In this document: positions 1 through 64,000 of the stretch, piece by piece
Layout of the letters: every line of letters starts with the position of its first letter
How positions within the stretch are numbered: position 1 is the first letter of the stretch
Source: Candidatus Xiphinematobacter sp. Idaho Grape
Lineage (GTDB): Bacteria > Verrucomicrobiota > Verrucomicrobiia > Chthoniobacterales > Xiphinematobacteraceae
Assembly (NCBI RefSeq): GCF_001318295.1
Contig: NZ_CP012665.1
Coordinates: forward strand, 496,001 to 560,000
Direction of reading: 5' to 3'
DNA: 64,000 nucleotides
Position numbers and translations under genes: made by a program
The notes under the pieces: generated by a model
Databases searched by the model: none
The model's input: only the letters and a program-made list of their open reading frames with translations
Told to the model about the DNA's origin: nothing

Positions 1-1
1 G

Positions 2-532
2 ATCCGCCACTTTGTGGCAGGACTTCAAGTTGTAATCTGTGCAGGTGCCCCTGATACTCCAGAGGTAGAGATGGAAATCCGTTCTGCTATTGCGAGGGTG
101 CAGCAGCTTCGTCAATGGCGGATTCTCTGGATCCAAAAAATGTTGGATGTACGGTCTAAGGTGGAGCTTTATAGTCATGCTTCCATATTTATTTGTCCCT
201 CCATTTACGAGCCTTTTGGGATTATTAATCTAGAGGCAATGGCCTGTGGCACGGCAGTAGTAGCAAGTGCTATTGGAGGTATTAAGGAGGTAGTAGTAGA
301 CGGAATAACTGGCTTTCTGGTTCCTTTCAGGCAATCTCCAGATATCCCTGGTCCCATCGATGCAGATCAGTTTGAACTGGATCTTGCTGTACGAGTTAAT
401 ACGCTAATGGCGGACGCAGTCCTCCGCCAAAAGATGGGAACTGCTGGACGTCTCCGTGCGGAAGGAACTTTTGGTTGGAATGTTATTGCTAGGCAGACAC
501 AGGAACTCTACAAAAGGCTCGCTGAGCTCTAG
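2..532 (+). CDS. glgA: Glycogen synthase, C-terminal part (5' end outside window)
   Basis: Only the last ~176 residues are visible; the frame is already open at base 2, so the true start lies before the window. The fragment is the C-terminal Rossmann lobe of a GT-B glycosyltransferase: CAGAPDTPE near the start, then EPFGIINLEAMACGTAV with the conserved glutamate of the nucleotide-sugar site, and GGIKEVVVDG. This combination fits the actinobacterial-type GlgA subfamily, which builds alpha-1,4-glucan from ADP- or UDP-glucose or makes maltose-1-phosphate. The exact donor cannot be told from this lobe. It ends 6 bases before obgE on the same strand. Another GT4/GT5 enzyme is the alternative. Confidence 0.82.
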   Translation: MRHFVAGLQVVICAGAPDTPEVEMEIRSAIARVQQLRQWRILWIQKMLDVRSKVELYSHASIFICPSIYEPFGIINLEAMACGTAVVASAIGGIKEVVVDGITGFLVPFRQSPDIPGPIDADQFELDLAVRVNTLMADAVLRQKMGTAGRLRAEGTFGWNVIARQTQELYKRLAEL

Positions 533-538
533 CTACCC

Positions 539-1588
539 GTGTTTATTGACCAGATTCGTATCTATGCAAAGGCAGGAGACGGTGGGACAGGCTGTTGCAG
601 CTTTCGCCGAGAAAAATATGTACCCCACGGAGGCCCAGATGGAGGGGATGGCGGGAAGGGTGGGGATGTCATCCTTTATGCCGACGAGCATACTAACAGC
701 TTGGTTTCTCTCTTTTATGAGCCGTTTCTTCGGTCTATGGATGGTGGAAATGGTCAAGGAAAAAGCAAATGCGGGTGTAATGCTCCTCCCAGAACAATGC
801 AGGTTCCGCTTGGTACCGTTGTACACCGTCTGGCTCCTATCCCTAGTGGTGAAGAAGAGGGCCCCTTCCTTGGTGGAAAGGGGGCTCATCTTACCAAGTT
901 AGACACTGTGGCCGACCTTTCTGAGAAAGGGCAAAAGTTTGTTCTCTGTAGGGGAGGAAGAGGTGGTAGGGGCAATGCGTACTTTAAGTCTTCAACCAAC
1001 CGGGTTCCACGTCAGCACACACAAGGTCATTCTGGTGAAGAGGGATGGTTTGTTTTGGAGCTGCGTACTATTGCATTTGCGGGTTTGGTAGGATATCCCA
1101 ACGCCGGTAAATCTACTTTGCTTTCTCGTATCTCCTCTGCACACCCAAAGATAGCTTCCTATCCGTTTACGACGCTACACCCAGTGGTAGGTGTCGTCAA
1201 ACTCCCAGACTATCATCAAATTACTGTGGCAGACATCCCTGGATTAATAGAAGGCGCCCACGCCAATAAGGGGCTAGGGCACGCATTTTTACGTCACATC
1301 CTACGCTGCAAAGTGCTCCTTTTTGTCGTTGATATGGCCGGCAGCGACGGCAGAAACCCCTTGAAAGACTTTCGTGTTCTCCGCAAAGAAGTAGGCCTCT
1401 ATGATCCACTGCTTGGCACCAAGCCCTCGGCAATCATTGCAAATAAAATGGACTTACCAGGCGCTGACACCAACTTAAAAGTTTTCTGCAGAGAATTTCA
1501 CAAGATCCCCATCGTACCAACATCTATGGCGAGCAGGAAAAACTCCGGTCTTGTCAGGGAACTCCTAACTACCTTTTTGGAGACCTAA
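539..1588 (+). CDS. obgE: Obg family GTPase (CgtA)
   Basis: 349 residues with a GTG start 6 bases after the upstream stop. Residues 1-160 form the glycine-rich Obg fold (GGPDGGDGGKGG near residue 31). The G domain follows: P-loop GYPNAGKS at 185-192, switch II DIPGLIEGAH, and NKMDLP for guanine specificity. No long C-terminal OCT domain is visible; the protein ends about where the G domain does. Obg is an essential GTPase acting in 50S subunit maturation and stress control. The usual partners rplU and rpmA are not next to it here. No Shine-Dalgarno tract is visible before the GTG. Identity is secure. Confidence 0.95.
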   Translation: MFIDQIRIYAKAGDGGTGCCSFRREKYVPHGGPDGGDGGKGGDVILYADEHTNSLVSLFYEPFLRSMDGGNGQGKSKCGCNAPPRTMQVPLGTVVHRLAPIPSGEEEGPFLGGKGAHLTKLDTVADLSEKGQKFVLCRGGRGGRGNAYFKSSTNRVPRQHTQGHSGEEGWFVLELRTIAFAGLVGYPNAGKSTLLSRISSAHPKIASYPFTTLHPVVGVVKLPDYHQITVADIPGLIEGAHANKGLGHAFLRHILRCKVLLFVVDMAGSDGRNPLKDFRVLRKEVGLYDPLLGTKPSAIIANKMDLPGADTNLKVFCREFHKIPIVPTSMASRKNSGLVRELLTTFLET

Positions 1589-1934
1589 CAAGTGCAGCAT
1601 ACGATTTTCTGTGGGTAGGCCAGTAATGAACCCCCGCTCCTTCCCTGTTCTAGAGTTTAAAGACCGTAACACAAGTCTAGACGATTTTTCCACAAACTTT
1701 GAGGAGTGCAGGAAGTCGTCAAATAAGGTGAACAAGGCGTTTCCGTTGTTCACGAGGTCCCTCCTCAGCGGCCCTATAGAAAGAAGGAGCCCCTTTGACT
1801 CTGAAAGCCAGGAACAAGACACAGGACTGGAACCCCCCCTAATCAAGCTTGGTTGAGCATAGCTTATGAGTATTATAGACACCTCATAAGGGCCCTGCTG
1901 CAAATTTTGTTAACTAGCCCCCCTATTTTTTTCC
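1589..1934. other. 346-bp gap with no recognisable gene
   Basis: The region between obgE and the lolC-like gene has open frames on both strands (for example 1565-1903 on the minus strand), but none has a recognisable motif, a start signal or a conserved neighbour pairing. I saw no tRNA-like fold or terminator with a T tract. It may be a decayed gene. Confidence 0.5.
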
Positions 1935-3251
1935 ATGAGTCTTCCGATCCCTCCTGCACTCCAGCTTGCTTTATTCCTTGCACTAAGATACCTCAAACCC
2001 AGGCGTGCACTCCTCTCTGTTATTACCGCAATCTCAATTACTGGAGTTACCCTCGGTGTGACAGTGCTCATTCTTGTGACTGCTGTGATGGCAGGGTTTG
2101 AGCTGGAGCTACGCCGCAAAATCGTCGGATTTGAGCCCCACTTGACTATTACATCACATGGAGCACTCTCTGACTGGCGCAAACTTGCGAAAAGGGCACT
2201 CCCCCGCGAGCACGTTACGAGTGTTGCGCCTTATGTTCAAGGGCCAGTTATTGTTGAGTTCAACCGTTTGTGTATAGCCCCTAATATGCGCGGGATGCAC
2301 CATGATTTCGACCTAATACTTACCAACATACGTAAACTAATTTGCAATGGGAGGTTCAACCTTATGGGTAACAATATTATTTTGGGCCTCGCACTTGCCA
2401 ATACTCTTGGTGTTAAGGTGGGGGACAAGGTTTCCGTCTGTTCCTCTGCTAGCCTGCATACAGCCCTCTCCGAGCTTGACCGCGCGCACTACCAAAAAAA
2501 TCATGGAAGTAGTTACAGCGTCCTCTTGCAAAGACTGCAGCATATAATCCGTCCAAAGTCCCTTACCGTGGTCGGCATATTTCAAACAGGTCATTACCTC
2601 TATGATAGCGAGTTTGTCCTTGTCCCACTCCATATTGGGCAAGAACTCTATAATTTAGGTGATAATGTCCATGGCCTTGCTGTTAAAATTTCCGATCCAT
2701 ATAAGTCCGGAAAAGTAAAGGAGGACTTCCTACATACTTTTTCCACTGCTGCCAGAATAGATACTTGGATAGAAAAAAACCGAGCGCTTTTTGACGCCAT
2801 TCGCATGGAGAGGAATGTGATGTTTTTTCTCCTCATGTTCATTATTCTCGTAGCCGCCTTCAGTATTATGAACACTCTGATCACCATCACTGTTCAGAAG
2901 ACACGTGAGATTGGAATTCTAAAGGCATTGGGTGCACAAACGTGGCAAGTAGTAGGAGTGTTCATTATGCAGGGCATGGTAATTGGACTGCTTGGTACTA
3001 TGGCTGGGCTGGGCCTAGGAATGTGCCTGATACATTACCGTAATGAAGTCAGCCGTTGGGTAACTTCCACGCTAGGCATTGAAGTCTTTCCAAAGGACAT
3101 ATACCAGTTTGCGGAAATCCCGGCGGAAGTTATTGCCTCCGACGTTTGTACTATATGCATTAGTGCATTCCTTATCTGTGCTTTGGCTGCAGTGTTGCCT
3201 GCTTGGTTTGCCGCGCGCCTTGACCCAGCTAGGGCTTTGCGATACGGATAA
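1935..3251 (+). CDS. lolC: LolC/LolE-type ABC transporter permease
   Basis: 438 residues. An N-terminal membrane helix (about residues 22-50, ending in AVMAGFELELRRK) is followed by a large periplasmic MacB-like domain (~55-285). A C-terminal FtsX domain of three helices contains NTLITITVQKTREIGILKALG, the usual coupling segment contacting the ATPase. This four-helix architecture matches LolC/LolE, which extracts lipoproteins from the inner membrane for LolA. The LolD ATPase is not in the window. ATG start with no Shine-Dalgarno tract: a pyrimidine-rich stretch precedes it. LolC and LolE cannot be told apart; many non-enteric bacteria have one hybrid protein. Confidence 0.85.
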   Translation: MSLPIPPALQLALFLALRYLKPRRALLSVITAISITGVTLGVTVLILVTAVMAGFELELRRKIVGFEPHLTITSHGALSDWRKLAKRALPREHVTSVAPYVQGPVIVEFNRLCIAPNMRGMHHDFDLILTNIRKLICNGRFNLMGNNIILGLALANTLGVKVGDKVSVCSSASLHTALSELDRAHYQKNHGSSYSVLLQRLQHIIRPKSLTVVGIFQTGHYLYDSEFVLVPLHIGQELYNLGDNVHGLAVKISDPYKSGKVKEDFLHTFSTAARIDTWIEKNRALFDAIRMERNVMFFLLMFIILVAAFSIMNTLITITVQKTREIGILKALGAQTWQVVGVFIMQGMVIGLLGTMAGLGLGMCLIHYRNEVSRWVTSTLGIEVFPKDIYQFAEIPAEVIASDVCTICISAFLICALAAVLPAWFAARLDPARALRYG

Positions 3252-3330
3252 GGCCTTTGGAGGTGTAGGGCGTGCTTCACAATAAGTAAACGTCCAGGCT
3301 TCCTTAGTATCTCTGTCACCCATTTTCTCA

Positions 3331-3404
3331 GCAGCCGTAGCTCAATTGGACAGAGCATCTGACTACGGATCAGAAGGTTCAGGGTTCAAGTCCCTGCGGC
3401 TGCG
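3331..3404 (+). tRNA. tRNA-Arg (anticodon ACG)
   Basis: A full cloverleaf can be drawn. The acceptor stem GCAGCCG pairs with CGGCTGC over 7 bp, the D arm is GCTC/GAGC, and the anticodon loop CTACGGA puts ACG at positions 34-36. The T arm is CAGGG/CCCTG around TTCAAGT. The discriminator is G and no CCA is encoded. The ACG anticodon is normally deaminated to ICG by TadA to read CGN codons. Confidence 0.96.
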
Positions 3405-3529
3405 CTAACAATTAAAACTTACGAGTTTAGTCCAAGCAATATAGCCACCGGCGTTGGCCTCCTTCCGCCAAGGTTCAGTCAACAATTTCCAGCATGCTAG
3501 GAGGTCGTAAGGTTTTGGACAATAAGAAC

Positions 3530-3862
3530 CTAATAACTTGCTGAGAGGGGGGATAGAGTCCTATAGGTTGGGAGCCTTTTGGCCTTATTTCCTTTTAGTT
3601 GCATAGCATATCCCTTCTGTGGCCTACCTAAGGCAGTGAGTGTAGTTTTTTCAAGGAGCTCCATGTCATCTAAGCTAGTGGGAATGGGATGAATTTTCAG
3701 AGGAGGGAAGACCTCTAGTTCCTCTGGAGGAAAATTTGAACCGCTGCCCGAAGAGGTTTCCTAAAAACAGCCCTTTATCTTTCGCCTGAGCCTCTCTAAG
3801 GACGCTTTTGACCTTCTCTGCTTTCCTAAAAAGCAGATTTCCAGGTTTTCGAAGTTCCTCAT
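3530..3862 (-). pseudogene. ybaB: Degenerate YbaB/EbfC nucleoid-associated protein gene
   Basis: One base separates the dnaX stop from an ATG, the classical dnaX-ybaB arrangement. The frame runs 111 codons to a TAG at 3530, the normal YbaB length, but is broken by an in-frame TAG at codon 34 (about 3761-3763). After that stop it still reads LKIHP, then SLDDMELLEK, which aligns with the IKIDP...DDVEMLEDL core of YbaB. The N-terminal MKQAQKMQ-type helix is eroded. YbaB is a small DNA-binding dimer whose gene commonly travels with dnaX and recR. Identification rests on context, length and the residual core motif. Confidence 0.75.
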
Positions 3863-3863
3863 A

Positions 3864-5492
3864 CTACATATCCTGAAGGGTACCCTTAAAAACTTCTAGC
3901 GCCTTGCGAATCAGAGGATCATCTTTAAAAGCTGCCGCAGGGTTTTGGGGGGCTGCTGGGGATTGTGTATGATGTAGAATGTCTTCTTTATGGGAAGAGA
4001 AACCTTCCAATAGTTCAACAGCAAGACGAGTAGGGACTCCTCTTATTTTTGAAAGGTGTTTCTCTAGTATAGGCTGGATGTCTGCCCAAAAGATGGAATC
4101 GAATTGTGCCCTAAAAGGCCTTGGGAAGCACACATGTAATGTGTTTCCTTCGAAGGAAATGGCCCGACCCTCTTCTAACCAACGAAATTTAATAGATCCC
4201 TGCTTCATCACCTCTGCAACAACTGTTCCCCAAATGACCTGAGCATTGCTAGGTTGCTGCGTGGTGTCGGACCCGTCCTTCTCCACACAGGGAACACCTT
4301 CACTAGGCAGATGGGCACTTTTTTCTTCAGGTCTTTTCGAGCAAGAAAGTGTACTAGGAGGGTGAGAAATGGTTGTCTCTCCAGATAGGGCGGTGAGGGT
4401 AGTTAGCACATCATCTAAGCTAGCTCGCTCGAGCAAATGTGCTGCTTTGATAATAGCGATATCCATTTGCAGCTGAGTATCGATGGCCCACTTCATGCGA
4501 GATTGCTCTTCTGCCAAGAGATCAAGCAGCTCAAGGAGCTTGCCCTGCTGTACACACAATGCTTGCTCCTGGGCAGCTGGGTGTGTGGAGGAATCTGGTG
4601 TCACTTGTTGAATGAGTACATTGCGTAGCCACACAATCCAGCTTTCAAGCAGATGAGAGAGCGAGCAACCTCGATCCGCTTGGTCAGCAGTTAGTTCTAG
4701 TGCTTCTTTAGTTCTCCTGTGGAGGACTAAAGATGAAAGATCAACGATCGTATGACTGGATGTCAGTCCAAAAATCGATAAAACATCGGACTCAGTAACC
4801 CGGTTATTACAAAAGGCAACTGCTTGGTCTAACATAGACTCAGCGTCTCGCAAACTCCCTTCCGCAGCAGCAGCAATAGCCTTTAGGGCCTCTTCCTCTA
4901 CATCAATTTTTTCCCTGGAAGCGATAGTTTTTAAATGGGTAGTGATCAGTTGTGCTGGGATACGCCTCAAATCAAAACGTTGACACCGACTAATGATGGT
5001 AGGAGGCATCTTATGAACTTCTGTCGTGGCAAGGATAAACTTCACATGTGAAGGAGGTTCTTCCACGGTCTTTAGCAATGCGTTGAATGCCCCAGAGGAA
5101 AGCATATGTACCTCATCGATGATGTAGACCTTGAAAGGACCTCGCACAGGAGAAAAGGAAACACCCTCACGGAGTTCTCGGACATTTTCCACACCATTAT
5201 TACTTGCTCCATCAATTTCCAATACATCCAGCGAGCGGCTTTCTGCAATTTCTATGCAGGAACCACAGACTCCGCACGGGTTTATTGTGGGCCCTGTTAT
5301 GCAGTTAAGGGCCTTGGCAAGAACGCGAGCAACAGAAGTTTTTCCAACGCCGTGCGGTCCAACAAAAAGATAAGCTTGGGCGAGGCGCTGAAGCTGTATA
5401 GCATTCCGTAATGTGTTTACAACATATCCTTGCCCAACGAGTTCTGTAAATGTTTGCGGGCGATATTTTCTGGAAAAGACCTGATAGCTCAC
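3864..5492 (-). CDS. dnaX: DNA polymerase III subunit gamma/tau
   Basis: 542 residues with a GTG start (SYQVFSRKYRPQTF, the usual family opening). The AAA+ domain shows Walker A GPHGVGKT at 45-52, the zinc cysteines C64, C73, C76 and C79, Walker B IIDEVHML, the SRC arginine finger region and sensor 2 SLRDAESML. DnaX loads the beta clamp and ties the polymerase cores together. The C-terminal ~180 residues are variable, as usual for tau. A T6 run at 4319-4324 (A6 on the coding strand) is not in the frame needed for programmed -1 frameshifting, so I see no evidence for a separate gamma product. A dead ybaB follows. Confidence 0.95.
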   Translation of the reverse strand: MSYQVFSRKYRPQTFTELVGQGYVVNTLRNAIQLQRLAQAYLFVGPHGVGKTSVARVLAKALNCITGPTINPCGVCGSCIEIAESRSLDVLEIDGASNNGVENVRELREGVSFSPVRGPFKVYIIDEVHMLSSGAFNALLKTVEEPPSHVKFILATTEVHKMPPTIISRCQRFDLRRIPAQLITTHLKTIASREKIDVEEEALKAIAAAAEGSLRDAESMLDQAVAFCNNRVTESDVLSIFGLTSSHTIVDLSSLVLHRRTKEALELTADQADRGCSLSHLLESWIVWLRNVLIQQVTPDSSTHPAAQEQALCVQQGKLLELLDLLAEEQSRMKWAIDTQLQMDIAIIKAAHLLERASLDDVLTTLTALSGETTISHPPSTLSCSKRPEEKSAHLPSEGVPCVEKDGSDTTQQPSNAQVIWGTVVAEVMKQGSIKFRWLEEGRAISFEGNTLHVCFPRPFRAQFDSIFWADIQPILEKHLSKIRGVPTRLAVELLEGFSSHKEDILHHTQSPAAPQNPAAAFKDDPLIRKALEVFKGTLQDM

Positions 5493-5789
5493 CGAATAAA
5501 AAGCAGGCAGTGGACCATGGAAGCGGAAGACGCAAAAAGAGCGGGTGTCACCCTAGCAGCTCTTCTGCAAGAAATTCAATGGATAATTGAAGCATGGTAG
5601 GGATTAGTCTCTAAACTACTCGGCCTTCAGTACTACAATATGTATGTCATGTGACCAGCCCATATTAGGTAGGTAGGTAGGCCTACACGCTTCAGTGCAA
5701 AATAGACTGGAAAATCTCCCGTGAGGGTTTTATAGGACAGGGAAGCCACACGCTACCTTCTTGCGACTTTCTTACCGCTATACTGCTTG
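5493..5789. other. Divergent intergenic region dnaX / rsmE
   Basis: This 297-bp gap should hold both promoters. TATACT at 5779-5784 lies only 5 bases before the rsmE ATG; if used as a -10 box it would give a leaderless or near-leaderless mRNA, though no good -35 is seen. A 27-codon frame from ATG 5517 to TAG 5600 is open but unrecognised. GTAG is repeated three times near 5670-5682. Confidence 0.4.
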
Positions 5790-6554
5790 ATGCATCGTTT
5801 CTTCCTGCCTCCCGAAATTTTTCGGCACTCCCCTCCCTCCCTTACTGGGCTAGAAGCCCATCACTGTCTCAATACATTGAGACTTCCGGTGGGGGAGCAC
5901 GTTACTGTATTTAACGGACGTGGAAGTGAGGCAAAAGTAACCATTTCTTGCATCAAAAAAGATAAGGTGTTACTGAGTTCTCTTACACGCCTTAGCTTTA
6001 CACCTCGCCCTCCTGTAGAAATTACCCTTGCGCAGGCAATCCCCAAGGCAAGGAGCATGGGTTGGATTATTCAAAAAGCAGTAGAGTTGGGTGCTGCTCG
6101 TGTTGCTCCCTTGATCTCCGAAAGAACTGTGGTTCAGATAGATTCCAGAGAAGGGAAAAGAAAACAGTCTAGATGGGAGAGAATCGCCATCAGGGCATGC
6201 GAGCAGTGCGGTCGGAATTGGCTCCCACATATTTTGCAGCCAAGTTCTCTCGAGGAATTCCTTCAGTCCATAGGCACGAAGGATTTCCTTTTGATTGCTT
6301 CCCTTCAACCGGATGCTTGCAGACTCAAAGAGGTTCTTGCTAGCTACCTCCAGAAATATGGTAAGCCGAGGCATGCTACGATTCTTGTAGGCCCTGAGGG
6401 GGATTTTACACTGGGAGAAATAGCTCTGGCCAAGGGTGAAGGATGCCAACCTGTTACGCTAGGTCCTATTGTGTTGAGAACTGAAACCGCTGCGATATAC
6501 TGCCTGAGCGTTCTTTCGCACGAGCTGGGTCTGTGCTCACCTTACAATGAATAA
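5790..6554 (+). CDS. rsmE: 16S rRNA m3U1498 methyltransferase
   Basis: 254 residues. The N-terminal PUA-like domain starts HRFFLPPEIF. A SPOUT methyltransferase domain follows with the diagnostic ILVGPEGDF and LGPIVLRTETAA motifs that build the knotted SAM pocket. RsmE methylates N3 of U1498 of 16S rRNA in the 30S subunit. A TTG codon immediately precedes the ATG at 5790; I take the ATG. No Shine-Dalgarno tract is present and TATACT lies 5 bases upstream. The length is normal for the family (~245-255). Confidence 0.93.
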   Translation: MHRFFLPPEIFRHSPPSLTGLEAHHCLNTLRLPVGEHVTVFNGRGSEAKVTISCIKKDKVLLSSLTRLSFTPRPPVEITLAQAIPKARSMGWIIQKAVELGAARVAPLISERTVVQIDSREGKRKQSRWERIAIRACEQCGRNWLPHILQPSSLEEFLQSIGTKDFLLIASLQPDACRLKEVLASYLQKYGKPRHATILVGPEGDFTLGEIALAKGEGCQPVTLGPIVLRTETAAIYCLSVLSHELGLCSPYNE

Positions 6555-6616
6555 AGGAGAGCTCCCATTTTTGGGGGCCGCGAGGGGTGTTGTGTCAACT
6601 TTAATGGAGGAGCTTT

Positions 6617-6961
6617 ATGCAAAACGATTTGGTCGTTACAATCACGGAATCAAACTTTGAGAGCCTGGTTATTCAGGAAGCTTTGCCGGTCTTAGTGGAT
6701 TTTTGGGCACCATGGTGTGGTCCATGCCGAATGCTCGAGCCAATAATCAGTCAGATTGCCTTGCAAGTTCAAGGAAAGGCGGTTATAGGGAAAGTGAATA
6801 TCGATGAAAATCCAAGGGTTGCTGAGCGGTTTCATATACAGGCTGTTCCTCAGATCTTTTTTTTCCGGAAGGGTGAGGTCAGGGACAGGAGTGTGGGCTA
6901 CATCAGTAAGGCGGCCCTGCTCTCTAAGCTGGATGCCGTCATTCTTGCTGCCGACCCGTAG
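6617..6961 (+). CDS. trxA: Thioredoxin
   Basis: 114 residues with active site WCGPC (Cys34, Cys37) and the cis-proline loop AVPQ. TrxA is the cytosolic disulfide reductase serving ribonucleotide reductase, peroxiredoxins and methionine sulfoxide reductases. It is one of the few genes here with a strong Shine-Dalgarno sequence, GGAGG at 6606-6610, about 6 bases before the ATG. C-rich and hairpin-forming DNA follows. Identity is secure. Confidence 0.95.
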   Translation: MQNDLVVTITESNFESLVIQEALPVLVDFWAPWCGPCRMLEPIISQIALQVQGKAVIGKVNIDENPRVAERFHIQAVPQIFFFRKGEVRDRSVGYISKAALLSKLDAVILAADP

Positions 6962-7041
6962 GTATGGCGGCGGGTTTGCTTTCTGTCGCTGTAGGACTCG
7001 AAGATGATGGTATACGCGGTTTTCTCCCCCCCCAAAAACCC

Positions 7042-7074
7042 CCCCTCAGAGGGGTCTCTCCGTAGTTTCTACGG
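7042..7074 (+). terminator. Tandem hairpins after trxA
   Basis: CCCCTC/GAGGGG (7042-7054) is followed directly by the perfect hairpin CCGTAG-TTT-CTACGG (7060-7074). Neither has a long T tract (the second is followed by GGTATATTAAAG), so intrinsic termination is plausible but not proven. The rest of 6962-7328 shows no gene I can support. Confidence 0.45.
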
Positions 7075-7328
7075 GGTATATTAAAGCCCCCCGTACAGCA
7101 ACAGCAAGTTCTCTTCGCTCTGTTTAGCCAGCAGTCTTTGGCTGGAATGCGTATGCTGCCCTGTCTGGCCAGCGTTTCTCATGCTTTGCACATGCATTCC
7201 TCAATTTTAAACTCTAGTCCTAGGATAGTCTTGGTGGTTTCAAAGGCCCAAACTGTGGCAGGGCCCTCCTTTGTTTTCCCTGCACGCTCTCCTTAAGGGC
7301 CTCTGTGTGGTACGATCTTGGGAGAAAG

Positions 7329-8045
7329 CTACTTTTTGGAATTCTGAGCCACTGACTTGACCGATCGAGTTTTTGACGGGGGTTTCTGGGGAAAAGAACA
7401 CAGCCGATGCCAGCGCGGCAAGGCTTTCCAGGCAAGAGGGATGGTAGAAAGAGTGAAAATGCCAATGACTACAATTTCAAAGTTCTTCCTAACAAGGGGA
7501 ATGTTTCCAAAAATCCACCCAGCAAGTATCGTGGAGGTAACCCATGCGATGGCCCCAGCAGCATTAAAGAGTAAGAACCTCTGATAATGCATTTTTCCCA
7601 TCCCGGCTACAAAGGGAACCATGGTACGAAGGATGGGTAAAAACCGTGAGATAACTACAGCTTTTCCACCATGCTTTGCAAAGAACGTTGTCGCACTCCA
7701 TAGATATTTTCCCCTTGGGGAGGTGGCACCTCTCCTGAAGAAAGACATCCCAAACTGCTTTCCAACGCTGTAGTTCACTGCGCCGCCGATAAAAGCTGCT
7801 ATGGTGAGCAGAGCAATGCAGAGCCTGACGCTAAAATAGTTACGAGCAGCGAGGGTCCCAACGGTAAAAAGCAGTACATCTCCAGGTAAGAAGGGAGTAA
7901 TTATCAACCCGGTCTCAAAAAAAACAATGGAGAAGAGGAAAGCATAGGTCCAAAATCCATAGTGACTGCGGAGGTGCTCCAAGTAGTAATCTATTTTGAG
8001 TAGATGTTCAACAATGCTGTAAATGTAGGAGATGGCAGCTTCCAT
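7329..8045 (-). CDS. DedA family membrane protein
   Basis: 238 residues from ATG 8045; an upstream TTG at 8075 would add ten. It carries the DedA signatures: FETGLIITPFLPGD near residue 50 (acidic residue in a re-entrant hairpin) and the arginine-containing RFLPILRTMVPFVAG. About five membrane segments are followed by a basic tail. DedA/SNARE-associated proteins are inner-membrane transporters; some members recycle undecaprenyl phosphate or phosphatidylethanolamine. ATG 8045 is preferred because family members start about 20 residues before the Y-x-x-W segment. The exact substrate is unknown. Convergent with trxA. Confidence 0.88.
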   Translation of the reverse strand: MEAAISYIYSIVEHLLKIDYYLEHLRSHYGFWTYAFLFSIVFFETGLIITPFLPGDVLLFTVGTLAARNYFSVRLCIALLTIAAFIGGAVNYSVGKQFGMSFFRRGATSPRGKYLWSATTFFAKHGGKAVVISRFLPILRTMVPFVAGMGKMHYQRFLLFNAAGAIAWVTSTILAGWIFGNIPLVRKNFEIVVIGIFTLSTIPLAWKALPRWHRLCSFPQKPPSKTRSVKSVAQNSKK

Positions 8046-8140
8046 ATCGGAACATCGGCAGGCATAAACTAGCAAGGAAGGTAACAGTAAACTTTATACA
8101 GATGCCCGCTCTTGCTTAATCTACTTCTGCTTACCCATTT

Positions 8141-8662
8141 TTGAATGATCCTATCTTGCCCTGTGGAGGATGGCTCTCCACACTATCAACGATAGCCGTG
8201 ATACTTTCCCCAGAAAACCTAGTGGCCTTTGCTGAGAATGTGCATCGTCAGGGGGCACGTCTTGTTCTAACAAATGGCTGCTTTGACCTCTTACACGTCG
8301 GCCATGTGCGCTACTTACAGCATGCTAGAAGCCTAGGTGACGTTTTGCTGGTAGCAGTAAATTCAGACGCCTCCATTAGGAGCCTAAAGGGGGCAGAACG
8401 TCCAGTAAATAGCCAAGAAAACCGAGCGGAAATCTTGGCAGCTATAAGGTGCGTGGACTGTGTTACAATCTTCGATTCTTTACGGGCGACTCAGGTTATT
8501 CAAAAAGTACGTCCAGTTTTATATGCAAAGGGAGGAGACTATACTGTAGACACATTAGACCCAGAAGAAGCTACCGCTCTTGTTGAGGTGGGCGCTGAAA
8601 TTCGGTTTATACCACCGACTCTTGGCTATTCGACGACGTCCCTTATTGGCCGATTACGGTAA
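8141..8662 (+). CDS. rfaE2: D-glycero-beta-D-manno-heptose 1-phosphate adenylyltransferase
   Basis: 173 residues from TTG 8141; a GTG at 8198 would give a start closer to family norm. Cytidylyltransferase-fold motifs are clear: NGCFDLLHVGH with the HxGH nucleotide-binding histidines (52 and 55), ENRAEILAAI, and KGGDY. The enzyme makes ADP-heptose for the lipopolysaccharide inner core. The HldE kinase half is absent, so this is a stand-alone adenylyltransferase, implying a separate kinase gene elsewhere. Its last 9 bases overlap the 3' end of the opposite-strand zinc-ribbon gene. The start is uncertain; there is no Shine-Dalgarno tract. Confidence 0.88.
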   Translation: MNDPILPCGGWLSTLSTIAVILSPENLVAFAENVHRQGARLVLTNGCFDLLHVGHVRYLQHARSLGDVLLVAVNSDASIRSLKGAERPVNSQENRAEILAAIRCVDCVTIFDSLRATQVIQKVRPVLYAKGGDYTVDTLDPEEATALVEVGAEIRFIPPTLGYSTTSLIGRLR

Positions 8663-9379
8663 GGATGGATCATACAACTGAGGTAAGTAAAGAATGCATC
8701 CACACTGCAAGCAGTGTGTAATGGATTTTTCAGACTTCACAAGAACGATTATCTGCGGAGTAGCCTTCATATGACAGCCCGAGCAGACATCATGTTCTAT
8801 AGGCACCACAGCCTGACCATTTTTACTTTTAAAAAGTCTGGAATATTGATCGAGAAGGTCAACGTCAATACCTGCGCTCAATCTGACATGCGCAGCTTCC
8901 AACTCGCGAACGTTAACTTCAAGTGTGGCTATGCGAATGGCCAGTTTTGACAGCTGAGTCTCTAACTTTTTGCGTTCGTCGGTATGGTTTTTTTGAGCTG
9001 CCTTCAAGAGAAGATGACTCTTTTCAGCTTCTTCCATAAGTTCAAGTTGACGTTCTTCGATTTTGAGGATTGCCGCCTCAGCTACCAAAATTTCGTGACT
9101 TAGTGCTACATATTCCTCGTTTTTGCGAGCTTGAAGTTGGTGCTGTTTGTAACGGGCAATAGCAGCTCTTTTGGCTTGTACATCAAGTTCTAAACGATTC
9201 GCTTCCAAGTCAATTTCCCGTGAATGGGTTTTGATATGACTTAATTGTGTAGATGCCTTTGCAAAGGCTGTCTCACTGGCAAGCCTTTGTGCAGGGATAG
9301 ATACTAGTTCTAGACGAAGTGTGCGTAGTTTTTGGTCGGAATGTTGAAGAATAAGTAATTTTCTGATTTCTGGGATCAT
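8654..9379 (-). CDS. Coiled-coil protein with C4 zinc ribbon (DUF164/CT398-like)
   Basis: 241 residues from ATG 9379 (a 17-residue upstream extension is possible but unlike the family). Residues ~10-180 are heptad-rich, charged coiled coil. The C-terminus is a four-cysteine zinc ribbon, CSGC ... CLQC. This architecture matches the DUF164 / zf-RING_7 family, including chlamydial CT398, widespread in PVC bacteria. Proposed roles are chaperone-like or nucleic-acid-binding; none is settled. Tail-to-tail with the heptose adenylyltransferase gene (9-bp overlap). No Shine-Dalgarno tract. Confidence 0.85.
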   Translation of the reverse strand: MIPEIRKLLILQHSDQKLRTLRLELVSIPAQRLASETAFAKASTQLSHIKTHSREIDLEANRLELDVQAKRAAIARYKQHQLQARKNEEYVALSHEILVAEAAILKIEERQLELMEEAEKSHLLLKAAQKNHTDERKKLETQLSKLAIRIATLEVNVRELEAAHVRLSAGIDVDLLDQYSRLFKSKNGQAVVPIEHDVCSGCHMKATPQIIVLVKSEKSITHCLQCGCILYLPQLYDPSLP

Positions 9380-9651
9380 CGGTAGATTCAATTTTGACAG
9401 GGAGAAACTGGGGACTCCAAGTTGCCCCACAGCAATTTATTCTGGAATAAGGATTAGGATTCCCAGTTCCGCTTTTCTTTTAGGAGGGACGTGTATACCC
9501 TGCTTCCCAGGCAGGTGTTGGGAAAAGCTCCCCGAAGAAACCGTCCCTATGAGGGAGATTACTACCATTTGGTTGTAAGTGGCAGCAAAATGCTTCTAGG
9601 ATACCTGACTACATCGTTTACACCCAGCCTCGCATTCTCCCCTTTAGTTTT

Positions 9652-9804
9652 TCAGCTATCGCTAACACCAAGAGTAAGTTTAAGCTCTTTAGGAAGCCAG
9701 GGACGAAAACTTGCTAAGGCTGCGTAAGCGTCTCGATCTACTCCGCAAGCAGTCAGTATATGTGCAGCGCTTTTTTCTTCCGGAAATCTTAAGGCAGATC
9801 GCAC
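9652..9804 (-). CDS. Possible 50-residue small ORF or gene remnant
   Basis: A GTG-initiated minus-strand frame of 50 codons lies in the 494-bp gap before the RNase D gene. It reads SAAHILTACGVDRDAYAALA then FRPWLPKELK: protein-like amino-acid composition, predicted helical, with no Shine-Dalgarno tract. It could be a genuine small protein or the intact tail of a decayed gene. I do not recognise a family. The rest of the gap (9380-9873) holds only an unconvincing GTG frame on the + strand at 9491. Confidence 0.3.
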   Translation of the reverse strand: MRSALRFPEEKSAAHILTACGVDRDAYAALASFRPWLPKELKLTLGVSDS

Positions 9805-9873
9805 TTAATCAGAAAATTGACCTGGGCAAGTAGGGATCCTATAGTCAGCCCCACTGTTCCGTAAGAAAAAAGC

Positions 9874-11109
9874 TTGTTTCTCTCTATAAATCCGCTAGGG
9901 GCAAAAAGTCTTATCCAGAACCATATCCGTACTTTTGTAGTGAAACATGATGTTCAATCACAGATTTACAGCGTAAAGAAAGAGGCAGTGCTATCTTCTG
10001 TCGCCAACACGCATACCACGATCCTTCCACAAGTTCGTTCTTGTACAGAGAACTACCAAGTCTTGATTGAATCTAATTCAGGGCTAATGGAGTTCCTTTC
10101 CGATATTTCCTCTCTGCTAGATATCGCCTTAGATACGGAAGCCGATAGTCTGCACTGCTATTTTGAGAAATTGTGTCTGATTCAGATCAGTACAAATTCA
10201 GCAACGGTGTTAATAGATCCCCTGTCTGAGGTAGAGTTGAAATTACTTTTCAAGGGTCTTCTCAACAAGAGAGTGGTTTTTCATGGAGCGGACTACGACT
10301 TAAGGCTGCTAGCGCGCTATGGGGAGTTCAGCCCACATGAGATTTTTGATACTATGATTGCTGCACGCCTCCTAGGTTACAGCCAGTTGGGACTTGCAGC
10401 TTTAGTGGAACGTTTTTTTGGTGTAAAGCTTTCTAAAGCTTCCCAGAGGGCAAATTGGGCGTTGCGCCCATTGCCGCAACAAATGATAGAATATGCGGCA
10501 AACGATACAAAATTCCTTTTACCTCTGGCAGGGATTTTAGAGGCAGAAATTGTTCGCCTGGGACGCCAGGAGTGGCTACGCCAATCTTTGGAACGTATGT
10601 TCCGCCTGACTAAAACTCACAAAGAAAGAGATCCGAACAGAGCTTGGCGTATTGCAGGTTCAGCAGCTCTACAGCCTTATGCTCAAGCGGTGCTGCGAGA
10701 ACTTTGGAATTGGAGGGAGGTAGAAGCTCGTGAATGGAACCGTCCCCCATTTTATGTCATGAGTAATGAAGATATGCTGAAGATTGCAGAATCGGCAACA
10801 AAAGGCGTCTTTTCTTCTCCTCCCCGATTTTCATCTTCTCGTCGCAAGCGCTTTAGGCAAACTCTTGCTAGAGCTCTCCAGATTCCAGAAGATTACTGGC
10901 CCTTACAGGATAAGCCAACCAGGTATCTTCCAAGTAAGCAGGCGGTAGAAGAGTTTGGTCGACTAAAAAGGTTGCGTGATGAAATTGCTAGGGAGGAAAA
11001 GCTGGATCCAGCGATTATTGCACCAAGAAGCATCTTGGAATCAATCGCTTTCCAGAAAAATCTTTCTGGTCTTATGGATTGGCAAAAGCGCTTGCTTCAG
11101 CTTAGGTAG
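9874..11109 (+). CDS. rnd: Ribonuclease D
   Basis: 411 residues from TTG 9874; homology begins only near residue 60, so GTG 9940 or GTG 9985 are possible real starts. The DEDD exonuclease motifs are present: D87-T-E89, then HGADYDLRLLA, FDTMIAARLLGY and YAANDTKFL. An HRDC domain (~270-345) follows. RNase D trims 3' ends of tRNA precursors and other stable RNAs. The 11-bp gap to birA suggests co-transcription. No Shine-Dalgarno tract precedes any candidate start. Family identity is firm; the N-terminus is not. Confidence 0.9.
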   Translation: MFLSINPLGAKSLIQNHIRTFVVKHDVQSQIYSVKKEAVLSSVANTHTTILPQVRSCTENYQVLIESNSGLMEFLSDISSLLDIALDTEADSLHCYFEKLCLIQISTNSATVLIDPLSEVELKLLFKGLLNKRVVFHGADYDLRLLARYGEFSPHEIFDTMIAARLLGYSQLGLAALVERFFGVKLSKASQRANWALRPLPQQMIEYAANDTKFLLPLAGILEAEIVRLGRQEWLRQSLERMFRLTKTHKERDPNRAWRIAGSAALQPYAQAVLRELWNWREVEAREWNRPPFYVMSNEDMLKIAESATKGVFSSPPRFSSSRRKRFRQTLARALQIPEDYWPLQDKPTRYLPSKQAVEEFGRLKRLRDEIAREEKLDPAIIAPRSILESIAFQKNLSGLMDWQKRLLQLR

Positions 11110-11121
11110 GGCTATCTTTAC

Positions 11122-11811
11122 GTGAGCGGTTTCCTGATTCCACTTGATGTCGGACTTCTCAAGAGAAGCTATTCAGGGCGCTCTATTGGACACAAAATTT
11201 ATGTGTTTGATCAGGTTTCTTCCACTAATGATGTGGCTTTAAAATGGGGGGAAAGTGGGGAGCCAGATGGATGTGTTGCCATAGCAGAGTCTCAAAGCGC
11301 CGGTCGAGGACGCTTTGGGAAAGGCTGGCATTCTGCGTCATGCTGTGGCATTTGGTGTTCCCTGTTGCTGCGTCCTTCATTCTCTCCAGCGCAGGTTACC
11401 TGTTTGACCCCGTTTGCTGTAATTGCTGTCGCTTCCTCTATCCGCCACTTACTCGGGTTGGAGGTTGCTTTGAAACTACCGAACGACCTGTACCTTTCCA
11501 AAGGGAAGGTCTGTGGACTTTTGATTGAAGCACGCACAGGAGAGCGCTTTTTTGCCGTAGTGGGTATTGGGATTAATGTCAATCAGCACCACAGCGATTT
11601 TCCCATAGAGCTTCAAGATGTTGCAACCTCTTTACGGGAAGAAACTGGTACTCTTCATGACCGTACTCAGATTGCCCTAGTTCTGCTTACTGAGTTAGAC
11701 CATCTCTATGCTCGCCTAGCGGACCACTTTCCTGCAATTCAGTCCCTGTATGAGACCTGGCCACAGTGGAAAGGATATAAGGATATTTCCCCTAACAAGG
11801 AAATTTGCTAG
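11122..11811 (+). CDS. birA: Biotin--[biotin carboxyl-carrier protein] ligase
   Basis: 229 residues with a GTG start. The BPL/LPL catalytic domain shows SSTND, the nucleotide loop GRGRFGKGWH (61-70), KLPND (usually KWPND) and GIGINVN. There is no N-terminal helix-turn-helix, so it is a ligase without repressor function. The protein stops soon after the catalytic core: the small SH3-like C-terminal domain normally ending BirA is missing, replaced by an unrelated lysine-rich tail. The enzyme biotinylates AccB for fatty-acid synthesis. The C-terminal truncation may be erosion. It sits 12 bp after rnd. Confidence 0.88.
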   Translation: MSGFLIPLDVGLLKRSYSGRSIGHKIYVFDQVSSTNDVALKWGESGEPDGCVAIAESQSAGRGRFGKGWHSASCCGIWCSLLLRPSFSPAQVTCLTPFAVIAVASSIRHLLGLEVALKLPNDLYLSKGKVCGLLIEARTGERFFAVVGIGINVNQHHSDFPIELQDVATSLREETGTLHDRTQIALVLLTELDHLYARLADHFPAIQSLYETWPQWKGYKDISPNKEIC

Positions 11812-12403
11812 GCGTAACTTCTTTTCTTTGTTCCCTTTGTTCCCTTTCAGTAGCGGGTCTCTTGGAAGTTTCCCCATATAGTAGAGTGTATTTCTCCCAT
11901 ATTTATGTTGGCAGGTAATATAGAGAAAGAGGGTTGATCTTTCTGTCTGGGAGGATACAAGCACAGGCGGTCCAGTCTGGAATTTAGACTGTTCCCGTTC
12001 GAATGTCTGTTCCCGGATGATGCGGCTCACCTGGGAAGGGCATGGAGCTAATAGAGATAGAGAGGTAGTTTTATCAAAGTGGTAGCTTGCGGGAAGTGAA
12101 GCTGCCAAAAGCGACATTTACTAGGTTATGTAAGAACAAGCTGGACTAGAAGTAATCAGGGGCAACCGCGTCAAGAAATCGATTTCGTGTAATATTTATT
12201 GGGAGAGGGCAATCCTTCAAACGTCCCGGTGCACAGAGGAAACAACTTCCCAAGGCTGGCTGAACAATTATCCGCCGATACGTGGCTGTTACTGCCGCTC
12301 CAGCATGCTGTTCATTTTGTCCTCATTTTATTCCATAGACATAGACCTTCTGTCTATGCTAGGAGGTTCCTCTCTCGTTCGGTGCAGAAATCCCTAATAT
12401 TCC
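11812..12403. other. 592-bp gap between birA and tsaD
   Basis: No gene I can support. Visible features are a short direct repeat of TTTGTTCCC near 11828-11848 and a perfect 7-bp hairpin CATAGAC-CTTCT-GTCTATG at 12340-12358, with AGGAGG 3 bases later (12361-12366), roughly 38 bases before the presumed tsaD TTG start. A 133-codon minus-strand frame (11716-12117) overlaps birA, has no recognisable motif and is not credited. Confidence 0.45.
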
Positions 12404-13384
12404 TTGAGCCTCAATGTCTCTTCTGTTCCTGTTGACTGTGCTTCCAGAACAATTCTAGCTATAGAAACTTCTTGTGATGAAACGGCAGTTGCTCTTCTCC
12501 GAGGTTTTGGTGAGGTGCTTTTTAGTGACATAGCTTCTCAAGCGAGTATTCATGCTCGGTACGGAGGGGTAGTGCCTGAGATTGCTTCCCGCAGTCATTT
12601 GGATGTTCTGCCACTCTTAATAGAACGGGCGTTTTATGAATCAACAGTGTCCTTGAAAGAAGTGGATTTATATGCAGCGACTGCTGCCCCGGGACTACCA
12701 TCAGCATTAATTGTTGGGACTTCTCTTACCCGTGGGCTAGCACTTGGAGCTGGTCGGCCATTCGTTCCCATCAACCATATCGAAGGGCATCTTCTTTCTC
12801 CATTTTTTGGAGAAGAACGTATTGAGCCTCACATTGCCCTGGTCGTCAGTGGTGGACATACCTTATTATTTGATATTCAAGGGTTTGAGCGCTACAAGCT
12901 TCTTGGGGGTACTCGGGATGATGCTGCAGGTGAAGCCTTTGACAAGGTGGCAAAGTTCTTGGGGCTCTCCTACCCAGGAGGTGCTAGGATCGATGCACTT
13001 GCCAAGCGCGGGGATGCTTCCTCCTACGCATTCCCTCGAAGTATGTTGCATTCAGGAGATTGGGATTTCAGCTTTAGCGGCCTTAAGACAGCTGTGCGAT
13101 CCTTTCTAGAAAAGAAAAGTAGTCGAATAAGTCTTCCAGACCTCTGTGCCTCCTTCCAGGAGGCAGTGGTAGACATCTTAGTTACAAAAACTCTCCATGC
13201 TGCTTGTGTCTATCGGCATTCACTGATTACTGTAAGCGGAGGGGTAAGTTCCAATAGCAGACTTCAAACTAAGATGAAGGATGCTTGTGCTGATGCTGGC
13301 ATTTCACTCCGTGTGGCGGGCCCTGAACTACAGACCGACAACGCCCTCATGATCGCCTTCACTGCGGCTCATAAACGCCAATAA
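12404..13384 (+). CDS. tsaD: tRNA t6A threonylcarbamoyltransferase subunit TsaD
   Basis: 326 residues, probable TTG start. ASKHA-fold motifs: AIETSCDETAVAL, the metal-binding NHIEGHL histidines (HxxxH), VVSGGHT, GEAFDKVAKFLG and TDNALMIA. With TsaB and TsaE it transfers the threonylcarbamoyl group onto A37 of ANN-reading tRNAs. tsaE and tsaB lie together at 23.9-25.0 kb; the fourth component, TsaC, is not in the window. A GC-rich hairpin with a T run follows. The start is uncertain because no ATG or Shine-Dalgarno tract is available in frame. Confidence 0.93.
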   Translation: MSLNVSSVPVDCASRTILAIETSCDETAVALLRGFGEVLFSDIASQASIHARYGGVVPEIASRSHLDVLPLLIERAFYESTVSLKEVDLYAATAAPGLPSALIVGTSLTRGLALGAGRPFVPINHIEGHLLSPFFGEERIEPHIALVVSGGHTLLFDIQGFERYKLLGGTRDDAAGEAFDKVAKFLGLSYPGGARIDALAKRGDASSYAFPRSMLHSGDWDFSFSGLKTAVRSFLEKKSSRISLPDLCASFQEAVVDILVTKTLHAACVYRHSLITVSGGVSSNSRLQTKMKDACADAGISLRVAGPELQTDNALMIAFTAAHKRQ

Positions 13385-13385
13385 C

Positions 13386-13443
13386 CCCCCTCCCACAAAC
13401 ACCATACCTAGAAAACCTAGAAAAGTCGGGAGGGGGACTTTTT
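13386..13443 (+). terminator. Intrinsic terminator after tsaD
   Basis: CCCCCTCCC (13386-13394) pairs perfectly with GGGAGGGGG (13428-13436), and a T run follows at 13439-13443. The loop is long (about 33 bases), but the 9-bp GC stem plus T run directly after the tsaD stop makes a terminator the simplest reading. Confidence 0.65.
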
Positions 13444-13542
13444 CCAGCTTGATTTTTCGGCTCTCGTAGGCTAAGGACCCCCCTGGATCACAGGATACTG
13501 TGTAAGTATTCCGGCACCAGAGCGGATAGCCTGTAAGCTCGT

Positions 13543-13983
13543 ATGAAGAGATATCTTCTTGTCTTCCTCATAGCCTCTCTTGCAACAACCCTCCATGCCA
13601 AGTTTAGAGAAGAATGGCAGACGGATTATAGAAAGGCTCTCAAGCAGGCAAGGACAGAGCACAAGCAGGTTCTGCTAAACTTCACAGGTTCAGACTGGTG
13701 TGGATGGTGTATACGCCTTAAGAAAGAGGTTTTTGACCAGCCTGAATTTATTCGGCTTGCTGAGAAGCATCTGGTCTTAGTCGAAGTGGACTTTCCTCAA
13801 AGCGGGTCTCTTCCAAGGAGGGTGCTGGAGCAAAATAAAAAACTGAGAAGGGGGTACTGCGTTGAGGAATTTCCGACCCTTGTGCTTCTTGATTGCAATG
13901 GAAAAAAGTTAAAGGAGCGGACAGGTTACATGGAAGGGGGAGTAGCGGAAATAAGGCGGTGGATACACGCACCCCTATTGTGA
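13543..13983 (+). CDS. Secreted thioredoxin-like protein
   Basis: 146 residues. An N-terminal signal peptide (MKRYLLVFLIASLATTLHA, cleavage after residue 19) is followed by a thioredoxin fold of the DUF255/Thioredoxin_7 kind, with WCGWC at 52-56 and a FPTL cis-proline loop. It presumably acts as a periplasmic disulfide reductase or isomerase; the substrate is unknown. It stands alone between the tsaD terminator and a gap, with no Shine-Dalgarno tract before the ATG. Distinct from cytosolic TrxA at 6.6 kb. Confidence 0.85.
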   Translation: MKRYLLVFLIASLATTLHAKFREEWQTDYRKALKQARTEHKQVLLNFTGSDWCGWCIRLKKEVFDQPEFIRLAEKHLVLVEVDFPQSGSLPRRVLEQNKKLRRGYCVEEFPTLVLLDCNGKKLKERTGYMEGGVAEIRRWIHAPLL

Positions 13984-14367
13984 GGCAGTAGGGGGGGGTA
14001 AGACGGCGAAGGAGGAACGGCTGGAGGTAGGGTTGTGATTTTCCCATCAATCTACCTGCCAGTTCTGCCTGATTAGGACTCCGCTCCTGGAAGGTTCCAT
14101 TAATTTTCCAAAATATTTAACACCAACTAGGGATAATAGTTTTGGTTTCTTTTGTTGCGTCCAATGTTCAGCCTTAACGGATAGAGCAGAGGAAGTCATC
14201 ATTCCCTGAGGGAATCCTGAGAGGAATAAATAAGAGAACAGATGCTAGCCAAATTGAATGGAGTCCTAGGACCAAACCCCCTTTGGACCTAACCACATCC
14301 CGTAGCAGACTAGGTATTTCAGTTGGAAACAAAACACCCGAGGAAGGGGTAGTAAGTAGACAGGAAA
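13984..14367. other. 384-bp gap upstream of tRNA-Gly (3' side)
   Basis: No gene is visible. There is a G8 run near 13990, a small palindrome ATTCCC-TGA-GGGAAT at 14201-14215, and AT-rich stretches around 14100-14150. No tRNA, terminator with T tract or recognisable coding remnant was seen. Confidence 0.4.
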
Positions 14368-14438
14368 AGCGGGTGAAGGGAATCGAACCCTCACTTGAGG
14401 CTTGGGAAGCCACCGTTCTACCATTGAACCACACCCGC
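14368..14438 (-). tRNA. tRNA-Gly (anticodon CCC)
   Basis: On the minus strand GCGGGTG pairs with CACCCGC (acceptor). The D arm is GTTC/GAAC, the anticodon loop TTCCCAA gives CCC, and the T loop is TTCGATT. The sequence resembles enteric GlyU-type tRNAs. The anticodon stem GTGGC/GCCTC contains one U.U mismatch (positions 28 and 42). No CCA is encoded; the discriminator is U. Confidence 0.93.
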
Positions 14439-14517
14439 AGTGTAAAGACCTTGCCTACCACAGCCTTACGAAGGGACTCAATACAAAAAACATACCTGGC
14501 TAAGCAAGGCTAAAGCC

Positions 14518-14601
14518 ATGCGCGGTCGCTCAAAGTATGGGTCGAAACGTCCAAAACCTGGAACTGAGAAAGAAGCGCATGGGAGGATGAAAAAAAACTA
14601 G
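14518..14601 (+). pseudogene. Displaced copy of the rpsL 3' end, chimeric with the PUR-alpha gene
   Basis: Bases 14521-14576 are identical over 56 bp to 27341-27396, the codons for the C-terminal tail of ribosomal protein S12. Immediately after, bases 14572-14587 match 16 bp of the PUR-alpha gene at 14843-14858. The junction falls in a shared ACTGAG/GAAGC microhomology. The piece carries its own ATG (14518) and TAG (14599-14601), so a 27-residue frame beginning [15 protein letters not shown] exists. It lacks all functional parts of S12 and I infer a recombination scar, although a translated micro-ORF is not excluded. An A7/T7 inverted repeat flanks its end. Confidence 0.85.
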
Positions 14602-14710
14602 ACTTTTTTTAAAGCAAAAAGTTGACTTTGAAACGAGTTTAGGTGTAGCGTTGCGCTCGTGGATGTTTCCACCAGGCCGGGGGTTTCGCTAGGAAACAAC
14701 TGTGTGGGAT

Positions 14711-14956
14711 ATGAGTGGAATGGCGCTGACGGTGGCTATAATGGATAACATTCTTGAGTCGAGGGAGCTACAGGTTGAGAGGAAGCACTTCTTTATTGAG
14801 TTTCGAGAGAACGATCGGGGGCGTTTTCTGAAGATCACTGAGGAAGCGCATGGGAGGAGGAACTCTGTCATTATTCCGAGTACTGGTCTAGAGGAATTTG
14901 GCCAACATCTGAGACAGCTTCTTTCCAATTTCCTATTGCCGGCTGAAAAAAATTGA
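14711..14956 (+). CDS. PUR-alpha family (DUF3276-like) nucleic-acid-binding protein
   Basis: 81 residues from ATG 14711; GTG 14702, ATG 14720 and ATG 14741 are alternatives. The core ERKHFFIEFRENDRGRFLKI, then ITEEAHGRR and IIPSTGLEEF, matches the bacterial PUR repeat: a beta-sheet platform plus helix that binds single-stranded DNA or RNA and dimerises. Bacterial members occur in Bacteroidetes, spirochaetes (Borrelia BpuR) and Verrucomicrobia. Its role is probably RNA/DNA binding with regulatory effect; the target is unknown. TTGACT at 14622 could be a -35 box. Sixteen bases of this gene recur in the rpsL-tail fragment 255 bp upstream. Confidence 0.75.
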   Translation: MSGMALTVAIMDNILESRELQVERKHFFIEFRENDRGRFLKITEEAHGRRNSVIIPSTGLEEFGQHLRQLLSNFLLPAEKN

Positions 14957-14975
14957 ATTCCTTGTGGCTTCTTAC

Positions 14976-15107
14976 ATGCTGAGCCGATGGTGGATGGAAT
15001 TAGAAGCGGAGGAAAACCTGGGAGGCCTAGGTGACGGCGCCAGGTATTTCGGGTTCGGTGCGTTGTGGACGCCTCCGTTGATAGGTGGGGTGGTGTCTTG
15101 TAGTTAA
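14976..15107 (+). CDS. Possible 43-residue small ORF
   Basis: ATG 14976 to TAA 15105-15107 between the PUR-alpha gene and ppdK. It reads MLSRWWMELEAEENLGG and ends in a hydrophobic glycine-rich stretch, WTPPLIGGVV. The frame is open only once and no family is recognised. It stops 12 bases before the ppdK ATG, so it could be a leader peptide, a small protein or chance. Confidence 0.25.
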   Translation: MLSRWWMELEAEENLGGLGDGARYFGFGALWTPPLIGGVVSCS

Positions 15108-15119
15108 TTTCCCGTTATC

Positions 15120-17972
15120 ATGTCCAAAAAAACAGTCACTAAGAACAGCGCGGAGTCCTTTTTTACCAGAGCCGATGGAGAGAGGAAGTTGCGTGCAGAA
15201 AGATTACTCGTTGGGAAGGCAACGCCGTTGCCTACCGGGCCAACAGTTTCACTTCGTACTTCAAGCAAACTAGGGGGGAGGAAGTACGTTTTTTCCTTTG
15301 GGGACGGCAAAGCAGATGGTAACGGTAGCCTCCGTGCTTCACTAGGTGGAAAGGGGGCAAATCTTGCGGAGATGACGAGAATTGGACTTCCTGTCCCACC
15401 CGGTTTTACCATTTCGACTGAGGTCTGTACCTATTACTACAAGCACGGATACGTGTACCCAAGAGCTCTAGAAAGTCAGCTTCGAGCAGCACTGTCAAAA
15501 ACCGAAAAATCGGTTGGGAAGAGGTTAGGCGACGCAGAAAGCCCGCTACTTCTCTCTGTCCGCTCCGGCGCTCGAGATTCGATGCCAGGTATGATGGATA
15601 CCATCCTCAACCTTGGAATAAATGATGAGACTGTGGAGGTTATAGCTGCTAAGACTGGTAGCCCTCGATTTGCGTGGGACGCTTACCGCCGTTTTCTCCA
15701 GATGTATGGAGATGTAGTCATGGGTGTACAGCGCCATATGGGCGAACACCATGATCCTTTTGAGGAGGTAATCAATGCACTCAAACAAGAAGTTGGGATC
15801 GAAAAAGATGACGAGTTCTCTGTAAGGGATCTCAAAAAGCTGGTAGCTTCTTTCAAGGCTTTAATTGAGGAACGGAGTGGAAAAAGTTTCCCACAAGAGC
15901 CCTTGGAACAACTTTGGGGGGCCATTAGCGCAGTTTTTCGTTCTTGGCAAAACGATCGTGCGACTGTCTACCGCCGAAAATATGGTATTCCCCATGAATG
16001 GGGTACGGCAGTGAATGTGCAGGCCATGGTGTTTGGCAACATGGGAGAAACTAGCGCCACCGGGGTTGTCTTTACTCGTAATCCCGCTACTGGAGAAGAG
16101 GCCTTCTACGGAGAGTATCTCATCAACGCGCAGGGAGAAGATGTAGTGGCCGGGGTGCGCACCCCGCAACCAGTGTCTCAGTTGCAGAAGGAAATGCCAA
16201 CCACTTATCGTCAACTACTGGCTGTACGCCATATTCTGGAGAAGCACTTTAGGGATATGCAAGACTTGGAGTTTACCATTGAAGAGAATCGGCTTTATAT
16301 CCTCCAAACGCGCAGCGGAAAAAGGACTGGGACCGCTGCAGTAAGGATTGCGGCGGAAATGGTGAAAGAACGCTTAATCACCAAAGAAGAAGCTCTCCTG
16401 CGTATTCCTGCTGACTCGCTGAGTCATGTGCTTGCTCCCATCTTTGATCCAGCCTCTAAGGAGAAAGCTCAATTAATTGCTACAGGGCTCCCTGCAGGAC
16501 CAGGCGCCGCCAGTGGCCATATCTTCTTCCAGGCAGAAGATGCAGTCACTTTTTCTCAGAAAGGAGAAAAAGCTCTTCTGGTTCGTGTAGAAACCTCTCC
16601 TGAGGATCTAAGGGGCATGATTGCAGCAGAAGGCATTCTTACTGCCAGAGGTGGAGTATCCTCACACGCGGCCTTGGTAGCACGCCAAATGGGCAAAGTC
16701 TGCGTTTGCGGCGCCTGCATGCTTCGCATTGATTACCGCACGAAGACTATCGCTACAGGAAAGATCACCTTAAGGGAAGGTGATTTTATTTCTATCGACG
16801 GAACAACCGGGGAGGTTTTTGCCGGTGAAGTTAGGACCTCTCCTTCCGAGGTAGTTCAAGTACTCGTCAATAGGACGCTGGAACCTTCTCGTTCCAAAAT
16901 CTACAAAAACTTTGCTCTCCTTATGGGTTGGGCAAACAAATACAGCAAGCTGCGCATCCGTGCGAATGCAGATACTCCTGAACAAGTAGCCAATGCCATT
17001 GCATTTGGAGCCCAAGGCGTGGGTTTGTGCCGTACTGAGCACATGTTCTTCGAAGGGAACCGAATTGATGCCATGCGAGAGATGGTTCTTGCTGCTAGCC
17101 CGGAAGAGCGCCGTACTGCTTTGGAAAAACTGCTACCCTATCAGAGGGAGGACTTTGTTGGTATTTTCCGTGCGCTAAGAGGTTTGCCAGCTACCATTCG
17201 TTTATTAGATCCTCCTCTTCATGAATTTCTTCCGCATGACTCTTTGCAACAGAAGAGCCTAGCGGACAGTCTGAATATCCCAGTGGAGACGCTCATAAAG
17301 CGCGTTCAGGAGTTGCATGAGTTTAATCCTATGCTGGGGCTGCGTGGGTGTCGCCTAGGTATGGTGTATCCAGAAATTTCTGAGATGCAGGCATGCGCTG
17401 TGTTCGAAGCGGCAGCGTTGGTACAGAAGGAGGGTATTAAGGTACACTTGGAAATCATGGTTCCATTAGTTGGATTCTCCAAGGAATTTAAAATACAGAA
17501 AGACCTTGTGCAGCAAGTAGCCAAGGATGTTGCCAGGAGACTTCAAACGAAGTTTAATTATCTCATTGGAACAATGATTGAAGTTCCCAGAGCAGCGTTG
17601 ATAGCCAGTGCAATTGCAGGAGAGGCTGACTTCTTTAGCTTTGGTACGAATGATCTTACCCAGACAAGCCTTGGTATGAGCCGAGATGATGCTGGCTCTT
17701 TCCTGCCGGCTTACATGGAAAGGGAAATCCTGCCTGGGAACCCTTTTGCTAGCATCGATCAAGAGGGGGTCGGGCGCCTTATGGAAATAGCCATTGAAGG
17801 GGCTCGCAGAACACATCCTGGCATTAAGCTCGGTGTTTGTGGTGAACATGGAGGAGACCCAAACAGCGTGAGATACTGTTATCATCTAGGACTCACTTAT
17901 GTAAGCTGTAGTCCATTCCGCGTTCCAATTGCCAGGATTGCTGCAGCCCAAGCCGCTTTGGGAGCAAGATAA
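15120..17972 (+). CDS. ppdK: Pyruvate, phosphate dikinase
   Basis: 950 residues, longer than the usual ~875-910 because of a ~50-residue basic N-terminal extension before [16 protein letters not shown]. Next comes the ATP-grasp domain (~60-400), then the swivelling phosphohistidine domain with [16 protein letters not shown] (His ~515). The C-terminal PEP/pyruvate TIM barrel contains [16 protein letters not shown] and CGEHGGDP (catalytic Cys ~907). It interconverts pyruvate plus ATP plus Pi with PEP, AMP and PPi, serving PPi-linked glycolysis or gluconeogenesis. It probably shares a transcript with lgt, 6 bp downstream. The extension has no obvious targeting motif. Confidence 0.96.
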
Positions 17973-17978
17973 GGAAAA

Positions 17979-18938
17979 GTGTGGGAGCCTCTTCTCGGTT
18001 ACTACATCCATGATCTAAGCCCATTCTTTATCTCCTGGCATGGTTTTGGAATCCGTTATTACGGTCTTTCTTATGCACTGGGGTTTCTCTGCGCATTTTG
18101 GCTCTATCGATGGTTGGCTCATCACGGGTATTCCAACATGCAACCTGATCAGGTAGGGAAGCTCATCTTTCTATGGTGTGCATTAGGAGTGCTCATTGGG
18201 GGGCGGCTTGGATACCTGTTCCTCTATGAGATATCTTCCTTCCTTTCTAAACCTTGGACGTTCTTTGCAATTTGGCAAGGTGGTATGGCCAGCCATGGAG
18301 GTATAGCAGGCGCTGCGATAGCCATCGCTATCTACACTAGAAAGTGCAAGATGTCCCTTCTTAGTACAGGTGATAATATGGCGGTGGTAGCTCCTGTAGG
18401 GATCTTTTTTGGACGTTGTGCAAACTTCGTCAACGGCGAACTCTTTGGAAAAGCCACCGAGGTCCCTTGGGCAGTCCAATTCCCCCGAGAACTCCTTTAC
18501 TGCAGTAATCCACAAAAAATTCGGTCAATTCTCGTGCAAGCCTCTAAAATCCGACCAGATTTTTCTTCCTTGGATACTCTTATTTCTAGCGTTACCACCT
18601 CGTCGGAATTACGCTGCTTTCTAGGCCGAATCCTCACTCCTAGACATCCATCCCAACTCTATGAAGCTCTACTAGAGGGAATAGTGCTTTTTACTGTTCT
18701 ATGGTCATTGCGCACCCGTTTCCGGCTTCCTGATGGTTTGTCGGCGGGCCTGTTTTTCCTGCTTTATGCATCCTTTCGCTTCCTAGCAGAGTCTTTTCGT
18801 GAGCCTGATGCACCGCTCATTATAGGGATGTCGCGCGGACAGTTCTTCTCTCTTTTTTTTATCCCTCCTGGGATCATTTTCAGTCTAGTGGCAATTTTTG
18901 CACACCGTTACCCTACATTCTTTCACAAAAGCTCCTGA
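17979..18938 (+). CDS. lgt: Prolipoprotein diacylglyceryl transferase
   Basis: 319 residues, GTG start with a modest AAGGA tract just after the ppdK stop. It is a polytopic membrane protein with Lgt motifs: IRYYGLSYALGF, the catalytic-histidine region MASHGGIAGA, the signature GRCANFVNGELFGK, and RHPSQLYEAL. It transfers diacylglycerol to the lipobox cysteine of prelipoproteins, feeding the Lol pathway (a LolC/E permease is at 1.9 kb). A ~45-residue insertion around residues 175-220 lengthens the periplasmic part relative to E. coli. Confidence 0.94.
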   Translation: MWEPLLGYYIHDLSPFFISWHGFGIRYYGLSYALGFLCAFWLYRWLAHHGYSNMQPDQVGKLIFLWCALGVLIGGRLGYLFLYEISSFLSKPWTFFAIWQGGMASHGGIAGAAIAIAIYTRKCKMSLLSTGDNMAVVAPVGIFFGRCANFVNGELFGKATEVPWAVQFPRELLYCSNPQKIRSILVQASKIRPDFSSLDTLISSVTTSSELRCFLGRILTPRHPSQLYEALLEGIVLFTVLWSLRTRFRLPDGLSAGLFFLLYASFRFLAESFREPDAPLIIGMSRGQFFSLFFIPPGIIFSLVAIFAHRYPTFFHKSS

Positions 18939-19086
18939 ATACAAAACGGGACATACCTCATAGGAATCAGTTCGTATCCTCAAAAACAAAGCAACACTGG
19001 TGGAGCTTGCCATTTGCTGGAGCGGAAAGTAGAAATAATCCACATCATGAACGCCAGTCTGGTTACGCCTCTGCTGTGGGTAACGA

Positions 19087-19242
19087 GTGTTGTCCATGAA
19101 AATACGACTAATGGGCCCCAACTTTAGAAGCATTGTCCGTACAGCAAAGGAAGCCTTACTTGTAAATCTTCAAGTCAGCACCTTGGCCGCCCTCCTTTTG
19201 GAGGAGCTCTTCCCACAGAATACCGCAGGCGGAGGATCCTAA
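19087..19242 (+). CDS. Possible 48-51-residue small ORF in the lgt-leuC gap
   Basis: Within the 554-bp gap 18939-19492, a frame runs from GTG 19087 (or ATG 19096) to TAA 19240-19242. It reads FRSIVRTAKEALLVNLQ then LAALLLEELFPQ, a strong amphipathic helix with a glycine-rich end. Composition is protein-like, but I recognise no family and see no Shine-Dalgarno tract. It may be a small protein or a remnant. The rest of the gap holds a TATTGAC direct repeat near 19244-19256 and GAGGAGGGAG near 19461, too far from leuC to be its ribosome-binding site. Confidence 0.3.
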   Translation: MLSMKIRLMGPNFRSIVRTAKEALLVNLQVSTLAALLLEELFPQNTAGGGS

Positions 19243-19492
19243 TATTGACTATTGACTAACATTCCTCCACTGTGAGGCATGGTGGATTGCTTAATCCCCT
19301 CCTGCCCAGAGGGATGTGGCACACATGGGTGGCGAATTTCTACAAAATGTTTTGATTCAAGTCTCAGCGTTCTGGATGGGAAGAGTGCACTACATACCCG
19401 GTAAAGTTACGTTGTTGAACTCGGAGATCCTTCACCAAATTAGTTCGCTTGCATAGCATGAGGAGGGAGACTAGTTACCTTTATTGTCCCTA

Positions 19493-20896
19493 ATGAAAAA
19501 GACCTTGTTAGATAAAGTATGGGAAGCGTATACCGTTCGCCCGTTACCCAATGGGCAGACGCAGATCTTCATTGGTGCTCACCTTATCCATGAGGTAACA
19601 AGTCCTCAGGCGTTTGGGATGCTGCGGGACCTTGGATTAAAGGTGCTTTATCCAGACCGCACATTTGCAACCGTGGATCATATTGTTCCTACCACCGTAG
19701 CACTCTTTCCTGATCCTCTAGCAGAAGAGATGATTCGCGCTTTAAGAACAAATTGTGCTGAGTTTGGAATCCAGTTTTTTGATACCTCGACTGGACGTCA
19801 AGGTATTGTGCACGTCATTGGCCCTGAAGAGGGGATTACCCAACCTGGCATTACCATCGCCTGCGGCGATTCTCATACTTCTACCCATGGGGCATTTGGA
19901 GCAATTGCCTTCGGTATTGGAACTAGCCAAGTACGGGACGTCTTGGCTACACAAACTATCGCCCTGCACAAGCCTAGAGTACGTCGTGTTAACGTAGAGG
20001 GTAAATTGGCTGCTGGCGTTTATGCCAAAGACGTGATTCTCCATATTATCCGCAAATTAGGTGTCAATGGAGGTATTGGTTTTGCATATGAATACGGCGG
20101 TAGCACTTTCGACTTCTTCAATCAAGAGGAGCGGATGACTGTATGCAACATGTCCATTGAGGGTGGAGCACGCGTTGGCTATGTCAACCCAGATTCCACT
20201 ACGTTTGCCTACCTAAAAGGGAAACCATTTGCTCCTCCGCTACAGCAGTGGGTCGCTGCAGTGACACAGTGGGAGTCATTCTCCTCAGACCCAGACGCCA
20301 GCTACGATGACATGGTTAGCTTTCAAGCGGAAGAAATACTTCCAACGGTGACATGGGGAATCCATCCTGGACAGTCCATTTCTATCGAAGAAAGAGTTCC
20401 AGCTCCGGAGGAGCTGTCCACCAAAGACCGTGCTGCTGCTCGAGAAGCATTGCAACACATGCAGTTGAAAGCTGGACTACCTATTAAAGGAACCAAGGTG
20501 GATGTCGCCTTTTTAGGCAGTTGTACCAATGGGAGACTGACGGATCTCCAAGAGGTAGCACGCCACCTTAAAGGCCATAGGGTGAAATCGGGAGTTAAGG
20601 CCATTGTTGTTCCCGGTTCACAAAGAGTGGCAGCAGCAGCCGAAGAGTTAGGCGTGGCGGAAATATTTCGAGAAGCCGGGTTTGAATGGCGTGGGGCTGG
20701 GTGTTCTATGTGTCTGGCAATGAACCCTGATAAGCTTTCCGGCAGTCAGCTTTGTGCAAGTTCCAGTAATCGCAACTTTAAGGGCCGCCAGGGTAGTCCA
20801 AACGGGAGGACTGTGTTAATGAGCCCACTTATGGTAGCAGCGGCAGCCATAAGAGGTGAGATTAGTGATGCTCGGGAGATATTTTCAATTCGGTAA
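19493..20896 (+). CDS. leuC: 3-isopropylmalate dehydratase large subunit
   Basis: 467 residues. I take ATG 19493 ([13 protein letters not shown], the family opening) over TTG 19484. Aconitase-type features: [31 protein letters not shown] with the first cluster cysteine, and [14 protein letters not shown] with the CxxC pair completing the [4Fe-4S] ligands. LeuC with LeuD isomerises 2-isopropylmalate to 3-isopropylmalate in leucine synthesis. leuD follows after 30 bp; leuA and leuB are not in the window. No Shine-Dalgarno tract at the ATG. Confidence 0.96.
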
Positions 20897-20926
20897 AGAG
20901 ACTGCACACTGTCAATTTTCTTATCT

Positions 20927-21553
20927 ATGGCTCTGCAGAAGATTCTCACCGTAACTGGAAAAGCAGTTAGCATTCCTAGCAACGATGTGGACACAGATCG
21001 CATTATTCCCGCACGTTTTTTAAAGTGCGTAACTTTCGATGGATTGGGGCAGTATGCATTTTATGACGAGAGATTTAGGAAAGATGGTACTGCAAAGCTT
21101 CACCCACTCAACGACCCTCAGCATAAGAATTCTAGCATTCTCATTAGTGGTTCCAACTTTGGCTGCGGGAGCTCTAGGGAGCATGCTCCCCAGGCTCTTT
21201 ATCGTCACGGATTTCGGGCGATTTTAGCAGAAAGTTACGCAGAGATTTTCTTCGGTAATGCAACCATGTTAGGTATGCCATGCCTCTCTCTATCAGCAGA
21301 GGCGCTGGATATACTAACTGAGTTTTCAGCGACAAATCCGCTATCCGAATTTATTGTTGATATTGCTTCTAGCAGAGTAGTTATAGGAGAGCAGGTTTTT
21401 CACGGGAGCCTTCCTGAACATGCACGAGAGGCATTCATCCAAGGCAAATGGGACCCTATTGTTGATCTTCTAGAAGGTATTTCATTAACCCAAAAGCTTG
21501 CAGAAAAAGTCAGCTTTTTTAGGCCGGCAACGAAGCCTGGCACACATACATAA
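20927..21553 (+). CDS. leuD: 3-isopropylmalate dehydratase small subunit
   Basis: 208 residues of the swivel domain: DVDTDRIIPARFL near residue 20 and the substrate-loop SGSNFGCGSSREHAPQAL near 75. It partners LeuC encoded 30 bp upstream. Length is normal (~200-210). Two perfect inverted repeats follow the stop. Identity is secure. Confidence 0.96.
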   Translation: MALQKILTVTGKAVSIPSNDVDTDRIIPARFLKCVTFDGLGQYAFYDERFRKDGTAKLHPLNDPQHKNSSILISGSNFGCGSSREHAPQALYRHGFRAILAESYAEIFFGNATMLGMPCLSLSAEALDILTEFSATNPLSEFIVDIASSRVVIGEQVFHGSLPEHAREAFIQGKWDPIVDLLEGISLTQKLAEKVSFFRPATKPGTHT

Positions 21554-21613
21554 GGGTGTCAGAGCGCGGTCCTTTCTAGAGATAGGAAAGGCTACATATG
21601 GGAGTGGGTTTGC

Positions 21614-21665
21614 CCAAAGTTTGCGTAACTTTGGCGGCTTAGCGGCAGAGTTTGAACAAACTCTG
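21614..21665 (+). terminator. Two consecutive perfect hairpins downstream of leuD
   Basis: CCAAAGTT-TGCGT-AACTTTGG (21614-21634) and CAGAGTTTG-AA-CAAACTCTG (21646-21665) lie about 60 and 90 bases after the leuD stop. A weaker CCTTTC/GAAAGG repeat is at 21571-21591. None has a T tract, so they may be processing or attenuation structures rather than classical terminators. The remaining DNA to 21850 shows no gene. Confidence 0.45.
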
Positions 21666-21850
21666 TGAAGCTTGATAAGTTGCCCTTAGGAGAGTCTCAA
21701 CAGCAGGCGACTTCTTCTGGCTATAAGCTGAGTCTCTTTGTTGGAATGATTCTATGGTATGCAGACTCTAGTTAGCTGTTGGGTGGTTGCAGAAAAAGAA
21801 AAGATCACATGCCTCATGGAGGATCTTTTGGTATGTTCCCCATCCCCCTC

Positions 21851-22243
21851 CTAACGGAGGGAAGGATCCTTCTGTTGTGCAAGCACGGAAGAAACACGTT
21901 CCCAATTGCCAATCACACTTCGGGAAGTGTCCCTCTTGCAAAGCTGTAACAAAAAAACCCCATCCAAGGTATCGGCTATATGTTTTCCTCTCTCCTCTAA
22001 GTACACATGACACAGCCCCCGAACAGCCTCCACAGCCTTTGAATTACCGGTCATATTCGCAACAAAAGTAGAAAGTCCCAATATGTGTCTTCTCTCCCAG
22101 GCTAGTTTTTCGACTGTCAGCCAAACAACAAGGCTAGCGAGAGACGAGAAAAATGATGCGAAAGCGTTGGCAAGTAGGAAAATCCTATACTCTCTGTTTT
22201 TTTGCACCGTCCGGCAAATCCGGCAAACTGGAATCCCCATCAT
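21851..22243 (-). CDS. Small membrane protein encoded directly after pgi
   Basis: 130 residues from ATG 22243, only 9 bases after the pgi stop on the same strand, which argues for translation as part of a pgi operon. N-terminal CRICR (CxxC) is followed by one hydrophobic span (about residues 21-43, FLLANAFASFFSSLASLVVW), then a soluble ~85-residue tail with two further cysteines. No family recognised. Long open frame plus tight spacing support a real gene; composition does not exclude decay. Confidence 0.45.
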   Translation of the reverse strand: MMGIPVCRICRTVQKNREYRIFLLANAFASFFSSLASLVVWLTVEKLAWERRHILGLSTFVANMTGNSKAVEAVRGLCHVYLEERGKHIADTLDGVFLLQLCKRDTSRSVIGNWERVSSVLAQQKDPSLR

Positions 22244-22252
22244 CCCCAAGGT

Positions 22253-23872
22253 CTATTCTTGGGTTCTTTTTTCTAAAGTAGACGGACATTTCCAGGAGAA
22301 ATGATCCTCCGATGGCTGTTGACCTAGAGAGTGGGAAATATTTGCGGATCGATTAGCTGCCAGATGTTGGAGAATATGAAAAGTTTCTTCTGCATCTCCT
22401 CCTATATTCTGTGCAATCTTCTCGGCGTTCATAGGGAGTCCAGAATGGGTCTGGAGGAACGTAAGGATTTTTTTCTGTAATTCAAGAACATGAAAAGCCG
22501 CTCGTTTTCCAGCCTCGACACCAGGTTGGTGATAGGCGTTGATGTGAGTTAGGGAACCATAAAAACCTACCGCTCGCTCATAGAGAGCAATCAGAGCCCC
22601 AAGGGAAGAAGCATTGAGTTGATTGATGCTAATCGTGAGGGAATCCCGTCCCTTTTCACAGAGCGCACTGCGAGTTCCCCGAAGAAAGCCCTGTAAGTAG
22701 TCACCACTAGTAATACCAGGCTCGACCTCTAGTTCTTGGAAAGAGGCTACTTGTCGAACCTCAATAAAAGTGACAAAAAAATTATCTACTCCATCTAGAA
22801 GTTGCTGAACATAGGTATGCTGATCCGTGGAACCCTTGTTTCCATAAACAGAAATACCCTGGTGAACAAGCCCACCATCTAGATCGCGTTCTTTTCCTAG
22901 GGATTCCATGATCAGTTGCTGAAGATAACGACTCAATAAGAGCAAGCGGTCTTTGTAAGGCAGGATGACCATATCCCCTTTTCCCCTTTTTTCCCTAGCG
23001 TAGTACCACATTAGCGCCAGGAGTAGTGCTGCATTTTTGCGTAAATCCGAATGACGCGTCCTCATATCCATGGTTCTAGCACCCCTTAGAAAGGAGGCGA
23101 CATCTAGCCCTTGGAGGGACATGGGGACTAATCCCCCTGCACTCATAACAGAAGTACGCCCACCCACCCAACTATGTATAGGAAAACGTCTCAGCCAACC
23201 TTCTGCCCTAGCAATGGAATCTAGCGTACTATCGACCTCAGTGACTGCCACGAAGTGTTTATTGAAGGGGGAAATTCCGGCTTGCTTGAAGGCATGTTGG
23301 ACTGTCAGCAATCCATTATGGGGTTCTTTAGTGTTCCCGGATTTCGAGATCACTACAACAAGAGTAGCATCCAACTTACCAGAGAGCTTTGCCAGTACCC
23401 TTGCGAAGCCATCTGGATCTGTATTATCCAGAAAGTGAACCGATAGGGGATCTTGTGCGTTTCCTAGGGCATCGGACACGAGTTGTGGACCAAGAGCGGA
23501 ACCTCCAATTCCAATAGAGAGTACATCCGTAAACTTTTTCCCGGTAACCCCGCGTACGGTGCCAAGGTGAACATCAGCAGAAAATTTGAGAACAGTATCC
23601 AGGGCATTGGCAATGCCCATACGTAACTCTGCAGTGGGGGCAAGACCAGGATCTCTCAACCAGTAATGGCCTACCATACGGTTTTCATCTTGGTTAGCGA
23701 TATTCCCTCTTTCTAATTCCTCCATAGACAAAAGAGCTTGTTTTGCACGGCTTTGCATACTAGGCAAAAAATCCTCCGAAAAACCCATACGGCTGATGTC
23801 CAAAGAAAAACCCGAATCTTCATAGCGTAGAAAGTATTCCTGGAACCTAGTCCAGAGGGACATTGCGCTCAT
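22253..23872 (-). CDS. pgi: Glucose-6-phosphate isomerase
   Basis: 539 residues from ATG 23872 (ATG 23863 also possible; an upstream TTG at 23941 would overlap the divergent tsaE). SIS-domain motifs: SIGIGGSALGPQLV, VISKSGNTKEP, FPIHSWVGGRTSV, and QGISVYGNKGSTDQHTYVQQ with the catalytic region. The C-terminus carries an extra ~50-residue segment. Pgi interconverts glucose-6-P and fructose-6-P. The small membrane protein gene follows after 9 bases. Divergent from tsaE across ~80 bp that should hold both promoters. Confidence 0.95.
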   Translation of the reverse strand: MSAMSLWTRFQEYFLRYEDSGFSLDISRMGFSEDFLPSMQSRAKQALLSMEELERGNIANQDENRMVGHYWLRDPGLAPTAELRMGIANALDTVLKFSADVHLGTVRGVTGKKFTDVLSIGIGGSALGPQLVSDALGNAQDPLSVHFLDNTDPDGFARVLAKLSGKLDATLVVVISKSGNTKEPHNGLLTVQHAFKQAGISPFNKHFVAVTEVDSTLDSIARAEGWLRRFPIHSWVGGRTSVMSAGGLVPMSLQGLDVASFLRGARTMDMRTRHSDLRKNAALLLALMWYYAREKRGKGDMVILPYKDRLLLLSRYLQQLIMESLGKERDLDGGLVHQGISVYGNKGSTDQHTYVQQLLDGVDNFFVTFIEVRQVASFQELEVEPGITSGDYLQGFLRGTRSALCEKGRDSLTISINQLNASSLGALIALYERAVGFYGSLTHINAYHQPGVEAGKRAAFHVLELQKKILTFLQTHSGLPMNAEKIAQNIGGDAEETFHILQHLAANRSANISHSLGQQPSEDHFSWKCPSTLEKRTQE

Positions 23873-23952
23873 AGAGCATAGCAAAATGAAAGATGGAATT
23901 TGCAGACCAAACCCGTTAACTGGAGAGATACTTCTTGGCAAACGTAAAACGC

Positions 23953-24375
23953 ATGGAAAGGGAATTCTTTACTCTGTCCGAAGCAGAAACTCAAACAGTG
24001 GGTGAGGCTCTTGCGGCGAAGCTCTCCACTGGCAGTGTGCTCTGTCTAGAAGGACCCATGGGGGCTGGAAAAACTCAGTTTGTTAAGGGGTTAGCTCGGG
24101 GACTAGGATTTTTCGGAGAAGTGACAAGTCCCACCTTCCCCTTAATTCATGAATATGAGGGTGGTCGTCTCTTCTTGGTCCACTTTGATTTCTTTCGCCT
24201 AGATTGTGAGAAAGCAGTAGAGGAGTTAGGATTTAGTGATTACCTGGACCAGGCCATACTTGCCATTGAATGGGGAAGTAAGTTCCCTGCACTCTTGCCC
24301 TCTGGTACACGAACTATTCTGTTTAGGATTTTAAAAAATGGGGGGCGATGTATTGCCTTTTCGCACACACCTTGA
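23953..24375 (+). CDS. tsaE: tRNA t6A biosynthesis ATPase TsaE
   Basis: 140 residues from ATG 23953 (a TTG at 23935 would add six). P-loop GPMGAGKTQ, TSPTF, and a FDFFRL/EWGSKF core typical of the YjeE family. TsaE drives ATP-dependent turnover of the TsaB-TsaD complex. The stop overlaps the likely tsaB start by a few bases, so the two are translationally coupled. Length is normal. Confidence 0.93.
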   Translation: MEREFFTLSEAETQTVGEALAAKLSTGSVLCLEGPMGAGKTQFVKGLARGLGFFGEVTSPTFPLIHEYEGGRLFLVHFDFFRLDCEKAVEELGFSDYLDQAILAIEWGSKFPALLPSGTRTILFRILKNGGRCIAFSHTP

Positions 24376-24989
24376 AAGTATTGGCCATAGAAACTTCGAC
24401 TCACCAAGGGAGCATAGCTATCCGGCAGGAGGGCAAGCTCTTGTTGATAGAACGCTTTGTACATCCCAGAGGCGGTGTGGAAGTTTTGTGTCGCACCTTA
24501 GAACAGATAATAAAGAGAGAGGGGCGTGTGCACCGCATTGCTGTTGGAATTGGACCGGGTACTTACAATGGGATTCGGGCTGCTATTTCCCTGGCTACGG
24601 GTTTAAAAATTGCCTGGAGGATTCCCTTGTGTGGTATCCCTTCCATTCTTGGGATAGAGTCCCTTACAGAGCGCTATGCGGTTGTCGGAGATGCGCGGGG
24701 AGGGTCGTTATTCTTCGGTGCTGTTTCTGGGAGACATCTAGAAAACCTTCAGCTCTTGTCTCATACAGAGTTTCAAAGGAAGCTCTACATTTGGAGCCAA
24801 ACTTGTAAGGATCCTGTCTATGCAGCCGCTCCAGTTCCAGCGCTTCCAGAGCTACGTGTGCTTGCTCCCAGTGCTGGGAAATTGGCCTTTCTTGCGGAAG
24901 AGTACCCGACTTCAGAGCAAGGGCCTTCCCCCCTCTACCTGAAACCCCCACACACTACTCAGTCTACCTCTTCTCAATTTATCTTTTAA
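24372..24989 (+). CDS. tsaB: tRNA t6A biosynthesis protein TsaB
   Basis: 205 residues from TTG 24372, which overlaps the tsaE stop (TTGA) and gives the family opening KVLAIETSTHQGS; ATG 24348 is an alternative adding eight residues. ASKHA fold with GIGPGTYNGIRAAISLATGL. TsaB is the inactive paralogue scaffolding TsaD (12.4 kb) and TsaE. The C-terminus is rich in Pro, Thr and Ser and somewhat short relative to E. coli, as in many TsaB proteins. A large decayed region follows. Confidence 0.9.
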   Translation: MKVLAIETSTHQGSIAIRQEGKLLLIERFVHPRGGVEVLCRTLEQIIKREGRVHRIAVGIGPGTYNGIRAAISLATGLKIAWRIPLCGIPSILGIESLTERYAVVGDARGGSLFFGAVSGRHLENLQLLSHTEFQRKLYIWSQTCKDPVYAAAPVPALPELRVLAPSAGKLAFLAEEYPTSEQGPSPLYLKPPHTTQSTSSQFIF

Positions 24990-25059
24990 CTAAGACATAA
25001 CTGGTTGGTAGGTCACTTAAAAAGTCCCTTTCCTTTAAAAGTTCCTAAACCTAGTAGGG

Positions 25060-26330
25060 CACCCCGGTGGTTGCAGGAAAGACAGCGGTTCCTGCTTCAC
25101 GAGACTCACAACGCACTTGTCAAGAGTGCAGATCCCCACGCGACGTGGGCAAATCGCTGACCGCGACGGCATCCCGCTAACACAGGTTAAAGTCAGTCAT
25201 AATTTAGCTGTCAGATTCCCCGTGCTCTTTAGTCAGACTGACGAAGAGGTACTTGCATTTGCTAAGCAACACATCCTTTCTGGAAAGGACATTCTTGAGT
25301 GTTACAAAAGGCACAGCATTTCCCGTTGAGCATAGCAAGAGGACTTTGCAGCCTGCAGAAATTTACTGTCCTAAGTGGAATGGTAGCTCCCAGATTGGTG
25401 GCTGCGACCTATAAACCAGGATCCTATTATCCACATGGCAGGTTATTAGCAGCTAGTATAGTGTTTGGTTGTGTGGGGAAAGAAGCTCCCCTTTCTATCC
25501 GTATCCTTACAGTGGAAATGGAGGTTTCATCTCCCTAGAAAGTGAGGGGCGGCCAAAGCCTTATCTCAACATCCCTTCCACTCCATGTTGCCAAGGGCCT
25601 TTCATGCAGTTTATCCTCCTGGTTCCACTTTTAAAGCGGTAACAGGCCTCGCCAGCACTTTTCAATAACTCCATTGCCTTGCACACAGCCGTTTCGATTG
25701 TCCAAGCGCCTTTAGAGTTGGAAGTTCTGCCTTTCACAACTGGAAAAAGTATGACGCTGGAACGCTGGATTTCTTCGAAGCTTTGGTCTAGTCTTGCACC
25801 GCCTGGTTTTACCAGGTCGTTCCAAAAACAGGAGCTGTTTCAGTCGTTACCCTTGCTCAGAGCTCGGCTAGTAAGCAGGTGCAGACCATCGACAATCAGA
25901 TTGTAAATGCCTATCAAGATTGTGTCTAGGGGGGCGTTTTGACATCCCGAGAGGGATTTGTCGGGTTTGTAAGGGCTGCGCTTGCGGAGATAACAGGAGG
26001 GTACAAACCGGCACGGCACGCCAAGCACAGGTTTAAAGTTACCACGGTTGCTGCTAAATGGGGATAGAGCTTAATGGAGGCCAGGGACCAAGTCCGAGGA
26101 ACGAGCTTTCGCCTGGTGTGTTGGTTTCTCCCACCTACAAACTGTCCTCGGCACGCCTTGCAGCAATCTCTGAAGGAGAAGCAGGCGACAGCGCCTTTCA
26201 CTGTGGATTCATAATTGCAGCACCGCTGATCGCCAAAGTGTTTGCCACTATGTTTTGGCGGAGTGCAGAGAGACACGATGGTAAAGACAATGGAGAATAT
26301 ACAGAAGATGGTGGTGTGAAAAGAAGCGCG
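25060..26330 (+). pseudogene. Decayed class B penicillin-binding protein (PBP2/FtsI type)
   Basis: Pieces of a PBP appear in order but in different frames. WLQERQRFLL is the N-terminal membrane-proximal region (~25080-25110). RRGQIADRDGIPL is the conserved dimerisation motif (~25135-25180), and YYPHGRLLAA the next block (~25415-25445). AVYPPGSTFKAVTGLAS at 25606-25656 contains the STFK active-site motif. FHNW ... EALV-stop-SCTAWFYQ at 25732-25815 has TAG replacing a conserved Gln, and SxN changed to SCT. A TAA also interrupts between the last two blocks. No KTG motif survives. Two nonsense codons and several frameshifts make it non-functional. MrdA (cell elongation) is the best guess, FtsI the alternative. 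Confidence 0.85.
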
Positions 26331-26383
26331 GAAAAATTAAAGGCGACTTACAGATTTGGGTTGTAACAACCTGCTGAGACGAG

Positions 26384-26589
26384 TAGCAAAGCACTCACCG
26401 TTGAGGAACTCCGGCTGGACGCACGCATCGGTCGGAGCTAGTCCGGGGTCTCCTCCGCGAACATTACAACGCTTTTTTCAAAATTTCGGGAAGCTTGCTA
26501 GAGTTTCTGCATATCAAACGGAACAACTCCCAGTGAAAGAATTTGGTTGCATGCTGACATGCAAAGGCTGTGGACCGACAAATACTTAG
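26384..26589 (+). pseudogene. Unidentified coding remnant downstream of the dead PBP gene
   Basis: One frame reads protein-like segments LTVEELRLDARIGRS, SANITTLFSKFREAC and ERIWLHADMQRLWTDKYLD, separated by two in-frame TAG codons and closed by TAA near 26589. The even spread of charged and hydrophobic residues is unlike random frames here. I cannot name the family. It may belong to a second gene lost together with the PBP. Confidence 0.35.
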
Positions 26590-27007
26590 ACTAACAGGAC
26601 ACACTTCCTCACTAGGAGTACACAAAAATGCACATCGCAATTCGCAGCCTAGTTAGGAGCGCAGTAGTCCAGGACTACAAGTAAAACTCACGACAATTGC
26701 AACCCCTTGTGAAAGGAAAAAGAAAGCTATTAAAAAGAAAGTTATTTCTAGCTGCTTACTTAGATGCCCTAAGAATAGGAGTATCTCCAAGAGTCACGCT
26801 AAACTGGCCACGTAAGGATGTGTACATACTTGGCTGATAAAATGTCCGAAATTCTAAAATTTACTTGCACCTCTCCCTATGGGACGAGTAGCCTCCCCCC
26901 TCAGTGCGGGTGCTCGGAAGAGGGGGTGGTCCCTTGGTCCCTGTATGCACTAGGTGAGTGGATTATTGTTTTTTCCACGGAGGGTCTTTTCGCAATTTCT
27001 CAACTTG
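26590..27007. other. Leader/intergenic region before the str operon
   Basis: 418 bp with no supported gene. A hairpin CCCCCTC (26896-26902) / GAGGGGG (26920-26926) with a 17-base loop lies ~80 bases before rpsL and could be a terminator for upstream transcription or a leader attenuator. The promoter of the ribosomal block should be here, but I cannot point to convincing -35/-10 boxes. GGAGGGT at 26979 is too far from the rpsL ATG to be its ribosome-binding site. Confidence 0.4.
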
Positions 27008-27418
27008 ATGCCAACAACTAACCAGCTCGTCCGTAGTGGGCGAAGCAGAGTCACTGTAAAGTCAAAATCGCCAGCGCTTGCCAAGTGCCCTCAGCGCCGT
27101 GGCGTTTGCGTCCAGGTGATGACGCGGACGCCGAAAAAACCGAATTCCGCGCTACGAAAGGTGGCCAAAGTACGTTTGACCAATAGTCAGGAAGTAATTG
27201 CTTACATCCCTGGTGAGGGGCATAATTTGCAGGAGCACTCAATTGTATTGATACGTGGGGGCCGTGTGAAAGACCTTCCAGGAGTACGTTATCACATTGT
27301 GCGGGGCACGCTGGATAGTCTCGGGGTGGACGGCCGCCGCCGCGGTCGCTCAAAGTATGGGTCGAAACGTCCAAAACCTGGAACTGAGAAAGAAGCTCAG
27401 GGGAGCAAGAAAAGGTAG
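27008..27418 (+). CDS. rpsL: 30S ribosomal protein S12
   Basis: 136 residues from ATG 27008 ([11 protein letters not shown]); an 18-codon in-frame upstream extension is rejected. The decoding-centre loops [19 protein letters not shown] and [12 protein letters not shown] are intact. The C-terminal tail [12 protein letters not shown] is the segment duplicated at 14521-14576. First gene of the str-S10-spc-alpha array, 8 bp before rpsG. No Shine-Dalgarno tract. Confidence 0.97.
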
Positions 27419-27426
27419 ATTAGTTT

Positions 27427-27900
27427 ATGTCACGGAGACACAGAGTCCTTCATAAAGAGGCCAAGCGCGATGCGCGATATGCCAGCCCATTGGTTGCCCG
27501 TTTGATTAATACTGTCATGCGTTGCGGAAAAAAGTCAGTTGCGGAATGCATTGTTTATACTGCTATTGAACAATCACGTGAGGGCAGTAATGCCATTGAT
27601 CCCTTAGAGACTTTTAATAGGGCAGTTGATAACATAAAGCCCCGTCTAGAGGTCAAATCTCGCCGTATGGGTGGAGCTACTTACCAGGTGCCCGTTGAGG
27701 TGAATCCTGATCGTCAGATTGCTCTTGCCATTCGATGGATTGTTATGCTCGCAAGCAAGCGGAAAGGACTACCAATGGTAAAGGCACTCGCTCACGAGTT
27801 AAAAGATGCTGCGGCAGGGCAGGGGAGTGCCATTAAAAGGCGGGACGATATGCATAAAATGGCTCAGGCCAACCGTGCGTTTGCACACTTTCGTTGGTAG
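27427..27900 (+). CDS. rpsG: 30S ribosomal protein S7
   Basis: 157 residues, normal length. Family core RLINTVMRCGKKSVAE and the conserved VEVNPDRQIALAIRW and QANRAFAHFRW end. S7 nucleates the head of the 30S subunit and contacts the E site. Lies 8 bp after rpsL and 49 bp before fusA; the upstream sequence is AT-rich without a Shine-Dalgarno tract. Confidence 0.97.
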   Translation: MSRRHRVLHKEAKRDARYASPLVARLINTVMRCGKKSVAECIVYTAIEQSREGSNAIDPLETFNRAVDNIKPRLEVKSRRMGGATYQVPVEVNPDRQIALAIRWIVMLASKRKGLPMVKALAHELKDAAAGQGSAIKRRDDMHKMAQANRAFAHFRW

Positions 27901-27949
27901 CTGTAGATGATCGAATCAAGATTCAACTTCACCGCTTTGCGTTGCTACA

Positions 27950-30103
27950 ATGGCCCACCTTAATTCACCGCCGGCTCGTGCATTTCCGTTAGAGCACACG
28001 CGCAACATTGGGATTGCTGCGCATATTGATGCTGGAAAAACCACCCTTACTGAGCGCATTCTCTTTTATACTGGCATGATTCACAAGCTTGGTGAGGTTC
28101 ACGAAGGAACTACAGTCACCGATTGGATGGAGCAGGAACGTGAACGAGGTATCACTATTACCTCCGCAGCTACTACCTGTACATGGGATCAGCATAAGGA
28201 GGAAGGAGTCTGTAAATTGTTTGAGGGACAAAAGCAGCGGATTAACATTATCGATACTCCTGGTCATGTCGACTTTACGGCAGAAGTAGAACGTTCCTTG
28301 CGTGTCTTGGACGGGGCCGTTGCCGTCTTTTGTGGAGTTGCTGGAGTGCAACCGCAGTCTGAGACTGTTTGGAGACAGGCTACGAAATATGGTGTTCCCA
28401 GAGTTGCCTTTATCAATAAAATGGACCGCACAGGGGCCGATTTCGACATGGCCGTGCGCAGCATGCGTACCAAACTGAATGCGAATGCATGGCCAGTCCT
28501 GATCCCGCTAGGGAACGAGAGCAACCTGCGTGGCCAACTTGATGTAGTCAATAAAAAAGCTGTCCTCTACCTGGAGGATAATAGTCTGGGTTCTACATAT
28601 GAGATCGTTGAGGTTCCGGAGGAGTGGAGAGAAACTTCTGAAAGAGCGTATCGTGACCTCTTCGAACAAATGGTGGACTTGGACGACGAGCTCGGCATGC
28701 TCTTTCTGGAAGAAAGAGCCATTTCTGTACGAGATCTAAAAGCTGCTGTCCGTCGTCAGACTATTGCGAATCGCTTTGTACCCGTGGTAGGGGGATCTGC
28801 CTTCAAGAATAAAGGGGTTCAGTGCTTAATTGATGCAATTGTAGATTACCTCCCGAGTCCATTAGACGTCCCCCCCGTGCGAGGCCAAGATCCAGACAGT
28901 GGTTCTGTTATGCTAGCAACAGCAGATGACAGTAGCCGTTTTTGCTCGCTAGCCTTCAAACTCTGGGCTGACCCTTTTGTAGGAAAGCTAGTCTTTTTCC
29001 GGGTTTACTCTGGGAAGCTGAGCAAGGGTGATGTTGTGTACAACCCAAGAACCAACAAGCGGGAGCGTATTAGTCGTCTCATTCAAATTCAGGCAGACAA
29101 ACGCGAAGATATAGATACCTGCTGTTCTGGGGATATTGCTGCTATCGTTGGTATCAGAAATATTACTACTGGTGATACACTTTGTGACGAGAATTGTCCT
29201 ATTTTGCTTGAGCCGCCATCTTTTCCTGATCCAGTAATCTCTATGGCTATTGAGCCAAAGACTAGGCAGGATCAGGAAAAGATGGCAGTTGCCCTACAGC
29301 GTCTTTCAGAAGAAGATCCAACCTTTCGTGTCTGTACCAACACAGAAACAGGCCAAACAATTATTGAGGGGATGGGGGAGCTACATCTTGAAATCATTCG
29401 AGATCGGATGCTACGAGAGTTTAAGGTAGGTGCCAATGCGGGTAGACCTCAAATTGCCTATAAGGAAAGCGTTTCCAAGTCAGCCAGTGGGGAAGGTCGG
29501 CTCGTCAAGCAATCCGGCGGTCGCGGCCAATATGGGCATGTCATTATTAGGGTGTGCCCCAACGACCGCGGTAAGGGTATTACAATTGAAAATAAGGTAG
29601 TAGGTGGAACTATCCCAAAAGATTTTATCCCAGCAGTTATCAAAGGCCTCCACGAAGGTCTGCTCAATGGGGTTCTGGGAGGATATCCAGTCATTGACGT
29701 ACACATTGATATTGTAGACGGTTCCTATCATGAGGTAGATTCCAGCGAGGTTGCATTCAAGATGGCTGCTATTTTTGCAGTTAAGGACGGCCTTAAAAAG
29801 GCAACCCCAGTTCTACTCGAGCCCATCATGAAGGTGGAAAATATAACTCCGGAAGAGTTTCAAGGAGACATTATGGGTGATCTCAATCGCCGCCGCGCGC
29901 GCATCGTGGGTATCGATGGGAAGGGCACTGTCTGCATCATCAATGCAGAAGTACCCTTGGCGGAAATGTTTGGGTATGCCACTGCAATCCGTTCACTCTC
30001 GAAAGGTCGATCATCCTACTCTATGCAGCCGTCGCACTTTGAACAAGTGCCGCAACAAACGCTCGGCGTGGTACTAGAGCAGAAAATTAATGGAAAGGAC
30101 TGA
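27950..30103 (+). CDS. fusA: Elongation factor G
   Basis: 717 residues with complete EF-G architecture. GTPase domain: G1 [12 protein letters not shown], switch [12 protein letters not shown]3 DTPGHVDF, G4 NKMDR. Domain IV carries [12 protein letters not shown] catalyses translocation and, with RRF, ribosome recycling. Its TGA stop overlaps the rpsJ ATG by one base; the tuf gene that usually sits between them is absent. A loop longer than in E. coli lies near residue 75. Confidence 0.97.
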
Positions 30104-30420
30104 TGCCTACAGCAATGAAGCAAAAGATTCGGATCCGTCTTAAAGGGTATGATTTTCGCATCCTTGATGCCTCCGCTGCAGAGATTGTTGAGACGGCGCG
30201 CCGTACAGGTTCCAAGGTTAGTGGTCCAATTCCACTACCAACAGAAATCGAGCGCTTTACTGTTAACCGCTCGCCCCATGTGGATAAAAAGTCGATGGAC
30301 CAATTTGAAATTCGGACTCATAAGCGCCTCCTGGACATTGTAGAGCCAACTGCAAAAACTGTTGACGAATTACGCAAACTCAATCTACCAGCTGGCGTAG
30401 ACATTAACATCAAGATCTAG
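30103..30420 (+). CDS. rpsJ: 30S ribosomal protein S10
   Basis: 105 residues. [17 protein letters not shown] opens the fold, with [20 protein letters not shown] the conserved long loop. S10 (NusE) also bridges NusG in transcription antitermination. ATG 30103 overlaps the fusA stop (TGATG); AAGGA just upstream is one of the few Shine-Dalgarno-like tracts in the array. ATG 30115 is an alternative start. Confidence 0.96.
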
Positions 30421-30425
30421 CTCGT

Positions 30426-31082
30426 ATGAGTATCGGACTGATAGGAAAAAAGAAGGGGATGACTCGATTGTATGACGATAAAGGGCGCACCGTTCCCATA
30501 ACTGTCATTGAGGCGGGTGGGAACTGGGTGCTACAAGTGAAAACACTGGAAAGGGATGGCTATATCGCCATTCAGGTAGGTTTTGACGGCCAAAAAAAAC
30601 AACGAGTGACTCAGGCACAGCTTGGCCACTTTTCCAAAAGTGCCTCTGAACCCAAAAGGACAATTCGAGAATTTCGAATGGATCCGGATGAAACTGCTCC
30701 GTCACTTGGCAGTCTGCCAGTAACCCATTTCCAGGTAGACCAATTTGTAGACGTTATTGGGTATAGTAAAGGGAAGGGATTTCAGGGAGTTGTCAAACGG
30801 CATGGCTTTGCCGGACAGCCAGCTAGTCACGGATCTATGATGCATCGCAGAAGTGGTGCTATTGGCAATCGTTCTACTCCAGGTCGGGTGTGGAAGAACA
30901 TTGGCATGCCTGGCCATATGGGCAACAGGCGTATCACCGTGCAAAACTTGAGGATTGTCCAAGTGCGAGAACGAGATGGTATCCTCCTAGTTTGCGGAGC
31001 TATACCTGGCCCAATAGGGAGATATGTTCTCATTTGTCCCTCTAAGAAGAAGAAAGGCGGCATTCAGCTTTTCAACAGATAG
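30426..31082 (+). CDS. rplC: 50S ribosomal protein L3
   Basis: 218 residues. Opens IGLIGKKKGMTRLYDD; the peptidyl-transferase-proximal loop GFAGQPASHGSMMHRRSG and GHMGNRRITVQNL are conserved. L3 initiates 50S assembly. Spaced 5 bp after rpsJ and 2 bp before rplD, consistent with a single transcript. No Shine-Dalgarno tract. Confidence 0.97.
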   Translation: MSIGLIGKKKGMTRLYDDKGRTVPITVIEAGGNWVLQVKTLERDGYIAIQVGFDGQKKQRVTQAQLGHFSKSASEPKRTIREFRMDPDETAPSLGSLPVTHFQVDQFVDVIGYSKGKGFQGVVKRHGFAGQPASHGSMMHRRSGAIGNRSTPGRVWKNIGMPGHMGNRRITVQNLRIVQVRERDGILLVCGAIPGPIGRYVLICPSKKKKGGIQLFNR

Positions 31083-31084
31083 AT

Positions 31085-31702
31085 ATGGGTGCAGCTATAC
31101 TAACAGTGCAGGAAGCTGAGGAGGCAAAAGTTGCGTTGATTACCAATGCGAAGGGAATACAAGCTGTGCATGATACGGTGGTTGCTCTTCACGCAAATTC
31201 CCGTAGTGGTAGCGCTAATACTAAGTCTAAGGGCGATGTGTCACTGTCCGGTACAAAATCTTGGCGGCAAAAGGGGACAGGACGTGCGAGAACTGGGTAT
31301 AGATCCTCTCCCATCTGGAGAGGAGGAGGGGTAGTTTTTGGCCCCAAGCCGCGCAGCTTTTCAAAAAAAGTCCCTAAGCGAATCAAGCGTCTCGCCTTAC
31401 GTAAGGCTTTTAGTGTTCGCCTTTTTGAGAAAGATATACTCATCGTAGACTCCTTCCAGGTAGCAGAGCCAAAAACAAAGCAGTTCCTTGCTCTTCTTGA
31501 CAACAGTGTTTCCCAAACATGTACAAAGGTGCTTGTTATCGACGTCATGTTTGATACAACAACCATGAGGGCGGCGCGTAATGTCCAGGGAGCGCTTCTG
31601 GTACCCGCCAAGGATGTTCATGCTGCTCACCTGCTGTCTTTTGATAAAATTCTACTTACCAGAACAGCCCTTAGTACTATCGCTGCAAGGTTCTCCAAAT
31701 GA
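31085..31702 (+). CDS. rplD: 50S ribosomal protein L4
   Basis: 205 residues. The exit-tunnel loop TKSWRQKGTGRARTGYRSSP and GPKPRSFSKKVPKR are intact. In enterics L4 represses the S10 operon by acting on its leader; no S10-type leader is recognisable here. Start 2 bp after rplC; the last 4 bases overlap rplW (ATGA). Confidence 0.96.
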   Translation: MGAAILTVQEAEEAKVALITNAKGIQAVHDTVVALHANSRSGSANTKSKGDVSLSGTKSWRQKGTGRARTGYRSSPIWRGGGVVFGPKPRSFSKKVPKRIKRLALRKAFSVRLFEKDILIVDSFQVAEPKTKQFLALLDNSVSQTCTKVLVIDVMFDTTTMRAARNVQGALLVPAKDVHAAHLLSFDKILLTRTALSTIAARFSK

Positions 31703-31989
31703 CGAAAGAAGCACAAAATCCAGTTCGTGGCGTGCTTTTTACAGAAAAAGCGACCCTCCTCTCCAGCAAATCGAACCAGTATACCTTTCGTGTTCTGCCA
31801 TCCGCTAACAAAATTCAAATTCGGCAGGCGCTCAGGCAGCTTTTTAACAAAAAGATATTGGCTATCAATACGATGAGTTGTTCCGGAAAGAGAAAACGTG
31901 GATACCGGTCTAGCAAGTTTGGCCGCAAGGCGAACTGGAAAAAGGCCATAGTTACACTGAGTAGTGTGGAGAAGCTCGACTTTACGTAA
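31699..31989 (+). CDS. rplW: 50S ribosomal protein L23
   Basis: 96 residues. Core TEKATLLSSKSNQYTFRV and GRKANWKKAIVTL near the end. L23 lies at the tunnel exit and docks trigger factor and SRP. Starts inside the rplD stop (ATGA overlap), indicating coupled translation; a weak AAGG lies 10 bases upstream. Confidence 0.95.
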   Translation: MTKEAQNPVRGVLFTEKATLLSSKSNQYTFRVLPSANKIQIRQALRQLFNKKILAINTMSCSGKRKRGYRSSKFGRKANWKKAIVTLSSVEKLDFT

Positions 31990-32024
31990 GCTAAGATATG
32001 GCTTAAAGATTCAGACTTAAGTTT

Positions 32025-32864
32025 ATGGCTCTAAAAACCTTCCATCCCCTCACTCCGTCTCTGCGTTTTAAGGTACTCCCCAAATTTGATGAGATTACCA
32101 AGGTCTGGCCTGAAAAGTCCCTGACTCTTCCTCTGAAGAGGACTGGCGGTCGTAACAACCAGGGGAGGTTAACCAGTCGTCACCGTGGTGGTGGACACAA
32201 AAAGAGGTTGCGAGTTGTCGATTTCAGACGTTACAAGCTGGGGGAAGCAAAGGTGTTGGCAATTGAGTATGATCCCAATCGCAGTGCGCGCGTTGCCCTG
32301 CTGGAGTACGTGGACAGGGAAAAAGCTTACATCTTGGCTCCGGCAGCTCTTCGAGTGGGACAGAAGGTGGTGGCAGGGGACAAAGCAGATCCTACTGTTG
32401 GCAATGCGTTGCCTCTAAGATCCATCCCTCTTGGGACTCCCATCCATAATATTGAGCTAGTCCCTGGGCGTGGTGCCAAGCTCGTGCGTAGCGCCGGGGT
32501 ACAAGCTTTTCTAGCTAATCGGGAAGGAGGGGCTGCTTTCATTAAACTTGCGTCTGGTGAGATACGAAAAATCAGTGAGAAGTGTTTTGCGACGATTGGG
32601 CGAGTAGGTAACGTCGATCACATGAGTATTTCTAGCGGAAAGGCCGGGCGCAGCCGCTGGTTGGGGCACAGGCCACACGTGCGCGGGGTAGCTATGAATC
32701 CAGTGGATCATCCCATGGGAGGAGGACAAGGTAAGAGCAAAGGCGGTGGCGGACGTCACCATCCCGTCAGTCCATGGGGCCAGCTTGCTAAGGGATTTAA
32801 AACAAGGCGGAAACATAAGCCTTCTAGTCGCTTTATCGTGCAACAAAAGCTGAGAAATAAATAG
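32025..32864 (+). CDS. rplB: 50S ribosomal protein L2
   Basis: 279 residues, normal length. [19 protein letters not shown] in the N-terminal tail and [15 protein letters not shown] with the conserved histidine near the peptidyl-transferase centre. L2 is needed for subunit association. 35 bp separate it from rplW; the leader is AT-rich without a Shine-Dalgarno tract. Confidence 0.97.
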
Positions 32865-32873
32865 CTACCTCAT

Positions 32874-33152
32874 ATGGGCAGATCACTTAAAAAAGGGCCA
32901 TTTGTTGAATGGAAGCTTCTTGAAAAGATCGATGATTTGAATAGCAGTGGGACGAGGAAATCCATTAAGACATGGTCCCGGAAGTCTACTATCACCCCTG
33001 ACTTTGTCGGACACACTTTTAACGTCCACAATGGAAAGGTCTTTGTTCCAGTCTTTGTCACGGAGAATATGGTTGGCCACAAGCTAGGTGAATTTTCTCC
33101 CACCAGGATTTTTAGGAAGCATGGCTCGCACACCGCCAAGGCAACCAAGTAG
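32874..33152 (+). CDS. rpsS: 30S ribosomal protein S19
   Basis: 92 residues. [11 protein letters not shown] opening, [14 protein letters not shown] and [13 protein letters not shown] are diagnostic. S19 sits in the 30S head and forms a complex with S13. 9 bp after rplB. A 148-bp gap separates it from rplV, longer than anywhere nearby, so an internal promoter or remnant there is possible. Confidence 0.97.
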
Positions 33153-33300
33153 ACTGAAGAAGTAGGCTGATTGTTTTTTTAAGGGCCGTGTACTTTTTAC
33201 TTTTCTCACGAAAAGGGTTGTCCAGAACCAATGAATCTTGTTCACTATTGCCAACTTTGGAGGTTTGTCTACAAAGGTTAGATAATGGGAAACCGAGATA

Positions 33301-33738
33301 ATGCAGGTAAAAGCAGTATATAAGTATGCAAGGATCTCAGCGTTCAAAGCGCGTGAAGTGATTCGTTCCATTCGTGGCCTGCCTGCACTTGAGGCCGTAG
33401 GTGTCCTGCAACTAGGCGCGCTCTCTAAGAAGGCGTCTCCGTTGATTCTTAGGACGCTCAAGAGTGCGATCGCAAATGCTAGAAGCAACGGTAATGTAGG
33501 TGTTCTTGTGGTTAAAGAGGCTACAGTAGGGGAAGGGCCGACTTTCAAAAGGTTTCGGCCAAAGGCGCGCGGCAGTGCTGGTCCAATCCGGAAGCGTACT
33601 AGCCACATTACCGTCGTTCTGAGCGATGCAATCGAGGTGAAACAAAAAGGGCAAGGGATGAATCGGGAACCACTTCCTGGAAGTCCGTCCGAGGAAGTTC
33701 TAGATACAAGCGGGTCTAAACATAAGCGGGGGGCTTGA
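33301..33738 (+). CDS. rplV: 50S ribosomal protein L22
   Basis: 145 residues, longer than the usual ~110. The core (ISAFKAREVIRSIRG ... RPKARGSAGPIRKRTSHITVVL) is intact and a ~30-residue hydrophilic C-terminal tail (PLPGSPSEEVLDTSGSKHKR) is added. L22 lines the exit tunnel. The stop lies 5 bases before the rpsC ATG. No Shine-Dalgarno tract. Confidence 0.95.
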   Translation: MQVKAVYKYARISAFKAREVIRSIRGLPALEAVGVLQLGALSKKASPLILRTLKSAIANARSNGNVGVLVVKEATVGEGPTFKRFRPKARGSAGPIRKRTSHITVVLSDAIEVKQKGQGMNREPLPGSPSEEVLDTSGSKHKRGA

Positions 33739-33743
33739 TTCTG

Positions 33744-34391
33744 ATGGGGCAAAAAATTCATCCAAAACTCTTCCGGTTACCTCTCACGCGAGATTGGGCC
33801 TCGCGTTGGTTTGCCCCTAAGAAGGATTATGCTGAATCCCTGCTAGGGGATGAAAGAATTCGTCGGTACCTGAAAAAAAAGCTAAGGGGGGCCGCAGTTT
33901 CTAGGAGTGTTGTCGAGCGGGCCTGGAACAGCTTGCGTGTCACAATCCACACAGCACGACCAGGGGTAGTTATCGGACGTAGAGGGGTTGAGATTGAGAA
34001 AATGACTCAAGAAATCTCGGATATGGCGATGGGTAAGCAGGTAAAGATCGACATTGTGGAAATCAAGCGTCCTGACCTGGATGCGCAGCTCATAGCGGAA
34101 AATATTGCTTCCCAGCTGGAACGCCGTATTTCTTTCCGTCGTGCTATGAAAAAGGCAGTACAAACTACTATGGATGCAGGAGCTCTAGGCATCAAAGTGC
34201 GATGTGCAGGGCGCCTGGGGGGGGCGGAAATTGCCAGAACAGAGTGGACGCGGGTCGGAATGGTTCCACTGCACACTTTGCGAATTCCTATCGATTATGG
34301 ATTTAGTGAGGCTAACACAGTAGCTGGTAAGATCGGCGTCAAAGTGTGGCTTTGCAGAAAGGAAGAAAAAACCAAGGCGGAAGTGATCTGA
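33744..34391 (+). CDS. rpsC: 30S ribosomal protein S3
   Basis: 215 residues from ATG 33744 (MGQKIHPK); the TTG nine bases upstream is rejected. KH motif PGVVIGRRGVEIEK and C-terminal IKVRCAGRLGGAEIARTEW are conserved. S3 shapes the mRNA entry channel. A G6 run 14 bases upstream is the only purine tract before the ATG. Confidence 0.96.
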   Translation: MGQKIHPKLFRLPLTRDWASRWFAPKKDYAESLLGDERIRRYLKKKLRGAAVSRSVVERAWNSLRVTIHTARPGVVIGRRGVEIEKMTQEISDMAMGKQVKIDIVEIKRPDLDAQLIAENIASQLERRISFRRAMKKAVQTTMDAGALGIKVRCAGRLGGAEIARTEWTRVGMVPLHTLRIPIDYGFSEANTVAGKIGVKVWLCRKEEKTKAEVI

Positions 34392-34438
34392 AGGTACCCC
34401 CAAAACTGTCGCATGCTTAATCCAAAAATGGCCCTCTT

Positions 34439-34879
34439 ATGCCACTAGTGCCAAAACGCGTAAAGTATAGAAAAGTTCAACGTGGGAGCCGTGCAGGGAC
34501 AGCGTCACGTAATTTGAAGATCGATTTCGGTGAATTTGGGTTGCAAACCCTGGAGCGGGCCTGGATCACGAATGTTCAGGCTGAGGCTGCACGTATCGCA
34601 ATGACACGGAATATGAAACGGAAAGGGAAGCTCTGGATTCGTTTTTTTCCGGATAAATCTGTCACAGCACGTCCTCCTGAGACCAGAATGGGAAAGGGAA
34701 AAGGCCAGCCCGCATATTGGGTGGCTGTCGTACGCCCAGGTAACATCCTTTTTGAAGTGGATGGTGTGTCGGAGTCCATTGCTAGGGAATCTTTGCGCCT
34801 TGCCGCCAACAAATTGCCGGTACGCACTCGCTTTGTTGTCCGTCACCACGCAGTAAAACTGATGAGTACTGCTAACTAG
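34439..34879 (+). CDS. rplP: 50S ribosomal protein L16
   Basis: 146 residues. [12 protein letters not shown] opening, [20 protein letters not shown] and [14 protein letters not shown] are characteristic. L16 positions the CCA ends at the A site. 47 bp after rpsC without a Shine-Dalgarno tract. Confidence 0.96.
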
Positions 34880-34905
34880 TACAGCGAGTCCTAGGCTATA
34901 CCAAT

Positions 34906-35139
34906 ATGAAAAACGATCTGAGAGACCAGTTATACGGATTGACCCTTGATGACCTCCGTGCGCGTGAACAGGAATTAAGAAAAACAATCTTTAAACTTCG
35001 CCTTCAGCAGCAAAGCGGACGGTTGGACAAGCCTAGCATGTTGCGAACTCTTCGTCGCCACATCGCTCGTGTTCAAACCATTATGAATGAAAAGATTAGA
35101 GACACAAATAACAGCGTTAATGTTGCCTTGTTGAAATGA
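34906..35139 (+). CDS. rpmC: 50S ribosomal protein L29
   Basis: 77 residues, slightly long for L29. Helical core [20 protein letters not shown] and [18 protein letters not shown]29 lies beside L23 at the tunnel exit. Its last 4 bases overlap rpsQ (ATGA). Confidence 0.93.
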
Positions 35140-35435
35140 CCGCCTACAATGACGGAGAGAATGCCCATGTAGATCATTTGCCGAGGCGTGCCTTGCATAA
35201 AGTGCGTACGGGGAAGGTGGTTTCGGATAAAATGGACAAAACAATAGTTGTCAGTGTTGTGTCTAGAGTTGCCCACCCCCGTTTTAGGAAAATTGTTAAG
35301 CAGGTGAAGAAAGTTTATGCTCATGATGAAAGGAACGAAGCTAGAGTGGGAAACTACGTTAGTGTTGTGGAAACGCGGCCATTGAGTAGTCTGAAACGCT
35401 GGCGTTTGGTAGAAATACATAAAGCGTTAAGTTGA
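35136..35435 (+). CDS. rpsQ: 30S ribosomal protein S17
   Basis: 99 residues. The OB-fold core ([16 protein letters not shown] ... [16 protein letters not shown]) is preceded by an unusual ~22-residue acidic/histidine N-terminal extension. It starts within the rpmC stop, so translation is coupled; an internal start near the core cannot be excluded. Confidence 0.94.
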
Positions 35436-35465
35436 GTAGCAACAGAACCTAGCAGCATAAGCTCC

Positions 35466-35828
35466 ATGATCCAGGTAAGAAGTATTTTAAGTGTTGCTGA
35501 TAATACTGGTGCACATAAGGCTAGTATGATTGGTGTTATTGGAAAGGCGACCCGTGTTGCCAGAGTAGGAGACACTATTCGAGCCAATATTAAGGAAGCC
35601 AGTGCTGGGGGATCTGTTAGAAAGGGTGAAGTCGTCCTTGGGGTGGTTGTCCGTACTAAGAGTCATATTAAGCGAGAGGATGGTTCCTATCTACGATTTG
35701 ATACAAATGCTGTTGTTCTCATCGATAAAGATGGAAATCCACGCGGTACCCGCATTTTCGGTCCTGTGGCACGTGAGTTGCGCGAAAAATTTATGAAGAT
35801 TATTTCTCTTGCACCTGAAGTGTTATGA
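35466..35828 (+). CDS. rplN: 50S ribosomal protein L14
   Basis: 120 residues. [18 protein letters not shown] and the conserved [15 protein letters not shown]14 forms intersubunit bridges and binds the silencing factor RsfS. Its TGA overlaps the rplX ATG by 4 bases. Confidence 0.97.
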
Positions 35829-36133
35829 TGGGTGGGCGCTTTTCCATTTGTCGGGGTGACACGGTAAAAGTAATTTCTGGAAACCATCGCGGTGCCCAGG
35901 GTAAGGTTCTTCAAGTTCTGAGGAAAAAGTCTAGAGCTATTGTAGAGGGGGTACACCTCCTCAAGAAGCACCAGCGTAAGAGTCAGGAGTACCCAAATGG
36001 TGCCCTTATCGAGAAAGAAGGACCCATTCACATTTCTAACCTTCAGCTGATAGAAAAGGGAAAGGGAGAAAGAGGAAAGAAGAGCGCCATAAAAGGAAGC
36101 CCGCGGGAGAAACCCCCTTCCGGAGAAGGCTAA
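35825..36133 (+). CDS. rplX: 50S ribosomal protein L24
   Basis: 102 residues. KOW motif [21 protein letters not shown] followed by a basic, glycine- and proline-rich tail. L24 is an early 50S assembly initiator. Two adjacent ATGs (35825 and 35828) are possible; the first overlaps the rplN stop. Confidence 0.95.
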
Positions 36134-36143
36134 CAAATTCAAG

Positions 36144-36692
36144 ATGCAAGCTAAGCTACAAGAAGAGTACAGAAGGCGCATAATTCCGGTTCTCCTAGAG
36201 AGGTACAGGTACAGGAACGTCCACCAGGTCCCCAGAATTGAGAAGGTAGTCATCAACACCTGCGTGGCCTCGGCCTCTAGTATAAAGGAGGCCCTAGAAG
36301 TTGCCCAGGCTGATCTAGGCCTAATCACCGGACAGAAGCCTATAGTAACTCTTTCCAAGAAAAATGTCTCTAATTTCAAATTGCGAAAACACCAAGAAAT
36401 TGGCTCCAAGGTGACACTCCGTGGGCGCATCATGTACGAGTTCTTGGAGCGTTTTATCTTCGCAGCCTTGCCAAGAATACGTGACTTCCGTGGAGTTTCT
36501 GCTAAGGCTTTCGATGGCCATGGAAATTACACAATAGGGATCAGTGATCAGTCGATTTTTCCCGAGGTTGAGCTTGATAAAGTCAAGTACACTATTGGCT
36601 TTGACATCACCATCGTAACTACTGCTAGCACTAATGAGGAAGCAAGGTCACTCCTAGCCGAGGTTGGTATGCCATTTTCAGATAAGAAGTAA
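36144..36692 (+). CDS. rplE: 50S ribosomal protein L5
   Basis: 182 residues. IEKVVINTCVASAS, GQKPIVTLSKKNVSNFKLR and YTIGISDQSIFPEV mark L5, which binds 5S rRNA with L18. Only 54 bp separate it from rpsH: the rpsN gene that usually sits here is absent. Confidence 0.96.
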   Translation: MQAKLQEEYRRRIIPVLLERYRYRNVHQVPRIEKVVINTCVASASSIKEALEVAQADLGLITGQKPIVTLSKKNVSNFKLRKHQEIGSKVTLRGRIMYEFLERFIFAALPRIRDFRGVSAKAFDGHGNYTIGISDQSIFPEVELDKVKYTIGFDITIVTTASTNEEARSLLAEVGMPFSDKK

Positions 36693-36746
36693 GGAGCCCA
36701 AAACTCCCCCTAGATTTTTTACCGTTAACTTGATTCACTGCCATCT

Positions 36747-37145
36747 ATGAGCGTTTTGACCGATCCCATCGCTGACCTCTTGACTAGACTGCGCAACACC
36801 TTTCGGGCCCGTAAGAGCGAGTTTACTGTTCCCTATTCAAAATTAAAGAGCGAGATTCTGCATCTCCTTAAGCGAGAAGGATATATAAAGAGTGTCGAAG
36901 TGGATTATACAGGAAAACACCCGACCTTGAAAGTTCACGCTAAATATGTAAACAAGGGATCTGCCATTGCCGGTTTGCGGAGAATCAGTCGGCCTGGGCT
37001 CCGGAGATACGTGGGTTCTAAAGAGATCCCTCGCGTATTAGGGGGGATGGGGATCGGACTGCTCTCGACGCGGCTAGGAATCTTAACCGATCAGGAGGCC
37101 CGCCATCGCAACGTTGGTGGGGAAATCCTTGCTCACGTCTGGTAG
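36747..37145 (+). CDS. rpsH: 30S ribosomal protein S8
   Basis: 132 residues. TDPIADLLTRLRN opening; C-terminal GIGLLSTRLGILTDQEAR and GGEILAHVW, where the family usually has a cysteine. In enterics S8 binds 16S helix 21 and represses the spc operon by binding its mRNA. A perfect hairpin follows 10 bases after the stop. Confidence 0.96.
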   Translation: MSVLTDPIADLLTRLRNTFRARKSEFTVPYSKLKSEILHLLKREGYIKSVEVDYTGKHPTLKVHAKYVNKGSAIAGLRRISRPGLRRYVGSKEIPRVLGGMGIGLLSTRLGILTDQEARHRNVGGEILAHVW

Positions 37146-37155
37146 GCCGATATAA

Positions 37156-37175
37156 ATCCCGACAGTAGTCGGGAT
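37156..37175 (+). promoter_or_regulatory. Perfect hairpin between rpsH and rplF
   Basis: ATCCCGAC-AGTA-GTCGGGAT: an 8-bp perfect stem with a 4-base loop, in the 113-bp spacer between rpsH and rplF. No other spacer inside the spc block carries such a structure. The downstream CCATTTGATTTT is only weakly T-rich. It could attenuate or process the polycistronic mRNA, or serve as a protein (S8?) binding site; function unknown. Confidence 0.5.
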
Positions 37176-37258
37176 CCATTTGATTTTAATAAAGTTTGCC
37201 TCTACGAGAAAAGTGGCTCCTGAGCAAGGAGCTGTTGCAAAGAGAGACAGAGAAAAAC

Positions 37259-37804
37259 ATGTCACGACTTGGTAAGAAGCCGATTAAACTTCCTCAGGGG
37301 GTAAGCGCTGTGTTTTCCCCGGATGGCAGCGTAGCAATAGAAGGCCCAAAGGGGAGATTAGCATGGGTACTGCCTCCCATGATAAGGGTTCAAGTCAAGG
37401 AGAGGGAGGGTGAATTGCTAGTAGGACGGAGTGATGACTCACGTCGCGCGAGGGCCATGCATGGGCTAACACGGACACTTCTCTCTAACATGGTATCGGG
37501 AGTTTCAAGTGGATTTAAGCGAGAATTAGAAATTCATGGAGTAGGCTTTAGAGCCGCTGTGCGGGAAAAAGTTCTAAATCTTAGTCTGGGATTTTCACGC
37601 CCAATTCTTTTTCCGGTTCCAGAAGGCATCCAGGTTACCGTAGTGGACAATACTAAGCTAACTATAGAAGGAATTGATAATCAGCTTGTTGGGCAATGTG
37701 CTGCAGATATTCGGAGGTATTATCCACCGGAGCCCTTTAAGGGAAAGGGCATCCGACTAAAAGGGGAACAAATTCGTCGCAAAGAGGGGAAAACGGTTCA
37801 ATAA
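37259..37804 (+). CDS. rplF: 50S ribosomal protein L6
   Basis: 181 residues from ATG 37259 (MSRLGKKPIKLP). An in-frame upstream extension to 37196 is rejected because it does not fit the family. The two L6 repeats and the C-terminal PEPFKGKGIRL motif are present. L6 lies near the sarcin-ricin loop. AGAGAGACAGAG upstream is purine-rich but not a true Shine-Dalgarno sequence. Confidence 0.96.
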   Translation: MSRLGKKPIKLPQGVSAVFSPDGSVAIEGPKGRLAWVLPPMIRVQVKEREGELLVGRSDDSRRARAMHGLTRTLLSNMVSGVSSGFKRELEIHGVGFRAAVREKVLNLSLGFSRPILFPVPEGIQVTVVDNTKLTIEGIDNQLVGQCAADIRRYYPPEPFKGKGIRLKGEQIRRKEGKTVQ

Positions 37805-37817
37805 TCGCTTCTTCATT

Positions 37818-38168
37818 ATGTCTAATGTCCAAAAACGTACCATTCGCCACTTTCGAATTCGAAGGAAGATCTTTGGCACCACACAGCGTCCGCGTCTGAG
37901 CGTGCATTTTTCAGGTCGGCACATTACTGCCCAAGTAATCAATGATGTAGATGGCAAGACAGTTGCTTCCGTAAACACTACAGAAAAAGACCTGAGGGGG
38001 ACCGCTAGGGCAAATACGACTGGCGCGAAGACAGTTGGCACACTTATTGCTAAGCGAGGACTAGCGAAGGGTATCCGTCTCGTTGTGTTTGACCGTGGGG
38101 GGTTTCGATACCACGGTAAGGTAAGAGTGCTGGCTGATGCAGCACGAGAGGGGGGTCTCCAATTCTAG
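37818..38168 (+). CDS. rplR: 50S ribosomal protein L18
   Basis: 116 residues. RPRLSVHFSGRHITAQVI and the C-terminal VVFDRGGFRYHGKV are diagnostic; it binds 5S rRNA with L5. 13 bp after rplF. No Shine-Dalgarno tract. Confidence 0.97.
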   Translation: MSNVQKRTIRHFRIRRKIFGTTQRPRLSVHFSGRHITAQVINDVDGKTVASVNTTEKDLRGTARANTTGAKTVGTLIAKRGLAKGIRLVVFDRGGFRYHGKVRVLADAAREGGLQF

Positions 38169-38207
38169 CCCAGCGCTTCCCCTTTCTCCGCGAGGACAAA
38201 ACATCAC

Positions 38208-38780
38208 ATGCTAACTCCCAAGAATAGTAAAGAAAGAAGGAATACCTCTCGGCCTCCACGAGGAGCCAACAGGCAAGCTGCCGATTCCAAAAATACCCTC
38301 ACTGACAAAGTTGTTTTCATCAACCGATGTGCCAAGGTGGTCAAGGGTGGACGCCGTTTCAGTTTTAGCGCGCTAATTGTCTCAGGCGACCGCCAAGGAC
38401 GGGTTGGAGTTGGTTTTGGAAAGGCAAATGAGGTGAGTGAGGCTATCCGGAAGGCGACAGTAGCAGCGCACAAATGCCTGCTTAATGTTGCTATTACTGC
38501 AAATACGCTTCCCCATGAGGTGGTTGGGGAGTTTGGTGGGGGGCGTGTCCTACTACGGCCTGCTTCTCCTGGAACAGGAGTAATTGCTGGCGGCGGCGTA
38601 CGCGCTATGATGGAAGTTGTCGGTATTCGAGATGTCCTGGCCAAGTCTCTTGGATCTAGCAATCCTACCAATGTGGTTAAGGCGACCCTGAATGCTCTAA
38701 CTACCCTCCGAAAGCGTGAGCAGGTTGATCAAGTTCGTGGGAAAACTACTCCATTCCAAGGCTTCCTTGCAGCCGGCTGA
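38208..38780 (+). CDS. rpsE: 30S ribosomal protein S5
   Basis: 190 residues with a ~30-residue polar N-terminal extension before the dsRBD-like core ([18 protein letters not shown]). [19 protein letters not shown] and [15 protein letters not shown] follow. S5 guards decoding fidelity and mRNA entry. A GAGG lies ~9 bases before the ATG. The rpmD (L30) gene that usually follows is absent: rplO starts 34 bp later. Confidence 0.96.
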
Positions 38781-38814
38781 ATCAGCTATCGTCAGCCAAC
38801 AGGCTATCCTAATT

Positions 38815-39282
38815 ATGAGACTTCATGACTTAAAACCCCTCCCTGGAGCTAAACATCGTAGAAAGCGCCTTGGTGTAGGCGAAAGTAGTGGCCGTGGAAA
38901 AACCTCCGGCAGAGGACATAAGGGACAGAAAGCGCGTTCTGGTGGAAGTATTCGCCCGGGATTTGAAGGGGGTCAGATGCCGCTGATTCGGCGCTTGCCA
39001 AAGCGTGGTTTCAACAATTCCCGTTTTAAGGAAACAGTTGGAGTCGTCAACGTGGGCGATTTGGAGGAGTTCTTTGAGGATGGTTCATTGGTCAATGAGT
39101 CAACATTACGCAAGAGAGGGCTTGTACGAGGACATCTGCAGGTAGTCAAGCTCCTAGGAAAGGGCAGTATAACAAAGCAGTTCAGTATCGAGATAGATCG
39201 CGTTAGTGCTGCAGCGAAAGAAAAAGTGGAGAAAGCTGGAGGGAGCGTCGTGCTATGCAAGACCTCTTCGGAAGGTACTTAG
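38815..39282 (+). CDS. rplO: 50S ribosomal protein L15
   Basis: 155 residues from ATG 38815 (MRLHDLKPLPGAKHRRKR). An in-frame extension into rpsE is rejected. SGRGKTSGRGHKGQKARSGG and GFEGGQMPLIRRLPKRGF are characteristic. L15 organises late 50S assembly. 117 bp separate it from secY. Confidence 0.96.
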   Translation: MRLHDLKPLPGAKHRRKRLGVGESSGRGKTSGRGHKGQKARSGGSIRPGFEGGQMPLIRRLPKRGFNNSRFKETVGVVNVGDLEEFFEDGSLVNESTLRKRGLVRGHLQVVKLLGKGSITKQFSIEIDRVSAAAKEKVEKAGGSVVLCKTSSEGT

Positions 39283-39399
39283 AGAAGTATTTGTTCTCCT
39301 CATGGGAGCAATCCGGGGTGCTGCGAGGATATTGTTTTGTGGGATGTTGTGGGTGTTACGCATCGATGGACTGGGCACATACCCCGTCTCTGGTTAGCT

Positions 39400-40899
39400 A
39401 TGGTTTCCGCCTTCAACAACATCTTTAAGATTCCCGAGCTTCGGAGGAGGACAATGTTCACCTTGGCCATGATCGTAGTCATGCGTTTAGGAGCAGCGAT
39501 CGCCACTCCAGGGGTAAATGCGGAAGTACTTCGGCAGTGGTTTGTTAGTGCTACTGGTTCGCACTCAAGCGGTGGTGTCGCCACACTCTTTAATCTTTTT
39601 ACAGGTGGAGCGCTGGGTAATTGCGCGATTTTTTCATTAGGCATCATGCCCTACATTAGTGCATCCATTATGCTGCAGCTACTAACAGCGGTGGTTCCTC
39701 GTCTTGGAAAACTAGTACGCGAGGAAGGGGGACGCCAAAAAATCATGCTTTATGCCCGGTATATTACTATTGGACTTTGTATCGTCCAGGGCTATTTCCT
39801 TGCGCTTTCTCTTGAGAATCCTGCCTCCAGCCCGTTTCTTCAGGGCATTGTCGGAACAATGCAGCGGTTGGATATGGAGCTAGTTCCGTATCCTGGTCTT
39901 GGGTTCCGTCTACTCACCATTATCACAATGACTGCAGGCACTCTTTTTCTCATGTGGCTAGGTGATCAAATTACCGATCGAGGGATAGGTAATGGCACTT
40001 CCTTAATCATCACAGTAGGAATCCTTGCCCAGCTTCCTGCAGGTCTCTTCCAGGCTTGGAAGACATTCGTTCCCACTGTTACCGGTGTAACGGCCAGCAT
40101 AAATCCTCTCGTTCTAGTTCTAATGTGCGCCTTTTTGGTGCTTGTGATAGCTGCAGTAATTGCTGTCACTCAGGCACAAAGAAAGATTAGTATCCAGTAT
40201 GCAAGGCGAGTAATGGGGCGCAAGGTATACGGCGGGCAAACGCAATACATGCCCCTCAAAGTTAACTACGCAGGGGTGATGCCCATTATCTTCGCACAAG
40301 CAATCCTGATTTTTCCTTCCACTATTTTAAAGATGGCATTCCCTCAACATAGAACTGCCTCCAATTTAGCAGACATGCTAGCCTCTGGATGGTTGCATTA
40401 TACTCTCTACGGGTGTATGATCTTCTTCTTCAGCTATTTTTGGGTAGCGACGCAGTTTCAACCTGTGCAAATTGCCGATGATTTAAAAAAATGTGGGGGG
40501 TTCATCCCTGGTGTACGCCCGGGAAGGCCAACAGCGGATTTTTTGGACTATGCTATGACGCGGCTAACCTTCGCCGGTGCCGTCTTCCTCACTGCCATTG
40601 CTATCCTGCCGCAGATTCTATACCAGGGGCTAAGTCTGCCTTATACAGCAGCACAATTTTTTGGAGGCACGGGGTTGCTGATTATCGTTGGTGTCGTCCT
40701 CGATACCATGCGCCAGGTGGAAACTCATCTGCTCCAGCGGCACTACGATGGCTTCTTGCGTAAAGGGCGACGGCGTGGTGCCGAGTACTACGTGGGTGGC
40801 GGAGTAGTTACAGCAGATTCTTCCCTGGTGTGGGCTTATGTTGCTGTAGCGATCCTAGTTATCACTGGTACCACTATTTTCGTAGCTTACCGTCACTAA
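39400..40899 (+). CDS. secY: Protein translocase subunit SecY
   Basis: 499 residues from ATG 39400 (MVSAFNNIFKIPELRRR); upstream in-frame codons are rejected. About ten membrane spans. The signature GGALGNCAIFSLGIMPYISA lies after helix 1, GIGNGTSLII is conserved, and the cytoplasmic C5 loop has GGFIPGVRPGRPTADFL. It is longer than E. coli SecY through added loops, as in many PVC proteins. SecY forms the Sec channel with SecE and SecG. adk, often next, is missing; map follows after 114 bp. Confidence 0.97.
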   Translation: MVSAFNNIFKIPELRRRTMFTLAMIVVMRLGAAIATPGVNAEVLRQWFVSATGSHSSGGVATLFNLFTGGALGNCAIFSLGIMPYISASIMLQLLTAVVPRLGKLVREEGGRQKIMLYARYITIGLCIVQGYFLALSLENPASSPFLQGIVGTMQRLDMELVPYPGLGFRLLTIITMTAGTLFLMWLGDQITDRGIGNGTSLIITVGILAQLPAGLFQAWKTFVPTVTGVTASINPLVLVLMCAFLVLVIAAVIAVTQAQRKISIQYARRVMGRKVYGGQTQYMPLKVNYAGVMPIIFAQAILIFPSTILKMAFPQHRTASNLADMLASGWLHYTLYGCMIFFFSYFWVATQFQPVQIADDLKKCGGFIPGVRPGRPTADFLDYAMTRLTFAGAVFLTAIAILPQILYQGLSLPYTAAQFFGGTGLLIIVGVVLDTMRQVETHLLQRHYDGFLRKGRRRGAEYYVGGGVVTADSSLVWAYVAVAILVITGTTIFVAYRH

Positions 40900-41013
40900 A
40901 GAAGTGAGCAGACAGTGTAAAGACAGCCAGCATCCTGGGGCTTTCTTCGTAGAAAGAGAGAACACCAGCCTACCCTTGTCCCTGCATAATTTTCAGGAAA
41001 GAGAAGGTAAACT

Positions 41014-41781
41014 ATGATCCCTATTAGGAAGAGCAAGGAGATTTTTCAGATGCGTCTGGCTGGTGAGATCGCGGCTGGGATTCTCGGAGAGCTTGTTGGG
41101 ATGATAGTGCCTGGGGTAACGACGAAAGATGTTGATGAGGCAGCAGGAAAGTTAATGGATGCAGCTCAAGTGCGTAGTGCCTTTCTCGGCTACCGAAATT
41201 TTCCTGGAAGAATTTGTATTAGTCTTAATGAGGAAGTCGTTCATGGGATTGGTAGCAGCCGTCGTCACATTCAATGTGGAGATATTGTGAAACTCGATGT
41301 GGGTGTTATTCGAGAGGGTTGGGTTGGTGATACCGCTGCTACCATCACTGCCGGTGTGGTCTTGCCTGAGGTTTCCCGCCTAGTCTCCGCTACCCAAGGA
41401 ATTCTTATGAGCGCTATTTCTATAGCCACGGCTGGAAGGAGACTGGGTGACCTTTCCGCCCACATTGAAGAATGCGCTTTTGCTGCTGGTTATAGCGTTG
41501 TCCGCGAATTTGTGGGACACGGTGTTGGTCGTAATCTTCATGAAGAGCCACAAATCCCGAATTTCGGCGAGCGCGGTACCGGGCCTGTATTGAGGGCTGG
41601 CATGACTCTTGCCATCGAACCTATGATTAATGCTGGTAGAGCTGATGTCCGTATTCTTGAGGACAAATGGACTGTTGTGACTGTAGACGGAAGTCAATCT
41701 GCTCATTTTGAGCACACTGTGCTCGTGACGAATGAAAAACCAGAAATTTTAACATGTCCAAGGAAAACTCCATTGAAGTAA
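41014..41781 (+). CDS. map: Type I methionine aminopeptidase
   Basis: 255 residues. All metal ligands are visible: KLDVG and VGDTAAT aspartates, the VGHGVG histidine, AIEPM and HFEHT glutamates, plus the EVVHGIG active-site histidine. It removes initiator Met from nascent proteins. AGAAGG 8 bases upstream is a usable Shine-Dalgarno sequence, rare in this array. The 3' end overlaps infA by 28 bases in another frame. A 6-bp hairpin (40941-40956) lies in its leader. Confidence 0.96.
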
Positions 41782-41972
41782 AAGGTAAGGTAGTTGAGCT
41801 TCTACCTAATACGATGTTTCGTGTGGAACTGGAGGGCGGGCAACGCGTCCTGGCCCATATCTCTGGAAAGATGAGGTTAAATTTTATTCGCATTCTTCCT
41901 GGTGACATGGTTACAGTGGAGGTCTCTCCTTATGATGTGGCCAAGGGACGCATCACTTATCGGTGCAGATAA
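41754..41972 (+). CDS. infA: Translation initiation factor IF-1
   Basis: 72 residues, exact family length. S1-like OB fold with [20 protein letters not shown] and GRITYR. IF-1 occupies the A site during initiation. It overlaps the last 28 bases of map, so the two are coupled; rpmJ follows after 21 bp. Confidence 0.97.
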
Positions 41973-41993
41973 AGAGCTACAGTAAGCGCTAGA

Positions 41994-42107
41994 ATGAAAG
42001 TCCGAGCTTCAGTAAAACGCCAGTGTGAAGGCTGTAAGATCGTGCGGCGGAAAAACGTTGTGCGGGTTCTTTGTAAGAACCCAAGGCACAAACAGCGTCA
42101 AGGTTAA
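41994..42107 (+). CDS. rpmJ: 50S ribosomal protein L36 (zinc form)
   Basis: 37 residues: [14 protein letters not shown] then [12 protein letters not shown]. The zinc ligands C11, C14, C27 and H32 are all present, so this is the C+ paralogue rather than the zinc-free form. L36 stabilises 23S domains near the factor-binding site. Standard place between infA and rpsM. No Shine-Dalgarno tract. Confidence 0.95.
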
Positions 42108-42130
42108 CCAATATCAGTCCAACATTTATT

Positions 42131-42526
42131 ATGCCTCGACTCCTTGGTGTTGAAATTCCTGGTGATAAGCGTATTGAAGCTTCCCTGCAGTATATTTATG
42201 GAATTGGCAAACACACGGCTGCTCGCATTTTGGAGCAGGCCGATGTTGGGGTGGATCTTCGGGCTAGAGCGCTAAGCCAAGAGCAGATTGCGGCGATTGT
42301 TCACGCCATCTCCGCCAGCAAGATTTTAATTGAGGGAGACCTGCGTCGAGAGGTTCAAAATCACCTTAAACGCCTACAAGGCATCAATTGCTACCGTGGG
42401 ATACGCCATCGTCGTGGGCTTCCTGTACGTGGCCAACGAACGTCTACTAATGCTCGCACCAGGAAGGGAGCTCGTAGGACAGTCGGCATTGTCCGGAATA
42501 AAAATGTCAAATCTGGCAAAGTATGA
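42131..42526 (+). CDS. rpsM: 30S ribosomal protein S13
   Basis: 131 residues. [20 protein letters not shown] and the basic C-terminal [21 protein letters not shown]13 forms head-to-50S bridges. An AT-rich leader without a Shine-Dalgarno tract precedes the ATG. Confidence 0.97.
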
Positions 42527-42608
42527 TTTTCCTTTTCATAGCAAGCGATATTTGCTAGCCATCCCATCCAGGTTTTCGTGCAATCTCTTTCTTCTACAAT
42601 GTTCTACA

Positions 42609-43124
42609 ATGTCCGATAAGAAAACTGATGAGGAAGCGGTGATAACCGGGGAAGAGGTGGCTGCCAAGCGTAGGCCCGCGGCAGGTGCCACTCCCAGGTC
42701 CCAGAGGGGGAGTGGGAGACGGTCGGATGGCAACCAGGGAAGGCCGGTCGTTAGAGCTAAAAAGGGTGGCAGGAGTGTGGTTCAAGGTGTTGTCCATATC
42801 CTCGCCAGCTTCAACAACACCATTGTAAGCATTGCGGATCAGAACGGGAAGGTTGTAGGCTGGTCTAGTGCTGGTAAGTGTGGTTTCAAAGGGTCAAGAA
42901 AAAGCACAGCTTACGCCGCCCAACTTGTAGCACAAGATGCCTGCCGTCAGGCAATGGTGGGGTATGGTCTTAAAGAGGTGGAGGTGCGTGTAAAAGGTCC
43001 TGGGGCAGGGCGCGAATCAGCTGTGCGTGCTATTCAAGCCATTGGATTGGAAATAAGCCTCATTCAAGATGTCACTCCTACTCCACATAATGGATGTCGT
43101 CCTCCCAAGCAACGCCGCGTTTAG
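42609..43124 (+). CDS. rpsK: 30S ribosomal protein S11 with extended N-terminus
   Basis: 171 residues against ~129 in E. coli. An extra ~45-residue basic, low-complexity N-terminal arm (rich in Arg, Gly, Pro and Ser) precedes the core ([16 protein letters not shown] ... [16 protein letters not shown] ... CRPPKQRRV). ATG 42609 is chosen. TTCTACAATG is repeated twice in tandem at 42591-42610, giving a second ATG ten bases upstream that opens only a 6-codon frame. Longer in-frame extension into rpsM is rejected. Confidence 0.95.
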
Positions 43125-43141
43125 TTGATTATTTTTTTCTC

Positions 43142-43756
43142 ATGGCACGCCGTACCGGACCAAAAACGAAAATCAGCCGCCGATATGGTACCCTCATCGA
43201 GGGGTCTGCCAGGGCATTCGAGAATAAGACTTATCCCCCAGGAGTGCATGGTCCCAGTAGAGGCATGCGTCGCAAGCTCTCCGATTATGCATTAGCTCTT
43301 GCGGAAAAGCAGAAGCTGCGCTGCCAATATGGCGTGCTCGAACGCCAGTTCCGGCGCTATTTTCGGCAGGCCTTAACTAAAAGAGGGGTTACTGGAGAGA
43401 TTCTCCTTCAACTGCTTGAAACTCGTTTGGATAACGTCGTCTATCGGCTTGGGTTTTCCAGGACACTGCGAGGGGCTCGTCAGCTTGTTTCTCATGGGCA
43501 CATTTACTTAAATGGCCGCAAAGTAAATATTGCCTCTGCGAATCTTCGACCCGGAGACCATGTAAGTATTAAGGGCAGCCCCAGTTCCAAATCTCTAGTC
43601 CAGAAAGTCCTAGAGGTAGCTCACATCGTGGCGATCCCAGATTGGCTCTCAGTTGATCGTGGAAATTTGACTGGCAGAATAGTCAGGCTCCCTTCTAGGG
43701 AAGATATCAACCCGATTGCAAATGAGCAGCTGGTTGTCGAGCTCTACTCTAGGTAG
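43142..43756 (+). CDS. rpsD: 30S ribosomal protein S4
   Basis: 204 residues from ATG 43142 (MARRTGPKTKISRRYG). The S4 RNA-binding motif RLDNVVYRLGFSRTLRGARQ and GHIYLNGRKVNI are intact; the N-terminal zinc cysteines are absent (C- form). S4 nucleates 30S assembly. This ends the array: rpoA and rplQ, which usually follow, are not here; pepF starts 108 bp later. Confidence 0.97.
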   Translation: MARRTGPKTKISRRYGTLIEGSARAFENKTYPPGVHGPSRGMRRKLSDYALALAEKQKLRCQYGVLERQFRRYFRQALTKRGVTGEILLQLLETRLDNVVYRLGFSRTLRGARQLVSHGHIYLNGRKVNIASANLRPGDHVSIKGSPSSKSLVQKVLEVAHIVAIPDWLSVDRGNLTGRIVRLPSREDINPIANEQLVVELYSR

Positions 43757-43864
43757 GCTTTAACCTTAACCGCTCGGAAACCTAAAAGCAGCTGGATCCC
43801 TTGTGTCGGGTGGTGTGCGGCTAAGATCTTTAAATCTAAAAAAGAAATAGTATTCTCTGTAGGC

Positions 43865-45661
43865 TTGGATATTCCTACTCGGTCTGAAATCTGTCCCGGG
43901 GACACTTGGGACCTAAGGGCAATTTTTCCCAGTGGAGCTGACTGGGAAAATGCCTTTGAAGAGCTGAGAGTATGCTACACAGAAATCCTCAAATTTCGTG
44001 GGCATCTCTTAGACTCTCCCAAGACTCTGAAAAGCTGCCTAGAATTTAAGAGGAAAATTGACATGCTCGGCGAGAAAATACGAGAATACGCAGCGCTACG
44101 TCTTAGTGAAGATAGTTCAAACAACCAAGCACTCGATCGAGAGGCTCGCTTAGCTAGTTTTACCCCGCATCTACAGCAGTCTTCATCCTTTATAGCACCA
44201 GAACTTCAAAGAATACCTGATGATGTGTTCGTTAGTTGGCTGCAGGACCCTTCTTTGGAGGAATGGACGTTCTTTCTTCAAAAAATTCTGCGTACAAAAC
44301 CACATACGCTCTCTGAGCCAGAAGAGCGTCTTTTAGCTCTTGTCGAAGAGGCATTAGGGGGTGCTAGCACTGTTTTTCGCCAGCTGACAAACGTTGATAT
44401 GAATTTTGGTCATATTCATGATAGGGGGGGTGTCTACCGCAAAATTCAATTAACACAAAATACGCTCGCCTCCTTTCTTACTAGAAGGGACAGAACAATC
44501 AGGAGGAGGGCCTTCAGAAAATTCTACCAGGAATTTTCTGACCACAGGTACACGCTATCAGCTGCTTTGGTCAGCTCAGTGCGACGAGACGTATTTCATG
44601 CACGGGTACGGAATTTTTCATCATCACAAGAAGCAGCACTCTTTTATGATGATGTTCCTCTCTCGATATACGACAATTTGATCTTCACTATCCGTACTCA
44701 TCTTCCCTTGTTGCACCGTTACTACAGCTTACGCCGGCGTGTGCTGAAGCTTCCTGCCATCCACATCTATGACACACTGGTGCCGCTAGTGGATTCTATC
44801 CAGATGAGCATTCCGTTTGAGGAAGCAGTAGAAAAAGTCCTGTCGTCAGTTGCTCCTCTAGGCGAGGAGTATGTTAGCGTACTCCGCAGAGGACTAATGG
44901 TCGAACGCTGGTGCGATCGCTATGAAAATAAGGGAAAACATAGTGGAGCGTTCAGCGCTGGTAGCTATTCTAGCCCCCCCTACCTTCTCATGAATTACAA
45001 GCAGGATGTCTTCTCTGACCTCTATACACTTGCCCACGAAGTAGGCCATTCTATGCATACGTGGTACTCAAGTAGGGCCCAGAGTTTTCAAAACTATCGT
45101 TATCCCATCTTTCTTGCAGAGGTCGCCTCTACCTTTAATGAAGCATTACTTACTGAGCACTTGCTTGCTAAAGCGAGTGCTTCCTCCGTATATGCCTATT
45201 TACTTAATCGACAGATCGACGACTTGCAAGGGAGTCTCTTTCGGCAAACAATGTTCGCAGAGTTTGAAAAAATCATCCATACAGCCGAAGAGGAAGGACG
45301 TGCACTCACACTAGAGTTTCTAAGATCCTCCTACCGGTCTTTGCTCGATGCTTTTTTCGGGCATGAAGTAGTAGTTGACGATGTCGCGGAGCTCGAGTGT
45401 CTGCGAATCCCTCATTTCTACGATGCATTCTATGTCTATAAATATGCGACTGGTGTTTCTGCGGCTGTAACCCTGTGCAATAAGGTACTGGCAAGCGGAG
45501 ATGCTTCTGCATACCTTGGCCTTCTCCGGAGCGGAGGGAGTCGATTTCCAATCGAGACTCTACAAGCAGCAGGAGTAGACATGAACTCCCCGGAACCTAT
45601 CCAAGTTGCATTACATCTATTTGCTCGTCGTCTGGAAGAGCTGGAAGCTCTTCTTGAATAA
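43865..45661 (+). CDS. pepF: Oligoendopeptidase F (M3 metallopeptidase)
   Basis: 598 residues, TTG start. The PepF N-terminal helical domain is followed by the catalytic domain with zinc motif AHEVGHSMH and the third ligand region AEVASTFNEALL about 30 residues on. PepF hydrolyses short peptides in the cytosol. It is monocistronic, convergent with fabF. No Shine-Dalgarno tract; an AT-rich stretch (43830-43855) may carry the promoter. Confidence 0.94.
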   Translation: MDIPTRSEICPGDTWDLRAIFPSGADWENAFEELRVCYTEILKFRGHLLDSPKTLKSCLEFKRKIDMLGEKIREYAALRLSEDSSNNQALDREARLASFTPHLQQSSSFIAPELQRIPDDVFVSWLQDPSLEEWTFFLQKILRTKPHTLSEPEERLLALVEEALGGASTVFRQLTNVDMNFGHIHDRGGVYRKIQLTQNTLASFLTRRDRTIRRRAFRKFYQEFSDHRYTLSAALVSSVRRDVFHARVRNFSSSQEAALFYDDVPLSIYDNLIFTIRTHLPLLHRYYSLRRRVLKLPAIHIYDTLVPLVDSIQMSIPFEEAVEKVLSSVAPLGEEYVSVLRRGLMVERWCDRYENKGKHSGAFSAGSYSSPPYLLMNYKQDVFSDLYTLAHEVGHSMHTWYSSRAQSFQNYRYPIFLAEVASTFNEALLTEHLLAKASASSVYAYLLNRQIDDLQGSLFRQTMFAEFEKIIHTAEEEGRALTLEFLRSSYRSLLDAFFGHEVVVDDVAELECLRIPHFYDAFYVYKYATGVSAAVTLCNKVLASGDASAYLGLLRSGGSRFPIETLQAAGVDMNSPEPIQVALHLFARRLEELEALLE

Positions 45662-45714
45662 GAAGATAAGCACTTCACGTCTGGACATTGGAAAGCACCA
45701 AGCTGGGGGCCATC

Positions 45715-47043
45715 TTAACCTGGGAATCTGCGTGCAAGAAGAGTGGCATTATGACCACCAAATCCAAACGAGTTGTTAATAGCAATACACACCCTTTGCT
45801 CACGAGCCTGGTTAGGTACATAGTCAAGATCACATTCTGGATCTTGGTGCTCAAGGTTGATCGTTGGAGGCACGATTCCATATTTAATCGCCAAGACACA
45901 GGCAGCCATTTCCACCCCTCCGGCTGCTCCAAGTAGATGGCCAGTCATAGACTTCGTCGAGCTTACCATAGTAGTTTTAGCACTACTGCCTAACGCAAGC
46001 TTGATTGCCTTAGTCTCGCAAATATCACCAATGGGCGTAGAAGTCCCATGCGCATTAATATAATCGATTTCTCCAGAATTTACACCGGCATGTTGCATGG
46101 CCATTTTCATACAGCGCGCAGCTCCCTCACCCTCCGGGAGAGGCTGCGTCATGTGATAGGCATCACTACTTAAGCCATATCCAGAAAGCTCGCAGTAAAT
46201 AGATGCTCCTCGGCGTTTAGCGTGTTCTAGTTCTTCAATAAGCAGTATCCCAGCCCCCTCACCCATAACAAACCCGTCGCGATCACGATCAAATGGACGA
46301 GAGGCTCGCTCTGGTTCATCATTTCTCAGACTTAGCGCATTCATGGCTGAAAACCCTGATATGCCCAAAGGGGTAATAGTAGCCTCGGCACCACCAGCCA
46401 GAAAAACATCAGCATCTCCAAACTTAATGATACGCCAGGCTTCCCCAATAGAATGATTAGCAGTTGCACAGGCAGTCACAATGGACATGTTGGGCCCACA
46501 GATGCCAAATTCCATTGAAACCACACCGCTTGCCATATTGCTAATCATCATAGCAATTGTAAAGGGGGAAACACGGGATGGTCCGCGTGCATACAGACGC
46601 TTTGTTTCATCCTCCATGCTTTGCAAGCCTCCTATGCCACTTCCAATCAGGACGCCGAAGCGATCACGTTGAATGGTCTTGATATCTAATCCTGAGTCCG
46701 ACAAGGCCATGGTGGCGGCAGCTACGGCAAACTGAGTAAATCGGTCTGAGCGCCTAGCTTCCTTGAGCGCTTTGGCTTTTGCGACCTCCTCAAAAGATCT
46801 GGTGCTGGTGCAAAGATCCTGCTCAGCAGAATGATGGAATTTATTTGCCTCTTTAAAAACACCAACAGGATCAAAACTCCGGACCTCCCCTGCAATTTTG
46901 CAGGAGTAGATCTCTGAGTCGAATGCCTGATAAAGTCTGACACCACTTCGGCCTTCAATTAGGTTTTTCCAAAATGTTTTTACGTCGTTACCAAGCGGAG
47001 TTATAACGCCTAGACCTGTTACGACGACCCTACGATCACTCAT
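45715..47043 (-). CDS. fabF: 3-oxoacyl-[acyl-carrier-protein] synthase II
   Basis: 442 codons from ATG 47043 (MSDRRVVVTGLG). Thiolase-fold catalytic triad: Cys in IVTACATANHSIG, His in INAHGTSTPIGD and His in NNSFGFGGHN. It elongates acyl-ACP by condensation with malonyl-ACP. An insertion of ~28 residues (about residues 61-91) sits between the IAGEVRSFDP and KEARRSDRF blocks where other FabF proteins have a short loop. acpP, a frequent neighbour, is absent. 79 bp downstream of guaB3 on the same strand. Confidence 0.95.
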   Translation of the reverse strand: MSDRRVVVTGLGVITPLGNDVKTFWKNLIEGRSGVRLYQAFDSEIYSCKIAGEVRSFDPVGVFKEANKFHHSAEQDLCTSTRSFEEVAKAKALKEARRSDRFTQFAVAAATMALSDSGLDIKTIQRDRFGVLIGSGIGGLQSMEDETKRLYARGPSRVSPFTIAMMISNMASGVVSMEFGICGPNMSIVTACATANHSIGEAWRIIKFGDADVFLAGGAEATITPLGISGFSAMNALSLRNDEPERASRPFDRDRDGFVMGEGAGILLIEELEHAKRRGASIYCELSGYGLSSDAYHMTQPLPEGEGAARCMKMAMQHAGVNSGEIDYINAHGTSTPIGDICETKAIKLALGSSAKTTMVSSTKSMTGHLLGAAGGVEMAACVLAIKYGIVPPTINLEHQDPECDLDYVPNQAREQRVCIAINNSFGFGGHNATLLARRFPG

Positions 47044-47122
47044 CGATTGAATCAAACTTAGGAACCACAAGGGAGGCTCAACGGAAAGGGTTATTCATTG
47101 GCTGTGTAGAGCAGCCTAGAAT

Positions 47123-48301
47123 TTACTGTGATCCCATCCCTACATTTTGCACAACCTGGAAGAGCTTACCTTCAGTTTGGATAGAAGGTGCAATGATAAT
47201 TTCTGTTTCTTGAAATGCGCGAATGGATGCAGCGCCTACGTTACCCATACAGGTAGTGACGGCTCCTATGAGATTCTGGCTGCCATCATCCACGCCTGCC
47301 GGACCGAAAAGAATCTGTTGCAAGCTTCCCGTAGTGCCCACATGAATACGAGTGCCACGGGGGAGATTTGCATGGGGAGTGGCCATACCCCAGTGATAAC
47401 CCTTGCCAGGGGCCTCCCTGGCTTTGGCAAATGCACTACCTACCATTACCGCATCCGAACCACATGCCAGCGCTTTGCATACATCGCCTCCTTTGCGCAT
47501 TCCTCCATCGGTAATAATAGGAATATAGGACCCGCTTTTTTTATAAAAGGCATCGCGTGCTGCAGCACAATCCACCGTAGCGGTAACCTGTGGCACTCCT
47601 AAACCAAGTACTCCACGAGAGGTGCAGGCAGCTCCCGGGCCAACGCCAACAAGAACTCCTGCTGCTCCGCATTCCAAAATCTCAAGTGTCACGTTGTAGC
47701 TAACAGCATTGCCAACAATGACTGGCAGAGACATTTTTTTGCAAAAACTGGCGAGCTCAAGAGACTTATACTCATTAGAAATATGCCGAACGGTGGATAC
47801 AGTACTTTGGATCACAAAAATGTCTGCTCCTGCTTCCGCCGCAATGCAGCCGTAAAGTTCTGCATTTTGTGGGATGGAGCTTACCGCAGTAGTTACTTGA
47901 GATTCCTTGATTTGTTGGATACGTTTAGCGACGAGTGCCTCCTGTACAGGTTCTTGGTATAACTTCTGCAGCAGGGAGGTGACATGTTCTCTCTTAGCTT
48001 TAAGGATTTCATCGAAAATTTCTTTGGGGCTTTCATAGCGGGTTTGTATTCCTTCCAAATTAAGGACTGCAAGGCCACCGAGGAGTCCCATTTCCCTCGC
48101 AAAACAAACGTCCACTACACCATCCATTGCACTCGCAAGAATAGGAATGTTAAGGCGGATAGGCTCCCCACTTTTTCTTGGAATAGAGAAAGTGATATCT
48201 ACCTCATTGGGATTGATGGTAACTGTACCAGGAACCAAAGAGATTTCGTCAAACCCATAAGTAACGCGTGCCTTTCTATTTTTTCCGATCCACATTCCCA
48301 T
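47123..48301 (-). CDS. guaB3: GuaB3-type IMP dehydrogenase family protein
   Basis: 392 residues from ATG 48301 (MGMWIGKNRKARVTYGFDEI); an upstream start at 48355 is less likely. IMPDH TIM barrel with the catalytic-Cys loop GVGPGAACTSRGVLGLGVPQ and IITDGGMRKGGDVCKALACG. The two CBS domains of canonical GuaB are missing, matching the GuaB3/IMP_DH_rel_2 family of actinobacteria, cyanobacteria and some others. A cyanobacterial GuaB3 has been shown to be an active IMPDH, so a role in GMP synthesis is likely. Its start overlaps the zinc-ribbon gene. Confidence 0.9.
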   Translation of the reverse strand: MGMWIGKNRKARVTYGFDEISLVPGTVTINPNEVDITFSIPRKSGEPIRLNIPILASAMDGVVDVCFAREMGLLGGLAVLNLEGIQTRYESPKEIFDEILKAKREHVTSLLQKLYQEPVQEALVAKRIQQIKESQVTTAVSSIPQNAELYGCIAAEAGADIFVIQSTVSTVRHISNEYKSLELASFCKKMSLPVIVGNAVSYNVTLEILECGAAGVLVGVGPGAACTSRGVLGLGVPQVTATVDCAAARDAFYKKSGSYIPIITDGGMRKGGDVCKALACGSDAVMVGSAFAKAREAPGKGYHWGMATPHANLPRGTRIHVGTTGSLQQILFGPAGVDDGSQNLIGAVTTCMGNVGAASIRAFQETEIIIAPSIQTEGKLFQVVQNVGMGSQ

Positions 48302-48566
48302 AGATACTAGTAGTTCGATGATAGTTTTTAAAACATGTGCGTTTACTACGTTCATTTAAGCTGCTACACCGTGGGCACCGGACAAGCGTAGCTGGAGAAC
48401 AATCTTCGAACTCCATACCGCACAACAGACACCGAATATGGCAGCGTAGTAAACAAGCCACATGCCTCTTTCTACCTATCTCGTAGGCTATCCAGACAGC
48501 AGAAACCGCCGCAAGGAAAACTAGGGTGTAGATTTCTGGAAGTTGAGAGAGATTGATAGAAATCAT
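48276..48566 (-). CDS. Small zinc-ribbon protein with one membrane helix
   Basis: 96 residues from ATG 48566. Residues ~10-30 (IYTLVFLAAVSAVWIAYEIG) form one membrane span, followed by a ribbon with CLLCG and CPRC cysteine pairs ~20 residues apart. No family name recognised, but helix-plus-ribbon and the 26-base overlap with guaB3 argue for a real gene. The last ~20 residues lie over the guaB3 start and may be unconstrained. It could tether a metal-dependent function to the membrane. Confidence 0.6.
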   Translation of the reverse strand: MISINLSQLPEIYTLVFLAAVSAVWIAYEIGRKRHVACLLRCHIRCLLCGMEFEDCSPATLVRCPRCSSLNERSKRTCFKNYHRTTSIYGNVDRKK

Positions 48567-48762
48567 GTTTCTTGGCAACTAGCAGCACGGTAAGGACAAT
48601 TCCGAGAGAAAGTAACAAAAGCCTGTCGTCCCAGCAGAGATGCCCCGTCCTCCTTTAGTATTCCCGATTCTAAGTAGGTTTCTTATAGGTCGCACCTCTT
48701 ACGCTTTTTCTCAAAACTCAGATTCTCTAAATAAACTGTGAAGTGGAAGCAGATCCCAGGAT

Positions 48763-49015
48763 CTACCGTCTGGTATTTTCATGGCTGGACAACCACATAC
48801 ATGATAGACTAGGAGAAGAGGATATAGGAGAGGCGCCTTCTGAATAAGGCAGGGGGACCTTGCAGCTTTCCACCTGATTTAAGGTAATCAAGGGAAGACG
48901 AAGCAAAGGGAAAAGAGCGATGGGTGACAAGTCCGTAGTCAGCTGCATTTAGAATTCAGATCAGTTTTGATTGGGTAGTTCCTTATACAAAGGGATCGAA
49001 TTTGTGGCTGCCAGA
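48763..49015 (-). pseudogene. Possible decayed 3' part of the TonB-like gene
   Basis: After the 70-residue protein at 49016-49228 stops, a neighbouring frame stays readable through segments DNLAATNSIPLYKELPNQN and, beyond two stops, PLPYSEGASPISSSPS, a proline/serine-rich stretch such as the periplasmic linker of TonB/TolA proteins. This suggests a frameshift truncated a longer gene. Evidence is compositional only. The rest of 48579-48762 shows nothing. Confidence 0.3.
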
Positions 49016-49228
49016 TTATCTCCGAGCATTTCGCTGTATTTCCGTACTAAGGAGATAAACAACCACAGGTGATAAGTTTAGAGATCCCTGGGTGGGGGAT
49101 GCGATACTAAAAAGAAACAACCCAGTAGCATGAAGCAAGGCAGAAATTCCTACTGCGATAACAAGTCTCCAAAAGGGGCCCTGAGACCAAAAGGGGCGTA
49201 GCCGCCGCCAGTCCTGGGTTTTTCTCAT
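49016..49228 (-). CDS. Short TonB/TolA-like membrane anchor protein (possibly truncated)
   Basis: 70 residues; the ATG abuts the exbD stop (TAGATG). A basic N-terminus, one membrane helix (about 21-42, LVIAVGISALLHATGLFLF) and PVVVYLL after it resemble the anchor of TonB or TolA, the normal third member of ExbB-ExbD operons. The periplasmic linker and C-terminal domain are missing, so it is either a stub of a decayed gene or a minimal partner. See the possible remnant downstream. Confidence 0.55.
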   Translation of the reverse strand: MRKTQDWRRLRPFWSQGPFWRLVIAVGISALLHATGLFLFSIASPTQGSLNLSPVVVYLLSTEIQRNARR

Positions 49229-49633
49229 CTAAGAACGCTTTCCTTGTGTTGCCAGAACAACAGGATATCCCTGTCTAATAGATTGCCTAAGGACTTCTGC
49301 TACTAACCACAGGGGCGTCCATTGATCCGCCCTAACAATTACTGAGTGAGATTGGGAGTGCAGCTTCCTTAAACTGGCTTCTAATTCCGTGAGAGGAACG
49401 TTCCGGCCAGCTAAAAAGACACTCGGTAGCGGTAGGGCAGTAACACTGATTATCAAAGGATTCCCCTGGGGAGGAAGCAGAAATGGGGAATAGGGCACTT
49501 CGACTGCTATTCCTGGCTGTAACACTAAGGAAGTACAAATCAGCAAGAAGAACATGAGAAGAAGCGCAACGCTGGCTATCGGCGCTAAAAACAGCCAGGC
49601 AGAATCGGGAGAGTAGGTCCTTTGCAACTTCAC
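49229..49633 (-). CDS. exbD: Biopolymer transport protein ExbD/TolR family
   Basis: 134 residues, GTG start overlapping the exbB stop by 4 bases (GTGA). One N-terminal membrane helix (~17-38). The conserved Asp in that helix of ExbD/TolR is not evident: the segment reads LAPIASVALLLMFFLLICTS. A periplasmic TolR fold follows with VIVRADQWTPLWLVAEVL. With ExbB it would use the proton gradient to energise an outer-membrane partner. Loss of the acidic residue, if confirmed, would impair proton conduction. Confidence 0.82.
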   Translation of the reverse strand: MKLQRTYSPDSAWLFLAPIASVALLLMFFLLICTSLVLQPGIAVEVPYSPFLLPPQGNPLIISVTALPLPSVFLAGRNVPLTELEASLRKLHSQSHSVIVRADQWTPLWLVAEVLRQSIRQGYPVVLATQGKRS

Positions 49634-50253
49634 AGAGCCTTCCCCTGCGATGTAGATTTCAACAGATAGATAATTTCAACCCCAGCTCGTTCCATATCGT
49701 GCATGAGAATATTAATGCGAAAAGAAAGGAACTTATAAGCCGTAAAGGCAGCGATGCCAACTGCAATTCCTGCAGCGGAACAAAGCAAACTCTGATAGAC
49801 ACCGTCAGCAAGCTCCGCAGCCGTAGTATACCCTCCATGGAGGGTAATAGCTTGAAATGCCTTAAGCAACCCTAAGACAGTGCCAAGCAGTCCAATCATC
49901 GGGGCGCCATAGGCAATGGCATGGAGAATGGGTAGGTTCTTTTCCAATTTCGGCACTTCCAACTGTGCAGCATTCTGAACAACTTCTCTGGTTTCTCTCT
50001 TGTCAAAGTCATACTGTAAAATAGCCTCGTGAAGGACGCGAGCCACCGGACCTGGCGTACAAGCGCACTCTTGTATGGCCTCCGAAAAATTCTTTCTCTC
50101 TATGAGAGTCGCCAGTCCTTTTAAGAAATCGCTGACATGGATACTCGCCCGATGGAGGGAAAGTAACCGCTCAAAAAAAACTCCAAGAGCAACAATGCTA
50201 CAGAGTAGAATAACCCACGTGAGAGGTCCACCCTTTTGTACAAACTCAGCCAT
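49630..50253 (-). CDS. exbB: Biopolymer transport protein ExbB/TolQ family (MotA/TolQ/ExbB proton channel)
   Basis: 207 residues from ATG 50253. Three membrane helices with the family core APMIGLLGTVLGLLKAFQAI and VYQSLLCSAAGIAVGIAAF. First gene of a three-gene minus-strand operon (exbB-exbD-short TonB-like). It forms the pentameric proton channel with ExbD. Whether it serves TonB-type uptake or Tol-Pal cannot be decided from this locus. Confidence 0.92.
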   Translation of the reverse strand: MAEFVQKGGPLTWVILLCSIVALGVFFERLLSLHRASIHVSDFLKGLATLIERKNFSEAIQECACTPGPVARVLHEAILQYDFDKRETREVVQNAAQLEVPKLEKNLPILHAIAYGAPMIGLLGTVLGLLKAFQAITLHGGYTTAAELADGVYQSLLCSAAGIAVGIAAFTAYKFLSFRINILMHDMERAGVEIIYLLKSTSQGKAL

Positions 50254-50950
50254 GACTCTCAGGGTTAATATTAGGAATTGCTGATCTTACACGGGGGTCA
50301 TCTCTCTGTCGAGGATCAGATTTTTCTCTGCTTTTCAAAGCAAGAAAGGGTGAATTATTGTCGAGCTGTCAGACGCCATCGAGCCCAAGAGGCCTCTTGC
50401 TGCTCATTACTAGATTTCAGAAGAATAATGAATTTTAATGAGTCTGAACACACCATCCTTCATAAATATGTTACTCGCCATGGCCCCCCCTGATAGGTGA
50501 AACTAATCCCCCAACAAAGTGGCGTAGGAATTCTAAATTCTCCAGGGGACCCAGATAGAATAAGATGAAAGGCCCTTTTAGGAGAAAGAGTCTGTTAAAG
50601 GAGGGAAGCGACCCTTCCCATTCTGTGGCCCGTTCCATTTGACGGAAAGAAAGGCGACAATACTCCAGAGTATCTTCCCCCTCTCTCTTCCCCTCAGTTA
50701 GAGCTATAATCTACCTATGTCCGCTGTTTCTCCTTCTTCGCATCCTATCCTTGTCTATCTCCATAATCAGACCTCAGTAATTTCAGTAGGGGAGAAGTTG
50801 TGATATTCACGGGCCCGTAGCACCACTGGCCAAACAGTTGACAAGGAGCACGCTGGAAAGCGAAGCTCCGGAAGATGCTTGCGATTTACTCGTTTGAGTC
50901 TCATACTACCGTGCTCTAGTTTTGTGTGACTCAACGGAAAGTTTGCCAAG
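50254..50950. other. 697-bp gap between exbB and hisI
   Basis: The largest unassigned gap outside the PBP remnant. Several short frames look protein-like but are broken. One on the minus strand ends over the exbB start (SREKSDPRQRDDPRVRSAIP). One on the + strand before hisI reads PVAPLAKQLTRSTLESEAPE, then a stop, then VSYYRALVLC. I cannot assign a family; the pattern suggests one or two decayed genes. No RNA gene was seen. Confidence 0.4.
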
Positions 50951-51361
50951 ATGGACTTTGATTTTAGGTTTAATGCGGAAGGGTTGATCCCTGCTATTGT
51001 TCAGCAGGCGCTCGCTTCCCAGCATCATTACGGTCGTGTCCTAATGATGGGATGGATGAACAGGGAATCTATAGAACAATCCCTATCCAAAGGATTCATG
51101 CACTATTGGAGCCGTTCTAGAAATAAGCTTTGGCTTAAGGGAGAGACCAGTGGCAATGTTCAGAAAATCATACGTTGGTTTGTAGATTGTGACCGAGATA
51201 CCCTTCTTTTTTTTGTAGACCAAAAAGGGTCAGCATGCCACTCCGGTTCCCAAAGTTGTTTCTTTTCGGAATTAGACGCAAAACAGGGTACGGTAATCCC
51301 ACCTAAAGGGTACCTTTCCACGAGCGAAGGGGATTTCTCCAAAAAAGAAAGTGAGAGGTAG
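50951..51361 (+). CDS. hisI: Phosphoribosyl-AMP cyclohydrolase
   Basis: 136 residues of the stand-alone HisI type. [30 protein letters not shown], the DCDRDTLLF metal site and the [11 protein letters not shown] zinc cysteines. It opens the adenine ring of PR-AMP, the third step of histidine synthesis. The HisE pyrophosphohydrolase domain is not fused. hisG is 6 kb away on the same strand. The C-terminus after PPKGYL is polar and likely disordered. Confidence 0.95.
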
Positions 51362-51614
51362 AGGCCTGTTTGCTTCTTGGCGAGTTGCGCCATCCAAATT
51401 AGGTGTGGGTCTACTGGAGTCAGGCCGCGTTTTATAAATTGGTATCACATAATCCCTGCCGGCACTGGACACACACAGCCTTGGTGCCTTTCGTGAGTTG
51501 TGCCGGTATTGTGTAAGGGAGCAGGGCAAAGGTGCAGGGGCACAAGCCTGGTGTTCCAGTTGTATGGACACTCAAAACTCCTACGGAAAAAAGCTGCCCC
51601 TTCTCTATCTTTGG

Positions 51615-52508
51615 ATGTTTAAAAGTCTCCTCTTTAACCCCCTTAATGGAAAGTATAGAGTGGGTTCAATTCGCGCTTTTCTTCAGTTTATTTGTTTCTC
51701 GCACACAATTTTTGCCTTGCCCTTTGCTTTAAGCGCTATGCTCACAGCAGCGCACGGGTTTCCGTCCCGTAGAATTTTCCTGCTTATCATCATGGCTATG
51801 GTTTTTGCCCGGACAGCAGCCATGACGTTTAATCGAGTGATAGATTGGGAACTAGATAAACGCAATCCGCGCACTGCTTATCGCCACCTATTGGTGGGTC
51901 AACCAGTTGCCATTGCAGCCTGTGTCATCTCTTCCTTTTCCTTCATAGCTACTACTTGGCTAATTAACCGATTGTGCCTGGTGCTCTCTCCCCTCGCTTT
52001 AGGAGTCGTTTTCTTTTACTCCCTGACAAAGCGGTTCACCTATGCGTCACAATTTTTCTTAGGATTAGCGTTGTCAGTAGTTCCTATAGGGGCATGGAAC
52101 GCAGTAACTGGGGAATTCGCTCTTCCCTCACTAATATTAGCGCTATGTATTTTCCTTTGGGTGGCAGGATTTGATATGATCTATGCCGTGCAAGACCTTG
52201 AGGTCGATCGACGTGAAGGTCTTAAGTCCATGGTAGTCCTACTAGGTATACCTGCGTCGCTACGTGTAGCGAAATGGCTCCACATGGGAATGCTTCTCCC
52301 TCTCAGCTTTTTCGGATGGGTGGAACGATTTGGTTTCTCCTATGCCATCGCATTAGGACTAATTTTCTGGATCCTGGTATACAGGCATTTCATGGTTGAC
52401 TGTAGTGCGAAGGCTGCCAACTGGGCATTAAGTAATGCAGCAGTTGGATTGCTCCTTATGGCGGGGGTGTTTATGGACTTCTATTGGAAGTCCAGCCTCC
52501 GCTTCTAG
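51615..52508 (+). CDS. UbiA-family prenyltransferase (probably menaquinone MqnP type)
   Basis: 297 residues from ATG 51615 (ATG 51564 possible). About eight membrane helices, with the two Asp-rich motifs NRVIDWELDKRNPRT and QDLEVDRREGLKS that bind Mg-prenyl diphosphate. The LQFICFSHTIFALPFAL opening is typical. With mqnD at 58.8 kb, the likely role is prenylation of the naphthoate headgroup in futalosine-route menaquinone synthesis; a 4-hydroxybenzoate substrate is the alternative. Upstream, 51440-51580 contains cysteine-rich protein-like frames that may be a remnant. Confidence 0.85.
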   Translation: MFKSLLFNPLNGKYRVGSIRAFLQFICFSHTIFALPFALSAMLTAAHGFPSRRIFLLIIMAMVFARTAAMTFNRVIDWELDKRNPRTAYRHLLVGQPVAIAACVISSFSFIATTWLINRLCLVLSPLALGVVFFYSLTKRFTYASQFFLGLALSVVPIGAWNAVTGEFALPSLILALCIFLWVAGFDMIYAVQDLEVDRREGLKSMVVLLGIPASLRVAKWLHMGMLLPLSFFGWVERFGFSYAIALGLIFWILVYRHFMVDCSAKAANWALSNAAVGLLLMAGVFMDFYWKSSLRF

Positions 52509-52741
52509 TGCTAGAAGCTACGATTCAGGTACGGAGGGAAGAGCAACGCCGGTTTTATCCACACAACCGCAACCATCCCCCCAATCTTTCCGATTCTATT
52601 GGTTCCCCTCTAAAGGGAACCCCGTATAGAAAGCTACCAGGATGTACAGAGAACGAATCCTACACCGTGCCCGTACCCCCCCCAACGGCCCTTTTTGCAG
52701 TGGCTCTTCAAAAAAGACAAATCCTCAAGAGGAAGTAAAAG
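52509..52741. other. Convergent gap ubiA / moeB
   Basis: 233 bp between two convergent genes. AGGGGAACCCCG-type repeats and a C-rich run occur, but no hairpin with a T tract is convincing and no gene is visible. Confidence 0.3.
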
Positions 52742-53929
52742 CTAGTACTGAGGCACTGATGGATCGATCCTATCGGACCATGCATGGATACCACCCTCTA
52801 CGTTAAACAATTTTGTAAAGCCAGCGTCACGCAGTTGACACAGTGCCCTCATGCTCCGTCCCCCCGTTTTACAATGAATATAAATTTCATCGGCAGCATC
52901 CAGCTCACTCATGCGGGAGGCAAGTTCGCCTAATGGAATCAGGCGAGAACCGGGAATTCTGGCAATCTGGTGCTCATGGAGTTCACGTACATCTAAGAGG
53001 GTCAATGGGATACCGGAACTAAGCTTCTCCCTTAATACCTCGACGCTCACTGTCGGAACTGCAGTTCCGATTTCTGCTGAGCGTGAGACTCCGCAAAACT
53101 GTTCGTAGTCGATAAGTCCCGTAAGAGTGGGTCGCTCACTGCAGAGAGGACAACGAGGATCCTTGCGTATTCTAAACTCACTAAATTTCATCTTGAGAGC
53201 GTCGAAATGGAGAAGCCTACCTATAAGGCAATTTCCTATCCCTACTAAGAGCTTAATGCATTCAATGGATTGAATGAGGCCCACAATACCCGGGAGAACT
53301 CCCAAAACCCCACCCTCAGCACAACTAGGAACAGTTCCCGGAGGGGGTGGCTCAGGAAAAAGGCAACGATAGCAGGGACCACCCAGATGTGGGGCAAATA
53401 CCGTACTCTGCCCTTCAAATCTAAAAATCGAGCCATAAATGTTCGGCTTCTTCAGAAAGAAGCATACATCATTAGAAAGGTATCGAGTTTGGAAATTATC
53501 GGTACCATCAACGATTAAATCGTAATCCATTACGATGCTCGCGGCGTTTTCGCTGCAAAAAAGGCAATCGTACGCCACCAGGCTTACATGGGGATTGATG
53601 TCCCTAATTCGCTCCAGTGCACTGTCAAGCTTTTTTCTGCCGATGTCCTTTGTTCCATGTAAAACTTGACGCTGCAGATTAGAGCGGTCCACGATGTCAA
53701 AGTCCACCAATCCTAGTTTGCCAATTCCAGCGGCTGCAAGGTAGAGGGCAATGGGAGAACCTAGCCCTCCAGCTCCAATACAGAGAACGCTGGAAGCTTT
53801 AAGCTTTTTCTGCCCCTCCAAGGTTATTTCTGGCATAATGAGGTGGCGCGCATATCGCGCAACTTCGTCGCGGCCAAGCTCGACAGAGTCAATTCGCTCC
53901 GTGCCAATGATGCTGCTTGTTCTATCCAT
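52742..53929 (-). CDS. moeB: MoeB/ThiF-type adenylyltransferase with C-terminal rhodanese domain
   Basis: 395 residues. The E1-like domain (~20-265) has nucleotide site GAGGLGSP, Asp-rich VDFDIVDRSNLQRQ, zinc pairs GPCYRC and CPLC, and catalytic-Cys region PSCAEGGVLG. A C-terminal rhodanese domain (~285-390) has active-site loop HCKTGGRSM. Such MoeZ-like fusions adenylate a sulfur-carrier C-terminus (MoaD, ThiS or CysO) and thiolate it. Neighbours do not show which carrier is served. ATG start without a Shine-Dalgarno tract. Confidence 0.92.
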   Translation of the reverse strand: MDRTSSIIGTERIDSVELGRDEVARYARHLIMPEITLEGQKKLKASSVLCIGAGGLGSPIALYLAAAGIGKLGLVDFDIVDRSNLQRQVLHGTKDIGRKKLDSALERIRDINPHVSLVAYDCLFCSENAASIVMDYDLIVDGTDNFQTRYLSNDVCFFLKKPNIYGSIFRFEGQSTVFAPHLGGPCYRCLFPEPPPPGTVPSCAEGGVLGVLPGIVGLIQSIECIKLLVGIGNCLIGRLLHFDALKMKFSEFRIRKDPRCPLCSERPTLTGLIDYEQFCGVSRSAEIGTAVPTVSVEVLREKLSSGIPLTLLDVRELHEHQIARIPGSRLIPLGELASRMSELDAADEIYIHCKTGGRSMRALCQLRDAGFTKLFNVEGGIHAWSDRIDPSVPQY

Positions 53930-54049
53930 ACTTAAATCTAAATCCTCCCTAGGCTGAGGGTAAGAAGTAGTTTCCCAGGAATCAACAATGAAATTCCGCT
54001 ACAGCCCGCAATTTCTGAATATTATAGGGCAGAAACTATTTTGACATGG

Positions 54050-54077
54050 GTAAAAAATATCCCCTTGCGAAAAGGGG
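54050..54077 (-). terminator. Intrinsic terminator downstream of lysA
   Basis: On the minus strand CCCCTT (54077-54072 side) pairs with AAGGGG around a 5-base loop, followed by ATATTTTTTACC. This GC-topped stem plus T6 run lies ~150 bases after the lysA stop and is the best intrinsic terminator in this half of the window. The rest of 53930-54226 shows no gene. Confidence 0.65.
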
Positions 54078-54226
54078 CGAGGATTCCAAGCTCCGATTCG
54101 AAAAGAGGACTAATGGGGCTTAGCACGGTGCAATCTAGAGAGAATACGTGTCACATCAGCAATACACTGCTAATAGCCGGACAGCGGTTAACATGACAGT
54201 GGCTTATCCAATGACGGAGCTACTCC

Positions 54227-55549
54227 CTACCCACTTTCTAGGTGAGGCGCATTTGAAGGAGTGTCTATGGTATGTTCTCCGCGGATGAGGTCAGAGAGTT
54301 TTTCCCGCTCTCGAACAAGGAAAGATCTGGAATTGTCTACCATAACCTCTGCTGCAAGAGGACGGGAGTTATAACGGGAAGACATAACAGCACCATAGGC
54401 ACCAGCACTCATAAGTGCTAAATAGTCTCCAGGCTGACAATTAGGGAGAGTGGTATCCTGCAGGAAGAAATCTCCGCTCTCACAGATAGGCCCAACAACA
54501 TCCGCTGTACCTGCAGCAAGATGGGAGGAGTGTTTAAGAGGAACCACTTGATGCGGCGCTTCATAAAGGGCAGGTCGAATGAGATCGTTCATGCCGGCGT
54601 TCACAATCACGAAGCGCTTGGTAAATTTCTTCTTGACCTGGATTACTTGTGTGACAAGTACGCCAGCATTGCCAACAAGGCTGCGGCCAGGTTCGAACAA
54701 GATTTTAACTCCAAGGGAGGAAAGGAGTGGTAGGAGGGCCGCAGCGTATCTCTCCGGGGTTAGAAGTTTTGCATCTGCCCCTTCCCACCACTGTGGAGTT
54801 CCACTTTCTAGAGCTTCTTGATAGACAATTCCCATACCCCCCCCTATGCTGAAAGACTCAACTCCGTAACATTCCTTGAGACGGACGACAAGAGGGGATA
54901 GCTTTTCGACAGCCTCGACGAAGGGTCGACAATCTAGAATCTGGGAACCAATATGGGTCTGGATGCCGCGAATGAAAAGGTGAGGTAGACTGGCAGCGTA
55001 AGCGTACGCTTCTTCAGCGCAGCCCAGGTCAATCCCGAATTTGTTGTGGGCCTTTCCCGTAGTAATGTAAGAATGTGTACCTGCCTCCACGTCCGGGTTA
55101 ATACGCAAGGCTATTGGGGCCCTTCTTCCCAGTTTTCCTGCAATTCTGTTGATAATCTCTAGTTCAGCTTCGGATTCTACAACAAAGCAGTGTACACTTT
55201 CCTTAAGTGCATAGTCGATTTCTTCCTGGGTTTTACCGATTCCTGCAAAGGTACAACGACCAGCACAACCACCGGCCTGAAGGACACGATAGAGTTCCCC
55301 ACCAGAGACAATGTCAAACCCCGACCCTAGCTTAGCGAAAAGATTCAGGACAGCCAGATTAGAATTAGCTTTAACTGCGTAGCAGATTAGGTGGTCTAAA
55401 GGTGCTGAGGCAGCTTCCAAACGCTGGAAATTGTCCCGGATGGTTTGTGCTGAATAGACATAGAGGGGAGTTCCATAACGCTCGCTCAAGTAAGAGAGTT
55501 CCTGCTGTTCACAGCAAAGTGATCCCTTGTGGAAAGCAAAGTGATGCAT
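54227..55549 (-). CDS. lysA: Diaminopimelate decarboxylase
   Basis: 440 residues, alanine-racemase-fold PLP enzyme: Lys60 in CYAVKAN, HNKFGIDL, GIQTHIGSQ, SIGGGMGI, EPGRSLVGNAG, and the substrate-specific CESGDFF motif with the cysteine from the partner subunit. It converts meso-DAP to lysine and is the last step of lysine synthesis. Divergent from ndh across ~150 bp. Confidence 0.96.
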   Translation of the reverse strand: MHHFAFHKGSLCCEQQELSYLSERYGTPLYVYSAQTIRDNFQRLEAASAPLDHLICYAVKANSNLAVLNLFAKLGSGFDIVSGGELYRVLQAGGCAGRCTFAGIGKTQEEIDYALKESVHCFVVESEAELEIINRIAGKLGRRAPIALRINPDVEAGTHSYITTGKAHNKFGIDLGCAEEAYAYAASLPHLFIRGIQTHIGSQILDCRPFVEAVEKLSPLVVRLKECYGVESFSIGGGMGIVYQEALESGTPQWWEGADAKLLTPERYAAALLPLLSSLGVKILFEPGRSLVGNAGVLVTQVIQVKKKFTKRFVIVNAGMNDLIRPALYEAPHQVVPLKHSSHLAAGTADVVGPICESGDFFLQDTTLPNCQPGDYLALMSAGAYGAVMSSRYNSRPLAAEVMVDNSRSFLVREREKLSDLIRGEHTIDTPSNAPHLESG

Positions 55550-55702
55550 GGTCAGAAAAAATGTAACCGCTGTTCTCCAATGTCAATAAGTCAGTGAAGT
55601 AAAGGATTTCCTAGAAGGGCAAGCTAGTGCAGAAGAGGAACAAAAAACGTCTGCAGATTTTCTATATGAAAACTGCTTATCATCCGTCAAAATAGGACTT
55701 CT

Positions 55703-57022
55703 ATGAGTCATACAAGTGGAACCATCGGAAATCAATCGAGCCTACCAGTTGTCATTATTATCGGAGGAGGATTTGGCGGACTATCTGCCGCACGCGCCCT
55801 TGCAAATGTGGCGGTCCGAATCATTCTGGTTGACAAGAGCAACCATCATCTTTTTCAGCCGCTGCTCTATCAGGTCGCAACGTCTGGCCTGGCGGAAGCG
55901 GATATCGCTGAACCAATTCGCTCCATTTTACGTAACCAAAGGAACGTAGAGATTTTTCTCGATGAGGTAACCAGGATTAATACAGTTGAGAAACTGGTGG
56001 TGACGTCAGATTTGACCCTACACTACGACTATCTTATCCTGGCCTGCGGTGCACGCCATTCCTATTTCGGAAAAGACGAATGGGAGCAGCATGCCCCTGG
56101 CTTGAAGACACTAGGTGACGCTGTCAACATTCGAAACCGTATTCTCATGGCGTTTGAGGTTGCCGAGAAGGCTTCCGCACCAGAAGAGCGCAAACGGGCA
56201 ATGACCTTTGTGGTAGTAGGTGGAGGACCGACTGGTGTCGAAACGGCAGGTGCTATTGCTGAACTGGCCTACTGTACTCTAAAAAGAGATTTTCGTCACA
56301 TCAATCCGGCAGAGGCTCGGATTATTCTCATTGAGGCTACCTCCCACATTCTTCCTACGTTCGATCTTGTTCTTTCTAGAAAAGCTCTTGAACAATTGAA
56401 AAAACTTCGCGTTGATGTCCGTCTTAATGCGAAAGTCACTCGAATTACAGAGGACTACGTGGAAGTAAGTGGAATCACAATCCCTACGCGCACCGTTATT
56501 TGGGCCGCTGGAAATATGGCTTCTCCTTTGGGAAGCCAACTTGGTGTTGAAGTGGATCGTCAGGGGCGGGTGATGGTCAATGCAGATATGAGTATTCCTG
56601 GACACCCTGAGGTATTCGTGATTGGAGACATGGCCTTTGCTAAACGAGCCAACGGCACCCCTGTTCCTGGTGTTTCTCCAGCGGCAGTACAAGCTGGGCG
56701 TCACGTAGCAAGAAATATCCTTCGCCTATTAAACGGGATTTCTACGAAACACTTTGAATATGTGGACAAGGGAAGTATGGCTACTATTGGACGGCACGCT
56801 GCTATAGCTGATTTACATCTGATCAAGTTTAGCGGATATTTTGCCTGGATAACCTGGGCATTTATTCACCTTTATTTCCTCATTGGATTTAGAAAACGTT
56901 CACGTGTGTTTCTGAGTTGGGTGTTTTCCTACCTAACTTATACAACCACATCTCGCATAATTCTTCCCCAGACTCAGCAAGATGACCTTCTAAGAGGCCG
57001 TTCTGTTTCCAAAAACACTTAA
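55703..57022 (+). CDS. ndh: Type II NADH dehydrogenase
   Basis: 439 residues. FAD-binding IIGGGFGGLSAARAL at ~18, NADH-binding VVGGGPTGVETAGAIAEL at ~173, and ATG-like EVFVIGDMAFA with the FAD-ribityl Asp. The C-terminal amphipathic membrane anchor contains FAWITWAFIHLYFLIGF. NDH-2 passes electrons from NADH to (mena)quinone without proton pumping. Compatible with the menaquinone genes nearby. ATG 55703 without a Shine-Dalgarno tract. Confidence 0.93.
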   Translation: MSHTSGTIGNQSSLPVVIIIGGGFGGLSAARALANVAVRIILVDKSNHHLFQPLLYQVATSGLAEADIAEPIRSILRNQRNVEIFLDEVTRINTVEKLVVTSDLTLHYDYLILACGARHSYFGKDEWEQHAPGLKTLGDAVNIRNRILMAFEVAEKASAPEERKRAMTFVVVGGGPTGVETAGAIAELAYCTLKRDFRHINPAEARIILIEATSHILPTFDLVLSRKALEQLKKLRVDVRLNAKVTRITEDYVEVSGITIPTRTVIWAAGNMASPLGSQLGVEVDRQGRVMVNADMSIPGHPEVFVIGDMAFAKRANGTPVPGVSPAAVQAGRHVARNILRLLNGISTKHFEYVDKGSMATIGRHAAIADLHLIKFSGYFAWITWAFIHLYFLIGFRKRSRVFLSWVFSYLTYTTTSRIILPQTQQDDLLRGRSVSKNT

Positions 57023-57174
57023 TCATTAGCAACGCTGGGTATTTGGAATCGGAAGATCTTCCTTGCCGAGTCCTGTTGCTCTCACCTTTGCGTAGAATTA
57101 TCATTGCAAATTCTCCTCGCTTCTCCTTTCTTCCCAGGATACAGTGGGCCGGGGTCGGTGCAAGAGAGTATCAA

Positions 57175-58062
57175 ATGAAGAAAGCGGATGATAAGAAGCT
57201 ACTGCTGGGGTTGCCCTCCGGCAGCCTGATGGAGGCTACGGTGCAGCTTTTCGCGAAGGCAGGTTTTAGTATTTCCGGTTCTACTCGCTCCTACCGTCCC
57301 GCGGTGGATGATCCCGATTTAGAGGTCCGTGTCTTGCGTGCTCAAGAGATTAGCCGTTATGTAGAGCGCAGCTATTTAGATGCTGGAATCACTGGACAGG
57401 ATTGGGTAGCTGAAAGTGGTTCTCACGTACGTGAAGTAGAAGTGCTCCCCTATAGCAAAGCAAGCACAAACCCAACGCGCTGGGTGTTGGTGGTGCCCGA
57501 AGAGTCTCCAGTGCACTCAGTATACGATTTGGAGGGAAAGCGAATTGCAACTGAGGTAGTTAGTTTGACTAAAGATTTTTTTAGAAAACATGGGGTGGAT
57601 GTTCAGGTTGAATTCTCTTGGGGTGCTACTGAAGTTAAAGTGCCAGACCTAGTGGACGCGATTGTAGAGATTACGGAGACCGGTGCTTCGCTCCAAGCTA
57701 ACAAGCTACGGGTCATAGATACTCTGTTAGAGTCATACCCTGTCCTGGTGACGAATAAGTGTAGTTGGAAGAATAAATGGAAACGAAACAAACTGGAGAG
57801 CCTTGCCCTCTTGTTAAAAGGGGCATTGGACGCCCATAGTCTGGTTGGAATAAAAATGAACCTCCCCTCGGCAAATTTGGAAAATTTGCTTGGGGCGCTA
57901 CCCTCCTTGAGGAATCCCACTGTCTCTCCTTTGGCTCAGGCCAATTGGGTCGCGGTGGAAGCCGTTGTTGAAGAAAAAGTAGTCCGAGAAATCCTCGCTA
58001 AGTTGAAAGCACTCGGCGCAGAGGGGATTATTGAATATCCTTTGAATAAAGTTGTTTACTAA
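57175..58062 (+). CDS. hisG: ATP phosphoribosyltransferase, long form
   Basis: 295 residues from ATG 57175 (MKKADDKKLLLGLPSGSL); an in-frame upstream extension is rejected. Periplasmic-binding-like catalytic core with DAGITGQDWV and the PRPP-binding VDAIVEITETGASLQ. A C-terminal ACT-like domain (~225-295) marks the hexameric, histidine-feedback-inhibited HisG_L form that needs no HisZ. First step of histidine synthesis; hisI is at 51 kb. Confidence 0.95.
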   Translation: MKKADDKKLLLGLPSGSLMEATVQLFAKAGFSISGSTRSYRPAVDDPDLEVRVLRAQEISRYVERSYLDAGITGQDWVAESGSHVREVEVLPYSKASTNPTRWVLVVPEESPVHSVYDLEGKRIATEVVSLTKDFFRKHGVDVQVEFSWGATEVKVPDLVDAIVEITETGASLQANKLRVIDTLLESYPVLVTNKCSWKNKWKRNKLESLALLLKGALDAHSLVGIKMNLPSANLENLLGALPSLRNPTVSPLAQANWVAVEAVVEEKVVREILAKLKALGAEGIIEYPLNKVVY

Positions 58063-58162
58063 GTTTAAGTTGTGCGAGGATTGGCAATGTACTAGCGCGA
58101 GAGTCGTCTTTTGATTAACGAAAAGTAAGTCTTGGCAGTAGAAATTGCCTGGAAAAAATCAC

Positions 58163-58267
58163 ATGGGTTCGCTCAAAAAGAAGAGAAGAAGTAAGATTGC
58201 AAAGCACAAGCGCAGCAAACGAATGAAGCAAAATCGCCATAAGAAACGCTTGCGGTACAAGTCGTAG
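58163..58267 (+). CDS. bS22/AURKAIP1 (mS38)-like small basic ribosomal protein
   Basis: 34 residues, about half Lys/Arg: MGSLKKKRRSKIAKHKR then MKQNRHKKRLRYKS. This matches the AURKAIP1/COX24-domain family, whose mycobacterial member bS22 sits near the 30S decoding centre and whose mitochondrial relative is mS38. Too short for routine gene finding. 100 bp after hisG; a C/G-rich hairpin follows the stop. Confidence 0.75.
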   Translation: MGSLKKKRRSKIAKHKRSKRMKQNRHKKRLRYKS

Positions 58268-58273
58268 ACTTCC

Positions 58274-58294
58274 CCCCCCTGTTGGAGAGGGGGG
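58274..58294 (+). terminator. C6/G6 hairpin after the bS22-like gene
   Basis: CCCCCC (58274-58279) and GGGGGG (58289-58294) flank a 9-base loop immediately downstream of the stop codon. A T tract is lacking. The position fits a terminator or mRNA 3' stabilising structure. Confidence 0.45.
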
Positions 58295-58591
58295 CGGGTT
58301 GTGCACTCTGTGCATGTTGATATTTTTCAGAAAGAGAGAGTAGGTTTTGGATTGCATGTTAGCAATGCTTGGCCTTGAGGAAGTCGAGGTAGCCTCTCAG
58401 AGATTTTATTTCCTAAGATGTCATTGAGAGGAAGTAGTCTCAGGATCAAAGAAGAATGAGTGTCGTCCAAAAAAACAGGTCCTGCGCAGGGTAGTGGCGT
58501 CTTTTGCTCAGATTCAGTTGTGGTGGATTAGACATGGCGTTGCCCTACGGGTTATAAAAACTCCTGGCCTTTCAGTTCTATGATCTGGGTT

Positions 58592-58623
58592 CCCCTCTTC
58601 TTGGAAGAGGGGTACTTCCTTTT
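58592..58623 (+). terminator. Perfect hairpin with T-rich tail in the 58.3-58.8 kb gap
   Basis: CCCCTCTT-CTTGG-AAGAGGGG (58592-58612), then TACTTCCTTTT. An 8-bp perfect stem and T-rich tail suggest a terminator, yet no gene is recognised immediately upstream. The transcript it would end may be an unannotated RNA in 58295-58591 or a remnant. The rest of the gap to 58831 has one open + frame (58672-58890) running into mqnD from the opposite side, not credited. Confidence 0.45.
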
Positions 58624-58831
58624 AGCGAGGAGCAAACAAAACCACGCCTAGGGGATAGATCTCCACGACTAGTGCTTGGTAGTAGTGCTCGGCCAAGTCT
58701 GGGACTTGTACTGGATGGAGTAATTTTTCAAAGCAAATGCTCGCTGCTAAGCAATCTTTGTAATTTTACGGATCACTTCCCCGAAGCTGCACACGCGAAC
58801 TTAATCCCAACGGAAGCATTCCTAGGCTTAA

Positions 58832-59740
58832 TCAGAGATTCTCCTGCAAAAGATGGGGCTCCTTTCCATAAGCAAATTGCGGGAGAATAAGAGGCGACAC
58901 AACCCCCACTCTGTATGCCTCGGAGAAAAGCCTCTCGAGAGCTTGACACCCCTTCCTACCATAGTCAAGCGTGTAGTCATTAACGTACATTCGGATAAAT
59001 TGGTGTGCAAGCGCCACTCCCATTCCACGAGCGTAGGGCAGGCTGTACTCTATGGCAGAGCTTTGATGCTGAAGTCCGTATTGGATGCTTCCTCTAAGGA
59101 TCTCCGCGATATCTCTTTGGACAGAGGGAGGAATGTCTTTCCGGATCACATTCCCTCCCAATGGGAGTGGGAGTTGTGTATAGGATTTCCACCATTCCCC
59201 TAGATCTAATACTTTTTTAAAGCCTTGCCTTAGATAGGTGAGCTGGCCTTCGTGAATAAGGAGGCCAACGTCCGCTTCTCCGTTTTTTACCGTGGAGAAA
59301 ATTTTATCGAAGGGGACACTAATATGCTTGAATTCTCCTAAAAAAATCCGTGTGGTTAGGTAAGCAGTAGTCGTGCGTCCCGGGACGGCGATGCGTTGGT
59401 TAAGAAGCCATTTTCTACAATCATCTAGGGAAAAGAAGGAAGGTACAGAGGTTGTGTGGTGGGCAACCAACAGGGGACCATAGCCATCTCCTATGCTTGC
59501 TCCGATAGGAAGAAGTAGGTACTCATCCCTTAGATAAGCATAGGCATGAATGGAAACTGCTGAAACATGCAGTTCTCCCCGCGTAGCCTGTTTATTGAGC
59601 GACTCGATATCCTGAAGAACATGCCGGAAACGGTATCCCCTTAGGTCGATTTTTTCCTCAACCATTGCATAGAACATAAAAGCGTCATCTAGGTCCGGAG
59701 AGTGACCTATCATGAGGAGAGTGTCCTTCCAACTAGTCAT
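58832..59740 (-). CDS. mqnD: 1,4-dihydroxy-6-naphthoate synthase
   Basis: 302 residues from ATG 59740; a TTG at 59812 would add 24 unlikely residues. Periplasmic-binding-protein-like fold with the MqnD signature IGHSPDLDDAFMFYAM, GDGYGPLLV and IAVPGRTTTAYL, and LLIHEGQLTY with the catalytic histidine region. MqnD converts cyclic dehypoxanthinyl futalosine to the naphthoate ring of menaquinone. MqnA is a paralogue but lacks the SPDxDDAF opening. mqnA, mqnB and mqnC are not in the window. Confidence 0.92.
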   Translation of the reverse strand: MTSWKDTLLMIGHSPDLDDAFMFYAMVEEKIDLRGYRFRHVLQDIESLNKQATRGELHVSAVSIHAYAYLRDEYLLLPIGASIGDGYGPLLVAHHTTSVPSFFSLDDCRKWLLNQRIAVPGRTTTAYLTTRIFLGEFKHISVPFDKIFSTVKNGEADVGLLIHEGQLTYLRQGFKKVLDLGEWWKSYTQLPLPLGGNVIRKDIPPSVQRDIAEILRGSIQYGLQHQSSAIEYSLPYARGMGVALAHQFIRMYVNDYTLDYGRKGCQALERLFSEAYRVGVVSPLILPQFAYGKEPHLLQENL

Positions 59741-59884
59741 AGGGCAGTCCACAGAAGAAATAGGTTTATGACTTCCAAACTTACTTAATTGCTCGGAATG
59801 TTTTGTTGTCAAAACTCCCTACCTAACTCAGCACCCGCATCAGCGCGGGATTAAAGCAGATAACAGAGCAGTTGTCTTTGGCTT

Positions 59885-60430
59885 TCAGGTTCCTAGGAAG
59901 GAGCAGCTTAAGATGATGCATCCCACAACAACACCCACCCCAGCAGCAATATTCCAACGCCAGGAAGATGCAGTAAGCCATGCGATCTGATCCCTCATCA
60001 GATATGGCATGCCAGCCCAGACAACACCACAAAGGATACAGATATAGGCTAGGACAACAAGAGGCAACCGATAATTCAGGGGCCAGAGAATACAGGAGTT
60101 AAGAATAGGATCAGCAGCTAAAAGAGCGAGAAATCCTGTACTTCTCGCGGCCAAAAACTCCTCCAAGAAGAGCCAAGTGAGTAGTGCTGCAAGTACCACA
60201 GAGCCTAGTGCGATCGTACGTAAGTTAGCAAACTCACCCAAGTCCATTCTTCTTACCAGAAAGAATGTCCACGTAGCAGCCATCAGTAGAAGAGCGGTTC
60301 CCCAAGTTCTAGACCTAGGAAATTTCTGTATCCACTGACTGCAGTCTTTTTGTAGGAGTGCTGCAGCATGGACAAGAATTAGAAGTGTACCTACTATAGC
60401 TCCCACAGCTTGGTGAGAAGAACCACTCAT
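59885..60430 (-). CDS. Six-helix integral membrane protein of unknown function
   Basis: 181 residues from ATG 60430 (a GTG precedes it directly). Six hydrophobic spans (about 8-26, 42-59, 72-89, 96-117, 122-140, 157-179) with short loops; WAGMPYLMRDQIAW lies between helices 5 and 6. It sits 20 bases downstream of rnc on the same strand, so it is likely co-transcribed. No family recognised and no catalytic motif visible. Confidence 0.7.
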   Translation of the reverse strand: MSGSSHQAVGAIVGTLLILVHAAALLQKDCSQWIQKFPRSRTWGTALLLMAATWTFFLVRRMDLGEFANLRTIALGSVVLAALLTWLFLEEFLAARSTGFLALLAADPILNSCILWPLNYRLPLVVLAYICILCGVVWAGMPYLMRDQIAWLTASSWRWNIAAGVGVVVGCIILSCSFLGT

Positions 60431-60450
60431 CACTTTGTAAGGGCAGGAGT

Positions 60451-61146
60451 TTAGCGGAGTCTGAGTCTCCCCCAGGCGCGATCAGTCAGTGCTGCATTAG
60501 CCGCTGCCACTTCCGCCATTTTTTTACTACTTCCAGTGCCACGGCCAAGTTCTCGCCTTTCCCATGTCACGCTGCACTGAAAGTGTTTTCGGTGTTCTGG
60601 ACCGCTCTGGTTGAGCAGGATATACTCTGGTGTGGCTTGGGAAATAGCCTGAAGGATCTCTTGTAGTTCGCCTTTGGGATTAGATTTCTCAGAGTCCTGC
60701 AGAAGTTTTTCAAAACTGCTTTGTATTTGTTGGAGAATAAACCTGCGAACCTGTTCTAGTCCTCCGTCTAGATAGACTGCGCCAACTAGAGACTCAAAAG
60801 CATCAGCTAGTGTTGAAGCGCGGGTACGTCCTCCGCTAACATCTTCTCCATGGCCTATCATGAGGTATCTTCCGAGGCTAAGAGTGGCTGCATGATCTTT
60901 AAGGTTATCTCGTGAAACCACCCTTGCTCGTAGCTTGGTGAGTTCCCCCTCGCTGGAGTTAGGGAAGAGAGCATAGAGATGCTCGGTAACTACTAGCTGC
61001 AACACTGAATCTCCGAGAAATTCCAACCGCTGATTGTCAAACGGAAAACTTTTACGTTCCGAGGAAATACTTGGATGAGTGAGAGCTTCTGCTAGAAGGA
61101 GGGGGTTTCGGAACTTATATCCGATTTGCATTTCTAATGGATTCAT
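60451..61146 (-). CDS. rnc: Ribonuclease III
   Basis: 231 residues from ATG 61146 (MNPLEMQIGYKFRNPLLL); a longer frame from 61248 is rejected. Catalytic signature NQRLEFLGDSVL at 38-49 and the second acidic site DAFESLVGAVYLDGG. A C-terminal dsRBD starts near NPKGELQEIL and ends AEVAAANAAL. It processes rRNA and double-stranded mRNA regions. A 7-bp perfect hairpin lies 31-47 bases upstream of the start. Confidence 0.95.
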   Translation of the reverse strand: MNPLEMQIGYKFRNPLLLAEALTHPSISSERKSFPFDNQRLEFLGDSVLQLVVTEHLYALFPNSSEGELTKLRARVVSRDNLKDHAATLSLGRYLMIGHGEDVSGGRTRASTLADAFESLVGAVYLDGGLEQVRRFILQQIQSSFEKLLQDSEKSNPKGELQEILQAISQATPEYILLNQSGPEHRKHFQCSVTWERRELGRGTGSSKKMAEVAAANAALTDRAWGRLRLR

Positions 61147-61176
61147 TGGTGGGGCATCGGAGGGGATGAGGAGCCA

Positions 61177-61193
61177 GTGGCCTAAGAGGCCAC
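61177..61193 (-). promoter_or_regulatory. Perfect hairpin in the rnc leader
   Basis: GTGGCCT-AAG-AGGCCAC, an inverted repeat 31 bases before the rnc ATG. RNase III genes in several bacteria autoregulate by cleaving a leader stem-loop. This stem is short for an RNase III substrate unless extended by flanking pairing, so the role is speculative. Confidence 0.4.
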
Positions 61194-61383
61194 GGCACGA
61201 CGGTGTGGTTTGCCATAAGTTGTGTAATTTGACAAGAAGAAGACGCATTACAGCTCTGCAGTGGGCAACATAAGTGGGGCCCTACCTCCTGCCGAACAGT
61301 CTCTTCGGAGAACACCTAAAGTTTAACCTTTTCATTTACAAGCAGACGAGATTAACTGGCGGCGTAACCTTACTGATTATATC

Positions 61384-61731
61384 ATGACTTTCTTTGAAAA
61401 AATTGAAAAGGAGCAACTCAAGTCCGAAGTCGTCCCCTTTTCAGTCGGGGACAGTGTTAAGGTACACATACGTGTGGTTGAAGGAGATAGAGAGCGTATT
61501 CAGGTTTATTCCGGAATTGTCATTGCTCGGAGAGGTGCAGGAATCAATGCGAGTTTTACCGTGCGGCGCCTTTCTTTTGGAGAAGGGGTAGAGAAAAGCT
61601 TTTCGCTTCACTCCCCCAGAATTTCTAGGATCCAAGTGGAAAGAAGGGGGTACGTTCATCGTTCTAAACTCTATTACTTGCGTAGACGCAAAGGAAAATC
61701 TGCCATGACAGTCAGGGAGAGATCCTTCTAA
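61384..61731 (+). CDS. rplS: 50S ribosomal protein L19
   Basis: 115 residues. VGDSVKVHIRVVEGDRERIQ and YSGIVIARRGAGINASFTVR are diagnostic, ending in a KLYYLRRRKGKSA tail. L19 lies at the 30S-50S interface. It is alone here; rpsP, rimM and trmD, the usual neighbours, are absent. No Shine-Dalgarno tract. Confidence 0.97.
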   Translation: MTFFEKIEKEQLKSEVVPFSVGDSVKVHIRVVEGDRERIQVYSGIVIARRGAGINASFTVRRLSFGEGVEKSFSLHSPRISRIQVERRGYVHRSKLYYLRRRKGKSAMTVRERSF

Positions 61732-62106
61732 GGAGGCTCTTCCTCTACGTCTTCTAGCCTTGCACACCTTTTCGCGCTGTAACTAATTACGGTGCCGTAG
61801 AATCCTCAAAGGTTGCTTTGTACGAGGCTCCAGTAGTTGGGAGCCAGCTGCTGTACGAATTTTGCAGAGTATATGCCCCTCGAGGCAGCTAACTAATTGG
61901 GCCTCCTCCGTTTCCTTGGATGTCACCGAGGAAGGGTGCAGGGATCAAACTAGCAGAGAAAGTATGAGGGCAAATTGCTTATAGTTAATAAAATCAATTA
62001 GCGATTGTTTTCCTCTTTCCAAAAGGGAGTCTTTATCTTTAGCATACACCCAGTTCGCTGTATGGGTTTCTCCCTCTAAACTCTTAGAGGGACTCCTCTG
62101 ACGATC
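61732..62106. other. 375-bp gap between rplS and the DJ-1 gene, with a leader hairpin
   Basis: No intact gene. One + frame reads ESSKVALYEAPVVGSQLLYE, then a stop, suggestive of a remnant but unassigned. CCCTCTAA-ACTC-TTAGAGGG (62072-62091) is a perfect 8-bp hairpin ending 15 bases before the DJ-1 start, where it could control ribosome access or end an upstream transcript. Confidence 0.4.
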
Positions 62107-62682
62107 ATGAAGGTACCATCCGTTTGTTGCTTACTCGCTAGTGGTTTTGAAGAGATAGAAGCCCTGGTACCAGTGGATGTGCTGAGGCGTGCAGGCGGTA
62201 CAGTAGTGCTTGCTACGGTGGAGAAGAAACTAGAGATAAGAGGATGCAATGGAATTTTGGTAACGGTAGATACTCTGCTTTCAGAAACTGCTGCCCCAGC
62301 CCTCTCCAGGGGGGGGAAGCCCCAGTTCGATGTTCTGATGATACCAGGTGGCCGGGAGGGCGTTTCTAGATTACGGGAAGATGGCCGTGCGCAGCAGCTG
62401 GCAGCTGCCTATGAGAAAGACGGGGCCTGGGTTGCAGCTATTTGTGCTGGACCAATAGTTCTCTCCGATGCTGGGCTGCTGGAATACCGCCGCTTCACGG
62501 CGCATTCTTCCCTTTCCAGAGAGCTACCTTATGCCTTTGTTACTACAGAGCGCGTAGTGGTGGATAGGCGCATCGTGACGTCCCGTGGTGCCGGAACCGC
62601 ACTCGATTTTGGCCTGACCTTGGTAGGCCTCCTCATGGGCACCCAAAAGATGGAAGAGATCTCTCACTCCATCATGGCTTGA
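62107..62682 (+). CDS. DJ-1/PfpI family protein (ThiJ-like)
   Basis: 191 residues, DJ-1 length. The catalytic glutamate is in GFEEIEALVP, the nucleophilic cysteine in AAICAGPIVL (nucleophile elbow), and GAGTALDFGL closes the fold. Members act as glyoxalase/deglycase-like or chaperone proteins against carbonyl stress. Monocistronic; convergent with ftsH across 66 bp. Confidence 0.9.
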   Translation: MKVPSVCCLLASGFEEIEALVPVDVLRRAGGTVVLATVEKKLEIRGCNGILVTVDTLLSETAAPALSRGGKPQFDVLMIPGGREGVSRLREDGRAQQLAAAYEKDGAWVAAICAGPIVLSDAGLLEYRRFTAHSSLSRELPYAFVTTERVVVDRRIVTSRGAGTALDFGLTLVGLLMGTQKMEEISHSIMA

Positions 62683-62748
62683 TGGCCTCGAAAAATGGAG
62701 CAGTTTGCCAAAGAAGTGCACCATATTCCCTTGGGGGGGTTTGTGTTT

Positions 62749-64000
62749 TTACGCGGGTGCTGGGGCAGGAAGGCCCCCTGGGGGGATACGTTGCTCCTTA
62801 TCACTTGGTATGGACGGGGTGGTAGGAGAAGTTGGAGGAGAGGGAGGTAATGGGGGTGGTTTAGGTACCATAACAGGGGGGTTGCGTAATTCGCCAAATT
62901 CGATGATTTCCTTGACGTGAATAGCGCTCAAAGTTTCGTACTCAAGAAGAGCACTAGCAATAAGTTTGATTTTCCTCCTATTCTTTCTCAGGATTGTGGT
63001 GGCACGTGCATAGGCATCGTTAATGATGCGTTTAACCTCAGAATCGATTTGCCTTGCGGTATCCTCACTGTATTCACGGCCGCGCATCATTTCCCGTGCA
63101 AAAAAGACGTAGTCACTATTCTCACTGTAACGGACCATTCCTAGGTCACTCATACCCCATTCGCATACCATCTTTCGAGTTAATTGGGTTGCCTGTTTGA
63201 TGTCTCCAGCAGCACCGTTAGAGATATCATTTGTAAACATTTCTTCGGCAATGCGACCACCCATCATGACGACGAGAGAATCAGCCGCCTCTTTCTGCTG
63301 GGTGGAATATTTATCTCCTTCCGGAAGGTGCATGGTAGCACCCAAATACGGGCCACGGGGGATGATGGTAACCTTGTGTAGTGGACTGGTATGTTCCAGG
63401 AGAACATTCAGTAGAGCATGTCCTGACTCGTGCCACGCGGTAGAGATTTTTTCCCGCTCACTCATGGCTAAGCTGCGACGTTCCTTTCCCCATCGTACCT
63501 TGTCACGAGATTCTTCAAGCTCCTGCATAGTAACTGCTGGAAGTCCCTTCCTGGCAGCCATAAGAGCCGCTTCATTGATGACGTTGGCAAGCTCTGCACC
63601 AGAGTAACCTGGCGTGCCACGGGCCAAAGTAGTAAGGTCTGCGTTCCCGTCAAGTTTGATTCTCTTTGCATGCACCTTAAGAATCTCCTCCCTTCCCTTG
63701 ACGTCGGGGAGGCTAACAACGACCTGTCGGTCGAAACGCCCGGGTCGCAGCAGCGCAGGATCTAGCACGTCGGGGCGATTAGTGGCAGCTATGATGATAA
63801 CTCCATCTTGGGTATCGAATCCATCCATCTCTACAAGAAGCTGATTGAGGGTTTGCTCCCGTTCATCGTGCCCACCCCCTAAGCCATGTCCACGGTGACG
63901 CCCGACAGCGTCGATTTCATCGATGAACATTAGGCAAGGAGCACTTTTCTTTCCCTGCTCAAACATATCCCGTACTCGGGAAGCCCCTACCCCCACAAAC
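62749..64000 (-). CDS. ftsH: ATP-dependent zinc metalloprotease FtsH, C-terminal part
   Basis: The N-terminus lies beyond the window; the frame is open to its edge. Visible: the pore-loop residue region [13 protein letters not shown], Walker [17 protein letters not shown], the second region of homology [20 protein letters not shown], zinc motif HESGH and the third ligand region. FtsH is a hexameric membrane AAA+ protease degrading misfolded membrane proteins and regulators such as LpxC. The C-terminus ends in an unusual ~40-residue proline-rich tail ([18 protein letters not shown]). Confidence 0.96.

Follow-up and report, generated by a model that had tools for sequence, protein, structure and literature searches.

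A recent copy of the rpsL 3' end beside the remnant of a lost RNase R gene in the reduced genome of Candidatus Xiphinematobacter sp. Idaho Grape

How a shrinking genome comes to carry a second, perfect piece of a ribosomal protein gene in one of its spacers is the question raised by a locus of Candidatus Xiphinematobacter sp. Idaho Grape, a bacterial symbiont of a plant-parasitic nematode whose genome is undergoing reduction. The genome (G000) is a single contig of 915,884 bp, and the stretch analysed, called the window here, covers its positions 496001-560000 (64 kb); coordinates given without a contig label are those of the window. An earlier note had described an exact copy of the rpsL 3' end, joined to a piece shared with a PUR-alpha gene and read as a small open reading frame (ORF), and had proposed either template switching or an emerging micro-ORF. 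In this study, the locus was compared with the rest of the genome and with three relatives from the genus, namely G002, a sister genome that is complete at 917,278 bp, and the larger G001 and G003. We observed that the feature is a real, rare and recent mutational scar, with no second example in the sequence examined, and that the mutation, though ordinary in kind, struck an informative place.

The copy and its donor lie 12.8 kb apart on the same chromosome, and in the comparison of the window sequence with itself they agree at all 56 positions and can be extended on neither side (Table 1). A match of this length cannot be chance. The source of the insert is still present elsewhere in the genome, at 56/56 bp in rpsL, as is looked for in a templated insertion. 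A further exact identity of 16 bp (GAAGCGCATGGGAGGA) links the end of the copy with positions 14843-14858 inside the PUR-alpha-type gene (PUR gene below). Both identities were borne out as first described, and the 27-residue basic ORF likewise reads as it had been reported.

Table 1. Features of the insertion locus and of its donors, in window coordinates
Feature	Position	Strand	Remarks
tRNA-Gly (CCC)	14368..14438	-	bounds the eroded spacer on its left; synteny kept in G002 and G003
Inverted-repeat left arm, 8 bp	14516..14523	+	CCATGCGC; other arm 14575-14582
Incidental 27-codon ORF (most likely)	14518..14601	+	ATG supplied by the left flank and TAG by the right; no relative, no family
Exact 56-bp copy of rpsL 3' end	14521..14576	+	donor 27341-27396
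16 bp identical to the PUR gene	14572..14587	+	matches 14843-14858, probable second template; join via GAAGC common to both donors
Inverted-repeat right arm, 8 bp	14575..14582	+	GCGCATGG; other arm 14516-14523
Remnant of lost RNase R, last ~10 codons	14602..14632	+	FLKQKVDFE at 14606-14632; ends of intact relatives VDFFKQQVDFKPL / VDFLKQQVDFKLL
TTGACT, probable PUR -35 box	14622..14627	+	within the RNase R remnant; putative promoter role
PUR-alpha-type nucleic-acid-binding protein gene	14741..14956	+	PF04845; probable donor of 14843-14858
Donor, rpsL 3' end	27341..27396	+	uS12, ORF to 27418

What the earlier note missed is the site, as the insertion falls at the grave of an RNase R gene. In G003, an intact RNase R gene of 744 aa (TIGR02063, 645 bits) separates tRNA-Gly (CCC) from the PUR gene, and in G001 an RNase R gene lies directly 5' of PUR; the order RNase R (rnr), PUR and pyruvate phosphate dikinase (ppdK) was also noticed in the Chthoniobacterales loci L019, L023 and L024. 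No RNase R or RNB domain was detected anywhere in G000 or G002, both of them reduced genomes. About 30 bp at this syntenic position correspond to the last RNase R codons; they are 93% identical over 28 bp to the 3' end of the intact gene in G001 and can be aligned across all four genomes, which identifies them as the remnant of the gene. The copy sits at the edge of this remnant, in the 162-bp spacer (14439-14600) that separates it from the tRNA. In G001 and G003, TTGACT-N16-TATAAA is found within and after the terminal RNase R codons and appears to make a good PUR promoter; G000 and G002 retain the TTGACT with a weaker second box, TGTAGC. To judge from these boxes, the remnant may have survived as a promoter element for PUR. 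The scar sits where RNase R was lost and where the last codons were probably spared for a promoter role.

The copy is young. It is absent from all three genus relatives (0/3), so that the comparison with related genomes called for in the earlier note gave no counterpart in G001, G002 or G003. G002 has the corresponding spacer, bounded by tRNA-Gly and the remnant, but without the copy, and the part of that spacer to the left of the insert is too diverged to display the exact empty site; for the left flank no homolog was detected in the relatives, and the pre-insertion site was not seen there. The rpsL genes of G000 and G002 disagree at 54 of 137 third positions and, within the 56-bp tract that was copied, at 13 bases. 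The copy itself shows 0/56 mismatches to its own rpsL, against about 21 expected of a neutral copy as old as the split. The 95% upper limit on its age is about 14-15% of the G000-G002 split. These figures support the description of the event as recent. Selection or conversion, which had been suggested as alternative reasons for the perfect identity, is not needed, because the youth of the copy suffices to explain it; gene conversion is possible, as RecA is present. The scar also provides a datable marker for distinguishing Xiphinematobacter strains.

Since the Idaho Grape sequence (CP012665) is a short-read assembly made with Velvet and GapFiller from a sample holding two strains, with scaffolds that contained N gaps (PMC4607532), it could be asked whether gap filling or strain mixing placed rpsL sequence in the spacer. 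However, reads of 301 bases at a depth of roughly 1,000-fold cover a 56-bp repeat from end to end a great many times, and the authors remapped the reads and checked coverage and pairing (PMC4607532). Such an artefact, which we consider quite unlikely, would not be expected to create a junction with a third template or to coincide with the border of a genuine deletion remnant.

Whether the scar was built from one template or two is a closer matter. The resemblance to rpsL runs past 14576, giving an ungapped alignment of 73 bp at 94.5% identity, so that a PUR contribution is not strictly required. A single duplication of a 73-bp rpsL end followed by four substitutions is nearly as simple a fit; the likeness to PUR would then be owed to chance substitutions or to the native flank. 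This reading is helped by the facts that rpsL and PUR already agree at 13 of the 16 bases of the tract, that GAAAA from 14589 again agrees with rpsL, and that the native flank of G002 carries GATGAA at the same place. Against it, all four mismatches (4/4) fall within the last 17 bp (P = 0.002 versus random scatter), and three of these substitutions give exactly the PUR bases, yielding a 16-bp match 270 bp away. In simulations, mutated or shuffled tails produced a 16-bp match within 500 bp in 0/20,000 trials and anywhere in the window at about 3e-4, probabilities that concern a match spotted post hoc. We regard the single duplication as rather doubtful.

The three-part order of flank, rpsL, PUR and flank is instead favoured, and by our own estimate it is reasonably likely, because the mismatches cluster in the tail, the PUR match is improbable by chance and the bases past 14587 (GATGAA...AGACTTTTTTT) resemble the native G002 flank. 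The PUR piece is probable rather than certain, since the native right flank may start anywhere in 14577-14587. The junctions differ in what they display: the two donors share 5 bp (GAAGC) at the rpsL-PUR junction, the right junction has about 2 bp of microhomology with the flank, and no clear microhomology was found at the left junction (flank AAGCCATG against rpsL GCCGCC). Two 8-bp inverted-repeat arms straddle both ends of the rpsL copy, and they form the sole inverted repeat in 14439-14700 whose arms reach 8 bp at a spacing within 120 bp. By our estimate, chance would supply about half a pair of this kind in a stretch of such size, and it is the position alone that is suggestive.

Taken with the site and the age, these observations are probably best explained by a one-off microhomology-assisted template switch, or templated insertion, into unconstrained DNA. 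The ancestral order would have been tRNA-Gly, RNase R, PUR gene and pyruvate phosphate dikinase, and RNase R would have been deleted, save for its 3' end, before Idaho Grape and G002 split. The 3' end was probably spared for the -35 box of the PUR promoter, and the deletion would have left a spacer of less than 200 bp free of constraint. Once the two lineages had parted, a 3' end that had broken or stalled within the spacer of the Idaho Grape line may have copied about 56 bp of rpsL from 12.8 kb off, probably switched via the common GAAGC and copied 11 more bases from the PUR gene 270 bp off, after which the native flank would have been rejoined near GATGAA. The earlier note's proposal of template switching assisted by microhomology, in a genome under reduction, is retained as the best reading, with the PUR piece reduced to a probable one given the range in which the right flank may start.

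No match to Ku was found in G000, G002 or G003, so that classical bacterial end joining is not available and a Ku-independent route, itself deduced from its product, is indicated. Template switching during replication or repair with microhomology, and alternative end joining with templated filler, both fit, and the two cannot be told apart from a single product. We infer the class of mechanism (replicative or end-joining), the PUR step and the lack of function. The likeness to FoSTeS, MMBIR and alternative end joining lies in short copies from distant places on the same chromosome, probably from more than one template serially, made without Ku; here, by contrast, one junction shows clear microhomology (the 5-bp GAAGC) and the left one shows none. 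Literature searches on bacterial templated insertions gave mostly eukaryotic work, and the scar helps to judge which repair route operates without Ku. As in the spacer remnants of the Buchnera type (PMC3164680), a lost gene, here RNase R, leaves a decaying spacer of which a probable promoter part is kept, but in the present case the spacer also gained DNA from a working gene and did not merely shrink.

On function, the scar is probably without any. The proposal of an emerging micro-ORF that mimics the S12 tail, a basic 27-residue product that would be made and useful, has in its favour an open frame with ATG and TAG and a 4-nt SD-like AAGG, derived from the flank, eight bases 5' of the ATG. 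Against this, no relative of the ORF turned up in the genomes searched, leaving it without the conservation looked for in a functional small protein, and there was no Pfam or NCBIfam match; no promoter-like site was detected in 14300-14800, and the copy is too young for its sequence to reveal selection. The proposal found no support, and we hold a nascent gene to be very improbable. An equally slim chance is given to the fuller version, in which a three-part switch sited at the palindrome would have made a translated S12-tail micro-peptide, just 5' of the PUR promoter, out of the junk of a deleted gene, a gene at birth. Least probable of all is that the copy acts as a regulatory decoy or as an RNA element taken from the rpsL-rpsG junction: its source is the gene end just before rpsG, and the region folds slightly better than shuffles (z = -1.8), but the copy halts short of the rpsL stop codon and of that junction, which is only a few bases long, and Rfam gave no match in the region apart from the tRNA. 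On this fold score and the Rfam result, an RNA element was rejected.

The scar also appears to stand alone. The 56-bp pair is the sole exact repeat, direct or inverted, longer than 18 bp in the window; in the self-comparison proposed earlier, which was run on 264 kb around the window (29% of the genome), it is the sole exact repeat of at least 22 bp. Many dispersed copies would, according to the earlier note, have pointed to a repeat family, yet DNA-level and protein-level searches placed the rpsL tail at just two places genome-wide, the donor and the copy, and such a family was rejected. A plasmid origin was rejected for want of a match. The locus preserves a clean and young trace, apparently a solitary one, of how copying errors can add scraps to a symbiont genome under reduction.

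When 54 kb of the window were searched against the whole genome for further scars, only tRNA-gene matches, a self-palindrome in fusA and a few short hits no better than noise were obtained. The fusA quasi-palindrome (29215-29286; 72 bp with 18-bp perfect arms) was rejected as a second recent template switch because it is conserved in G002, where its counterpart is 80% self-complementary over 72 bp. The G002 spacer was searched for a scrap of its own and none was found; elsewhere in that genome, a perfect 115-bp tandem duplication (C1:328336-328565; L120:8336-8565) is the sole exact repeat of at least 22 bp in the 200 kb examined. Paralogy was noticed as well in G000, where two segments about 3.1 kb apart in C1:576780-581279 (L114/L115) are 65% alike over 443 bp and 79% over 57 bp, and where C1:464807-465652 and 643480-644322 (L112/L118) form a paralogous pair that is 69% alike over 854 bp.

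Follow-up and report, generated by a model that had tools for sequence, protein, structure and literature searches.

A decayed gene for a third class B penicillin-binding protein in the nematode symbiont Candidatus Xiphinematobacter sp. Idaho Grape

In Escherichia coli, the membrane helix of PBP2 (MrdA) is reported to stimulate the polymerase activity of RodA (PMC10449877), and a PBP2-type protein lacking this helix would thus probably work independently of RodA. Candidatus Xiphinematobacter sp. Idaho Grape, the organism studied here, lives in the dagger nematode Xiphinema americanum (PMC4607532, PMC7857533), where published fluorescence in situ hybridisation shows rods; the cells are described as rods 4-7 µm long in the gut and as ranging from rods to cocci in the ovaries (PMC4607532). 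An earlier report, cited in PMC8489844, has the peptidoglycan layer reduced or missing. Four pseudogenes are counted in the genome by PMC4607532, those named being thiazole synthase, spore protein SP21 and UDP-glucose 4-epimerase, and PMC7857533 gives one; the words "penicillin" and "peptidoglycan" occur zero times in the main text of PMC4607532, and the fourth pseudogene of that count could be the one described below. Among the titles and abstract openings listed for class A penicillin-binding proteins (PBPs) or mrdA in Verrucomicrobia, for PBP2 or mreB in Akkermansia, for class B PBPs with a signal peptide and for Xiphinematobacter pseudogenes, none describes this pseudogene or the proposed clade of exported PBP2-type proteins to which we assign it.

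The window is the whole stretch of 64,000 nucleotides that we analysed, bases 496001-560000 of the single 915,884-base contig of this genome, and bare coordinates below refer to it, the pseudogene with its motifs, tsaB and rpsL being on the plus strand. We compared it with a second 0.9-Mb symbiont of the same genus (917,278 bases; hereafter the sister symbiont) and with larger-genome relatives of the same genus group, G001 (2.5 Mb, the nearest of them) and G002 (1.9 Mb, 73% complete). Between tsaB (24348-24989), a synteny anchor with a single match in each of four genomes, and rpsL (27008-27418), an open frame whose start is common to the sister symbiont, lies a pseudogene that a frameshift-aware profile alignment places at 25126-26255, possibly beginning at about 25055 in another frame. 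We are highly confident that this pseudogene is of moderate age and derives from a third class B PBP, a probably accessory PBP2-type transpeptidase that decayed once dispensable, with the MrdA and FtsI synthases kept. Almost every sampled member of the order has this paralogue, for which we use PBP3rd as a working name, alongside MrdA and FtsI. Upstream of rpsL, a separate block (26827-27008) matches the sister symbiont at 74% (176/237, in an alignment that extends into rpsL) and may act as the promoter or leader for the str operon.

The frame from 25063 translates as ...YPPGSTFKAVTGLASTFQ, a stop, LHCLAHSRFDCPSAFRVGSSAFHNWKKYDAGTLDFFEALV, a second stop and SCTAWFYQVV..., with the STFK, FHNW and WFYQ blocks all in that one frame. 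The SxxK motif is intact as STFK (25624-25635) and is followed by an in-frame TAA (25666-25668) and an in-frame TAG (25789-25791), the latter aligning with the invariant Q that precedes SxN (Q380 of the G001 orthologue). SxN itself now reads SCT (25792-25800) and KTG reads KWG (26056-26064), although none of the 10 aligned intact orthologues departs from S381, N383, K538, T539 or G540 (G001 numbering), such that two of the three catalytic motifs are destroyed and SxxK alone is kept. The remnant is without its own N-terminus, the longest plus-strand open frame fully within 25060-26330 is 79 aa (25299-25538), and there is no open frame carrying SxxK, SxN and KTG together, which a functional class B PBP requires. 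When the G001 orthologue was used as a tblastn query, it matched the transpeptidase core, read through two stops, at 25555-25860 (56/103 identical, E=2e-28), the best-kept stretch of N-terminal dimerisation sequence (IPTRRGQIADRDG...) at 25132-25275 (27/48 identical, G001 residues 55-102) and further pieces from 25132 to 26255 in two frames. PF00905 matches at 25582-25836 with one TAG and one TAA inside (27.6 bits versus a cut-off of 22.1). The frameshift-aware alignment used a 16-orthologue profile and extends over 355 of the 610 codons of the G001 orthologue, 177 of them identical, with 10 frameshifts and 2 stops; about 183 residues are missing, mainly in two large deletions around G001 residues 205-307 and 404-475. 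It scored 285.5, whereas 30 dinucleotide shuffles averaged 29.9 (SD 2.9, maximum 35.6) and the reverse complement reached 26.5. An earlier sequence-only reading had described a dead PBP2/FtsI-type transpeptidase gene by the ribosomal block, with the three blocks in one frame, a TAA and a TAG, SxN changed to SCT and frameshifts elsewhere, and all of this is borne out, the alignment standing far above the shuffles and rpsL lying downstream.

PF00905 occurs at exactly three places in the whole genome, namely FtsI (a 592-aa frame), MrdA (a 716-aa frame) and the broken remnant. The intact ftsI sits in the dcw cluster among mraW, murE, murF, mraY, murD, ftsW and murG, and the intact mrdA comes after mreB-mreC-mreD, MreD being called by comparison with relatives as neither Pfam nor NCBIfam matched it. 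Our main tree draws on 19 genomes and contains 47 class B PBPs besides the remnant, lacking the MrdA of G006, G011, G013, G014, G015 and G017 and the FtsI of G006, which was not found. In it, FtsI (18), MrdA (13) and PBP3rd (16) each form one clade with starred support, PBP3rd is the sister of MrdA with FtsI as outgroup, and the remnant groups with the G001 PBP3rd at 100/96; its terminal branch is long (1.12) and its letter composition was flagged, as expected for a pseudogene. The G001 orthologue carries PF00905 (215 bits) and PF03717 (PBP_dimer, 70 bits) and no other Pfam family, so that the ancestral gene has the class B architecture of PBP_dimer plus Transpeptidase without a transglycosylase domain. 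By the NCBIfam model TIGR03423 pbp2_mrdA (cut-off 455 bits), the top model for this orthologue, it is nearly an MrdA, at 451 bits compared with 491 for the 698-aa MrdA of the Idaho Grape genome. The surroundings of the two types differ: within stretches of about 4-13 kb, an mre gene accompanies 12 of 13 MrdA loci, whereas none of the 16 PBP3rd loci has an MreB, MreC or MreD match above 60 bits, the sole mre-type match near them being a weak one (55 bits) to a 590-aa protein.

The gene order in G001 is pgi, tsaE, tsaB and the intact PBP, and the tsaE-tsaB-PBP order is common to the Idaho Grape genome. A complete PBP3rd is present in 16 of the 18 relatives, the exceptions being G002, where a contig ends after tsaB and only the beginning of the gene, and the sister symbiont, where there is none. 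The gap between tsaB and rpsL measures 829 bases in the sister symbiont versus 2,020 here, and over a 939-base stretch of the sister genome that spans the gap and runs slightly into rpsL the PBP3rd profile scored 24.7, compared with a shuffle mean of 26.8. A 151-aa protein encoded downstream of the G001 PBP also found no match in the tsaB-rpsL gap (best E=1.1). Taking MrdA and FtsI as yardsticks, and half of the fourfold-site divergence between the two symbionts as the unit, the remnant's excess divergence over first and second codon positions comes to 0.93 and 0.89 of the unit (bootstrap 0.59-1.41 and 0.60-1.26), or 0.47 and 0.42 on the 103 core codons only (-0.11 to 1.07 and -0.02 to 0.94). 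The raised divergence supports unconstrained evolution of the remnant, and it probably dates the death of the gene to about 0.4-0.9 of the time elapsed since the two symbionts split, from midway to about the split time, assuming neutral fourfold sites and steady relative rates of the three PBPs; the core-codon figure taken alone may leave room for a more recent death. Given this excess, and the absence of any trace in the sister symbiont, "freshly dead", as the gene had been called, is too strong.

Three other explanations were weighed against decay of a third paralogue. The remnant could be the cell's own mrdA, newly dead, with rod elongation lost or taken over by FtsI, and its PBP2-type sequence, the MrdA/PBP2 chains that are the solved structures nearest to the PBP3rd profile, and pbp2_mrdA as top model for the intact orthologue all lean that way. 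Against this, a separate intact MrdA follows mreBCD and exceeds the model's cut-off, the remnant clusters with PBP3rd and not with MrdA, PBP3rd loci show no mre match above 60 bits, and rods have been published (PMC4607532); the intact mrdA and the tree already refute this explanation, and we accord it next to no credence. FtsI is ruled out likewise by the intact ftsI of the dcw cluster and by its separate clade. The choice between MrdA and FtsI that the sequence-only reading had posed thus resolves to neither, since the tree makes the remnant a third paralogue, and of its conditional "if MrdA" the premise falls, for the same intact mrdA and tree, whereas its alternative, reliance on a different class B PBP, stands.

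Loss of frame by frameshift is a classic type of error, which counts in favour of a functional gene misread in sequencing or assembly. Such an error would have to account for 10 frameshifts, the in-frame stops, about 183 deleted residues and two changed invariant catalytic motifs, in a genome for which about 1,290x depth is reported (PMC4607532), and for the absence of the gene from the sister species, and there is virtually no chance that it does. It is also very improbable that the locus is kept for another use, as a short peptide, leader or small RNA for the downstream rpsL operon: the conserved sequence just upstream of rpsL (about 26827-27008) would suit such a role, but it lies outside the remnant, the remnant has no counterpart in the sister symbiont, its position-1 and -2 divergence is raised, and no Rfam family reaches its cut-off over 24900-27500, which counts against a retained small RNA.

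Decay of the third paralogue would then have run as follows. The gene became dispensable in the nematode symbiont, the need for PBP3rd probably being relaxed inside host cells; stops, frameshifts and deletions inactivated it, the remnant is now in the course of erasure in the Idaho Grape genome, and in the second 0.9-Mb symbiont PBP3rd has already disappeared. The loss is ordinary reductive decay, part of a wider genome trimming, and the locus offers a one-gene comparative series, intact in the 2.5-Mb relative, decaying here and erased in the sister symbiont.

The genome search that the sequence-only reading had proposed, for mrdA, ftsI, rodA, mreB and murein genes, found all of them present. 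MreB, MreC, MreD, MrdA and RodA have open frames and FtsW is also present, so the elongation (MreBCD-MrdA-RodA) and division (FtsW-FtsI) synthases stay intact; together with the published rods (PMC4607532), this overturns the idea that rod elongation was lost and settles that the symbiont did not lose it. The lipid II and precursor set comprises the MurA/EPSP family, MurC-MurB, MurD, MurE, MurF, MraY, MurG, Ddl and MurJ, with five Mur-ligase-type proteins, the weakest of which may be another ligase, and two EPSP/MurA-type proteins; FtsA and FtsZ are present as well. A single 793-aa fusion protein (L099:748-3126; about 377747-380125 of contig C1) combines MurC with MurB, and both halves exceed their NCBIfam cut-offs. 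FtsZ (L099:6361-7698) scores 222 bits, below the TIGR00065 cut-off of 295, which suggests fast or unusual evolution.

The transglycosylase domain of class A PBPs (PF00912) occurs nowhere in the two 0.9-Mb symbionts, compared with three places in G001, where class A PBPs are joined by a short frame holding the transglycosylase alone. L,D-transpeptidase-type YkuD places number one in the Idaho Grape genome, none in the sister symbiont and nine in G001 (whose rows include a short tenth protein), and S11 carboxypeptidases two, one and three, respectively. Both symbionts thus have no class A PBP and retain two SEDS/class B pairs, a modest clue to how little cell-wall machinery a rod needs. The hint that the locus speaks to peptidoglycan status proved useful, in that precursor synthesis is kept and all class A PBPs are gone. 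The lysA gene said to be kept is indeed in the window (54227-55549) with its decarboxylase domains; its product converts diaminopimelate to lysine, which by itself speaks neither for nor against a wall.

Turning to the intact orthologues, we read from the alignments that all 13 MrdA rows have a hydrophobic helix and then a KLWYIQ-like segment about 30 residues ahead of RGxI, whereas this helix-plus-W segment is found in none of the 16 PBP3rd rows. Most PBP3rd rows instead open with a brief hydrophobic segment, in many cases with small residues behind it that would fit signal peptidase cleavage, and carry the conserved stretch PxWETQKQARTY ahead of RGxI. This signal-peptide reading comes from a hydrophobicity scan and inspection, not from a trained predictor, and four of the 16 rows (G005, G006, G008 and G017), whose starts are uncertain, show no strong hydrophobic start (maximum 1.25 over the 75 scanned residues), perhaps owing to those uncertain starts or to long low-complexity N-termini. 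Intact PBP3rd is most likely exported by a Sec signal peptide, and it would cross-link peptidoglycan stem peptides as an accessory enzyme, working without the MrdA-type membrane helix used for RodA coupling. The intact orthologues thus look like a class B PBP type in which a signal peptide replaces the usual anchor, and this type looks worth biochemical study.

Beyond the order, the PBP3rd profile was run over 39 genomes of the phylum, in which one family of six genomes (f13) scored 530-607 bits and the other genomes outside the order at most 442.5. Of 30 loci, 26 were entered into a phylum-wide tree, 8 were dropped for having no RGx[IL]xD motif and 18 were placed; the four f13 proteins, all that were added, join PBP3rd at 100/99. 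Among the matches listed from named records, the closest are Spartobacteria and unclassified Verrucomicrobia (52-55%), then one metagenome-assembled genome each of Verrucomicrobiales (43%), Akkermansiaceae (41%) and Akkermansia (39%), the remainder being at most 35%; from these identities f13 is probably Akkermansiaceae. In f13, the PBP3rd profile gives no second PBP2-type match of MrdA size, the next matches lying at FtsI level (150-162 bits). A PBP3rd-type enzyme appears to be the sole PBP2-type protein in this Akkermansiaceae-like family (L071, L074, L070, L075 and L105), and the active site reads YPPASTFK in all five loci. We tentatively propose, as a possibility short of probable and drawn from sequence comparison, that Verrucomicrobiota contain an undescribed clade of exported PBP2-type transpeptidases that have a Sec signal peptide in place of the MrdA helix, could work without helix-mediated SEDS coupling and serve as the sole PBP2-type enzyme in an Akkermansiaceae-like family, and that Xiphinematobacter stays a rod on two SEDS/class B pairs without PBP3rd or any class A PBP. 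This clade is the most interesting lead from the locus.

Compared with MrdA/PBP2 (TIGR03423), PBP3rd has the same PBP_dimer and Transpeptidase domains and a PBP2-type sequence, but it forms its own clade, a signal-peptide-like N-terminus replaces the MrdA membrane segment, and the copy here is dead. With FtsI/PBP3 the intact PBP3rd shares the class B domains and the SxxK, SxN and KTG motifs, whereas FtsI forms a distant, separate starred clade and this genome has an intact ftsI of its own. Judged by gene content, the symbiont falls among the peptidoglycan-intermediate bacteria as defined in PMC8406291 and PMC5814848, in whose main texts Xiphinematobacter occurs zero times: as in those bacteria, lipid II genes and SEDS plus class B PBPs are kept and class A PBPs are absent. 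Such Rickettsiales are described as round or irregular (PMC8406291), whereas Xiphinematobacter is described as rod-shaped in the gut of its host (PMC4607532).
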